48,162 nucleotides of DNA, taken from assembly GCA_001887945.1 (NCBI GenBank), contig LDOQ01000263.1:1-48162 (forward strand), written 5' to 3'. Every line of letters starts with the position of its first letter. Within the stretch, counting starts at the first letter, position 1. Under the pieces are notes generated by a model that was not told where the DNA came from, did no database searches, and saw nothing but the letters and a program-made list of their open reading frames with translations. Shown one piece after another: positions 1-48,162 of this stretch. The DNA comes from Spraguea lophii (lineage: Eukaryota > Microsporidia > Spragueidae). Made by a program: the position numbers and the translations under genes.

Positions 1-127
1 CAGCAGAAAGAAATAAGGTTATTTTAAATATGCTGTTAAAACAAGATTCTTAAGTATCTTAATTAAATAATTATATATTATCGATAATACTTCATAATTT
101 CATGTATAATTGTTTTTGTTTATTTAA
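1..127. repeat. 127-bp inverted contig-end repeat, left copy
   Basis: Bases 1-127 are, base for base, the reverse complement of bases 48036-48162, and identity stops abruptly at base 128. A perfect match of exactly 127 bp at both tips fits the k=127 edge overlap left by common de Bruijn assemblers, which would put both ends against the same repeat node. A true terminal inverted repeat is possible but less likely. No gene is seen in this copy. Confidence 0.9.
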
Positions 128-1040
128 ATAATAATGGGCAAGTCTTTATTTTATTTCGAGAAAAAGCAATAACGTTTATTACACACAAACTCAATTACTC
201 TAAAACATATGTTAAAATAAAATTAATGCGTTTATTGTGACACGCGGTACATACAAGCAAAGAACTTCAAGAACAAAAAATCATAGGCTACAGTGTATCT
301 TAAATACTGGATCATTCTTATTATTTTAAATGTTCAAATTAAAAAATGTAAATCAATTCTTTTTACAATTAAATTATAAAAATAAAAATTTAAATAAAAC
401 ATATACGTCAAAAATGAAATTTATTTAAGTTTCCTTTCGTAGATATTAAACTCTTTAAGTAAATTAAAACCAAGGTATGATTTACATCTTTATATATTTA
501 CATTATTGAACATGATTATTCTTATATGAATTTATTATAAAAAATAATTGTTATTCGTTGTTACAATACGAAATCTTTTTATTGAATATAAATGTTTAAA
601 AAAAATCTAAAGAATTTTGGTTATTAACATGAAAAAGGAGAAATGTATTTAATTGAAGTTCTTAAAAGTAAAGCATAATTTTGACATTAAAATATATAAT
701 TAAAGTTGATTTCATAAGACAATGATAATTTTATTTTATAATGATTTTTATTTATTTTTGTCTGTGGATTATAGGAAATTCACAGTTTATAAATTGGTTT
801 GATTGATTAATGTTTTTAATCGAACGGATATTATAATTTCTGGCCATCCAAGTGATTACATATTATGATATTAAAATCGATCTTCTTATTAACCAGGTTT
901 AAAACAATAAACATTCAATATATTACAATTAATAAATATAAATACCAATGTATAAAGGGAAATGGCAATAATTTTTTTCAAGTATAATTCTTCCTTAGCT
1001 TGCATCGAATATATAATAAAATTTTAAAGATTTTTTTTAT
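128..1040. other. A+T-rich intergenic region, no gene seen
   Basis: Very A+T-rich DNA with stops in all frames. I see no convincing ORF, RNA gene or recognisable repeat copy, although a very decayed element could be hidden here. Confidence 0.6.
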
Positions 1041-1202
1041 AATGAGACTGTTATTTATAGAAGTTTCCCATCTGTTGTGACCTATTGTGGCCTATTTCCT
1101 TTGGTTCTTAAAGTAAATCTAAGCTTGTACTAACTGGTTTTGATACATATATGCATTAATCTCGTCTTATCTTTGCTACAAAGTGTTAGAATTTTGCGTA
1201 AT
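1041..1202 (-). mobile_element. 5'-truncated tRNA-derived SINE (3' portion)
   Basis: On the minus strand this matches the last third of the full element at 18522-19013. It includes the diagnostic blocks aagcttgtactaactggttt and tatgcattaatctc (plus-strand reading), and the tail beginning ttatttatagaagttt. The tRNA-like head is missing. It lies directly beyond the 3' end of the tRNA-Ile gene. I could not identify a target-site duplication. Confidence 0.75.
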
Positions 1203-1207
1203 ACTAT

Positions 1208-1213
1208 AAAAAA
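1208..1213 (-). terminator. Pol III T-run terminator of tRNA-Ile
   Basis: A run of six A on the plus strand (six T on the transcribed sense strand) directly follows the tRNA 3' end, as expected for RNA polymerase III termination. Confidence 0.7.
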
Positions 1214-1287
1214 TGCTTCCACTGGGATTCGAACCTAGGACCCCGGCGTTATTAGCACTGTGCTCTAACCGACTGAGCTATGGAAGC
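1214..1287 (-). tRNA. tRNA-Ile (anticodon AAT)
   Basis: The minus strand folds as a 74-nt tRNA. The acceptor stem GCTTCCA pairs perfectly with TGGAAGC, followed by discriminator A. The D arm is TAGCTCAGTCGGTTAGAGC, the anticodon loop CTAATAA gives anticodon AAT, and the T arm carries GGTTCGAATCC. The anticodon stem has one A-C mismatch and one T-G pair. No intron is present and CCA is not encoded. Internal A and B boxes are intact, so pol III transcription is expected. Confidence 0.93.
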
Positions 1288-1611
1288 TTTAGGTTTTTCA
1301 AAGAAAAGTCAAATAAATCATTTAAAAAAAGATGACAAATATAACAATAAACACTAAAATGAATGTATAATTGTTATATTTTCTTATAAGCTGTTATGTT
1401 TTAATTCTTTATTTAAATAAATTTCTTTTAAAAAGTTTTTTGGCTAAATTGACATCTTTATCATAAATTTTTGGAAAATAATAAATTACCAATAGTAAAT
1501 TTATATAGAATATAAAATAATATAACAGAAATGGTTTTTATACTTTCCTAATTTCTTAAAAATGTCAAAACCATCAAAAATAATTATAAATAAGAAAACT
1601 TTAGTTTTGTT
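1288..1611. other. Intergenic region, nothing recognised
   Basis: A+T-rich spacer between the tRNA-Ile upstream side and the next gene. No CCC start motif and no coding potential seen. Confidence 0.6.
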
Positions 1612-2802
1612 ATGTCTCTAAATAAAAAAATTATTGTTGTTGTTGTGTTCATTATTGGTGGACTTGTCGGTGGTGGTATATCATTTATGGTTTATAAATT
1701 GATGAACAGGAAGGGTGGAGCTACATCTAAAAATAATGTAAAATCCGGATCAAATGTTGGTCACCAAATACAACAAGGAGAATTGATACAGCCTCAAGAC
1801 AATAAAGATGATAAGCATGAAAGTAAATCTAAGCTCGAAGAATTTGTGTTCACAAAAGTAGATAACAATGATAAAGTAAGTAGATCGAACTCACTCGAGA
1901 AAAAACAAAACAGGGAAGCCGGTAATAAAGTCGCGGATAATATATATCAATTTATAATACCCCGCAGAGGTAAAAGTTTAAAACGCTTAAACTTACGGAA
2001 TAAGATCGTAAATAAACGTGACACACCAAGAAGTTTGACAATGAAGAATATTCCAAAAAAAAATGAATTGAACAAGGATAAAAATTTTAAAGAGTTATCA
2101 CAAATAAGAACTCCTCAAGAGAAACAAGCACAAAAAGAAACCCCAAAAGAAGTGGCTCCTACAGATGATCAAGGACAAAAAGAAAACATTCAAGAAATAC
2201 TTCTCGAAAATAATCAAGAACAAAGAGAAAACCCAAAAGAAATAACTCCACAAGAGAAACAAATACAAAAAGAAAACACTCAAGAAGCACTTCTCGAAAA
2301 TAATCAAGAACAAAGAGAAAACCCAAAAGAAATAACTCCACAAGAGAAACAAATACAAAAAGAAAACACTCAAGAAGCACTTCTCGAAAATAATCAAGAA
2401 CAAAGAGAAAACCCAAAAGAAATAACTCCACAAGAGAAACAAATACAAAAAGAAAACACTCAAGAAGCACTTCTCGAAAATAATCAAGAACAAAGAGAAA
2501 ACCCAAAAGAAATAACTCCACAAGAGAAACAAATACAAAAAGAAAACACTCAAGAAGCACTTCTCGAAAATAATCAAGAACAAAGAGAAAACCCAAAAGA
2601 AATAACTCCACAAGAGAAACAAATACAAAAAGAAAACACTCAAGAAGCACTTCTCGAGAATAATCAAGAACAAGAAGTAGCTGCAAAAGAAGCAGTTTCC
2701 CAGGACGACCAAGTACAAAGAGAACTATCACAAGAAAACAGTATTCAAAATGCTATAAAACAAGGAGTAGGCGTAGAAGTAAAAGATATCCAAGTTATTT
2801 AA
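1612..2802 (+). CDS. Membrane-anchored Gln/Glu/Lys-rich tandem-repeat protein
   Basis: I do not recognise this 396-residue protein. After a short basic N-terminus (MSLNKK) it has one hydrophobic segment at about residues 7-30, rich in V, I and G, which is likely a signal anchor or uncleaved signal peptide. A charged region follows, then five near-identical 30-residue repeats (about residues 204-353), each containing ENPKEITPQEKQ and EALLENNQEQR. These are Q/E/K-rich and probably helical or coiled-coil. The C-terminus is a diverged repeat-like tail. The start lacks the CCC motif common in this window, so the promoter may differ. The layout resembles surface or secreted repeat antigens of parasites in general, but location and function are inference. 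The reverse-strand open frames over the repeats are artefacts of repetition. Confidence 0.8.
   Translation: MSLNKKIIVVVVFIIGGLVGGGISFMVYKLMNRKGGATSKNNVKSGSNVGHQIQQGELIQPQDNKDDKHESKSKLEEFVFTKVDNNDKVSRSNSLEKKQNREAGNKVADNIYQFIIPRRGKSLKRLNLRNKIVNKRDTPRSLTMKNIPKKNELNKDKNFKELSQIRTPQEKQAQKETPKEVAPTDDQGQKENIQEILLENNQEQRENPKEITPQEKQIQKENTQEALLENNQEQRENPKEITPQEKQIQKENTQEALLENNQEQRENPKEITPQEKQIQKENTQEALLENNQEQRENPKEITPQEKQIQKENTQEALLENNQEQRENPKEITPQEKQIQKENTQEALLENNQEQEVAAKEAVSQDDQVQRELSQENSIQNAIKQGVGVEVKDIQVI
2221..2670 (+). repeat. Five tandem 90-bp coding repeats (minisatellite)
   Basis: Units begin at 2221, 2311, 2401, 2491 and 2581. They are essentially identical; the last differs by one base visible in the ctcgagaat segment. 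A 30-bp partial unit precedes them at 2191-2220. In-frame homogeneous repeats imply recent expansion and probable length variation between isolates. Confidence 0.95.
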
Positions 2803-3671
2803 AATAAAAAGACTTTTATTAACAAACAACATAAACCATAATTTTATTTATATGATTTTTAATTTCACAACTTAAAGGATGTGATCAGATAAATATCATG
2901 AGCGTCTTAAAATATTTAAATTGTTATAAAATAAAAATATTTTCTTTTCGTTGAAAATAAATTTTTTTAAAACCATATAAATAAAAGTTATATTGGTTCA
3001 AAATAAACTTTTATACTTTAACATTATTTAAATATAATAATAGCTTAGACAATATTAAAATAAGATATCTATTCTAAACTATATCTATTTGATTTTTTAG
3101 ATATTTCTTTGAGGTGGCTTCAATATTGAAAAATATTTAAGACGATCTTGATTATAATTGTAATTTCTTTATTGTTGAGATACAAAAATTAATCTCATTA
3201 CCTAGATTATCCTTCAAAATAAGAAATTAAAATGCTAGAACCTTCTCAATCTAAGAAAGCTTTATAAGCGGACGCTTTAATAAAATAATTATAATATGAA
3301 CTGAAGTTTGCCTGTTACAAACTTCTCTATAACTAATAAATAATCATATCAACAAAAGGATGGGAAGTCAATTATATAAAACATTCTCGTAAGACATATA
3401 TTAAAAATTGAAATAATCTTTTAAGATAGCGAACTAACTTAGGATTATAACGAAAAAAATAAATATGTATTCCATTTTACATTTTTGGAAATTAAAAAGA
3501 CATTTAAACAAAAAACAACCAAAATAATTATATTTAACTTTTTGATATTTAATTTATTATAAACAGTAAAAAAGTTTCTTATTACCAAATTGCACGAGCT
3601 CATATCTTAAAAAACAAAAACGCGTTAAATAAAATATTTTTATTTTTTATTAAACCATTTCAATAATAATT
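2803..3671. other. Intergenic region, no gene seen
   Basis: Spacer between two convergent genes, A+T-rich with stops in all frames. No tRNA, clear SINE copy or ORF recognised. Confidence 0.6.
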
Positions 3672-6600
3672 TTAAACAAAGGAACACCATCCAATATACA
3701 TATTAGCCAAATTATTATCATCCACTGCTTCTTCTATCAGCTCATCTGCTATTTCTAATTGTAATTTATTTTTTAACTCATCTATTACACTTTTAGGATT
3801 ATTCGTTGTTGGATCATAAACAAAAGATAGCATATTACTGATAATAATAGATTTATTACTTTTCAAGAAAGTTAAAGATTCATTAAGAATATTTTTAAAT
3901 TTACTATCTGCTCCTTCTATTCCTAAACCATCTATTATATTCTTAGTCAATCTAAATGGTACTCTTTCTTTTACCTTCAATCTTTTACCTTTATCAAATA
4001 TACAATTTAAATCAACATGCACTACATCCCCATTCAAATCCAAATTTATATTCTCACAATGCCTATCTCCTAATCCCATAAACCATCCTACTATACACAT
4101 AAGAGCGTATGTTTTACAATAATTATTTCTACCGGTAATATAATTATATCCATCTATAAATGTATTCAAAAAATATTTGTTGAGTATTGCTGGATATTTG
4201 TCTACCAATTTTTTATAATTCTCTAATCCTAAAATATTATTTTTATTATGTTTAACCAAGATTCTATTTAAATCTCCATAATATTCTACGAATATATTTT
4301 TAATACTAGTAAGATTTTTAATCATTCCTATAATACCAGTAGATTCATCAAATGGTATTACAGAATACGTACGTATATAATTTTTAGTATTAATTCTATT
4401 AAGCATATTACATACCTCTAAAACTCTCATATCTTTTTTTAAATTATCGTTTGCTTTACAAAGAAAAGAATATTTTACACCATCTTCACCAACTAAAATA
4501 ATAGATTTAGGAGATTGAAGGGAATTATACACGTATATTCCATCTTCTATTTTATAAAGTTTAATGGTATAATCTTTTACAGGTATAATTATATTGGGTA
4601 TTTCTTTGTATTTTCTATGTATTTCTCTAAAACTTTTTGATAATGTTGTAGATGTTTTAATATTCTTTTTAGCAATAGAAGCAAGGTCATGTGAAAAATT
4701 AATAATACCATTATATATTTCATGTCCATTTATTCCCTCTGTCTCAATACATGTGTTAATTAATTTATTGATTTTAGATTTTATTTCCGATTTTTTATTA
4801 TTTATAAATGAGAGACTATTCCATATACTGAAACTTAGGTTATATCTATAGAGTAATTCTAGAAGCTTATTTATTTCATTGCTTATTACATTATTCTTAT
4901 GGTTGAGTTTAATAAGTATTTGATGGAAGAATAATAGAAGATCTTTTGTTTTAACAACATAATATAAATCATAGATAGATAATAAATAGAAATATATATT
5001 ATTATCTTTGCATGAGCAAGCAGGGCAATTAGAATGTGAATATACAATATTAGTTCTTTTGGCTTCCTCTATTTTTTGATTATGTAATTTTCTATGGATA
5101 TCTTCTTTTTCTTTATCATCAATATAAATTTTATTAACATCCATTTCTTCACAGAATAAATGTAATATTTTGGGAATTATCTCATTAATGTGTTTTAAAC
5201 CATATTTAAGACATTTTTTATAAAAATAGATGCTTTGGAAATAATTTTTGTTATTTTCAAGATACTTGGCATAGTTATAACACATTCCTTCCAATGATTT
5301 ATTGATAAACGTATATTTTGAACTTTTTTCATAATTTTCTATTATATTTTCTATATTGGTTATTTGTTCATTCGTTTGTGAATTATTATTTATTTGGTCT
5401 TGTTTCTTTGATGAGGTTAATAACAATTTTATATGATTATCCAGCTCTTCTATGTTATTCTTATATTCATTTCTATTGTTAATAAAGGAAGATTTTTTAC
5501 TTAATGCTTTAAAATAATATTTCGTTTCTTTTTTAACAAAATTTTTATCGGTTATTTCTTTTATTTTGTTTATTGCACAATCTTTTTTGTTATTTTTATA
5601 TAAAAGAATAGAACTATAGTAAATTGAATCAAAATATTCGAAACTCAATGCAAGACTTATTAGTTTATCAGCTTCCTCGTAATTTTTCTTTTTTATTTCA
5701 TATGAAATTTGTGATAATAAAATATTCTTCTTAAAGGTTAACACGCATTCATCTTTTTCTTCATCTAATTTTTCTGAGAGATATAAATGTAATTTTAATA
5801 TTAAATTGCTATTCTTAATAAAATTACGTCGTTCTTCAATAATCAATAATGCAACCTGTAATTCTTCATTGCATAATATTTCTAAATCTTTTAAAAAATG
5901 TAATAATACAATACCGTTGCTATCAAGTTCATAATCTTTCATATTTGAATAAATGTTATTTTTCATCTTCATGATTTTGTTTTTAATACAGAAATTGACA
6001 TTAACTTTATTTTTACAAACAACATATTTATTCTGTATTTCCCCAATAGAAAATAAATCACATTCATCATTTATTAAAGAATCTATTTCCTTATCATTCA
6101 TTCCTTTGACTTTTTCTTCTACTTCTTTTAAATCCCATGTTTTTAATTTATTTTCTGCTTCAAATAGTTCTTCTATTAAACTATAAACTTCTTCATCCAT
6201 ATCAAATTTATTTTTATTCATAAATTCTTCAATCTTAGGTTCTATAAATTTTTTAAATTGCTTGTTTTTATTCTTTAAATAATATGTATACGCCAACTCA
6301 TATTTCTTTTCTATTAAAAATCCTAAAAATATAACTATAGGTTCAACTCTACTATATTTTGATTGTAAATACTTTATTTTTGTATGTTCATCGATAAAAT
6401 AATACCCAATAAGTAAATAATTCAGAAGTGTGATATGTGAATCATCAACAGTAAAAGATTTATGAATGGCAGATAGAATATTTTCTTTATAATATAATTT
6501 TCTTCTTAATATATTTTCTGTATACATAACAAGATCATGATATTTGCCTTTATTGTAAGATAATTCTATGAGCTTAAGTTCATTAAATATTAACTTATTA

Positions 6601-9350
6601 GAATAATTGTTTAAGGATAATACAAACTTAAGTGTATCAGTATTCTCTATAAGCGTATATTTATCTATATTTCCATTTCTATTATCATTACTGGTAAGAT
6701 CGTCTAATAACATATTTTCTATGTTTTCTGTATTTTCTAAAAATTTAATACCAATTGCAACATAATATTCTTTCAGTTTACCATCAAATAGAACAGCATA
6801 TTTTAAAATATCAAATATTTTATTATTTACATTATTCAATATGTAATTAAATGTATTTTTAAGATATTCATTACTTCTAACATTATTTAAATCTAAATAA
6901 TATTTTGTTGTCTTAAAATTCAATATTATATCTCTTTTCTCATTTAAAATATTTATATCAATTTGTTTAAGATATTCTTGTATTACATAAAAATGTATAT
7001 TCTGACTGTAACTATCAGAAGATAGAAGATTATCAATCATGAAATTTTCTAATATTGATTTTATTATAACCAAAGGATTGTTGGATATTTTGTATAGCTT
7101 TCTCATATTATTTTTCTCTATATTCGGATGAAATCCTATTTTTAACAAAATATCCAGAATTTTTATATCCTTAAAAGATCTCAAAATTGACCCGATTTTT
7201 TCTATGATATTTTTAAGATCAAATGTGTTATTCTTTGTCATTAAAAATTCTATATATCCATTTTTTATATGATCTTGGAGTATTATTTTTACTATTTCTT
7301 CTATCTTCTCAACAACAGACTTTCTAGCGAATACTCCTTTTACATTAACTAATATTTCAAGTATTCTTAACATATTTCCTGTAGATTTATTATTTTGAGC
7401 TTCTAACAATAATATTTCCTCAATATTCATATATCCATAAACTAAATAAGAATATTTTCTTTTAATGTTTATGCTAAGATTATTTATAAACCATTCTAAA
7501 AATATTTTATAACAATCATTGCTGCATAAAGAACATTTGGTAATTAAAAAATGTTCTAGAAATGGTATAAACTGATAAAAACAATTGTTAAGATCTAAAA
7601 TCCTCAAAAGTCTTTTAAGTGTTATAAATATACAAAATTTAAATGTATCAAATCTTTTGAGATAGAAAAGAATAGGCGTTATATTTTTCTCTACCCATTT
7701 TATATTATAAAGATTTTCATTATCTATTCCTTGAATGAGAACCAAAGAAAATACTTCTACATTAGAAATAGAAAAAATATAATTTTCTTTTTCTATCAAA
7801 TATACGGTTAAAAAATTATCATATTCATTTTGTATTTCTTTTGATATATTTTCCATGTTCTGACAAAGAAGCGGATAAATGAAAATCATATATTTCTTTA
7901 TAAACTCTAATGTATCATAATTAAAAATATTAGATATAATTTCTAAGAAAGGAATTAAATCCTCTATTCTATCTATTCTATTATATATTATTTCTTCACT
8001 ATAAATATAACGTAAAATATCTGGTATAGCTTCTTCATAATCAATCTTTTGTATTATAGCTTTAATATTACAGATAGGACATATTTGCTTTTTAATAACA
8101 AAAATAAACATAATTAATGAAGCTACTTTAATCTTTGTTGTATGTTTTATAATTGATATTATTTTTAACGTCTTTGTAAATCTATCAGATGTAATATTAA
8201 GAGAAATTGTCTTGAATACATTGATAATATATTCTTCATAAAAGAAATTACTGTCATCAAACCATTTTAAAAGAAAATATAAATTTCTATCTTGATATAT
8301 TAAATTGATGATAGTTTCTAGAATATCTTCTGTTCTTAGATCTTTTTCATGTTGCAATATTTTATAAACTATACTTCCATATAATGATCCTGGTGTAGTA
8401 TTGATAATATCTATCTCTTTAATATTTCTTATAATAAAATCATCATGTTGATTTTTTTTTATTTTGTATATGTACTCTGTCAGATCTCTTTCATTCGTAG
8501 ATATATTGATATTACTTAAAAACTGTGAGTTAGAAATTATCTTATTACAAATAAAACAATTACCTGTGTTAATATCTCTATTTTTATAACAAAGATATTG
8601 TGTAATAAGATATTTATTACCACATATAACATCTGGATGTATTATTTCAAATATATATGGTATGGTTGGGATTTCTACTATCTTATTATTGATATAAAAC
8701 CATAAATTTTCTTTTATCTCAATTCTTGTTATTTTCTGTGTATAATTTTTATGCAAAATTATTTTTAAAATAAGCAGAAGAACTTCCTTTGACGGTACTT
8801 TTAAAGATTTGAGATAATTTTCCAATCTAATGGATGGTGAGTGAATACAAATATTTAAAAATATTACAAAAAAGCATTTTTCCTTCTTAAAACCTTTTTT
8901 TTCTGAAATTTTACTTTCAACACAAACTTCGATATCAAATTCATAATCTCTTGTCAATGTTTTATAAAAATAGAAATTATAAAAATTATTTTTTAAGAAA
9001 TAGCATTCTTCTGGATTTAATATTCTTTTATCAGTTAATAAATAAGTATCTGAATATATAAGAAATAATTTAAGATGTATATCATAATCTTCATCCGTTA
9101 TAATTCGATTAAAAAGAATAATAAAAATTATTTTATAGTTTAGAATTCTTAAATAATTTATATCTTCTGTAAATATTTCTGTAAGCTTTCTTATGATTGT
9201 AATATAATCTTCAGAATCAATAGAATATTCCAATATTTTTGTTAATAAATCAATATTATAAATTTTAAAAAGAGATCTATTAAATATTTCCATATAATTT
9301 TTTCTGTTTAATTTAGAAAGCAACTCATTCAAAAGAAGATCTGATCTCAT
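3672..9350 (-). CDS. MEC1: ATR/Mec1/Rad3-type PI3K-related checkpoint kinase
   Basis: A 1,892-residue PIKK that would sense single-stranded DNA and stalled forks and signal to the cell cycle. The long N-terminus is helical and HEAT-like. The kinase domain is at about residues 1590-1830, with catalytic GDRHCEN near 1760 and the metal-binding HVDLN a few residues later, followed by VPFRLTKNIIDGLG. The protein ends with a FATC domain, NMYIGWCSFV. The HVDxNCxFxKG and VPFRLT motifs and the MYIGW ending favour ATR over TOR, ATM or DNA-PK. It is shorter than fungal Mec1 (about 2,370), as is usual in microsporidia. The frame is open to 9392, but the M at 9350 was chosen because CCC lies three bases upstream. 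A Cdc25 homologue, a classic downstream node, is also in this window. Confidence 0.88.
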   Translation of the reverse strand: MRSDLLLNELLSKLNRKNYMEIFNRSLFKIYNIDLLTKILEYSIDSEDYITIIRKLTEIFTEDINYLRILNYKIIFIILFNRIITDEDYDIHLKLFLIYSDTYLLTDKRILNPEECYFLKNNFYNFYFYKTLTRDYEFDIEVCVESKISEKKGFKKEKCFFVIFLNICIHSPSIRLENYLKSLKVPSKEVLLLILKIILHKNYTQKITRIEIKENLWFYINNKIVEIPTIPYIFEIIHPDVICGNKYLITQYLCYKNRDINTGNCFICNKIISNSQFLSNINISTNERDLTEYIYKIKKNQHDDFIIRNIKEIDIINTTPGSLYGSIVYKILQHEKDLRTEDILETIINLIYQDRNLYFLLKWFDDSNFFYEEYIINVFKTISLNITSDRFTKTLKIISIIKHTTKIKVASLIMFIFVIKKQICPICNIKAIIQKIDYEEAIPDILRYIYSEEIIYNRIDRIEDLIPFLEIISNIFNYDTLEFIKKYMIFIYPLLCQNMENISKEIQNEYDNFLTVYLIEKENYIFSISNVEVFSLVLIQGIDNENLYNIKWVEKNITPILFYLKRFDTFKFCIFITLKRLLRILDLNNCFYQFIPFLEHFLITKCSLCSNDCYKIFLEWFINNLSINIKRKYSYLVYGYMNIEEILLLEAQNNKSTGNMLRILEILVNVKGVFARKSVVEKIEEIVKIILQDHIKNGYIEFLMTKNNTFDLKNIIEKIGSILRSFKDIKILDILLKIGFHPNIEKNNMRKLYKISNNPLVIIKSILENFMIDNLLSSDSYSQNIHFYVIQEYLKQIDINILNEKRDIILNFKTTKYYLDLNNVRSNEYLKNTFNYILNNVNNKIFDILKYAVLFDGKLKEYYVAIGIKFLENTENIENMLLDDLTSNDNRNGNIDKYTLIENTDTLKFVLSLNNYSNKLIFNELKLIELSYNKGKYHDLVMYTENILRRKLYYKENILSAIHKSFTVDDSHITLLNYLLIGYYFIDEHTKIKYLQSKYSRVEPIVIFLGFLIEKKYELAYTYYLKNKNKQFKKFIEPKIEEFMNKNKFDMDEEVYSLIEELFEAENKLKTWDLKEVEEKVKGMNDKEIDSLINDECDLFSIGEIQNKYVVCKNKVNVNFCIKNKIMKMKNNIYSNMKDYELDSNGIVLLHFLKDLEILCNEELQVALLIIEERRNFIKNSNLILKLHLYLSEKLDEEKDECVLTFKKNILLSQISYEIKKKNYEEADKLISLALSFEYFDSIYYSSILLYKNNKKDCAINKIKEITDKNFVKKETKYYFKALSKKSSFINNRNEYKNNIEELDNHIKLLLTSSKKQDQINNNSQTNEQITNIENIIENYEKSSKYTFINKSLEGMCYNYAKYLENNKNYFQSIYFYKKCLKYGLKHINEIIPKILHLFCEEMDVNKIYIDDKEKEDIHRKLHNQKIEEAKRTNIVYSHSNCPACSCKDNNIYFYLLSIYDLYYVVKTKDLLLFFHQILIKLNHKNNVISNEINKLLELLYRYNLSFSIWNSLSFINNKKSEIKSKINKLINTCIETEGINGHEIYNGIINFSHDLASIAKKNIKTSTTLSKSFREIHRKYKEIPNIIIPVKDYTIKLYKIEDGIYVYNSLQSPKSIILVGEDGVKYSFLCKANDNLKKDMRVLEVCNMLNRINTKNYIRTYSVIPFDESTGIIGMIKNLTSIKNIFVEYYGDLNRILVKHNKNNILGLENYKKLVDKYPAILNKYFLNTFIDGYNYITGRNNYCKTYALMCIVGWFMGLGDRHCENINLDLNGDVVHVDLNCIFDKGKRLKVKERVPFRLTKNIIDGLGIEGADSKFKNILNESLTFLKSNKSIIISNMLSFVYDPTTNNPKSVIDELKNKLQLEIADELIEEAVDDNNLANMYIGWCSFV

Positions 9351-9353
9351 AGA

Positions 9354-9356
9354 GGG
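9354..9356 (-). promoter_or_regulatory. CCC start-proximal motif of MEC1
   Basis: GGG on the plus strand reads CCC three nucleotides before the chosen ATG at 9350. It supports this start over the in-frame M 14 codons upstream. Confidence 0.6.
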
Positions 9357-9656
9357 ATATTTCTTTTTAACGAAAAAAATAAACAATACCATTTTGAAAT
9401 ATCATCAAAAGAAAAAAATAAAATAACAAAAAATACAATATTCTTACCTCCAATTGCTTTATAATTTTATTTTTTTTCAATAATATTTAAATACTTTAAT
9501 AATGCGTATATAATGGTTTTTTATCTTTGTATACTCCTTTCTTGTCAAAGAATATTCATAATATTTTATCATCAAATTATTTTTTTACATTCTACAAAAA
9601 TTATATAAATTTTGTTTAAAATTTTTTTATTTAAAATTTTTTTTTCTCATACCCTT

Positions 9657-10258
9657 ATGGAGAACAACAAGAAAATCATTGTCAACGATTTAGAGGAGAA
9701 AGTTCTATTTATAGACATTTTCGAAGCCTTTAAAGGATTTGGAGAACTGTAAGTGAAGAGACATAATAACCTTGGTTCGTGTATCTGAGCCATGATGAGT
9801 TTATGAACGATACTAATTTTAGTTTAGGAATAAAGCTTATTAAGAAGCTAAAACAAGGTAAGGTTATCAAAGTAGCCTTTGTGGAATTTGCAACAGCAGA
9901 ATCTGCAGCAAAGGTTATCAGTGAGGAAGAAATCAAGGTAGCCGGTGACATGGTTAAACCAGCATACTCTGTTAGCAGATTTGCAGGAGGAAGAAGAAAA
10001 GTGTATCCATCCAAGACAAGAGTAAAACTCTACAATGTCCCAGAAGACATGCAAGCAGAAGACAAACTTTGTGATCTCCTCGGAAAATGCACAATTATCA
10101 AGTCCAAGAGACCTACAAATTTCATAATCGCACAATTTGAAAATGAGAATATGAAAAATGAAGCAGTTGAGAAGAATAATGGAAAGCAATTAAATGATAG
10201 TAACGTGCTCAAGATTGAGCCAGCATATCCCCCAAGAAGATTTTTAAGAAGAGGATGA
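9657..10258 (+). CDS. Two-RRM RNA-binding protein with a 41-nt intron
   Basis: Modelled as join(9657..9748, 9790..10258), giving 186 residues. Exon 1 starts two nt after CCC and encodes RNP2-like IIVNDL and helix one, ending FGEL. Exon 2 supplies RNP1-like VAFVEFA and the rest of RRM1, then a second RRM from about residue 105 (VKLYNVPEDM ... FIIAQFENE), and a short basic, proline/arginine tail. Without splicing, exon 1 ends at a stop after 30 codons and exon 2 has no good ATG or RRM start. The phase fits exactly. The fold resembles SR-protein or hnRNP-like mRNA-binding factors, but I cannot name an orthologue. It is less A+T-biased than its neighbours, which may mean high expression. Confidence 0.82.
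9749..9789 (+). other. Spliceosomal intron, 41 nt
   Basis: The 5' splice site is GTAAGT, the canonical microsporidian form. A branch-point-like ATAATAAC lies at 9763-9770 and the 3' site is CTGAG at 9785-9789. Of the four downstream AG dinucleotides, only this one restores the frame of the RRM protein. The intron contains in-frame stops. Confidence 0.8.
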
Positions 10259-10740
10259 ATGCTTTCTAATAAAAGGTATTTAAAAGGGTATCGATTTTGA
10301 TTTTTTATTTTTTTCATTTTAATGCTTTAACAAATAATTTTAATTTTGTAATAGAATATCTATCAATCCAACAATAACATGAAGTTAATTACTTAGTTAA
10401 TTAATCTTAAGTAAAGATAAAATACAAACTTATGTTGTTAATTGATAACTAAAACAAAAATAAGATTCAAATTAAATATTTATGACATTTCATGGTTAGA
10501 ATATACTTGATTTCGTATATTTTAAAATATTATATTGTAATTGACTCTTAGTTAATATTAGGATATTGAAAAACTTGGTAATATTATAAAAAATAGAATA
10601 AGACAATTATGTGTACATTCCCAGAAATTCAACATTTTGTAATATAATACAAAACCTAGTTAATATAACTATAGCATTACTTAGAAAATACAAGTCAAAG
10701 AATTTCAGAACTGAAAAACTACGCATTAAAATAAGTACAA
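10259..10740. other. Intergenic region, nothing recognised
   Basis: A+T-rich spacer after the RRM gene. A possible poly-A signal (TAATAAAAG) lies about 10 nt after the stop. No other feature seen. Confidence 0.55.
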
Positions 10741-10917
10741 CCACCTAAAAAAATATTCATAATTAAAAGTTTCAAAGCATAAGGCAAGATGGGATTAATG
10801 CATATACCTGTAGCGAAACTGGTTAGTACAGGTTTAGATGTGTTTCAAGAATCAAACGTCATAGACCACGATAAGTCAAGAAACTTATATAAATAAAAGT
10901 TTTATTAATAAAAAAAA
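10741..10917 (+). mobile_element. 5'-truncated SINE (3' third)
   Basis: It aligns with the 3' third of the full element at 18522-19013: agcataag, gattaatgcatat, gttagtacaggttta and the tail ataaataaaagttttatt, then an A-rich run. The left boundary is approximate. No tRNA-like head is present. Confidence 0.75.
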
Positions 10918-11694
10918 TTATAAATAATAATATTAATACAATAAATTAAAATTTGATAAAAAAAATTTAATAAATATATAATAATTCAGGATGTATAATT
11001 AATAGGTAATGTAAACTAAAATACATTAAGGTTAACAATTATATATCAGTAATGCCTAAAAGAATAAAATGTAGTGAAAACTGGTAATCTCTTTTATTTG
11101 ACATTTGGTGATGATGGAATATAATAAATAATGATATCAAAAAATACAATGAACATGGATACAATTTTCTTAATTTAATGAATGATGTACATACTAAACA
11201 ATAAAAAAAATATATAAGGATGTGAATCAATATATATATATATAAGATATGTGTATACTTTAAAGATAGGCATAAAAATTTTAATGAAAAATAATATTAG
11301 AATAAATGAAATAGTTACTAATCAAAAACTCTTTAAAACATAAAATATGTATTTAATTGGTCACAGTATAAATATTAATTATTTAAATGAATAAAATAAT
11401 CTAAAACAAAAACAATCCTTCTTTTTTATCTTCCAATGGATGTAATAATAATAATCCATGTATATAGAACCGAAGTAAGAATGACTATAATTATCCACAA
11501 GTTTTCTGATGAAATAAACTAAGATTTCTGAATACTTTTCATGTAAAAAACAAAGGCTAAGATGTTTTCATATATTATTAGAAGTTTTAATTTGTATATC
11601 TCTCAGATATGTTATTTTTATTTTTATAATATTTTAAATCATCTTTAATTTCATAAAAAAATAAAAAATATTTTTTTAATGTTTTTTGTGTATA
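10918..11694. other. Intergenic region between two SINE copies
   Basis: Highly A+T-rich with short simple-sequence runs such as (AT)n near 11232. A 63-codon minus-strand frame at 11039-11230 has no family resemblance and looks like chance. Confidence 0.55.
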
Positions 11695-11705
11695 TAATTT
11701 TAGTA

Positions 11706-12184
11706 TTTCTACTTAACTAAATGGTCGTGAGGTGGTAACCAAATCTCAAGTCTAATGGGTTCGAATCCTTCAACTAGAAGAATTTTCCAAAAAAATAGAA
11801 AGTAGAAAAGAAGAAAGAGGTTGGTGAGTGGGTAAAGGTTTGATAGCATAACACTAATCATGACTTGCCTATACAACGTCCTTACTACAGATTAAAATAG
11901 TGTTTAGCTGGTGTAATTGCAATCTCTGTATTGATTTATGATTTGGGCCAATACTATGCTAAGAAAAAGATTGGAAATCTTTAAAAATTTAGGTGATGCA
12001 GTGACATGCACCATACGCAAATTTCTAATGTTCTAGCGCATAAGATAAGATGGGATTAATGCATATCTGTAGCAAATCAGTTAATACAAGTTTAAATGTG
12101 CTTTAGCAACCAAAGGTTATAAACCATAACATACTGCATTGAGTTAGGAAACTTCTATAAATAAAAGTGTCATTTAAAAAAACT
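11706..12184 (+). mobile_element. Full-length SINE with 11-bp target-site duplication
   Basis: It aligns over its whole length with the copy at 18522-19013, from the first base of the tRNA-like head to the tail ataaataaaagtgtcatt and poly-A. The flanking direct repeat taattttagta occurs at 11695-11705 and 12185-12195. The B box is nearly intact (gggttcgaatcct), but the A box is decayed (taactaaatgg), so pol III activity is doubtful. Most differences from the best copy are C-to-T or G-to-A changes, showing age in an A+T-biased genome. Confidence 0.9.
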
Positions 12185-12195
12185 TAATTTTAGTA

Positions 12196-12568
12196 AATGT
12201 TAATTAAAATTTTATTGAAAAATAAATATATTTATGTTTTGCTTAAGATAAAAAATACATAAATTAAAACTTTATTTAAATTTTAATTTATTGTTTATAA
12301 TCGAAGTTATTAAATGTTAAACATGTTTAATTAAACATAACTCTATATTTAGCATATCTTCGATTTAAAGCATAAATTTATGACAGAGTCAAAAGTTTTT
12401 TAAAAAAAAATTTCTTCAAAAATATTTTTTTGTTTATTTAATTCTCAGATGGTATAACAAAAAAGAACTTGAAAAGGTTTTCTCAAATCATTCTAAAAAA
12501 TTTAATTTTTTAGAATTATAAGATCTTTTTTGAAAAAATCTTTGTATAATAGGAAAATAAATTACCCC
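12196..12568. other. Upstream region of HAD gene
   Basis: A+T-rich leader between the SINE and the next start. No other gene seen. Confidence 0.5.
12565..12568 (+). promoter_or_regulatory. CCCC start motif of first HAD gene
   Basis: CCCC abuts ATG at 12569 directly, so this start is preferred over the in-frame ATG at 12530. Confidence 0.6.
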
Positions 12569-13267
12569 ATGACCAAGGATACTATATATATTGGTATTGA
12601 TGAAATAAAAACAAAATCTCCTGTATTCAATACAGAAAAAGTCTTTGTATTTGATGTGGATGAGACTCTTTATTCTTTTGATTGTAAAATGCAAGATTTA
12701 CTTGCTATTCTTCCTGTAGAATGTATTCGAAATAAAAAAATATTACAAAATACAGACGATATTTATACCGAATATTCAAAAAAATATGGTATAGCATTGA
12801 GAGGATATATTGCTGATAAGCTTATTACACCAGATGAATATATAGATGCGATAGCAAAAATTGATTATAAAAAAGAACTTCAAGGGGAAATTTCCCTTAG
12901 AGATCACCTGGATAAAATTCCATATAATAAAATATGTTTTTCAAACTCAGTAGATACCCATGTTAAGAGTACGCTTAAATTTCTTAATTTGGATGGATGT
13001 TTTGATTATGTAGTGTGTGCTAATATTTATTCGGATGAAATAATATGTAAACCTATGGAAGAATCGTATACTCAAGTTGAAAAGCTTATTGGAATTGAAA
13101 ATAGAAAAAATATTATATTTTTTGATGATATGTTAAAAAATATTGAACAAGCAAGAAAAAGAGGATGGACTACGTATCACGTACAAAAAGAAAATATTCT
13201 TAAAGATATTTTATCAGAAATAATTCAAGAGAAAGAAAATGAAGAAAGATATTTGATAGGTGAGTAA
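12569..13267 (+). CDS. HAD-family phosphatase, Sdt1/pyrimidine 5'-nucleotidase-like (copy 1)
   Basis: A 232-residue soluble HAD hydrolase expected to dephosphorylate a small metabolite, by family most likely a pyrimidine nucleoside monophosphate. All four HAD motifs are present: nucleophile FDVDET (D29, D31), Ser125 in FSNS, Lys161 in ICKP, and metal ligands D186-D187 in FFDD. The helical cap, with YSKKYGIALRGY, resembles yeast Sdt1/Phm8. The start follows CCCC. It is convergent with DIM1, with only 11 bp between stops. A paralogue of identical length and identical motif positions lies 4.3 kb away on the other strand. The substrate is inferred from family only. Confidence 0.82.
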   Translation: MTKDTIYIGIDEIKTKSPVFNTEKVFVFDVDETLYSFDCKMQDLLAILPVECIRNKKILQNTDDIYTEYSKKYGIALRGYIADKLITPDEYIDAIAKIDYKKELQGEISLRDHLDKIPYNKICFSNSVDTHVKSTLKFLNLDGCFDYVVCANIYSDEIICKPMEESYTQVEKLIGIENRKNIIFFDDMLKNIEQARKRGWTTYHVQKENILKDILSEIIQEKENEERYLIGE

Positions 13268-13278
13268 ATAATAAAATT

Positions 13279-14088
13279 TTAATTTTTTTTTATAAAATCA
13301 ATTTTTTCTTTTTTAAATTCCAATAATAATTCAAGAAATTCCTCTACACACATTTTCTGGGATCTTTTTTTATCGTATTTTATTTTAACTAAAATATTTT
13401 CTATTTTCTGACGTCTTTCTTTATCTGTTTCTGTGTTAAACACACTTCGTAGTGTTTTATTTTTTCTTAAAAAACATTTTGAAACCATATTTTCAAATTC
13501 TTTTACATTTATTTGAGGCTTGGAGAATCTAGGCTTTATTTTTATTACACTGGAATCTACTTTGGGCGGTGGATTAAAATTCTTTTTTGAAACTTTTAAT
13601 ACATTTTCTACTTTTGCTAATAATTGTACAGAAACTGATATTCTTGAATAATCACTTGACCCGGGTTTTGCTACTAATCTTTGAGCAAATTCATATTGTA
13701 CTAAGAGTACACATGATCTAAAATTATATTTTAAAAGTTTAAATATCAAAGGACTACTGATTTGATATGGAATATTACTAATACACATATCAAAATGTGG
13801 AAATTCTGCTTTTAAAGCATCACCTACGATTAATTTCAATTTTGAATATAATTTTGGTTGTAAGCTTACTCGTTTAATCAATTCACTTGCTAATCTCTCA
13901 TCCTTTTCATAACATATTACTTTTTTAGCTTTTTCTAAAAGCTTTAATGTAAGATTACCAGTACCAGCACCAATTTCTAGAATAGTATCAGTTGGTTCAA
14001 TATTGGATTTATTTACTATAGAATCTATAATACCAGGATTTTTTAGAATATGTTGGCCAAGAGATTTTTTAAAAACTAACGAACTCAT
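13279..14088 (-). CDS. DIM1: Dim1/KsgA-type 18S rRNA adenine dimethyltransferase
   Basis: A 269-residue SAM-dependent enzyme that dimethylates two adjacent adenines near the 3' end of small-subunit rRNA and also acts in ribosome assembly. Motif I EIGAGTG is at residues 38-44, the catalytic SNIPYQISSP loop starts at 104, and the N-terminus KKSLGQHIL is typical of the family. The C-terminal part is lysine-rich. The chosen M at 14088 follows a CCCC four nt upstream; the frame also opens 11 codons earlier without such a motif. It is divergent from the NEO1-type ATPase. Length is close to bacterial KsgA and a little shorter than yeast Dim1. Confidence 0.92.
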   Translation of the reverse strand: MSSLVFKKSLGQHILKNPGIIDSIVNKSNIEPTDTILEIGAGTGNLTLKLLEKAKKVICYEKDERLASELIKRVSLQPKLYSKLKLIVGDALKAEFPHFDMCISNIPYQISSPLIFKLLKYNFRSCVLLVQYEFAQRLVAKPGSSDYSRISVSVQLLAKVENVLKVSKKNFNPPPKVDSSVIKIKPRFSKPQINVKEFENMVSKCFLRKNKTLRSVFNTETDKERRQKIENILVKIKYDKKRSQKMCVEEFLELLLEFKKEKIDFIKKN

Positions 14089-14092
14089 ATTT

Positions 14093-14096
14093 GGGG
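14093..14096 (-). promoter_or_regulatory. CCCC start motif of DIM1
   Basis: GGGG on the plus strand, four nt upstream of ATG at 14088. It favours this start over the upstream in-frame M. Confidence 0.55.
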
Positions 14097-14541
14097 TTGA
14101 AATAAAAAAAACTACTTTCAAATTTTAAAATAAAAATATAAGAATTTAATATAATTATATTTTAAGTAAATTCTAAATGGAAATTATAGATATATAGAAT
14201 ATTATAAGAAAAATGATTTAAACTAACATTTATTATTTCGTATATTTATCTTAAATAATTTTGATTGTGTATACATAATTATGCTTGCTTTTAAATTATT
14301 TATAATAAATTTTTATAATATTTTTAAAATCAGATATTTGATATCTTTTTTTTAAATCTTTGTATCAATTTTTGATGATTTCCTTTTGTAAATGAATATG
14401 TTAAAAGTTTGTTTCTATTTAAAACAATACAATTATTTTTATAATATTCAACAACCAATCTCCTTTTTACCTCTTTATCAACACACCAATAAACATTATC
14501 AATATTCTCCTTTTGTTTTAAATATTAATCCTGATAAAAGA

Positions 14542-14544
14542 CCC
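14542..14544 (+). promoter_or_regulatory. CCC start motif of P4-ATPase
   Basis: CCC directly abuts ATG at 14545. The protein then begins MAKKGENIREIYLDNP, which is closer to the family N-terminus than the 51-codon upstream extension. Confidence 0.6.
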
Positions 14545-17526
14545 ATGGCAAAAAAAGGTGAAAACATCAGGGAAATATATTTAGATAATCCCAATGGTGC
14601 AGTATATTCTCCAAATATTATAAAGAATCAGAAATACAAATGGTATTCTTTTTTGTTTGTAGTATTTATAAACCAGTTCCAAGATTTTCTTACAATATAT
14701 TTTTTTATTGTTACGGTGACACAGTTGATTCCATCGTATAGAGTATCTCCACTTATTTCAAATCTTTTTCCATGGATGGTTACTTTATGTTTAACGTATT
14801 TGAAAGAAGGAGTAGATGATTATAGAAGATATTTAAAGGATAAAGAAGTTAATTCAGAGACGTATAAGATTGTAAGAAAGGATAAAATAGAAGAAATAAC
14901 ATCGGGGAAGTTAAAGGTTGGTGATATAGTTTATGTAGAAAAGAAACAAAGAATTCCCGCAGATCTGGTTTTATTAAAGACTAGCGATCCAAATGGACAA
15001 GTTTTTTTAAGAACGGATCAATTGGATGGAGAAACAGATTGGAAATTAAGAACACCAGTTGGAGTTACACAAAAATTGGAAGAAATTTCAGATATTTATG
15101 ATATGAAGGTTAAAATATTCTCAGATGCTCCACATAAAGATATTTATTCATTTGTAGGAAAAATTTCAGTTGAGGTAGATCAGGATCAAAAAAATGAATC
15201 TTTATCTCTTGATAATATGTTGTGGATGAATACAGTACTAGCTACAAGCTCTGCTTATGGGTGTGTAATATATACAGGAAATGATACCAGGGCTGTAATG
15301 AATACATCTAAACCAAGGAATAAAAGAGGTAAAACAGATAAAGAAATTGGATATTTCAGTATGTATCTTTGTCTTCTTTCCATATTCTTTGCTATATTCT
15401 ATACTCTTTTCGCTGGAATAACTAAAAGAGTAGATATTACATTTTTTAGATTCGCAACTATTTTTTCTGCAGTAATACCCGTAAGTTTAAAAGTAGCTAT
15501 TGATATTACCAGATTTTTCTTCTACCAAAATTTTGTTTCCGAAGATAAGGATATTGAAGGATGTGTTATGCGTACAACGAATATATCGGAAGATCTTGGT
15601 AGAATAAGTTATTTTTTAACTGACAAAACAGGCACTCTTACAAAAAATGAGATGGAAATGAAGAAAATACATCTGGGAACTATATTTTACACTGATGAAG
15701 TAAATTATGAAATTACTGAGACACTCCAAAAATATTTGAAGAAAAAAGAAAAGGTTGTTAGTTTTTCCAAAGGAAAAAAAGATCTTGGAACAAAATTATA
15801 TCAAATGGTACATACTTTAGCATTATGTCACAATGTTACACCAGTAACTGAAGATGGAGATGTTGTATATCAAGCATCAAGTCCTGACGAAGTAGCTATA
15901 GTTAAATGGTGTGAGGTTATTGGAATGCCATTAATTAAAAGAGATAGAACCTCAATGACAATTAAAAATGCTTTGGGGAAGGAAATTAATGTTGAAATAT
16001 TACATATATTTCCTTTTACCAGTGAAAGTAAAAGAATGAGAATAATAGTAAAACAGGAAGGTTCAGATGAAATTTTATTTTTAGTTAAAGGTGCAGATGT
16101 GGTTATGCGTGAAATTGTAAAAAAGAACGATTGGTTAGATGAAGAAGTTGGAAATATGGCAAGAGAGGGATTAAGAACATTGGTAGTAGGAAGAAAATCA
16201 TTAACAAAAGAAGAATATGAAATATGGGAACAAGATTTAAAGAAAGCAAAAGAAACAATGCAAAACAGAGCTGAAGAAGTAGAAGCAGCTGTTCAGATCT
16301 TAGAAAAAGACATGACGTTAATGGGAATTACAGGCGTAGAAGATAAGTTACAAGATAAAGTAAAGGTGACATTAGAAAACCTCAAAAACGCTGGCATAAA
16401 AATATGGATGCTTACCGGAGATAAAATAGAAACAGCAATATCTATCGCAATATCATCGAGATTATTTTTAAGACAATATGAATATTTAATAATTGAAAAT
16501 CTTACCAAGAGAGAAGAGGGATTGGAAAAGTTACAGGAAATACAATCGAAATCATATAATTCTTTGGTTATAGACGGGAAGAGTATGGCTGTTATGTTAG
16601 AAAATTATCCCAAAGAATTTATACATGAAACCACACAATTAGATGCTGTAGTTTGTTGTAGATGTTCACCTACACAAAAAGCTATGGTTGCTAGATTAAT
16701 TAGAACACAAACTAAGAAGGGCGTAGTCTGTATAGGAGACGGAGGAAATGATGTATCAATGATTACAGAAGCAGACGTTGGTGTTGGAATAGTAGGGAAA
16801 GAAGGAAACCAGGCTTCTTTAGCGGCAGATTTTAGTATCATGAAATTTTATCACGTAGCTCCTCTGTTATTTTGGCATGGAAGAAATTGTTATAAAGGCA
16901 CTTCCAGGCTTGTCCATTTTATAATTCACCGAGGAATGATAATTACTGTTTTACAGGGTATTTTCTGTGCTTTATTCCAATTCTCTCCTATTCCTTTATA
17001 TCAAGGAGTTATTCTTATGGGATACGTAACTGTTTATACTGCCTTTCCTATTGCTGCAATGATATACTCTATAGATATTTCTAAAGAAAATACTGAAAAA
17101 TACCCAGAACTTTATAAGGAGATGGTAAGAACTAAATTACTTTCCTCGCGATCGTTTTTTGGTTGGAGCCTTATATCATTCTATCAAGCTTCTGCTATAA
17201 TGGTTTGTGCATTATTATTATATGAACATGAACTTCTATGTCTTGTGACGATTACTTTCACTTCATTGATAATCAATGAAATACTCATGGTAGCACTTAC
17301 TATTAACACGATTTCTAGAGGTATTGGATTTATGATGCTTTTATCTCTTTTTATTTATATTATCAGTTTCTTCTTATTAAGAGATGATCAACTAAGAATA
17401 CCCGATCCTTGGTATAATTTCTTTTGGAAGATATTAGCCATAAATGCCATATCATTGGCCATTTCTATCATTTATAAATTATATAGAAGTTATATGAATC
17501 CATCGATACACAAGAAATTAGTGTAA
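14545..17526 (+). CDS. NEO1: P4-type ATPase (phospholipid flippase), Neo1/ATP9 subfamily
   Basis: A 993-residue membrane pump expected to flip aminophospholipids to the cytosolic leaflet of Golgi or endosomal membranes. N-terminal NIIKNQKY is followed by the TM1-2 helices; RTDQLDGETDWKLR and ENTLW-like LDNMLW follow. The phosphorylation motif DKTGTLTKNEM is at D360, nucleotide-binding KGAD comes later, and the hinge motif GDGGNDVSM is at residues 731-739. Six hydrophobic helices close the protein. KDKEVNS, GETDWKL and VIYTGNDTRAVMNTS place it with Neo1/ATP9A rather than Drs2 or Dnf. Neo1 members need no Cdc50 subunit, and none is seen here. It is convergent with the second HAD gene, 42 bp apart. 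Confidence 0.92.
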   Translation: MAKKGENIREIYLDNPNGAVYSPNIIKNQKYKWYSFLFVVFINQFQDFLTIYFFIVTVTQLIPSYRVSPLISNLFPWMVTLCLTYLKEGVDDYRRYLKDKEVNSETYKIVRKDKIEEITSGKLKVGDIVYVEKKQRIPADLVLLKTSDPNGQVFLRTDQLDGETDWKLRTPVGVTQKLEEISDIYDMKVKIFSDAPHKDIYSFVGKISVEVDQDQKNESLSLDNMLWMNTVLATSSAYGCVIYTGNDTRAVMNTSKPRNKRGKTDKEIGYFSMYLCLLSIFFAIFYTLFAGITKRVDITFFRFATIFSAVIPVSLKVAIDITRFFFYQNFVSEDKDIEGCVMRTTNISEDLGRISYFLTDKTGTLTKNEMEMKKIHLGTIFYTDEVNYEITETLQKYLKKKEKVVSFSKGKKDLGTKLYQMVHTLALCHNVTPVTEDGDVVYQASSPDEVAIVKWCEVIGMPLIKRDRTSMTIKNALGKEINVEILHIFPFTSESKRMRIIVKQEGSDEILFLVKGADVVMREIVKKNDWLDEEVGNMAREGLRTLVVGRKSLTKEEYEIWEQDLKKAKETMQNRAEEVEAAVQILEKDMTLMGITGVEDKLQDKVKVTLENLKNAGIKIWMLTGDKIETAISIAISSRLFLRQYEYLIIENLTKREEGLEKLQEIQSKSYNSLVIDGKSMAVMLENYPKEFIHETTQLDAVVCCRCSPTQKAMVARLIRTQTKKGVVCIGDGGNDVSMITEADVGVGIVGKEGNQASLAADFSIMKFYHVAPLLFWHGRNCYKGTSRLVHFIIHRGMIITVLQGIFCALFQFSPIPLYQGVILMGYVTVYTAFPIAAMIYSIDISKENTEKYPELYKEMVRTKLLSSRSFFGWSLISFYQASAIMVCALLLYEHELLCLVTITFTSLIINEILMVALTINTISRGIGFMMLLSLFIYIISFFLLRDDQLRIPDPWYNFFWKILAINAISLAISIIYKLYRSYMNPSIHKKLV

Positions 17527-17568
17527 AAAATAAAACTTGGATTCAAATAACCATTACAATAACAATTT

Positions 17569-18267
17569 TTATTCTTCATTCGTTATTTTAACTTCCCCCT
17601 TCAACGATTCCATTATCTCTGGTATTAAATGAAGTATAGTATTTTTCTTTGTAATATGGTGTACATTCCACCCTCTTTTTATCGCTGCACTTGCATTCAA
17701 ATGAGAATCATCAAAAAAATAAATGTGCTCATTACTTTCTACATTCGCTATTTTTTCAATTATACTCAAAGCTTCATCCATTGGTTTACATATTATATTT
17801 TCACTATAATAATCAGCATACACCACATAATCAAAATAATCCTGCAATCCCATAGCCTCCAATGACCATACAATATGATTTTTCGGACTATTGGAAAATA
17901 CTGCTTTTTTATACGGAATTTTATCCATTAAACTTTTTACATCCCATTCTCCTTTCAACCAGCTTTCATATTTTGCACTTACAAAATATCCATCATATTC
18001 TTCTGGTGTAATTAAACCATCCTTAAAAAATCCTTTACACGCCAATCCATATTTTTCAAAATACTGTTTTTTAGTCTCCAATGGATCTATTATATGAGAA
18101 TGTCTTTTAAGAAGCTCTAAAGGTTGCGTATCTATATGAATTGCTAATGGATTACCAACAGAATATAATGTCTCATCAAGATCAAATACAAAAAATTTAT
18201 CTTTCTTTTCTGCTATTAAAATAGAATGATGATCGTCTTGTGATATAAAAACAGTTTGTTTCGACAT
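17569..18267 (-). CDS. HAD-family phosphatase, Sdt1/pyrimidine 5'-nucleotidase-like (copy 2)
   Basis: A 232-residue paralogue of the gene at 12569. It has FDLDET (D29, D31), Ser125 in FSNS, Lys161 in ICKP and D186-D187 in FFDD, all at the same residue numbers as copy 1. The two differ through most of the cap and N-terminus, so the duplication is not recent, although blocks such as YFDYVVYADYYSENIICKP are clearly shared. The start at 18267 is set by CCC one nt upstream; the frame is open 22 codons earlier without homology. The upstream side borders a transposon graveyard. Substrate is probably a nucleoside monophosphate or similar small phosphate, by family only. Confidence 0.82.
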   Translation of the reverse strand: MSKQTVFISQDDHHSILIAEKKDKFFVFDLDETLYSVGNPLAIHIDTQPLELLKRHSHIIDPLETKKQYFEKYGLACKGFFKDGLITPEEYDGYFVSAKYESWLKGEWDVKSLMDKIPYKKAVFSNSPKNHIVWSLEAMGLQDYFDYVVYADYYSENIICKPMDEALSIIEKIANVESNEHIYFFDDSHLNASAAIKRGWNVHHITKKNTILHLIPEIMESLKGEVKITNEE

Positions 18268-18268
18268 A

Positions 18269-18271
18269 GGG
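18269..18271 (-). promoter_or_regulatory. CCC start motif of second HAD gene
   Basis: GGG on the plus strand, one nt upstream of ATG at 18267. It fixes a start that gives a protein collinear with its paralogue. Confidence 0.6.
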
Positions 18272-18521
18272 CACAAATGATATATTTTTTTATTAAACAT
18301 AATTAATATGCATATGTCAATCCTATTAAACAAATATAAAATTAAATTAATCTTAAAAAAATATTAATATTAATTTTTATATTAAATTTACAATTTATTT
18401 TACAAAATAAGAATATGTCAATAAATACAAAAATTAATATTAATATAAAACAGAGATGTTTTTATTGTTTTTACAAGAATTTATAATACCAATGTTTTTG
18501 CAAGAGATTCCGCCTTAATAA

Positions 18522-19013
18522 GTCCCGCCTGGCCCAGTGGTCGTGGGGTGGTAACCAAACCCCAAGCCTGGCGGGTTCGAATCCCTCATCCAGAAAAAAT
18601 TTTCAAAACAAAAAAAGAATAATAATAAACGGAGAAGAGAGAAAAAGGTTGTTGAGTGGGTGAGGTTTCGATAGCGCAGCATGGCTGTGCCTTGTATGAC
18701 GGCCCCGCTACTAGATTAAAGTAGTGTTTAGCTGATGTAGTTGCAATCCCTGTATTGATTCGTGACTCGGCCAATACTATGCAACGAAAGAGGCTGGGAA
18801 TTCCTTAAGAGCTGGAAGTGGGGGCGGCGACGCGCACCAGACGCAAAATCCTAACACTCTGGAGCATAAGGTAAGATGAGATTAATGCATATATGTAATG
18901 AAACCAGTTAGTACAAGCTTAATTTCGCTCGAGGAACCGAAGGTCACAGACCATGGTAGGCCGCAACCGGCCAGGAAGCTTTGATAAATAAAAGTTTCAT
19001 TCGTAAAAAAAAA
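18522..19013 (+). mobile_element. Full-length tRNA-derived SINE, best-preserved copy, 15-bp TSD
   Basis: About 492 bp. The tRNA-like head spans 18522 to about 18593, a body follows to about 18975, then the constant tail gataaataaaagtttcatt and a poly-A run. A perfect 15-bp direct repeat (attccgccttaataa) flanks it at 18507-18521 and 19014-19028. Head plus poly-A plus variable-length duplication is the hallmark of LINE-driven retroposition of a pol III transcript. It has no coding capacity; a 62-codon minus frame inside it is chance. It is clearly richer in G+C than flanking DNA and than its sister copies, so it is probably the youngest. The head cannot form a normal acceptor stem, so it is not a functional tRNA gene. 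Confidence 0.92.
18530..18584 (+). promoter_or_regulatory. Internal pol III promoter of the SINE (A and B boxes)
   Basis: A box TGGCCCAGTGG is at 18530-18540 and B box GGTTCGAATCC at 18574-18584, both matching eukaryotic tRNA consensus with 33 nt between them. Both are intact only in this copy; others have one or both boxes mutated. Confidence 0.85.
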
Positions 19014-19425
19014 ATTCCGCCTTAATAATGGATAATAATCAATTTTATTTAGTTAATAATTTTATGAAAAGTTTTTTGATAGAAAAAAACATCGAATTTT
19101 TATTTTTACCATAACAAATTCGGAATTAACCATATTGGGAATGTTTTCGGCGTATTAAAAAATAAGATAGTAAGTAAGGGACTAAAAAAAAATACAGACA
19201 GACTTACCCTGGAAATATATATTAAACCTGTTATTGAAGAGTTTGTTCCCAATACAAATGATTTTTGAAAAGCTTTTATAACAACATGTGAAGAAAAACC
19301 AACAATATTTCCAATAGAATAATTAATTCGAAAATTAACATTGTTTTATTCGTTTTTTAAATATAATTGTTTTTTATTTTATTTTTGAAAAAACCTTATA
19401 AATAATAATTTTATTAAAATATTTT

Positions 19426-19671
19426 TTATTTACTCGAACTTCCACTTATTTCTGTTTTAACACATTTAGAAAGATGTGCTGTAAATTTTTTACTATAAAC
19501 AAGTTTTATACATCTAGGACACTTTATCTTTTGAATACCTGGTGTATTTATTATTTTATGTTCTTGATGACATTCTAAACATAAATTTTTAAAAAATGTT
19601 TGTAATGATATTTTATGTGATAGATATTCTAGAATATCTTTATATATTTCATCAATGGATTTATAAGGCAT
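19426..19671 (-). CDS. Sgf11-like zinc-finger protein (SAGA deubiquitinase module)
   Basis: An 81-residue protein with an N-terminal amphipathic helix (about residues 4-28) and a C-terminal finger CPRC-x11-H-x3-C (C51, C54, H66, C70) reading CPRCIKLVYSKKFTAHLSKC. That spacing and the F-x-x-HL-x-x-C context match Sgf11/ATXN7L3, which activates the Ubp8 deubiquitinase of SAGA; the helix would bind Sus1. Size agrees with yeast Sgf11 (99 residues). An extra CLEC pair at 31-34 may or may not bind metal. The start follows CCC two nt upstream. The family call rests on one short motif, so another small zinc-finger protein is possible. Confidence 0.6.
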   Translation of the reverse strand: MPYKSIDEIYKDILEYLSHKISLQTFFKNLCLECHQEHKIINTPGIQKIKCPRCIKLVYSKKFTAHLSKCVKTEISGSSSK

Positions 19672-19928
19672 ATGGGTAAAATATAATATTTAATAATATT
19701 TATTATAATAGAAATTAAATGATAAATATTTAATTAATTGTTATTTTTATTATTTTTATTATTTTTATTACGTTTATTATGTTTATATTGGTTATTCTAT
19801 ATTTTATTCATGTTTTTTATTTTATCATTTACATTCTACATTATTATTCTTTATTCTATCAATCACACTCTGCATTCATACTCTATATTCTATCCTTTCT
19901 ATTTATTTTATTCTACATTATTTATTGC

Positions 19929-20507
19929 TTAACAACATTTATATTTCTTTTTCTTCGATTTTACATTGAGACCTTTCTTCTCCATTTTATGGCCTATTTT
20001 CAACATTCTCTCTCCCATCTCTAAAAATATCTTATCTATATTTTTATTCTGTAATGCTGATGTTGGGAAAAATCTCAAATTCATATTTGTTGCTTTTGTT
20101 TCAAACCTTTTTATGTCATTCATATCATCTAAAAGATCATATTTATTTCCTATCAAAAATATTGGAATATCATTTCCTACCTCAGCTACAATACCTTCAT
20201 ACCATTTATCAATACAATCGAACGATCTATCATCTATCATTGAAAAAACAAGAAATATTCCATTTGCATTCCTATAATAATTTTTTGTAATGGAATGAAA
20301 TCTTTCTTGTCCGGCAGTATCCCATATTTGTAATTTTAAAGATTCGCCGTTAATAACAATTTCTTTGGAAGAATAGTTTATACCTACGGTATTGATAATA
20401 GAATATGTGAAAGTATCGGATATAAAACGTTGAAGAATACTAGTCTTTCCTACATTGCTTTCGCCGAGAATGAGAATTTTAAATCTTTCTTGTTTTATTG
20501 CAGCCAT
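19929..20507 (-). CDS. Rab-family small GTPase
   Basis: A 192-residue GTPase of vesicle traffic. P-loop GESNVGKTS is at 15-23, WDTAGQERF at 62-70, NKYD at 121-124 and TSAL as the G5 motif. The C-terminus is a lysine-rich hypervariable tail ending KCC, a double geranylgeranylation site. The effector region TVGINYSSKEI and YYRNANGIFLVFSM fit the Rab1/8/35 secretory group, but I cannot pick the orthologue. The start follows CCC one nt upstream. The downstream side (19738-19928) is pyrimidine-rich low-complexity DNA. Confidence 0.9.
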   Translation of the reverse strand: MAAIKQERFKILILGESNVGKTSILQRFISDTFTYSIINTVGINYSSKEIVINGESLKLQIWDTAGQERFHSITKNYYRNANGIFLVFSMIDDRSFDCIDKWYEGIVAEVGNDIPIFLIGNKYDLLDDMNDIKRFETKATNMNLRFFPTSALQNKNIDKIFLEMGERMLKIGHKMEKKGLNVKSKKKKYKCC

Positions 20508-21243
20508 AGGGTTTGGTGGGAAAATTAATAAAAAATATAAAAATCAATACATGCGTTTCAAAGATTGATAATGTAATAAAAAAAGGTAGGAATATGAATA
20601 TCAGTGATGGTGATAGAATAAAAGAAAATATAAAAGTTTTAATTATAAATATTTTATTTATATTTTTTATTATTTTCATTTTTGATTCACAAGATTTTAT
20701 TTCCTTTTCTTTTAAAGTTATAGAATTCCTTTGTTTTTTTAACTGCAGTTAACTGAATGTATGCAACTATTTCCTCTCTTAGAGTTAATCATAATTTTAT
20801 TATTAAATTTAATCATTACGTTATCTCAAGTTACTACAAATAACATTACTTCTACATTTGCTTTTTAAACGATTTCAATTCATATATAGCAATAGGTTAT
20901 ATTTTCTGTATTTTTCAGTTTCTACTCTCGTAAGATTATTTAAATACGTAATATAATTTCATCAATCTTTATATTATTATCCACCTTATCGTAGATGAAA
21001 AATATCTAGTCTATTACATTTAATAAGCAAAATTATTTCAGTGAGAGTATAAATAATAATAAAATATTATAATGATAAAATATTGTTATATGCACAATAT
21101 AAATAATAATCATGTGATATAAGAAGTCATAAAATCGTATAGATAATAATAATATAAGTAATAATAAAAATAGTATCATTTTATCATTTTAAAATAAATA
21201 AATTTCATTTTTACGGTATTTTAATATTTTTAATAATTTACCC
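20508..21243. other. Divergent intergenic region, nothing recognised
   Basis: A+T-rich, with short AATAATA-type runs near 21045-21180. Small open frames at its left edge show no family resemblance. Confidence 0.55.
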
Positions 21244-22134
21244 ATGGATCATTTTCTATCATCTATAATAACATACAATAATATAGACGATACTACCCTA
21301 TCAAAAGTTGCAAACCATTACAAACTACCCGGTATCTCAAAAATATATTTTATTGATAAAATACCTGCTTTTGTTTATAACTATTATGATGGTATATTTA
21401 AGATATATCAACCTGATCCATTTAAGGAGATTGGTTCTTTTAAAGCACCTGATGTATCATCCTTTGCATTATATGGAGATTTTTTATTTTTATTATACGA
21501 CGATAGAATAGATGTATTGAGTATACATGGATATTTGTGTGTATTTAAAGATGATTTTAAAAATTCTATAATAGAGAGCAGAGGAGATATGTTACATGTT
21601 AAAAAAGATAATTATGTAAAAATATATAGTTTTCAAAAAACAGAAAATATTGGTACTGGTGAGGATTTAACGAACGAGGTGCATTATAAATTGAAATTTA
21701 AAAAGAGTGTTTATTATGATGCGTATTTTGAAAATGATTCAATAACTGTAATTGCTAATAAGAAGGATGTTTATGTAAAAACAAGAAAAGGCCATGAATT
21801 TACTGTAAGATTTCCAGATGATGTAACATGTTTAATAGTTGATACTTTATTAACAAAAATATTAGCAGGTACTAAATCCGGTACAATTTATTCTTGTAGA
21901 TTAGATAATTCTGGACAACAAAAATCCATTGTATTTCATTCGAGTGCGATAAAAAAAATGGAATTATCTTTTTGTGAAAGATATGTGTATTCATTAACAG
22001 AGAATGAATTAACAGTATGGGATTTTACACATCATATATTAATAGAGAGTATAGAAAATGTAAATGATTTTATGACTTTCTTTGGTGATAAATGTAATTT
22101 TACAGAAAAATATCCGCACTTTAAAAATAAATAA
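21244..22134 (+). CDS. Beta-propeller (WD40-like) protein, possibly Ipi3/WDR18
   Basis: A 296-residue protein made of short beta-strand-rich blocks separated by polar loops, typical of a degenerate WD40 propeller. The clearest blades are around residues 190-240 (CLIVDTLLTKILAGTKSGTI) and 235-265 (MELSFCERYVYSLTENELTVWDF), the latter with the WD-like ending. The AGTKSGTIYSCRL blade is reminiscent of Ipi3/WDR18, a Rix1-complex subunit of 60S assembly, but this is weak. CCC abuts the ATG. The same-strand cyclin follows 197 bp later across a TTTATATTTC-type low-complexity spacer. Confidence 0.6.
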   Translation: MDHFLSSIITYNNIDDTTLSKVANHYKLPGISKIYFIDKIPAFVYNYYDGIFKIYQPDPFKEIGSFKAPDVSSFALYGDFLFLLYDDRIDVLSIHGYLCVFKDDFKNSIIESRGDMLHVKKDNYVKIYSFQKTENIGTGEDLTNEVHYKLKFKKSVYYDAYFENDSITVIANKKDVYVKTRKGHEFTVRFPDDVTCLIVDTLLTKILAGTKSGTIYSCRLDNSGQQKSIVFHSSAIKKMELSFCERYVYSLTENELTVWDFTHHILIESIENVNDFMTFFGDKCNFTEKYPHFKNK

Positions 22135-22331
22135 AAGTTATTAAGTATTATGATTGGATATGGTGTTATATTTATATTTCAATGTTTTATATATATTATA
22201 TTTTTGTTAGAAAATATTATATCTTTACATTTTAATATTTTTATATTTCAATATCTTTATATTTTTATATCTCAATGTTTCAACATCTTTATATATTTTA
22301 TTGTTAATTTTTAAAGTGGGACTGTAACCCT

Positions 22332-22955
22332 ATGTTAGATAGAACAGAATATTTAATTCTTAAAGATAAAATATATAACACCAATATCACTGATATATTA
22401 CGTGTATGTAGAAATATTACTATACCTATGAATATTGCATCTTCTGCTATAATACTACATACTAAATATATTTATATTAGCGGTGAACAACCTGATGGAT
22501 TGATATATACTCCTGCTTTTGTAATGTTAGCATGTAAGTTAAATGATTATCACATAAAATTGGGGAAGATAGTTGATGAATCTCAAAAATATTATTTGGG
22601 AAAACAGGATTTTGAAGTACAGAAGATTTTGATAGAGGAAATACAAGAGGTAGAGTTAAATCTTTGTGTATTATTTCAATTTGATTTTAATATACCTGAA
22701 TTTTATATTTATTTTTATAAAAGATATTTTCATATGGAAAATAAGATTTATAATACTGCTTTGGTTTTGCTTAATGATAGTTTTTATTTGCCGTTAAATA
22801 TATTTTATACAAGAAAAATTATTTTAAAAGCTGTAATTATATTGGCGGAGTTTATTCATGAAAAAATAGAATCTTTGGAGTCAAGCATATGTGGGGAGGA
22901 TAAAGAGGATTTGAAATATATTATAGATGAAATTGTAACGTTGTATGTTCAGTAA
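22332..22955 (+). CDS. Cyclin-fold protein, transcriptional-cyclin type (C/K/L-like)
   Basis: A 207-residue, largely helical protein with one clear cyclin box at about residues 30-130. It has IASSAIILHTKYIYIS, then FVMLACKLNDYHIKLGKIVD (the ACK-x-x-D/E helix), and VELNLCVLFQFDFNIPEFY corresponding to the L-x-x-L-x-F-x-x-x-x-P helix. The pattern suits a cyclin that partners a transcriptional CDK (cyclin C, K, L or H), though the subtype is not settled. The start is one nt behind CCC. It is on the same strand as the propeller gene. Confidence 0.7.
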   Translation: MLDRTEYLILKDKIYNTNITDILRVCRNITIPMNIASSAIILHTKYIYISGEQPDGLIYTPAFVMLACKLNDYHIKLGKIVDESQKYYLGKQDFEVQKILIEEIQEVELNLCVLFQFDFNIPEFYIYFYKRYFHMENKIYNTALVLLNDSFYLPLNIFYTRKIILKAVIILAEFIHEKIESLESSICGEDKEDLKYIIDEIVTLYVQ

Positions 22956-23033
22956 ATTTTTTATACATTAAATTATCATTTAAAATAAATGAAATATTTT
23001 GGTTTCTATTTTTTTATTTTACTATTTTTTCCC

Positions 23034-23490
23034 AAATAAACTTTGATTATTATCAAAGTGTTTAGGTCTATCAAAATCTATGATTTGGGGTTTTGAAGTA
23101 TATTTAAATTTGCATTAACTGGTTTTACTACAGATATACATTATTTTCATCTGATCTTATATTTTGTGGTGTTAAAATTTCGTTTATGACGTATGTCTCT
23201 ACTATCCTTCCAGTTATAATGGGTTTTAACCTTCTTCCTGGAATGATTTTGACATAGTTACTAATCAATACAGATATCATAACTATCCGAGTAAATACCA
23301 TTTTAATATAATAATGGGCCGTCGTCCAAAATATAGTCAATCAACATTATTGAATCATCTCACATTCAATTATTTTGTCCTTCTCTTTTATTTCAATTTT
23401 TTTTATTTTTATCTATAAAAATTTTTCTAGATGAGTAATTAGAACTTGTTGGCTATGAGATACCTATACTATACCCCTTGAAAGAAATTA
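23034..23490 (-). mobile_element. Strongly decayed near-full-length SINE
   Basis: Read on the minus strand it follows the whole element order. Recognisable plus-strand blocks are gcattaactggttttactac, gtgttaaaatttcg, ctaatcaatacagatat, and ctagatgagtaattagaac at the head. Most changes are transitions toward A+T and the B box is destroyed. Boundaries are approximate and no target-site duplication is visible. A 70-codon minus frame inside is chance. Confidence 0.7.
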
Positions 23491-24304
23491 AATTACCCTT
23501 GTGGTGACAATAAAAAACATTAAGAAAAGTAATAAATTAGTAATTCTATTAAAATACAATACACTTCTTTATCTTCATTTCTCAAAAAAAACAACCAACG
23601 ATAGATATTATTTAATTTTACACTATGTTTCGTCCATATTATTTGTGTGTATTCCTAAAACTGTATCAATGAAAGATATAAAATCATTTATAATTGAATG
23701 AAAGTAATTTTTGTGAACATCAATATAGCTTCACCAATAATCTGTATAAACAATGCTATTTTTTATAATATATTCTTCATAAAACTTGGATAATACATCT
23801 TTATTTCTTTTAATAACAGGTTGTAATGCTATTTTTCTTTATCTGTTCTCTTTACGCTCTCAAATCAAGTTCCCTTTATTATATTATATCTTGCCCAATT
23901 TAGATTCTTTAATTCCTACGTTGACTTCTTTGGCATTTAATTTAATATTTTTATTGTATTTTAGTTATTTTCCTTATTGTTTTCATTCTTACGTTCTATG
24001 ATAATCTACTACACTTGTTACTTATTAAAATGTTATATATTATTGAAATAACTTTATCACAAGTTAGTTTTGAATTAAAAAAAAGTTTTTAATAATAAAA
24101 ATTTTGGTTTTTATACATTTTATTAAAATTTTAACATTTTTTACAATGTTCCTCTCGCTAAAACAGTGCATACACACTATTATACTTATTTTTCTTTCTT
24201 TTTCTTCTATAAATATCGTCTTAAAACACTTTAATGTTATCCCTTTTTTGTTTGTCATCACAAGTGTAAGAAAATTTTTAATTTCTTTCAAAAGGGTATA
24301 TTAC
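23491..24304. other. Gene-poor region, no supported gene
   Basis: Hydrophobic-looking short open frames on both strands (for example 23786-24001) come from T-rich composition, lack CCC starts and resemble no family. It may contain old transposon DNA between two SINE fragments. Confidence 0.5.
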
Positions 24305-24378
24305 AGATATCTGAGCTCCGAACTCGTTAAATTTGAGATTCGATTATCATTTCACGACCATTCTCACAGATGAACTCA
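24305..24378 (-). repeat. Decayed SINE tRNA-like head fragment
   Basis: On the plus strand, ctccgaactcg and attcgattatcatttcacga align without gaps to the reverse complement of the SINE head (B-box to A-box interval) of the copy at 18522, differing mostly by transitions. The body beyond it is not clearly recognisable. Confidence 0.5.
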
Positions 24379-24858
24379 AAAAATGATTATTAAGCAGTAT
24401 TTCTTGGTATATGTCATTTCTATGAATTTAAAAATATAATAATTACAGTAATACCTCTACTCTTCTCTATTTTTGATCCCGGGAAACGTAATGGAGTAAA
24501 AGACAATATAAAAAATAACAGAAAATTATATAAACGGAATTTATTTTTTTTGTGGTGAAAAATAGAGTTCCTATTGTATATATTTTATATTAAACTACAA
24601 TCAAAACTATTATCACATTACAATAATTTTACAAAAATAAATTATTGTTAATTAATTTTGATTTTGATAGATATTGTAAATAATTTATTTTTCAATTAAA
24701 ATTTGTATATCTATTTAATTTACACAGAAAATATTATTTTTTATGCTCTTTGTTATTTTTTGTAAACTGACAAAATTATAAATTTTTCGATATAAAATTT
24801 TTTGACATGTGTCATAAAATATGATTTGTGTTATAAATATTATAAAATCTAAGTTAGC
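24379..24858. other. Upstream region of LRR gene, nothing recognised
   Basis: A+T-rich. No CCC motif is seen near the LRR start codon. Confidence 0.5.
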
Positions 24859-27426
24859 ATGTATCTTTTATATTTGACTTTAATATCTTGTACTTTCGAT
24901 GATTTTATAGACTTAAATACTATAAATAGCGCACTCGGGGATTTTTTACGTAAGGATGATTATATATTAAAATCCGATGATGAGTTATATATTTTTTTTA
25001 ACGATCCAAATAATGAAATAAGCGTAAAAATGGATGAAGATAATGATTTAGATATTTCTTTTATCGATAATAATAATAATATACTGCCTAACTGTTTAAG
25101 CCGTTTAGTTAATATAACTGATTTCAACTTAGCTAAAAATAATTTAACATCGCTGCCATCTTTTTTTGAAAATTATCAATCTTTATTATGTCTTGATCTT
25201 TCAAAAAATAGATTTAATACAATCCCTAAAGTAATATACTCTTTAACAAATTTACTTGCGCTTTGGCTGGATCATAATTTAATTACAGCTGTATGTGAAA
25301 ATTTTTATAAAACGAAAATTCAAATTTTATCATTAAATAACAACTTTCTCGAATATTTACCTCAGACATTTCAAAAATGCACCCACCTCCCAAGTTTAAA
25401 TTTAAGCAACAATACTAATATCATAAGAAATAGCGATGCAGATGAAGATATACAAAAAGACATCGATTTCTGGAAAAAGTTGCCTAGTTCAATTCAAACT
25501 TTAGAACTTGAAAATATTAGAATGAAAAAAATATACGAATTTGTGGAAATGAAAAATTTAATACTTATCAATATAAAATCGAATATGTTAAAAGAGGTTC
25601 CGATGTGGTTTAGTGAATGCAACGAACTTCGTATTTTCAATGCAGTTCAAAATGATTTAAAAGAATTTCCAGAATCTTTATACAAAATTAAGAATCTTAA
25701 AAAACTCTATCTGAATGGAAATTATGGAAAATCTTCAATTATTTTTTCTAAAGACGTGTTCACCGAATTACTCGTGTTAAACATAGATTCTTATACTATA
25801 GATAGTTTTTATATAGGGGGTAATAATTTTAATAACTTTGATCTAAATAGAAATCATGATCAGTGGTCATTTTTACAAACAGAAAATATAGAATATTATA
25901 ATTCATATATTAAATCCGATATTACTTCCAAACCATTCGGCATAATGAATTCTTTAAAATTTCTATCCGTTAAAATATCGAATGAATATATTTTACCCGA
26001 CTTATTAATCTTCCCTAATTTAGATGTCTTGAAAATATCTAATGATGATGATTCTGAATTGCCTATAGATTTATTATTATTAGATAACCTACAACAACTT
26101 ACCAAATTGTCTGAATTACATTTATATAATTTTAATATCTATCTTTTGCCCGACCAAACATTAAATCTTCACAATCTAACATACCTTTATTTAGATAATT
26201 GTATGTTATTAAGAATCCCAGATGAAATAAAAAACATGCAGAATTTAAAAACAGTTTCTTTGAATAATAACTTAATAACAGAAATCGATCCAAATATATT
26301 GCTACAAAAACAACATTATCCATTATATCTACTTAAAAATACCATTACATATTTTCCGCCTGAAATCAACAGCAATAATTTTAAAAGTGTAATTTTTTTA
26401 ACTTATTCAAAACAGATGAAAATATTTGGAGAAAATACGAATGAGATTGGATTGTTGGAAGTTTCATATAAGAAAGTATCTCAAATAAAATTTAAAAGTA
26501 TAAATTCTTTAAATTTGGAAATGGATATTAAAGAAATTTATGAAAAGGTAAATAAAAAAATATATAAATGGAAACTTGATAAAATTTTGAAAATAATAGA
26601 TACAACTATCGGAGAGCACCAAAAAAATTATGGTCAAATTGAGCACGAATGGAATATTATTAAGAATTATATAACAGAAAAAAGTATACAAGAAAGTTTT
26701 AATTCTTATTTTCAATCATTATATAACATCAAAAAAAGGAAGTCCGATGGAGATATAAATGAAAAAATTATAAAAGTAACAAATCGTATAAAGGATTACA
26801 CTGAGGTTATATTTGAAAAATTAATATCGTTTGAAGAACATAAAAAGAAAAATGTTATTGATATTGTTTTTGCTATAATACATCCATCATTTACTGTATG
26901 TTACGATGGTCAACTTGAACATTTTATATACGCTTATAATTTCTTATCGGGTAATACATCGGATAACTCAATATATAGTTTCATTCATAATGCTTTGGCA
27001 ACAATCAAACAAGGAACTTTACGAGAGATAACAACGTCCAATACCGAAGAAGAGAATGTGCATATTTTTTCGTATTGGAAAAATAAACTATCACACGATC
27101 TTGGCATTCCTAATATTATCCAAGCATTTGCACTCCGACCATTGAATTTCTTTTTGCGATCAAAAGAATATGTTATTTATCAATTCTTCAACGTCATGAA
27201 TGTAGAATATACAGTATCTAAACTGCGAAATATTATAAATCAAAATAAAAAAATCATGGGATTAACTGCGTTATTTTTGAAGAAGGAAAGTAAAGACCTT
27301 GAAACCTTTTCAAATTTAGTAGAACATTCAGAAGATATAGAATATTTTATTATATCAGCTATTACTGATGAAGGTATTATTTTTTTGTTGGATAAGATGG
27401 GCTTAATAGAAAGAATAGAAACATAA
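24859..27426 (+). CDS. Secreted leucine-rich-repeat protein with NEL-like C-terminal domain (candidate E3 effector)
   Basis: 855 residues. A short hydrophobic N-terminus (MYLLYLTLISC) looks like a signal peptide. Irregular LRRs of the L-x-x-L-x-L-x-x-N-x-L-x-x-LP type run from about residue 80 to 510 (LLCLDLSKNRFNTIP, TVSLNNNLITEID). A helical C-terminal domain of about 300 residues follows. In it, FNSYFQSL, then VCYDGQL with Cys681 and Asp683, a helix ending TLREIT, and NVHIFSYWKNKLSHDLGIP follow the order and spacing of bacterial NEL E3 ligases (IpaH/SspH type), where the catalytic Cys sits in a Cys-x-Asp motif. The NEL match is my reading, not a database hit, and the final 100 residues are not aligned. 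If correct, this is a host-directed ubiquitin ligase. The start lacks CCC. Confidence 0.72.
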   Translation: MYLLYLTLISCTFDDFIDLNTINSALGDFLRKDDYILKSDDELYIFFNDPNNEISVKMDEDNDLDISFIDNNNNILPNCLSRLVNITDFNLAKNNLTSLPSFFENYQSLLCLDLSKNRFNTIPKVIYSLTNLLALWLDHNLITAVCENFYKTKIQILSLNNNFLEYLPQTFQKCTHLPSLNLSNNTNIIRNSDADEDIQKDIDFWKKLPSSIQTLELENIRMKKIYEFVEMKNLILINIKSNMLKEVPMWFSECNELRIFNAVQNDLKEFPESLYKIKNLKKLYLNGNYGKSSIIFSKDVFTELLVLNIDSYTIDSFYIGGNNFNNFDLNRNHDQWSFLQTENIEYYNSYIKSDITSKPFGIMNSLKFLSVKISNEYILPDLLIFPNLDVLKISNDDDSELPIDLLLLDNLQQLTKLSELHLYNFNIYLLPDQTLNLHNLTYLYLDNCMLLRIPDEIKNMQNLKTVSLNNNLITEIDPNILLQKQHYPLYLLKNTITYFPPEINSNNFKSVIFLTYSKQMKIFGENTNEIGLLEVSYKKVSQIKFKSINSLNLEMDIKEIYEKVNKKIYKWKLDKILKIIDTTIGEHQKNYGQIEHEWNIIKNYITEKSIQESFNSYFQSLYNIKKRKSDGDINEKIIKVTNRIKDYTEVIFEKLISFEEHKKKNVIDIVFAIIHPSFTVCYDGQLEHFIYAYNFLSGNTSDNSIYSFIHNALATIKQGTLREITTSNTEEENVHIFSYWKNKLSHDLGIPNIIQAFALRPLNFFLRSKEYVIYQFFNVMNVEYTVSKLRNIINQNKKIMGLTALFLKKESKDLETFSNLVEHSEDIEYFIISAITDEGIIFLLDKMGLIERIET

Positions 27427-27674
27427 TAAAATAATTATTACATTTATGTTTTTTTAACAAAGTTTATTTATTTTAAAAATTATATAGTAAAAGAAATAAC
27501 TCTTTAAGATCATAGAAATAATCAAAGGAGCATTACCAACTTCAAATGATAATTACGATATTTGTGATATTTTTTAAATCTTTCAAAATTACGCATTTAA
27601 ATTTCATCTGAATATATAAAAACGGAATTATAATTACGTAATATTTAATGTAATACGTAGCTTAATTATTCAAT

Positions 27675-27945
27675 TATAACAAATGTCTGGATAGTTCTGC
27701 AAAGACTATGTATTCACTATTAATTTGAATAATATTATGTCGTGAAGGAAATCTGGAATCTCATAAAAGTAATGAAAAACAGTTACGTGCATTATAAGAA
27801 AAAATCCTAATGTTATGGAATATAAAGTATGATAAATCAAACATATTTACGTTAACACCCAGTAAATACATATAAACGGTTTCAAGAACTAAATTGCATA
27901 ACATACTCAGATAAACTCATAAATAAAATTTTATTTTCAAAATAA
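27675..27945 (+). mobile_element. Decayed 5'-truncated SINE
   Basis: It keeps the order of the element body: tgtattcac, aataatattatg, ggaaatctggaatc, aaaatcctaatgttatgg, gtttcaagaac and the tail ataaataaaattttatttt. The head is missing and decay toward A+T is strong. Edges are approximate. Confidence 0.55.
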
Positions 27946-28276
27946 TTTGAATAATCAAATGTTGTGAGATGGTTGTTCAATAAGAATATAATTTTATTTA
28001 TTATAAAAACATGATAAATCTAAATCTAATTATTTAAGACAATTCTTTTATCGGTAAGTTATTATTTGCTGAGAAGATATAATTTTTAGTTTTTGATATT
28101 ACAGAATATTTCTTTTATTTGTAAAATAATTATTTTAAATTTTTTGTAGTGTAATTGATTTGAAAAAATATTCTTCTAAAGCATTATTGCTTAATAAGAA
28201 TGCAATTATATTTTTGATGATAATATTATGTTCGTAAAATATTTAATATATACATATATTTGTATGTTTAAATTAT
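27946..28276. other. Intergenic region, nothing recognised
   Basis: A+T-rich spacer between the SINE fragment and the 3' end of U2AF35. Confidence 0.5.
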
Positions 28277-28816
28277 TTAGGTATTAAAATACACACTTTG
28301 TGATTGAAAAAATTCATCCACCAATTCTTTAGTAACACTTGCCTTATGAATAAAATTACAAAATCCTCCTCTTGTACATTCTTGTATTTCATAATCTGGA
28401 CATATAGCACTGGCGAAATCATTTATAGTATATTCACATATTATTCTTTTACCAAAATAATATCTATCATTCAAAGCCATTGCTTTTTGAGCTGATTCAT
28501 AATTATAAAAGCTTATGAATATCGAACCCAATAGATGATCTGAAACATTTGCACAAATAATTAAATCTTTGATTTCACCATATTTTAATGAACACTCGGT
28601 GAAAATATCTTCGTAGAATAAATCTAAATGTAATTGAATCTTTGAAGGACTAAGCGTACAATTTTCATCGTTTAGAGGATAAAAATAGAGATTGGAAATT
28701 AGGATTGATTTGCTATATTCTCTTTTTTTATGTGTTTTAGAACAATTTACACCGTGTCGACATGCACCAATCTTCGAATAAAATGTACAAAAATTTTTAT
28801 TTTGTTTTTCTTTCAT
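28277..28816 (-). CDS. U2AF1: U2AF35 (U2 snRNP auxiliary factor small subunit)
   Basis: A 179-residue splicing factor that reads the AG at 3' splice sites and helps U2 snRNP binding. First CCCH finger: C10, C19, C25, H29 (CTFYSKIGACRHGVNCSKTH). Central UHM-type RRM: about residues 38-135, with IFTECSLKYGEI and GSIFISFYNYESAQKAM. Second CCCH finger: C139, C147, C153, H157 (ECTRGGFCNFIH). No RS tail remains. CCC lies nine nt upstream of ATG, at the far end of the range seen here. Its survival agrees with the intron found at 9749-9789. Confidence 0.93.
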   Translation of the reverse strand: MKEKQNKNFCTFYSKIGACRHGVNCSKTHKKREYSKSILISNLYFYPLNDENCTLSPSKIQLHLDLFYEDIFTECSLKYGEIKDLIICANVSDHLLGSIFISFYNYESAQKAMALNDRYYFGKRIICEYTINDFASAICPDYEIQECTRGGFCNFIHKASVTKELVDEFFQSQSVYFNT

Positions 28817-29050
28817 AAATTTAGTGGGATTTTAAAAAAGATTTTTAAGAATTAAAAAAGAAAGTAATAATCATAATAAAAAAGCAAATATATAATTATT
28901 ATATAGATATACAATATACGTGTGTTCAACACGGTTAAAATAAAACGGTTACAAATTTTGTATAATCATTTGTTTATTTTTCGACAACAAGCGATTTGAT
29001 ACTTTTTATAACAAATTCATAAATAAAATATTTTTAGAAGGCCTCAAAGA

Positions 29051-29623
29051 ATGATCGAATTGCTAAGTAAATCTCTTGTTAGATATAGTGGAACATTTAA
29101 AAGCTTTGATAATGTAAAAGATATATTACAATTACAGAACGTATCTTCATTTGGAACAGAAGATAGAAAATCTAAAATATTTGTTGCAGTAAGCAAAACA
29201 ATATATCCATACATCAATTTCAAACTTGAAAACATCGATAGAATAATAATAGACGGAAAACATTACACAGATTTCAATATAAATGAAGCTAAAAGTAATG
29301 ATGAATTTGTCAAAGAGCTAGAAGCACGTAGCAAAGAAAATTCTAATGATTTGAAAAATGAAGATAAAGAAGAAGATATAACAACTATTAATGATAGTAG
29401 TTTCAATCAAGTTATTAAGAATTATGGCTATGGAAAAGTTTATTACAAAAAAAATTATAAAAAAAATAAAAGTATCATTATCAAACAATTTAAAAACTTA
29501 GTGAGTAAAAATGTACCAGATTCTGAGTATGACCTAGGTAATTGTAGAAAAATAGAACATAAAAATGAAAAGAGAGGGATAAAGCCAAAATATGATGGAA
29601 ATTCATTTTTTGATGATTTATAA
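29051..29623 (+). CDS. SCD6: LSM14/Scd6/RAP55-family mRNP protein
   Basis: A 190-residue translation-repression and decapping factor of P-body type. The N-terminal LSm domain (about residues 1-68) has LVRYSGTFKSFD and the signature VSSFGTEDR at 31-39. A charged linker follows, an FDF-like FNQVIKNYGYGKVYYKK segment, and a C-terminal FFD box SFFDDL at 185-190. Domain order LSm - FDF - FFD matches Scd6/RAP55 in miniature (yeast Scd6 is 349); RGG segments are missing. No CCC motif is at the start. Another mRNA-turnover gene, Rat1-like, is in the window. Confidence 0.83.
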   Translation: MIELLSKSLVRYSGTFKSFDNVKDILQLQNVSSFGTEDRKSKIFVAVSKTIYPYINFKLENIDRIIIDGKHYTDFNINEAKSNDEFVKELEARSKENSNDLKNEDKEEDITTINDSSFNQVIKNYGYGKVYYKKNYKKNKSIIIKQFKNLVSKNVPDSEYDLGNCRKIEHKNEKRGIKPKYDGNSFFDDL

Positions 29624-30344
29624 ATAAATGTTATGTTTGTCTTTATATTTTTAATTGAAAGTATAACATTATGATTCATAACAAATAATTATTTTAAACT
29701 TGATATGTGCCATCTTAATATCAATGAATAGGTTTTTAAACTTGATATTCATTTATAAAAAATATATAATAAATAAAAATGTACTCTTATAAATAGATTT
29801 TCAGCTAAAAAGATTTATTTTTGTAATGATATAATTTTTAGGATAATATGGTTTGTAATAAAGCAATGATCTTGAATTATAGTAGATTGAAACTGGTTAG
29901 AGTTTATTTATAAGTAAAAACCATACATACTGTTTTATTTTACATTATTAAATTAATATATTTAGTAATTTTGAAATTTTTATATTCGAAACTAAAACTT
30001 ATTGTTGTTATTGAAATAAATTAGATAAATAAGATCATTTTAATCATTTAAATCTTGAAATTTCGTGTTCTAAGGTCTATGAAAAAATCTAAATATCAAA
30101 TTTTTATATATTTCTTTTCTTAGACACATTATATGTTTGTTATTAACCAATTATAGATATTATTGTAATGATTTATTATTTAAATTCTAAAAAATATTAT
30201 TTACGTTTTTACTGTCATTTTTAAGCACGTATATAACAAAATCGTATTTTCATTGGTATTTTATGAAATCAAGATAATATTTTATAAAATCCTTTTTGAT
30301 ATTATAATAATAATTTTGATTGATGGTAATTGAAATGATTAATT
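29624..30344. other. Intergenic region, nothing recognised
   Basis: 720 bp of A+T-rich spacer upstream of the G3PDH gene. No ORF, RNA or SINE copy recognised. Confidence 0.6.
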
Positions 30345-32159
30345 ATGATTCATAAAACTTTTTTTAATATGATATTTTTTTGTTATTTCATATCTTTGAT
30401 GAAAAGAGCATTATTTTGTGGAGGTGTTGTAGCTACTGGATATTTAGGATATTTGTATTATAAGAATAAAAAACTTAGAAATATCGCAGCAGAGTTAAGT
30501 ATGCGAAAACCTCTTAATTGGGTACCGCCTGATCGTAGTACAATTTTGAAAAGTTTAAAATCTCAGACGTACGATCTTCTGATAATCGGTGGTGGTTCTG
30601 CAGGGGCTGGGTGTGTACTTGATGCTGCAACTAGAGGTTTAAAAGTAGCGTTGGTTGAGGCAAATGATTTTGCATCGGGAAGTAGTTCAAAATCTACAAA
30701 TCTTTTACATGGTGGAATACGGTATTTAGAACAAGCTGTAAACAATTTAGCGCTTTTAGAATTGGAATTTGTGGCAGAAGGACTTAGTGAACGACAGACC
30801 GTTATAAATATGGCACCCTATCTATGTAAACCTTTAGAAACTATAATACCCGTATATAATAAACTGCGGATTCCATATATTTGGTTTGGAATGAAAATTT
30901 ATCATTATCTTTCTGGAAATAAATCACTTGGGAAACCAAAATATATATCGAAAAACAAAGTAAAAGAATATTTTCCAAATATTGATGGTGAAAGATTAAA
31001 AGGGGCAGTTAGTTATGTCGATGGAATTTTTAATGATGCCAGAATGAATGTTATGGTTATATTAACATCTATTTTTTATGGAGCTGATTGTATAAATTAT
31101 ATGCCTGTTATACGTTTAATAAAGGAAGAGAATAAAGTTGTTGGAGGAATTTGCAAAGATAAACTCACAGGAGAGGAAATTAGTATAAAAGCTAAGGGTG
31201 TAATAAGTACTGTGGGTCCTTTCACAGACAGTATCATGCAAATGGATAAACCAGGTTGTGAAAATAGGATGCAGGTTAGTTCGGGCGCACATTTAGTATT
31301 TGCAAAGGAATGGGGACCTAGAACCCAAGGCTTTGTCCAGCCTAAAACTAAAGATGGCAGAGTTTTATTTTTTATTCCATGGCAAAATCACCTCGTTGTT
31401 GGAACCACGGATACCCCATGCAAACCAGTATTCAACATAAAACCAACTATGGAAGATACAGACAATATTTTTTATGAAGTAAAAAAATTCTTAAAGTCTT
31501 CATCAAAAATCTCAAAGAAAGACATAAAATCTATTTGGTCTGGAATACGACCACTTGTAAAAGATCCCCATGTAAAAAACACCAAAAAACTATTGAGAAG
31601 ACATTTAATAGAAGTTACACCTAACAATATGTTATTACTTACTGGTGGAAAATGGACTATTTTTAGAAGAATGGCAGAAGAAACAATAAATAAAGCCGTT
31701 GAAACCTTTTCTCTTACACCTCAAAGACCTTGTATTACAAAATACATAAAACTTCTAGGTAGTGATATACCAAAAAATGAAATAATACAACATCTTAGAT
31801 CTACAACAAATCATAGTGATGAATATATTGATTATTTATATAATCAATACGGAGATAGAGCATACCTCTTTAGCGATAAAAACCAAACACAATTATCACA
31901 ATATCATCCATTTGCAGAGGAAGAAATCGAATATGCAATATCAAATGAAATGGCTGTAAAACCCATAGATGCAATATCAAGAAGAATGAGATTTGCACAT
32001 TTAGATGTTTTTGAAGCCTATAAAACAACGGATAAGGTAATTGATATATTTTCAAAGAAAAAAAACTGGAATATAAGTGAGCGAAAAAACGAAAAAAAAG
32101 ATTTATTAGAAGCTTTAAAAAATGAAGGATTGGATATTATAATGAAATTTAGAAAATAA
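30345..32159 (+). CDS. GUT2: FAD-dependent (mitochondrial-type) glycerol-3-phosphate dehydrogenase
   Basis: Oxidises glycerol-3-phosphate to dihydroxyacetone phosphate, passing electrons to quinone; in microsporidia the enzyme is assigned to the mitosome, where it reoxidises cytosolic NADH with the soluble G3PDH. 604 residues. The FAD-binding GGGSAGAG is at 82-89, followed by ATRGLKVALVEANDFASGSS, STNLLHGGIRYLE, and later VVGTTDTPC and LLTGGKWTIFRRM. An N-terminal hydrophobic helix (about residues 22-39) fits inner-membrane anchoring. A second in-frame M at 30399 (MKRALFCGG) may be the true start; neither has a CCC motif. It is convergent with the kinesin gene, 29 bp apart. Confidence 0.93.
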   Translation: MIHKTFFNMIFFCYFISLMKRALFCGGVVATGYLGYLYYKNKKLRNIAAELSMRKPLNWVPPDRSTILKSLKSQTYDLLIIGGGSAGAGCVLDAATRGLKVALVEANDFASGSSSKSTNLLHGGIRYLEQAVNNLALLELEFVAEGLSERQTVINMAPYLCKPLETIIPVYNKLRIPYIWFGMKIYHYLSGNKSLGKPKYISKNKVKEYFPNIDGERLKGAVSYVDGIFNDARMNVMVILTSIFYGADCINYMPVIRLIKEENKVVGGICKDKLTGEEISIKAKGVISTVGPFTDSIMQMDKPGCENRMQVSSGAHLVFAKEWGPRTQGFVQPKTKDGRVLFFIPWQNHLVVGTTDTPCKPVFNIKPTMEDTDNIFYEVKKFLKSSSKISKKDIKSIWSGIRPLVKDPHVKNTKKLLRRHLIEVTPNNMLLLTGGKWTIFRRMAEETINKAVETFSLTPQRPCITKYIKLLGSDIPKNEIIQHLRSTTNHSDEYIDYLYNQYGDRAYLFSDKNQTQLSQYHPFAEEEIEYAISNEMAVKPIDAISRRMRFAHLDVFEAYKTTDKVIDIFSKKKNWNISERKNEKKDLLEALKNEGLDIIMKFRK

Positions 32160-32188
32160 AATAAACAATTTTTTAAAGTTTTTATTTA

Positions 32189-33457
32189 TCAACAATATTT
32201 TCTTTTTTTGATATTTAAATCATTTTCTCGTTCTTCTTTCATTTTGTTATAATAAGATTCTATCTCCTTTAAACCATATTTATCTCTATTAAATAATATT
32301 TCTTTATATTTTTGTTGTCCTTCCTTTACCTCTTCAATCAACTTTTTAATATTTTCAATTTCTTCTAAAATCTCTTCGATTTCTTTACTATCAATATTTC
32401 GACTTTTATTCTCATTTTCTTCATTAGCCAACAGTTGTACCTTCAATTTTTTATTTTCACAAAATAATTCTATTATTTGTTGTTTTAGATCTTTTTCTGT
32501 CCCAGTAATATCTGTATTGGCAACAGGATTATTTTGTATTGATTTTACCCTCTGAAGAAATTTTAACGTGCTTATACTTTCATTTTTATATTTTGATTCT
32601 ATAGTACCTATAACCACTAACTTACTATTTCCACCAAGAGAGTCTTTCAATAAAAACGTTAATTTACTATCTCTATAATTTATATGTATTTTATCTTTAC
32701 TCAGTTTTTTTATCACCTCACCTAAACACAGTAAAGATTTATTTATATTTCCTGTTTCCTTTACCCTATCATCATATTTTATTTCTTCAAATATACTCTC
32801 ATTTCCTATATCATTTTTATATCTAATTCTTTCTGATCCTGCTAAGTCTACAATGTTTAGCTTTGAGAATGTTTTCAATGTACCATTTTTTTCTTTAAAA
32901 TAAATTGTAAATACTGAATGACTCCTACTACTTATTTTATTCATTTTCGTTTCTGATGTTTTTCTCTTATTTACACCTTCATAATATACTTTCATCGTAT
33001 CATCATAATTTACAGCTGTGTACCTATAACCATTTTCTACAATCACTCCTTTATTTATATCTTCTCTTATACTTATCTCATTATCAGATAATAAATCTAA
33101 CAATTGTTCATTATATATTTCAATAAAAGTTATTTCTATTTCCAAATTCTCCTGCTTTTCCTTACATAATAAAAAATATAATATTCTTGGTATAATACCT
33201 TTATTATGTGTATCTCCTTGTATTGTATATGTTTTACCACTTCCAGTTTGACCGTATGCAAATAATGTACAGTTATATCCTTGTAAACTACTTAAAATTA
33301 CATCTTTGGCTACATTATCAAATATTTGTAATTGTGTGGAATCTGAATGTATTTGATCGAAATAAAATGTATGGTTGTCTATTGTTATACTATTGTGTGT
33401 GGTGTTAAGTCTTTCAGTTGGTTTTATGCGTAATATAGTTTTTATATTATCATCCAT
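32189..33457 (-). CDS. Kinesin with N-terminal motor
   Basis: A 422-residue microtubule motor. P-loop GQTGSGKT is at 69-76, switch I SSRSHS at 177-182, switch II DLAGSE at 204-209, and the motor ends near 320 (STLKFLQRVKSIQNNP). A coiled coil of about 90 residues follows (EIEEILEEIENIKKLIEEV), ending in a basic tail. No cargo domain remains, so the class is unclear; spindle kinesins are the commonest in microsporidia. The start at 33457 is preferred over 33475 because the domain starts immediately and a partial TCC motif lies just upstream. Confidence 0.9.
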   Translation of the reverse strand: MDDNIKTILRIKPTERLNTTHNSITIDNHTFYFDQIHSDSTQLQIFDNVAKDVILSSLQGYNCTLFAYGQTGSGKTYTIQGDTHNKGIIPRILYFLLCKEKQENLEIEITFIEIYNEQLLDLLSDNEISIREDINKGVIVENGYRYTAVNYDDTMKVYYEGVNKRKTSETKMNKISSRSHSVFTIYFKEKNGTLKTFSKLNIVDLAGSERIRYKNDIGNESIFEEIKYDDRVKETGNINKSLLCLGEVIKKLSKDKIHINYRDSKLTFLLKDSLGGNSKLVVIGTIESKYKNESISTLKFLQRVKSIQNNPVANTDITGTEKDLKQQIIELFCENKKLKVQLLANEENENKSRNIDSKEIEEILEEIENIKKLIEEVKEGQQKYKEILFNRDKYGLKEIESYYNKMKEERENDLNIKKRKYC

Positions 33458-33608
33458 AGGATAAAAAAATAACAAAAAATAAATGAGAATAAAAACCTAT
33501 TACAAATTAAACAAAAATATGAATAAGAAATTATTATTGTGTTATAAAAATATAATCTATGATATTTTTTATTAAATCTTTCTCAAATATAAAAAATGTA
33601 TATTTATT

Positions 33609-34298
33609 TTAAAATTTATATTTACTACTTGGACATTCATCTTTTATAATACATTTACTACACTCTGGATTACTTTTGCATATAACCTGTCCAAATCCTA
33701 CCATAACTTTATTATAAAATCCCCATTCTTCTTTTGGTATAACCTTCTCTAATTCTTTTCTGCTTTGTAATTCAGATTTAGTATTTATTATTTTCAATCT
33801 ATTTGATATCCTATGCACATGTAAATCTACACTTATTCCCAATACTTTATTATATGCAAATTGAAAATATAACAACGTCATTTTAGGTCCTACACCAGGT
33901 AATTTCATAATCCCATCATAATCAGACGGTAATCTTCCTATATCTGCTATGGCTTTAATATATTTTGCTTTTCTATTGTGAAATCCTACTTTTTTTATTA
34001 AATCATTTAAATGTTCTATTTTACATTCTCTTATATTTTTAATTGTCAACTGATTTATATCTTTCGTATTATCTTTATTTCCTACAATCAATTCTTTATT
34101 TAATTTTTCTAATGTAGCGTGTGTAATCTCATCTTTTGTTTGTGCAGATAAAAGTAATTTTACAAGTAGTTGCCATCTTCTAGTATCTTCATCCAAATTC
34201 TCCGGTACTGCATGACAGCCCATAGTATCTACAGGCGCTATTATATTTTCTCTTTGTTTTTTTATTTTGAAATATAATTCTATATTGCTTTTACTCAT
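33609..34298 (-). CDS. NTH1: Endonuclease III homologue (DNA glycosylase/AP lyase)
   Basis: A 229-residue base-excision repair enzyme for oxidised pyrimidines. The helix-hairpin-helix LPGVGPK ends with catalytic Lys139; the catalytic Asp158 is in VDLHVHRI; LLSAQTKD at about 49-56 is the typical substrate-pocket helix. Four C-terminal cysteines, C207, C213, C216 and C222, would bind a 4Fe-4S cluster, but the first gap is five residues rather than the usual six. It lies in a run of minus-strand genes, 28 bp after SNU114-like. Only CC, not CCC, lies before the ATG. Confidence 0.92.
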   Translation of the reverse strand: MSKSNIELYFKIKKQRENIIAPVDTMGCHAVPENLDEDTRRWQLLVKLLLSAQTKDEITHATLEKLNKELIVGNKDNTKDINQLTIKNIRECKIEHLNDLIKKVGFHNRKAKYIKAIADIGRLPSDYDGIMKLPGVGPKMTLLYFQFAYNKVLGISVDLHVHRISNRLKIINTKSELQSRKELEKVIPKEEWGFYNKVMVGFGQVICKSNPECSKCIIKDECPSSKYKF

Positions 34299-34326
34299 AA
34301 GGATTAAAAATATTTCTATAAAAAAA

Positions 34327-36378
34327 CTATATTTCTACCCATTTATACAATTCTATATATATATTTATATTTTGATATATCATATATAATTCTATCTCAA
34401 TACCCAAACAAGATATAGCATCTATAGAATATTTCAAAATAACAAATTCTTCTTCTCTTTCATCACTAAGTAATTTAGCTCTATCTTTCATAAATGTTAT
34501 TATTTTATTATAATATTCCTTAATTACAATTATTTCTAACAACATAACAGGTTTATACTCCCTATATTTTATTTTATTAAAATCCTTCTCAAAATCCACT
34601 CTCCTTATCTCAAAATATCCTCCGCATAAATTATATTTGTTTGTTAAATACTTAAATGCATAAACTATACTATTTATATCTTCGACATCTCTTATGCAAA
34701 GAATATTTGAACTATTTTCAGAAATATCCACCAACAAACTTTCCGTCTCCATCCTCCTACAAACCACTCTCCTATTTAACACAGTTAAACTACTCTTCTC
34801 CAAACCAGTCAAATAAAAGAAATAATCCAAATTTAATATATCTCTACCCACTATAAAATTATTACCACCACAACCCACATAAGAATATTCTCCAACATAT
34901 AAATTATCTACCAAATCATTACATTCACCTACACATACATTAAATTCTGGAAATAACAATCTTATCCTATTACCATCACAAACTTCATCCAATTCTACCT
35001 TATAAACATTCTCCTTATCCTTATATCCATTATACAATACATTATTTAAAATCAAATCTCTATCAAATATTATATAACCCACAGTATCCATAGGTAACAT
35101 ATCACACTCATATAATCTATTACCAATAATAACCAATATATTCTCAATCTTATATTCATTATCTTCAATACATACATATTGATATTTATATAAATTAATA
35201 TTTATATTTACAAGCATAAGAATATGATCCTTATAAAGAATAAAAGATGTTATACTAGATTTACTAATATAATTATTATTATAAGTTATATTACAATCAT
35301 AGTTATTATTACAGTTATGAGTTATATTACAATCACAGTTATAAATATCCTTATTAGTATAATCATATTTATTATTACAATCATAGTTATGAATATCTTT
35401 ATTAAGATTTATATTACAATCATATTTATTATTATTAGAATTGTATTTAAGAGATATTATATCTTTTAAGAATATATTTTTATCGAATGAAATATTATCT
35501 TCATCTATATTATATTTATAAATAATATTATTTGTAAGGGATGCACAATATACAATACATTCTACATATTTTTTTATATTCTTTATTATTTTATTTATTT
35601 TATTATATTTATCTATTTTATTTATTATCAATAATATTTTATAATCTTTTAATTTCTTTAATATTTTTATACTGCTTATATTCAAAGGTTTATTAGCTGA
35701 GTGTATATACACTATTGTTGTATTATCTATATATATTCTATTTTGTAATATTTCTATATTCATTATATTATTCTTAGTTATAATATTCTTAGTTACATTG
35801 TTAGTATGATTGTTAGTAGTAGTAAGAATATTATTAGTATGGTTGTTAGCAGTAATATTAATATGTTCGTTATTATCATTGTTATCTCTGTTACTATCAC
35901 TATCATTATTACCATCTATGTCATTACTATCATTATCACATATTGTATAATAAGATAAAATATTATACGGTGTATCATATATATTTATTTTTAAACTATA
36001 TTTATATTCTGTTATTATGCTAGATCCATATATCTTCTGTGTTCCTCTTATATTCTCATATTTACTCTTAATAGGATTATCATGCTCATAATTATTCTTA
36101 ATAGGATTACCATGCTCATATGTTCTATTATGCATAGAATTTATAAAATTATAAAAAGATGTCTTTCCTGCTCCTTTATCACCAAGAATTATAATATTTA
36201 TTGTTCTATTAGATGTATTATATAATTGAAAATAAGAAAGATCTATTTTAGGTAATAATAATGGTCTTGGTAATTGTTTAATTAAAGGCTTTGTTGTATA
36301 TTGAGGAGATATATTAATAATAGTGGATATAGGTTTAGATATAATATTTCCTAGTTCATCGTATTCTAAATCTGACAT
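34327..36378 (-). CDS. SNU114: Snu114-like U5 snRNP GTPase (EF2 family), reduced
   Basis: 683 residues of EF2-family layout. The N-terminus SDLEYDELGNIIS and then TTKPLIKQLPRP before the G domain resemble Snu114. P-loop GDKGAGKT is at 66-73, NKID at 253-256. The G3 motif reads DTPY (135-138) where the family has DTPG, so GTP hydrolysis may be altered. Two Asn/Asp-rich low-complexity insertions (about 145-205 and 310-375) interrupt it. The C-terminus (KPVMLLEIIVIKEYYNKI) looks like EF2 domain V. Alternatives are another divergent EF2 paralogue such as Ria1/EFL1. Splicing relevance agrees with the intron and U2AF35 here. CCC abuts the ATG. Yeast Snu114 is about 1,000 residues. Confidence 0.6.
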   Translation of the reverse strand: MSDLEYDELGNIISKPISTIINISPQYTTKPLIKQLPRPLLLPKIDLSYFQLYNTSNRTINIIILGDKGAGKTSFYNFINSMHNRTYEHGNPIKNNYEHDNPIKSKYENIRGTQKIYGSSIITEYKYSLKINIYDTPYNILSYYTICDNDSNDIDGNNDSDSNRDNNDNNEHINITANNHTNNILTTTNNHTNNVTKNIITKNNIMNIEILQNRIYIDNTTIVYIHSANKPLNISSIKILKKLKDYKILLIINKIDKYNKINKIIKNIKKYVECIVYCASLTNNIIYKYNIDEDNISFDKNIFLKDIISLKYNSNNNKYDCNINLNKDIHNYDCNNKYDYTNKDIYNCDCNITHNCNNNYDCNITYNNNYISKSSITSFILYKDHILMLVNININLYKYQYVCIEDNEYKIENILVIIGNRLYECDMLPMDTVGYIIFDRDLILNNVLYNGYKDKENVYKVELDEVCDGNRIRLLFPEFNVCVGECNDLVDNLYVGEYSYVGCGGNNFIVGRDILNLDYFFYLTGLEKSSLTVLNRRVVCRRMETESLLVDISENSSNILCIRDVEDINSIVYAFKYLTNKYNLCGGYFEIRRVDFEKDFNKIKYREYKPVMLLEIIVIKEYYNKIITFMKDRAKLLSDEREEEFVILKYSIDAISCLGIEIELYMIYQNINIYIELYKWVEI

Positions 36379-37004
36379 GGGATAAATAGTTTAATATATA
36401 AAAATAAGATTATAAAAAATATATTATTAATAATGTGATAATAATGATATAAAGGATATGTTGTTATTATTGTTATAATAATATAATAATATGTTATTAT
36501 TGTTATATGGTATTAGCGTTATAATGTTATTATCATTATTGTTATTATAATGTAATACTAACATATACTATTATATCATTATAATAATGTGATAATAAAT
36601 GTATAATTTATAATTTAATATTTTTAAAAGCTAAACAACTATGAAATATAATAATGATAATGATAATAACATTATAATAACATATTTTTTATAATCTTAT
36701 TTTAATAGTATATTTTGTCAGAGAAAAAGGAGAACTATAAATATATCATAATACTAATACAATACTATCATAATACTACTATTATAAATATCTTATATTA
36801 GATATGGGTTAAATATTTAATTAACTATATATAACATAAAAGATAATTATAATAAAATTATAAATAAAATCTAATTAATACTTCAAATGAAAATTGAATC
36901 ATTTTAAAATAAAAATAAATTATACGTCATTTTAAAATAATTAATTATTTTACTATCTTATTTTTAATGACATCTATTTTATTTCTTGTAAAAGAAATAC
37001 CCCT
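36379..37004. other. Intergenic region rich in ATA/ATG trinucleotide runs
   Basis: Divergent spacer between SNU114-like and ZIP genes, with many TAATAATG-type degenerate repeats and one perfect inverted repeat described separately. No ORF or RNA gene seen. Confidence 0.55.
36401..36703. repeat. Inverted repeat, 22-bp perfect arms
   Basis: aaaataagattataaaaaat plus two more bases at 36401-36422 recurs in reverse complement at 36682-36703, with about 260 bp between. Inner sequence is also partly self-complementary through ATA/TAT runs. It could be a small foldback element or a result of biased composition. Confidence 0.55.
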
Positions 37005-37874
37005 ATGAATGCTGTTGCAATAATATTAATATTTTCTATATTTCTCACATCTGTTATCTTCTGTTATATCCCAGCTTTAATAACACGAGCTAAAGTCATA
37101 AAAAAAGTATATCCGTATGTTACTATTACTGCTGCAGGATTTTTATTATCGATTATGCTTAATGATTTTATTCCTCACTTAGTACATGGATGTCATGGTA
37201 ATCATTCTCACCATCACCATCATGATCACTCATCTTTTATTTCTAATGGATTAACAAATCTAAAACATCAAATTGGATTGATAATTGGTGGATTAACATT
37301 TATATTTCTTTTAGGATTGGATTATTTGGTATTACACCATCATCATTGTGAAACTGAGCAATTGGAAAAACATAGGCATGATGAACATAATGAAGAAAAG
37401 GTAGGAACGTGTAATATAGATGCATTATTATATACCAATAGTAAAACAGAGGCTATAATATTTATATTATCATTATCATTACATTCATTTTTTGAAGGAT
37501 TAGCTTTTAAACCCAGTAAAGGTATTTCCTCGTTGGAAATAGGAATAATAATCCATAAGCTTTTAGAATCCCTGACCCTTGGTTTTTTGTTGCATACGTC
37601 TCAATTTACAAAATCTTTTACTGCTGTATTAATATTTGTCTATTCTTTGTTAACACCCTTAGGAATAAGTATATCATCATTTGTTACCATATCTACCATT
37701 ATAAGAAGTATATTTGATGGAATGGCATTTGGTAGTATTATGTTTATTGTTTGTGTGGAAATGTTACCTCCTTCATTTCATTCTCAAGATAAAAGAAGTA
37801 TGGCTAAAGTAATTACATTGTTTTTAGGATATACGACAACAGCGTTGGTGTTGGTATTTACACATAAACATTAA
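37005..37874 (+). CDS. ZIP (SLC39) family zinc/iron transporter
   Basis: A 289-residue membrane protein with about eight hydrophobic helices that would import Zn2+ or Fe2+ into the cytosol. Signature residues lie in TM4 (SLSLHSFFEGLAF) and TM5 (IIHKLLESLTLGF), with the conserved H-x-x-x-E pairs. Two His-rich loops are present: HGCHGNHSHHHHHDHS after TM2 and HHHHCETEQ after TM3. The start is one nt after CCCC. Yeast Zrt/ZIP size is slightly larger. The exact metal is not decided by sequence. Confidence 0.92.
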   Translation: MNAVAIILIFSIFLTSVIFCYIPALITRAKVIKKVYPYVTITAAGFLLSIMLNDFIPHLVHGCHGNHSHHHHHDHSSFISNGLTNLKHQIGLIIGGLTFIFLLGLDYLVLHHHHCETEQLEKHRHDEHNEEKVGTCNIDALLYTNSKTEAIIFILSLSLHSFFEGLAFKPSKGISSLEIGIIIHKLLESLTLGFLLHTSQFTKSFTAVLIFVYSLLTPLGISISSFVTISTIIRSIFDGMAFGSIMFIVCVEMLPPSFHSQDKRSMAKVITLFLGYTTTALVLVFTHKH

Positions 37875-38161
37875 AATAAATTATGTTATAAGTTAAATTA
37901 TTAATATTTTTTTATACGTGTAATAATAATATTGTTTTATATGTAAATTATATAATATTTTCTTTGTACGTGATTTTATATCTAAATTGTATAATATTTT
38001 CTTTATAACAATTTTCTATGTAAATTACATAATCTTTTACAAATAAATTATAATATTTAAAAGATATAATAAATATTATTTACTATAACTTCTTTACATA
38101 ATGATAATATAACACTTATCATCGATTTATAAAAAATATATTTAAATAAAAAATTTAATAA

Positions 38162-39370
38162 TTATTCCAATGCTTTTTTCAACATTGCATAGTTGATTTT
38201 ATTTGTTAACTTCTTTTCTTTACACAAATGATCTATAGCATGTTGTACTGTTGCATGTTTCTTTTTAGATTTTTTCTTTCTAAAAACATGTGGTTGTTTA
38301 CTCTTTCTTTCTGCTTTTTCTTTTAAAAAATCTCCATACATTTCTTCCCATATCTTTTCTCGATTTTTACTCTCTTCGTTTGAAAGTATGAACTCATCAA
38401 GACTTTCTTCATCTACTGGTATTTTTTCTTCTGCAACATATTTATTTGTTGGTATATTAGTTTTATTTTCTTTAAAAGTATCTTTTAAACAACTATCTTC
38501 TTCATCTGGTGTTATCATTCCTTCTTCTATAATTGTTTGCATTTTATAACATGGTGGATCATCTTCTACTTCTATCCATACATTATAAAAATCATGTAAA
38601 GAAAGATTTGCTGTTTTTGTTTTACTTAATTCTTCTAATCTTTTATTGATTGTGATAACACTCACATGCACAGTACGTGCTATTTCACTAATAGATCTTT
38701 CTTCTCCATATACTCTACTCGCTATTAATAATACTGCACCACATATATTATTGGGTCTTCTTCCAACCACAATCCAATCTCTCTTCATCCTGCTTAATAA
38801 TTTTAATGCCAAATTTAATATTTTTTCATTTTTAAAATCCAATTTTTTAAAAAATCTATTAATATAAAGAGAAGGATCCACCAACGGTACATTTACATCC
38901 AACAATTTAACAATCTTCAAAAATATCTTTCCTATCTTGAATACATCAATTTTTAACAAAACACTAAAATCCATAAGCATATGCGGAGTAGCTTCTTGTC
39001 TACAAACAATGTATATACAAGCAGATATTGTATAAAATATACTTCTACCTTTAGTAAGATTATGTTGTAAAGATAATTTATACCATCTGAATGCACTAGT
39101 TGCTTGTTCACCAGATAATCCCAAGGATGTACATATTGTTTTAATACTATTCTCTACATAATGGTTTCCTACCAAAACCAGTTTATCTCCCATACGTGTA
39201 AAATTATCCTTCATAGAAACAAGTTGTCCACATAATTCTTTGTTTTTTGTAAATTCTAAAGTACTAACAACCATACCATCATCATTGACAGTACCACAAG
39301 CAGAGCAGTAGGATATACCGAGCATATTATCAACTTCGAGTTCAGTGTTTGAACATGTTTTACAATGCAT
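38162..39370 (-). CDS. BRF1: Brf1, TFIIB-related subunit of TFIIIB
   Basis: A 402-residue pol III initiation factor needed for tRNA and 5S genes. An N-terminal zinc ribbon has C3, C6, C22 and C25. Two cyclin-fold repeats follow (about 75-170 and 175-265), with RPNNICGAVLLIASRVYGEE and ISEIARTVHVSVITINKRL in the second. The C-terminal part contains a Brf homology II block, LDEFILSNEESKNREKIWE, which separates it from TFIIB. CCC lies five nt upstream. It would also be required to transcribe the SINE family here. Confidence 0.88.
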   Translation of the reverse strand: MHCKTCSNTELEVDNMLGISYCSACGTVNDDGMVVSTLEFTKNKELCGQLVSMKDNFTRMGDKLVLVGNHYVENSIKTICTSLGLSGEQATSAFRWYKLSLQHNLTKGRSIFYTISACIYIVCRQEATPHMLMDFSVLLKIDVFKIGKIFLKIVKLLDVNVPLVDPSLYINRFFKKLDFKNEKILNLALKLLSRMKRDWIVVGRRPNNICGAVLLIASRVYGEERSISEIARTVHVSVITINKRLEELSKTKTANLSLHDFYNVWIEVEDDPPCYKMQTIIEEGMITPDEEDSCLKDTFKENKTNIPTNKYVAEEKIPVDEESLDEFILSNEESKNREKIWEEMYGDFLKEKAERKSKQPHVFRKKKSKKKHATVQHAIDHLCKEKKLTNKINYAMLKKALE

Positions 39371-40282
39371 AAAAAGGGTATGGAAATATTATAACAAAAA
39401 AATAAAAATTCATGCAAAATTAAAAAATATTTAGATTATGAGTTAGAGTTTATATAAAAATAGATTATGTAAATAACAATTATAGAATGTATGTATTATG
39501 ATAGAATAAAATATTGATCAACTAAATTATACTATATCACATGGTTTAAAATAATAGTTATAAGATAAGAACCATATTCAATTCTATATTTTAAAGATTT
39601 ATTTATTATTTATTGAGTAACCATTGTTCTATGAGAAATATTGCGTATCTGAAATAATATTTACAAAAATAATAGAATAGACACTAAATGCTAAATGTTA
39701 AAGTTCGTATTAATATATCCATTATAATATCATTAAATATAAATGTAATATATAAAAGATATAAATTTTAATCAAATTATTAAAAGAAAGTTAATCAGAA
39801 GAAAAACTATTAATAGTTTTATGAAATTATTAATCTCTTGTTTTCTGTTTTGTTCTATAGTTGGTTATGAAATAAAAATTAAGTTTATTAAAAAATTATG
39901 ATTATAAAAAATAAAGGAGATGTATTTTTTTGAGATTTAGTTTTAAGATAATTAATAGTCATTAAGAAATATATCATATGTATTATAATATCTATGAATA
40001 ACAAAATATTAAAATATAAAATGAAATGGTAATAATATTTATTATAATATCTATAAATAATATTTTAAATTAAAATCATATGCTACAGTAGGTGCTTATT
40101 ATGTGAATGCTATAAATAAAAATTTTATTAAAAAAATAAAATATTAATAAAGATTAATTAGTTCAGGTTATATTTAAATATGTAGAATATTTTTATATTT
40201 GATTTTTAAGGTTTATTTGAATTTTCTTGTAAAATTTTATATTTAAACTTTTTTAAAAAGAAATAATTCTTACTCCCTAACA
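39371..40282. other. Intergenic region, possible SINE tail remnant
   Basis: A+T-rich. Around 40080-40135, catatgctacagtaggtgc and ctataaataaaaattttatt resemble the last 60 bp of the SINE. This is too short to be sure. Nothing else seen. Confidence 0.4.
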
Positions 40283-42301
40283 ATGGGTGTACCATCATTA
40301 TTCAGATGGATAACAAATAAATATCCACAAATATTAGAAAAAGATACTATGATTACAGAATGTGATTGTTTATATGTAGATTTTAATGCAATAATACATA
40401 TATCATGTGTGCCTACTGATGGGCCTACGCCTAATACTGAAGAAGAGATGTTTCAAAATATACAAAGAAATTTGGAGGTTCTTGTAAAAAAATGTAAACC
40501 GAAAAAATTATTATATATTTCAACGGATGGTGTTGCTCCTAGATCTAAAATGAATCAGCAGAGAGCTAGGAGATTTAGTGCTTCTATGGAAGCATTAAAA
40601 AATGAAAAAAAATATTTTAAAGAGCATAAAAATGAAAATTTGGTAGATTCTGTGGGGAAAGTGTTGGATGATGCAAAAAATGTAGGTATTATTCAAGAGC
40701 AAAGGGTGACTGTGCCGGAAAAAGAAGAAAATTTTGATTTTAATTTTAAAGAGTCTGATGATGAAGGTGTGGAAAAAGAAGTAAAAATAAATGATGTTTT
40801 AGATCTTAGTAGTAGTAGTATTAATGAAGTTTTTGATAAGAATGCAATAACACCAGGAACACCATTTATGGCAAAATTGGAAGATAATATGTGTAGAATG
40901 ATAATGTATAAACTTAGTACTGATGATTTATGGAAGAATTTAAAAATAATTTATAGTAGCGATAGAGTGCCTGGTGAAGGTGAACAAAAAATTTTGTCTT
41001 ATCTTAGAAAATTAAATGAATCCAAAGGAAAGCAGAAACATATTATTTTTAGTCCTGATGGAGATTTGGTATTTTTAGGGCTGTCACAACATAATAGAAA
41101 TTTAAGAATTATGAGAGAAGATCTAGATTTTGCTAATCTTCAAAAAAGAGATCATTGTGATTTATGTGAAAAAAACGGCCATAAAACTGAGTATTGTGGA
41201 ATATTAAAATTATATAGTTGTGTTTATATCAATATAAATACATTAAGAAATTCTTTGATATCAGAATTTCAAGTGACTATAAAACATAAATTCTTTCCTA
41301 CGAAGATTATTAACGATTTTATATTTCTTTCGTTTTTCGCAGGAAATGATTTTCTACCAACATTACCATGTTTTGATGTGCGTTTTGAAGCAATAGAAGA
41401 ATTAATGAAATTACTTGCAGAAAATTTTAATAATACAAAATTATATCTTACTGAGAATTATAATGTGAATTTTCAATCTCTTTCAAATTTCTTTAGTTTA
41501 TTAGCAAGATCAGAGAATAAACTTTATTACATTAAAAGAAAAAATTTAATAGCAACAAGAAGAAAATTTAGATCACCCGAAGGAGAAGTATTACCATTAG
41601 AAATAGAAAGTGGTAAAACTATATATTATCAAATAAAACTAAAAGTTAAAGATGATAGAGAATTAACAAGTGTGTGTAATACATATATCAGAGGATTAGC
41701 CTGGGTATTCAGATATTACATGAAAGATACAGATCATTGGGATTATTATTACAATAATGACTATGCACCATTTGCAAAAGATTTAGCACGGATAAAATAT
41801 TTTAAAACAAATTTTTCAAATACTGAACCTCTCCATCCTTTAGAACAAGCAATGTTAGTCCTACCACCCTTAAGTTCCGATTTAGTCCCAGAACCTCTAA
41901 GAACAATATACACCGAATATAAAGAATATTATCCATCAGAAATAAAAATTGATATGTTTGATAAATTAATGCCATGGCAAGCCATTGTTCTTTTACCAGA
42001 AGTCAATGTTAAAAAAATAATAATGGCCGTTAAAAATAAATCTAAAGAACTTAGTATTAAAGATACATATAGAAATGTTAAATCAAAAGATTTAATATTC
42101 TTTTCTTTCAATCATAATAGTTTTGAAAAGATAAAAGATATGTATTTTCAATATAAAAATAATCTTAAAGTAACAGAACCTATATTAGAATATATTATAA
42201 AAAGAAATCCTCATACATTTTTACCAGATACAAAAATGGAATACAATGGTAAGGAATTTCAAAATAAAAGTATCTCGGGAATATTTGAATTAAAAAATTA
42301 A
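40283..42301 (+). CDS. RAT1: Rat1/Xrn2-type 5'-3' exoribonuclease
   Basis: A 672-residue exonuclease that degrades 5'-monophosphate RNA and acts in pol II termination and rRNA processing. N-terminal MGVPSLFRWI, VDFNAIIH and DGVAPRSKMNQQRARRF are the conserved XRN1/RAT1 region; SPDGDLVFLGLSQHN and FFAGNDFLPTLP complete the metal site. A CCHC knuckle (C292, C295, H300, C305) is typical of nuclear Rat1/Xrn2 rather than Xrn1. The C-terminal region common in yeast Rat1 (1,006 residues) is mostly lost. CCC lies five nt before ATG. Confidence 0.92.
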   Translation: MGVPSLFRWITNKYPQILEKDTMITECDCLYVDFNAIIHISCVPTDGPTPNTEEEMFQNIQRNLEVLVKKCKPKKLLYISTDGVAPRSKMNQQRARRFSASMEALKNEKKYFKEHKNENLVDSVGKVLDDAKNVGIIQEQRVTVPEKEENFDFNFKESDDEGVEKEVKINDVLDLSSSSINEVFDKNAITPGTPFMAKLEDNMCRMIMYKLSTDDLWKNLKIIYSSDRVPGEGEQKILSYLRKLNESKGKQKHIIFSPDGDLVFLGLSQHNRNLRIMREDLDFANLQKRDHCDLCEKNGHKTEYCGILKLYSCVYININTLRNSLISEFQVTIKHKFFPTKIINDFIFLSFFAGNDFLPTLPCFDVRFEAIEELMKLLAENFNNTKLYLTENYNVNFQSLSNFFSLLARSENKLYYIKRKNLIATRRKFRSPEGEVLPLEIESGKTIYYQIKLKVKDDRELTSVCNTYIRGLAWVFRYYMKDTDHWDYYYNNDYAPFAKDLARIKYFKTNFSNTEPLHPLEQAMLVLPPLSSDLVPEPLRTIYTEYKEYYPSEIKIDMFDKLMPWQAIVLLPEVNVKKIIMAVKNKSKELSIKDTYRNVKSKDLIFFSFNHNSFEKIKDMYFQYKNNLKVTEPILEYIIKRNPHTFLPDTKMEYNGKEFQNKSISGIFELKN

Positions 42302-42429
42302 ATTAAAATTGAAAGAAAGAATTAAAAGGAAAATACAATTAAAAGAAAAATAAAAGAATTATTATTTTAAAGAAAAAACAACAATGAAAAAATTTAATAA
42401 TAAAAATTATTAGAATTAAGATATTTTAT

Positions 42430-42915
42430 TTAAGATGCATAATTAGTTATCATGTATTGATATTCTCCATTTTCTTTTATTTTTATTCTCTGAGTGATAA
42501 TTCTTCTCCACATATATCCCAATCTTGCAACGAATGAATTATTATTCTTATTATAATGGTTTGTAACTATTACTGTAGATTTAGTATTATAAATAACCTT
42601 CCATAAAATATTATACATCTCCTTCATTTTTTCTTTTGTAGTACACATATCGCTTACGAATGTTATAGAATCTATAAAAAGTATAAAATTTCTTTTATTT
42701 TCTAAGAAAGTATTTATAGTTGAGAAATATTCTGAAATAGTAAATATTTTATATAAATTATTTTTTATTCGTAGATTTCCTTTTGTATCGATAAAATACG
42801 ATTCTTTATTTTTACTGAGCATAGAAAATATTTGGGATACGTTGGTATCAGGGAGAATAAGAATTTCTATAAGTGATTCGTATATAATATTTTTTTGAAG
42901 TAAGCATATATCCAT
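42430..42915 (-). CDS. RecA/Rad51-paralogue-like protein lacking Walker A
   Basis: 161 residues. The second half has the feel of the RecA core: hydrophobic Walker-B-like strand FILFIDSIT (Asp82), a helix ending LWKVIYN, strand STVIVTNHYN, then ARLGYMWRRIITQRIKI as in the L2/ATP-cap strand of Rad51 family members. No GxxxxGKT P-loop is present, so ATP binding is unlikely; this resembles ATPase-dead Rad51 paralogues such as the Shu-complex Psy3. The exact family is uncertain. CCC lies three nt upstream. It is convergent with RAT1, 128 bp apart. Confidence 0.6.
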   Translation of the reverse strand: MDICLLQKNIIYESLIEILILPDTNVSQIFSMLSKNKESYFIDTKGNLRIKNNLYKIFTISEYFSTINTFLENKRNFILFIDSITFVSDMCTTKEKMKEMYNILWKVIYNTKSTVIVTNHYNKNNNSFVARLGYMWRRIITQRIKIKENGEYQYMITNYAS

Positions 42916-43253
42916 TGAGGGTGTGTATAAAGAAATAAGTATACTTTATTGAATATTATGTGATATGAGAATAAATGTTAATAGAAGATTGTAAATGAAT
43001 AATGATAAATATTAAAAGTTTATTGAATATTTTTAAAGGGGCTAATAGCTGAATATCGAATATAAATGATTGTGAACGGATAATGATAAATATTTTATAT
43101 GATAATTTCTATTACTTTTAAAATGAATTTTAATTTTTATAGAAAATGTAAGTACGGTAACCTAACCTAACCCTAAGATTGCTTTATTTAACCAATTATA
43201 ATAAAAAATATTTTTTTAAGAAATATAACTGATAAAATAATTGATACCCATCA
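42916..43253. other. Divergent intergenic region with telomere-like motif
   Basis: Contains taacctaacctaaccctaa at 43158-43176, resembling telomeric CCTAA/CCCTAA units. Otherwise A+T-rich, with no ORF. Confidence 0.5.
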
Positions 43254-44861
43254 ATGATAAAGTTCAACAGTAAATATCTACTTGGTACTATATCCAGTGT
43301 ATTTCTTATAACAATTCTTACACTTTTTGATGTTCTATCATTTGGAAGTAAAATAGTAAGTAATAATCCCGAAGAAACAGAATTGAAAAATATCAGTATA
43401 GCTTTATTTATCTATGGAAATATTATATCTCAATTATGTTTTAATATTTTTACAAAAATAAATACAGGTGTAATTTCTGGTGGTATAGCTGAGAATTATT
43501 GTTTTACGAGAGATATATTTTTGACATGTAGAAATAATACAAAATCATTGGAAGCTGCATATACTAATTTTATGATGTCTTTGATAATAATGACATTGTT
43601 GTTTTCCGGATTTTCAGCATTATTGAATATATTTAATTTAGAAAATTACATTAAAAATCTTCCAGAGCCTGCTGTGGTTGGATGTTCTATTTATATAGGA
43701 TATGCAATGTTTTATCTTACAGGATATGCTGAGGTAGATTATAAGGTTTATAAATCTGTTATATTTGTTGTAACAGCATTACTATTAACCATATTATTGT
43801 TTCTAATGACAGAATATATTTCTACTTCAACTTTTTCTCTTCCTGCTACATGCTTAGCATTTACCATTGTATTTTATTTTATAGCTTATTTTATGCATGG
43901 TAAAAATACAATGGATGTTCTTAGAGAGAAGAAATGGTTATCAGAGCCTGATAATACTTTTTTGCTTCCAAATATAATTTTTAAGTATTTTAAACCAAGT
44001 GAAATAAGTTATAAAGTTATTTGGAAATGCAGTTTAAATATAATTTCAATAGCATTATATTCACTTATCCATATTTCTATAAATCTTCCCACCATACACT
44101 CTCGAACAAAGATTGATTATAATTTCTCGAATGAACTAAAGACGCAAGCATTATCTAATTTATTCTGTTCTATTATAGGACAGCCTGCATATACTATAGC
44201 ATCATATTCCGTTATATTTATAAAAAATGGTGGTACGAAACTTACTCCATTTATCCTATGTTTTACATTTATTTTAATACCGCTTATTGGTCCATCATTC
44301 ACCGGTTATGTTCCAATAGCTATGAAAGCTGCATTACCAGCACTTGTTGGATTATATTTTATAATACCATCTTTAATCAGTGTTATTACGGATTGTTCAT
44401 TTATAGAATTTGGTATTTTATGTATTGTATTTTTAGTTGTATGGAGATGGGAACAACCGGTTGCAGGACTTTTTACAGGTGTTTTGTGTTGCTTTATTTA
44501 CAGCTATCTTTTTCCAAAAAAGAAAAATACTAATACCATAGAGATTTTAAAAGATAAAAAAAATGTTAAATCATATTCCAAAGCACTTTCATTTTTAGAA
44601 ACCGCAGAACTTACGGAATGGGAAAATTCCTTTTCTGATGAAATATTGATATTAGATCTATATAACTGTAATATGATAGACTGGAAAGCATCTATAGTTA
44701 TTAAAGATATAATCGATAGAAATAGAAATAATATTATATTAATAGGTAGACCATATGGTTTTAATAACTATGATTCATTAAATCAAGATAATCTGCATAA
44801 AGTAGATAATTATGAAGAAATGACAACAGTGATAGAACAATTAAAAAATTTAAAAATTTAA
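43254..44861 (+). CDS. SulP/SLC26-family transporter with STAS-like tail
   Basis: A 535-residue polytopic membrane protein with about 10-12 hydrophobic helices followed by a soluble C-terminal domain (about residues 435-530) that reads like STAS: LILDLYNCNMIDWKASIVIK and NNIILIGRPYGF. The RTKIDYNFSNELKTQALSN segment and IIGQPAYTIASYSVIFIKNGG fit the fungal YGR125W/Vsb1-like branch of SulP proteins. That branch lies at the vacuole and affects basic amino acid storage; the substrate here is unknown. CCC lies four nt before ATG. Confidence 0.75.
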   Translation: MIKFNSKYLLGTISSVFLITILTLFDVLSFGSKIVSNNPEETELKNISIALFIYGNIISQLCFNIFTKINTGVISGGIAENYCFTRDIFLTCRNNTKSLEAAYTNFMMSLIIMTLLFSGFSALLNIFNLENYIKNLPEPAVVGCSIYIGYAMFYLTGYAEVDYKVYKSVIFVVTALLLTILLFLMTEYISTSTFSLPATCLAFTIVFYFIAYFMHGKNTMDVLREKKWLSEPDNTFLLPNIIFKYFKPSEISYKVIWKCSLNIISIALYSLIHISINLPTIHSRTKIDYNFSNELKTQALSNLFCSIIGQPAYTIASYSVIFIKNGGTKLTPFILCFTFILIPLIGPSFTGYVPIAMKAALPALVGLYFIIPSLISVITDCSFIEFGILCIVFLVVWRWEQPVAGLFTGVLCCFIYSYLFPKKKNTNTIEILKDKKNVKSYSKALSFLETAELTEWENSFSDEILILDLYNCNMIDWKASIVIKDIIDRNRNNIILIGRPYGFNNYDSLNQDNLHKVDNYEEMTTVIEQLKNLKI

Positions 44862-45027
44862 TGTTCATAACAATTATTAAGATATAACAATATCTTTGTA
44901 TTTTGTATAACGATTATTAAGATATAATAATGTATTAAATTATTAATAAAATATTTCTATTACTATGGTAAAATATTTATTATATTCTTAAAAATATAAT
45001 TATTCAATCTTTTTATATTTTTTCTTA

Positions 45028-45265
45028 TGAAACTTTTATTTATAGAAGTTTTCTGGGTTACAATGGTCTACACGCTTTGGTCCCCTAAGTCCCATTTAAA
45101 CTTGTACTAATTATTTTCATTACAAATATACATTAATCCTATTTTATTTTATATTCCAAAATATTGAGATTTTGTGTATGATGTAATTATCATTCCATCC
45201 TCATTATAAGATTCATATCCCCTTCTTTAACATATTATTATCAGGCTCACAAATCAATATAAATC
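45028..45265 (-). mobile_element. 5'-truncated SINE
   Basis: Reverse-oriented. The plus strand reads atgaaacttttatttatagaa (as two overlapping blocks), then aatggtctacacgctttggt, aacttgtactaattat and aaatcaatataaatcttc, following the order of the element 3' half up to the middle of its body. The head is absent. It sits between the convergent SulP and CDC25 genes. Confidence 0.75.
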
Positions 45266-45367
45266 TTCTTTTATAAAAAACATAAAATAAAAATAAATTT
45301 ATTTGATGTTATAGAAAAAATAAAAAAATACAAGGTCTAAAGTTAAAATTTAATAAATTAATAATGT

Positions 45368-46222
45368 TTACATTCTTGTATACATCATAGGATCACAGTG
45401 AATAGAATATTCTTTAAAAAAATTCTTATATCCTCCATCTAAAATATATATTTCTGGAAATGTCAATGATGGATAATTATTTCTTTCTCTATCCAGGGTA
45501 CGCAAAATTTTAGCCATTCTAGGTGCTCTTATAGAAGAAAATTCACAGTAGAAAATAATTATGTGATGAGGGTATTTTTTGAAGAGGAAATCTAAATTAA
45601 GGTGTTTATCTATATTTATAGCTTTTTTTATATGTCCTCCTTCATATTCATATTGAAACCTACAATCTATTATAACGTATTTTATATCATATTTACGTTT
45701 TAATATGTTATTAAGTGTTATTGGTGTAATTCTTTGTGTAGAATCTGATTTTCCTTTTCCTATTGTTGGTAATGATGTAATTTCTCCATTATCAAAATCA
45801 TTCCAAAAATCTATGAGATATTTTCTGTTTGTTGGAAGTGAAAATATTTTTGTTTTTTTGTTACTCATAGAAAAATGATCCTGTGAAAAAGATATGTTGA
45901 ATGGTTTGGAATCTAAAATCTCATTATTTGGTTCTATATCTTCGTCACAAAATTTTTTTATTGCTAAATCTAAAACATTAGGATTATTTTCTGTTAAAAT
46001 AAATTTAGATGCTATTTTTGTTTTTTTGAAATGCATTGTTGATTGTTCTGATATATTTTCTTTGTTTATATTTTCTGATATATTATTCTTTCTTTTTTTT
46101 CTATTTTCAATAGAAGAACTAAGTAAAGAAGACATATTTATATTTTCACTACTTAAATCAAATGTGAAACTATCCAAATTATCCGATTTATTATATTCCA
46201 ATGAAGAGAAATCATTCATCAT
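45368..46222 (-). CDS. CDC25: Cdc25-type dual-specificity phosphatase
   Basis: 284 residues. It would remove inhibitory phosphates from Cdk1 at mitotic entry. The N-terminus (about 1-160) is low-complexity and Ser/Asn-rich, presumably regulatory. The catalytic rhodanese-fold domain has IDCRFQYEYEGGHIKKAIN at 185-203, the active-site loop CEFSSIR with Cys226 and Arg232, and PEIYILDGGYKNFF. All are typical of Cdc25. The residue before the catalytic Cys is Tyr instead of the usual His. Two adjacent ATGs (46222, 46219) are possible starts; no CCC is nearby. Confidence 0.92.
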   Translation of the reverse strand: MMNDFSSLEYNKSDNLDSFTFDLSSENINMSSLLSSSIENRKKRKNNISENINKENISEQSTMHFKKTKIASKFILTENNPNVLDLAIKKFCDEDIEPNNEILDSKPFNISFSQDHFSMSNKKTKIFSLPTNRKYLIDFWNDFDNGEITSLPTIGKGKSDSTQRITPITLNNILKRKYDIKYVIIDCRFQYEYEGGHIKKAINIDKHLNLDFLFKKYPHHIIIFYCEFSSIRAPRMAKILRTLDRERNNYPSLTFPEIYILDGGYKNFFKEYSIHCDPMMYTRM

Positions 46223-47084
46223 CCTTAATTGAAGATAAATATTATTTATTATTTTTTATAAAAACAAAAAGAATAGATATTTTTTAATTTATCTGTGTTT
46301 GTAGAAAATATATCTTAATAATATATTATAAAAAATAATATATTTATTACAATATATGTTGTATTAGCTACGTGTATTATGATAATACGAATAAAATATT
46401 TTTAAGATTTGTTATTCCTTTTTTAAGATAAATTAAATTATTTTTTCAAAAGATAAAAATATTTGGATTGAATATCTATAAAAATAATATTCAATATAAA
46501 TTAAATTCTTAGTATAACTGCTATAAAATAATTTTTTTTTATAAATCCTTTAAAAAACGTTAATATATTTTCTGATATATTAAAAAAAATCATATTTTTA
46601 TAAAGTGATGGATTTTTATCCGTAAAGAAATATAAAAAACTGATATATTTTCATTAAAATAATTATTGTGGGAAATAAACAGGTAAATAACAATAAAATA
46701 ATGTAAAATTTTTAGAAAAAGACATTTTTAAATATACCTTTTATAGGTTATTGTTAATATGATGTATATTAAAAATAATATAACATTTAAAGATATAAAT
46801 ATATAATACAATGTAATATATACATATAGTACGATATTTAAACAAATAAATGTATAATATGATATATAAGGATATTATATTTTTTAAAATTTTAGTTAAA
46901 TTTATGAGTTTATTTAATAACGATGTATATATTAATTTTATATAAGATTTATTACAAATGATACATATATATTTATATTCTTATATAACCTAACCTAATA
47001 TTAAAAAATGTTTTATATATTTTATTCTTTTCAGATAAAAAGCAAATTATTAGATATTTTAAACGAATAAGAAAAATAATAAAG
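46223..47084. other. Intergenic region with a second telomere-like motif
   Basis: Very A+T-rich. taacctaacctaa lies at 46986-46998. No ORF or RNA gene recognised. Confidence 0.55.
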
Positions 47085-47095
47085 GAATTATAAGA

Positions 47096-47548
47096 TAAGC
47101 CTATTTAGTCCGGTGGTCGTGGATGGTAACAAAATTTTATATCTAGTCAGTTCGAATCCCTCACCTAGAAGAATTTTCAAAAAAATATAATAAAAAAGTT
47201 GTTGTATGAGTAAAGATTTGATAGTGTAACATTAGCTGTGTTTTATATAACGTTCCATCGCTAAATTAAAGTAATGTTTGGCTGGTATAATTGCAATTCC
47301 CGTATTGATTTGTGATTCGGTCAATACTATGCCAAGAAAAAGGTTATGAATCTCATTAATGAGGATAGAATGATAATTACATCATACAAAAAGCCCTAAC
47401 ACCCTAGTGCATAAGGTAACGTGAGATTAATACATATCTGTCGCGAAACCAATTAATATAAGTTTAAATATGCTTTAGAAACCAAAAGTTGTAAACCGCG
47501 GTAGGCTAGGAAACTTTGATAAATAAAAGTTTCATAAAAAAAATAAAA
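47096..47548 (+). mobile_element. Full-length SINE with 11-bp target-site duplication
   Basis: It aligns along its whole length with the copy at 18522. The tRNA-like head starts at about 47098, the A box is nearly kept (ttagtccggtgg), the B box has one change at its first G (agttcgaatccc), the body follows, then gataaataaaagtttcat and an A-rich tail. Direct repeats gaattataaga lie at 47085-47095 and 47549-47559. It is moderately decayed. Confidence 0.88.
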
Positions 47549-47559
47549 GAATTATAAGA

Positions 47560-47876
47560 GAAATGAAATTATATGAATAAAATAATTTTTATAAAAAACT
47601 ATATGTTTATTAGATATATTTAATTAAATACCTATTATATTTTATAATAATATTATTTTTTATGTTTCCATACAAATGGTATAATTTAATATAATTAATT
47701 GAGATGATTCGTTTCAGATAAAGATATTCTTAGTTATGTGTAGAAGGATGTCTATTATAATTAAAATAATATAATGTATAACTAATTATATTATAATTGT
47801 ATGTAATGTTTATTATCTAAATATAAAATTAATTTATAATAGAATTACAGATTTTTTAGTATAAGCTTGTGCCCTT
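47560..47876. other. Intergenic region, nothing recognised
   Basis: A+T-rich leader before the small ORF, ending in the CCC start motif. Confidence 0.5.
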
Positions 47877-48071
47877 ATGAATAATAAATTCTTTGTATCA
47901 AAAGAAGTTAAAAATTTAGAATTATCAATAGAATATCTAGAATCTATTGATAAAGATGTATTGTATGTCGGGAATTCTAATGGGCAATATTTTGAAACTA
48001 ATAGAATAGATTATTTAAAAATATTAAAAAAAGAATTAAATAAACAAAAACAATTATACATGAAATTATGA
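47877..48071 (+). CDS. Small hypothetical protein (64 aa)
   Basis: I do not recognise this. It begins two nt after a CCC motif (gcccttATG), which supports it as a real gene. It is hydrophilic, with a probable helix-turn-helix (SKEVKNLELSIEYLESIDKD, and DYLKILKKELNKQKQLY at the end). The last 36 coding bases lie inside the 127-bp sequence shared with the left contig end, so the 3' end of this gene may be part of a multicopy sequence or may be affected by the assembly boundary. Confidence 0.5.
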   Translation: MNNKFFVSKEVKNLELSIEYLESIDKDVLYVGNSNGQYFETNRIDYLKILKKELNKQKQLYMKL

Positions 48072-48162
48072 AGTATTATCGATAATATATAATTATTTAA
48101 TTAAGATACTTAAGAATCTTGTTTTAACAGCATATTTAAAATAACCTTATTTCTTTCTGCTG
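48036..48162. repeat. 127-bp inverted contig-end repeat, right copy
   Basis: Perfect reverse complement of bases 1-127. It includes the 3' end of the 64-residue ORF. See the left copy for interpretation. Confidence 0.9.

Follow-up and report, generated by a model that had tools for sequence, protein, structure and literature searches.

A young SINE family with a probable partner LINE in the microsporidian Spraguea lophii and its possible part in the duplication of tRNA genes

Microsporidia are a model of eukaryotic genome reduction. Among SINE/LINE pairs, those of the stringent type end in short repeats, whereas the SINE described here ends in poly-A; UnaL2 and UnaSINE1 are an example of a SINE/LINE pair with a common 3' stem-loop. 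The fungal tRNA-derived SINEs of Aspergillus fumigatus typified by AfuSINE2 resemble the present element, in the part of that study consulted, in their tRNA-type pol III promoter, their length of 140-493 bp, and target-site duplications (TSDs) of 4-14 bp (PMC5063351). With regard to chimeric inserts, the available portion of a mammalian catalogue describes tRNA/L1 chimeras as typically half-length and antisense (PMC13174262). A survey of microsporidian transposable elements tabulates LINEs, LTR elements, and DNA transposons, and the word SINE is absent from the excerpts of that survey consulted (PMC4202319); a repeat table for Nosema bombycis lists a SINE class of 28,669 bp (0.18%), which is microsporidian too but is given, in the excerpt consulted, without subtype or structure (PMC3614468). 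An initial sequence-only reading of the DNA analysed here took no SINE family of this form to be known from Microsporidia; this stands to the extent that the literature searched, as partial texts including PMC4202319, PMC3749934, PMC3614468, PMC6416283, and PMC4948709, contains no characterised microsporidian SINE, and it is qualified by the Nosema bombycis table, PMC3614468 being the only one of these five papers whose consulted text mentions a SINE class in Microsporidia.

The window referred to below is the whole stretch of DNA that was analysed, 48,162 nt of Spraguea lophii contig LDOQ01000263.1, designated C33 in a 5.27-Mb assembly of 73 contigs. For the one protein of the window that was searched, a glycerol-3-phosphate dehydrogenase, the best named relatives are microsporidian (45-47%; Pseudoloma, Conglomerata, Gurleya, Edhazardia, and Hamiltosporidium). 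The window contains a full-length young SINE copy (Table 1) with an A box and a B box, called against the pol III consensus and showing tRNA-type spacing as read from the sequence, followed by a fixed tail and a terminal poly-A run; these elements and the perfect 15-bp TSD around the copy, all first reported from the letters alone, were confirmed in the sequence. The frame listing of the window has no ATG frame of at least 120 aa over this copy. By eye, a second tRNA-like unit was spotted in the body of the SINE.

Table 1. Coordinates of the SINE copies in the window, of the parts of the young copy, and of the adjoining tRNA gene
Feature	Position	Strand	Basis
Full-length young SINE copy	18522-19013	+	Sequence, genome search, profile
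Young SINE copy, profile extent	18524-19009	+	Profile
Upstream copy of 15-bp TSD ATTCCGCCTTAATAA	18507-18521	+	Flank comparison
Downstream copy of 15-bp TSD ATTCCGCCTTAATAA	19014-19028	+	Flank comparison
Pol III A box TGGCCCAGTGG	18530-18540	+	Sequence
Pol III B box GGTTCGAATCC	18574-18584	+	Sequence
Two-hairpin block common to SINE and LINE 3' UTR	18928-18978	+	Sequence match, folding
Terminal tail, similar to LINE terminus	18983-19001	+	Genome pattern search, alignment
Older full-length SINE copy	11706-12184	+	11-bp TSD 11695-11705/12185-12195 (read by eye); profile 11717-12181
Older full-length SINE copy	47096-47548	+	11-bp TSD 47085-47095/47549-47559; profile 47105-47537
Decayed SINE copy	23027-23460	-	Profile
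Decayed SINE copy, match from profile position 228	45020-45261	-	Profile
SINE copy, match from profile position 334	10771-10913	+	Profile
Decayed SINE fragment	27706-27833	+	Profile
5'-truncated SINE, just past T-run of tRNA-Ile(AAT)	1035-1200	-	Profile, junction scan
tRNA-Ile(AAT) gene, proposed 5' half of tRNA-SINE chimera	1214-1287	-	tRNA scan, junction scan

A SINE profile built from 71 copies was used to search the window and the reversed window; eight SINE copies were found in the window at E<1e-6, and the reversed window gave no SINE profile match at E<=10. The two older full-length copies proved collinear, each with its 11-bp TSD, as had been proposed. Among the decayed or truncated copies that had also been listed, those at 1041, 10741, 23034, 27675, and 45028 are supported because the profile matches there, while the listed copy at 24305 and a possible tail at 40080 are not; the copy at 1041 is real, but its position directly behind a tRNA-Ile gene had been overlooked. 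Elsewhere in the window, an array of 45-bp units (2027-2836) overlaps a 396-aa open frame (1612-2802) for which no Pfam match was found, and a perfect 127-bp inverted repeat at the contig ends (1-127 and 48036-48162) is probably an assembly k-mer artefact.

The host genome carries a SINE family with dispersed copies that have TSDs of their own and an A-rich tail. A genome search with the window copy, in which 40 of 442 first-look candidates were scored, identified at least 40 near-complete copies at 97-100% identity, window copy included, as well as four older partial matches. The genome has 146 exact occurrences of the 19-nt tail and none of the same pattern read backwards. Among 71 aligned copies, 51 (again with the window copy) are no more than 6% distant from the window copy, with an average difference of 2.0% from one another, which argues for a recent burst; older copies are up to 36% distant. 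SINE coverage of 91 kb around 30 tRNA genes, a sample somewhat enriched in SINEs owing to tRNA-SINE junctions, is 4.9%, the same as in the window, and extrapolation would put the family at roughly 700-900 copies, or about 5% of the genome.

Usable, non-repeated flanks were available for 66 of 70 near-full matches; in these 66 copies the median exact TSD was 13 bp, as compared to 6 bp for mismatched flanks, and an exact TSD of at least 10 bp was present in 45, as compared to 2.3% of mismatched flank pairs. By age, TSDs were found for 47 of 59 young copies and for 4 of 10 old stand-alone copies. Flanks shared between copies, which would speak against a SINE family, were looked for; the flanks differ and TSDs are general, so that the family was not refuted, and spread by segmental duplication was rejected on the private TSDs of the copies. 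Among 82 distinct copies with a 3' end, 67 start at or near position 1 and 15 later, 12 of the latter being 5'-truncated (with TSDs visible by eye around several) and three being cut by a contig or stretch end; five copies have a 5' end and lack the 3' end, two further rows without a 3' end representing one full copy cut by a stretch end. Since this sample was picked partly by full-length score and tail, these counts are not genome-wide rates. The whole-genome search thus bore out the dispersed, pol III-boxed, TSD-flanked, poly-A family with 5'-truncated members that had been proposed from the window, whereas the proposal that truncation affects the 5' side exclusively agrees with the 12 copies and is contradicted by the five. 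One SINE copy is nested within an older SINE (locus L051).

A reverse transcriptase (RT) survey of the genome yielded nine matches, including LTR-type elements, a telomerase, and LINE pieces. No intact LINE ORF2 was found in this survey; in the best copy, on contig C72, a 479-aa open frame is cut by the contig end and matches LINE-1 ORF2 at E about 1e-9, RT start included, with weak RT and endonuclease matches (PF00078 and PF14529, each 18.5 bits, below Pfam cut-offs), and the proteins nearest to this frame carry PF03372/PF14529. Because a decayed copy (L113) carries a C72-type RT, the LINE C-terminus, and then the UTR shared with the SINE, in that order, the LINE pieces belong to one family. 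With regard to the other RT matches, the telomerase RT on C2 (C2:65028-68771; L045, L048), with Telomerase_RBD and TERT matches, has long Asn-rich insertions within its RT domain, and LTR-retrotransposon coding pieces were observed on C73 (L041), C48 (L042), and C44 (L043), which are presumably Ty3-like; Pfam places protease, RT, and RNase H domains of the C73 element within one frame.

The sequence-only reading had recommended a search for a LINE whose 3' end matches the SINE, and such a LINE is present in the same genome. A block of ~50 nt of the SINE 3' end also occurs in ten LINE 3' ends (C21, two on C63, two on C11, C8, C6, C67, C61, and, in part, C27), and in 8 of these 10 the last ~20 nt before the poly-A are similar to the SINE as well. 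In a 19-kb set, SINE q368-462 matched the LINE 3' UTR at E 3e-12; genome-wide, with 40 of 106 candidates scored, the block was matched in at least 25 places at 84% over 55 bp and in two more at 86%, with 11 of the 25 falling inside full SINE copies. For the terminal similarity to the SINE, seven LINE ends scored 9-13, and 655 control stretches before A-runs had a 99th percentile of 10 and reached 14 at most; this similarity is counted as modest because control stretches with AATAAAA or a late TTTC had been filtered out, which favours the LINE match. Two hairpins are predicted alike in the SINE and the LINE block (z -1.3 and -2.3, respectively); three differences fall in the hairpin parts, two unpaired and one pair-keeping (A-U vs G-U), and an outer helix in the SINE folding model is absent from the LINE model. 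Between the two shared parts, the LINE UTR has ~110 bp that the SINE is without. This match between the 3' ends makes the LINE the probable partner of the SINE. LTR elements and LINE coding parts were also tried as relatives of the SINE, and gave weak A/T-rich matches and nothing more.

As side observations on the LINE, the copies on C6 (L127) and C8 (L126), which appear by eye to be flanked by TSDs, start within a base of one another at the start of the hairpin block, a common start that may mark a site where the RT tends to stop or, alternatively, a very short mobile unit. On C21, L120 1-3500 is a GC-richer region of nested LINE 3' ends; after them comes what may be an ORF1-like frame, its start preceded by a 68-bp piece with 99% identity to the C72 LINE RT.

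Most of the tRNA genes (57 loci) have an upstream TATA, with TATAW starts most frequent around -30 to -24, which suggests that the pol III promoters of this microsporidian are of an upstream-TATA type. A junction scan of these genes found a same-strand SINE just past the T-run in seven (Lys, Asn, Ala, Leu, Ile-TAT, Ile-GAT, and, in the window, Ile-AAT), with the SINE profile match beginning 9-21 nt after the tRNA; by chance, a SINE within 25 nt would be expected for 0.10 of the 57. No SINE was found equally close upstream or on the opposite strand among the 57 genes, for 26 of which the sequence covered extended about 150 nt before and 350 nt past the gene. A search for LINE 3' ends next to the same 57 genes gave five matches, all within SINE copies. 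One of nine 5S genes (locus L184) has the same arrangement, and locus L013 has a SINE behind a tRNA-Lys pseudogene (81% over 67 nt). Of these nine junctions, six, among them L013, have a SINE match that begins within q1-10 and three have one that begins at q265, q267, or q316; the junction adjoins the T-run whatever the SINE start. The nine SINEs are all older (72-91% identity to the window copy), those attached to tRNA copies having drifted 9-28% from that young copy. By comparison, the mature tRNA part is identical to a paralogue in 6 of 8 units, the tRNA-Arg of L013 counted, and this identity includes the predicted intron of Ile-TAT; Ile-GAT (80/83) and Ile-AAT (72/74) show differences. Selection or gene conversion probably keeps the tRNA parts intact, and intact tRNA parts beside drifted SINEs would fit template switching and targeted insertion alike.

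We consider it likely that the SINE family has been moved by an APE-type LINE and that tRNA genes have been duplicated via a template switch onto pol III transcripts. The SINE would be transcribed by pol III from its internal boxes, and the LINE RT would, as the shared sequence suggests, recognise its two-hairpin block and tail; target-primed reverse transcription would then give the products that are seen, i.e., TSDs mostly of 10-17 bp, poly-A ends, and a share of 5'-truncated copies. On reaching the SINE RNA 5' end, or on stalling, the enzyme would sometimes jump to an oligo-U-tailed pol III transcript, either a pre-tRNA or 5S rRNA, and would leave a bipartite insert of tRNA, T-run, and SINE that may represent an extra tRNA gene, as the tRNA part can survive as a gene because its promoter is internal. 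In the junctions observed, the second RNA is joined 5' of the SINE in sense, and its 3' end is deduced from the T-run.

Targeting of the SINE/LINE machinery to sites just 3' of pol III genes, as for TRE3 and Skipper-2 of Dictyostelium, would be a serious alternative to template switching, and in our assessment an unlikely one. The strong enrichment at one position and in one orientation beside tRNA genes is what targeting would give, the seven adjacent genes keep their tRNA part intact or nearly so, and insertion 3' of tRNA genes, in the same orientation for TRE3, is known in dictyostelids from the part of the study consulted (PMC5911963). Against targeting, however, none of the nine junctions has a young copy, and targeting does not predict the results of two comparisons, both framed after the junctions had come to light: a TATA at -42 to -18 precedes 1 of 7 SINE-adjacent tRNA genes as compared to 43 of 50 others (P 3e-4; with L013 added, 1/8 vs 43/49, P 5e-5), a difference that loses significance with stricter TATA patterns (P from 0.23 to 0.67; 1/7 vs 21/50, for example, gives P 0.23), and the seven SINE-adjacent tRNAs are confined to multi-copy anticodon groups, no two in the same group and all with a paralogue left that is free of a SINE (P 0.0025 and, by simulation, 0.0007, the Met pair being left out of the multi-copy groups as initiator and elongator). 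TSDs also bear on the choice: they enclose tRNA plus SINE in 2 of 7 units (Ile-TAT, 12/13; Leu, 13/14, the latter A/T-only except for one C and 23 nt beyond the tail match), whereas the TRE3-like pattern of a TSD on the SINE alone beside the tRNA was seen in 0 of 7, with power limited to the extent that old stand-alone copies show TSDs in 4 of 10. Subject to the same limited power, no significant outer TSD was found in 5 of the 7 tRNA-SINE units, and that of the 5S-SINE unit L184 was not significant (P 0.21).

Targeting also leaves unexplained the boundaries of the L013 unit, where a tRNA-Arg unit comes first, then the tRNA-Lys pseudogene, whose trailer is of the parental type, and last the SINE. 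Homology of the L013 tRNA-Arg to locus L012 begins at tRNA +1 and stops at a T-run 75-101 nt downstream; upstream of the tRNA-Arg and beyond the SINE, the comparison of the two loci found similarity no better than background or shuffled sequence. We propose that a double template jump would produce this arrangement. Trailers match those of a paralogue exactly up to the T-run in Leu (10 nt), Ala (7), and Ile-AAT (6), an agreement that does not discriminate because native tRNA pairs show it too. Of 16 pairs tested upstream, one, that of the Leu unit and its paralogue, is weakly similar (P 0.02). An empty-site proof tried at L180/L026 fails, the 5' side being homologous (score 65.5) and the 3' side not significant (P 0.22). 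Taking template switching further, we lean towards the view that in 8 of the 12 duplicated tRNA groups one copy arose by a jump from SINE RNA to pre-tRNA, mostly as intact genes, which would make the SINE/LINE system a main source of tRNA redundancy in this genome.

Derivation of the SINE from a tRNA, as first claimed, is consistent with the tRNA-like boxes and their spacing; outside the boxes, the best match is tRNA-Arg(TCG) (score 21 vs a shuffled maximum of 12), which points weakly to tRNA parentage there, and an Rfam search of the window copy returned no family at E<=5. A reading of the 492-bp element as a LINE-moved pseudogene family of a pol III structural RNA, with no tRNA ancestry, would accord with this weak similarity, but we regard it as improbable given the tRNA-like box type and spacing, the LINE-type 3' end that marks a mobile SINE, and the same Rfam search, which provided no matching family. 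A TTTT at q79 of the SINE could end pol III transcription early; 3 of 30 tRNA terminators in this genome start with only T4.

Finally, segmental or tandem duplication that carries the SINE with its surroundings is scarcely credible, as the common flanks of L180 and L026 and of the 5S loci L187 and L189 stand against flanks that differ between copies, an own TSD in most of the 66 copies tested, and upstream similarity no better than background in 15 of 16 tRNA paralogue pairs.

A young and abundant SINE with an identifiable partner LINE offers a small-genome system for SINE biology and, if the chimera reading is true, a concrete RNA-mediated route that duplicates tRNA genes in working order, as well as a plausible route for new SINEs to gain tRNA heads. 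Compared to AfuSINE2, described from a distant fungal lineage and, in the excerpt consulted, at low copy number, the present family has hundreds of copies by extrapolation and is set apart by the hairpin block in common with a LINE (PMC5063351). The match of the SINE 3' end to the 3' UTR of a partner LINE, with stem-loops, is shared with stringent-type pairs as presented in the portion consulted (PMC5135761), but the present SINE keeps only two segments of the LINE UTR. TRE3 and Skipper-2 resemble the junctions in lying 3' of tRNA genes (at 40-150 bp and 8-23 bp, respectively), but these are, according to the sections available, targeted autonomous elements, whereas the present evidence favours co-insertion of tRNA and SINE (PMC5911963). 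Closer likenesses are found, within the excerpts consulted, in U6/LINE-1 chimeras, in which a small RNA, sense-oriented in the case of U6, is fused to the 5' side of a retroelement that is either full or truncated (PMC13174262), and in the WEIRD/Mg-SINE/MGL chimeric retrogenes of Magnaporthe, with TSDs around the whole tripartite insert (PMC2104539); the proposed double jumps would resemble both. Unlike in the mammalian and Magnaporthe chimeras, the partner here is mainly a tRNA, full-length, in sense, and with its T-run, an intron is present in two tRNA cases (ARAGORN), and most copies remain intact tRNA genes; in our reading, full-length, sense, T-run-ending tRNA-SINE chimeras that persist as intact genes would be a new variant among chimeric retrogenes.
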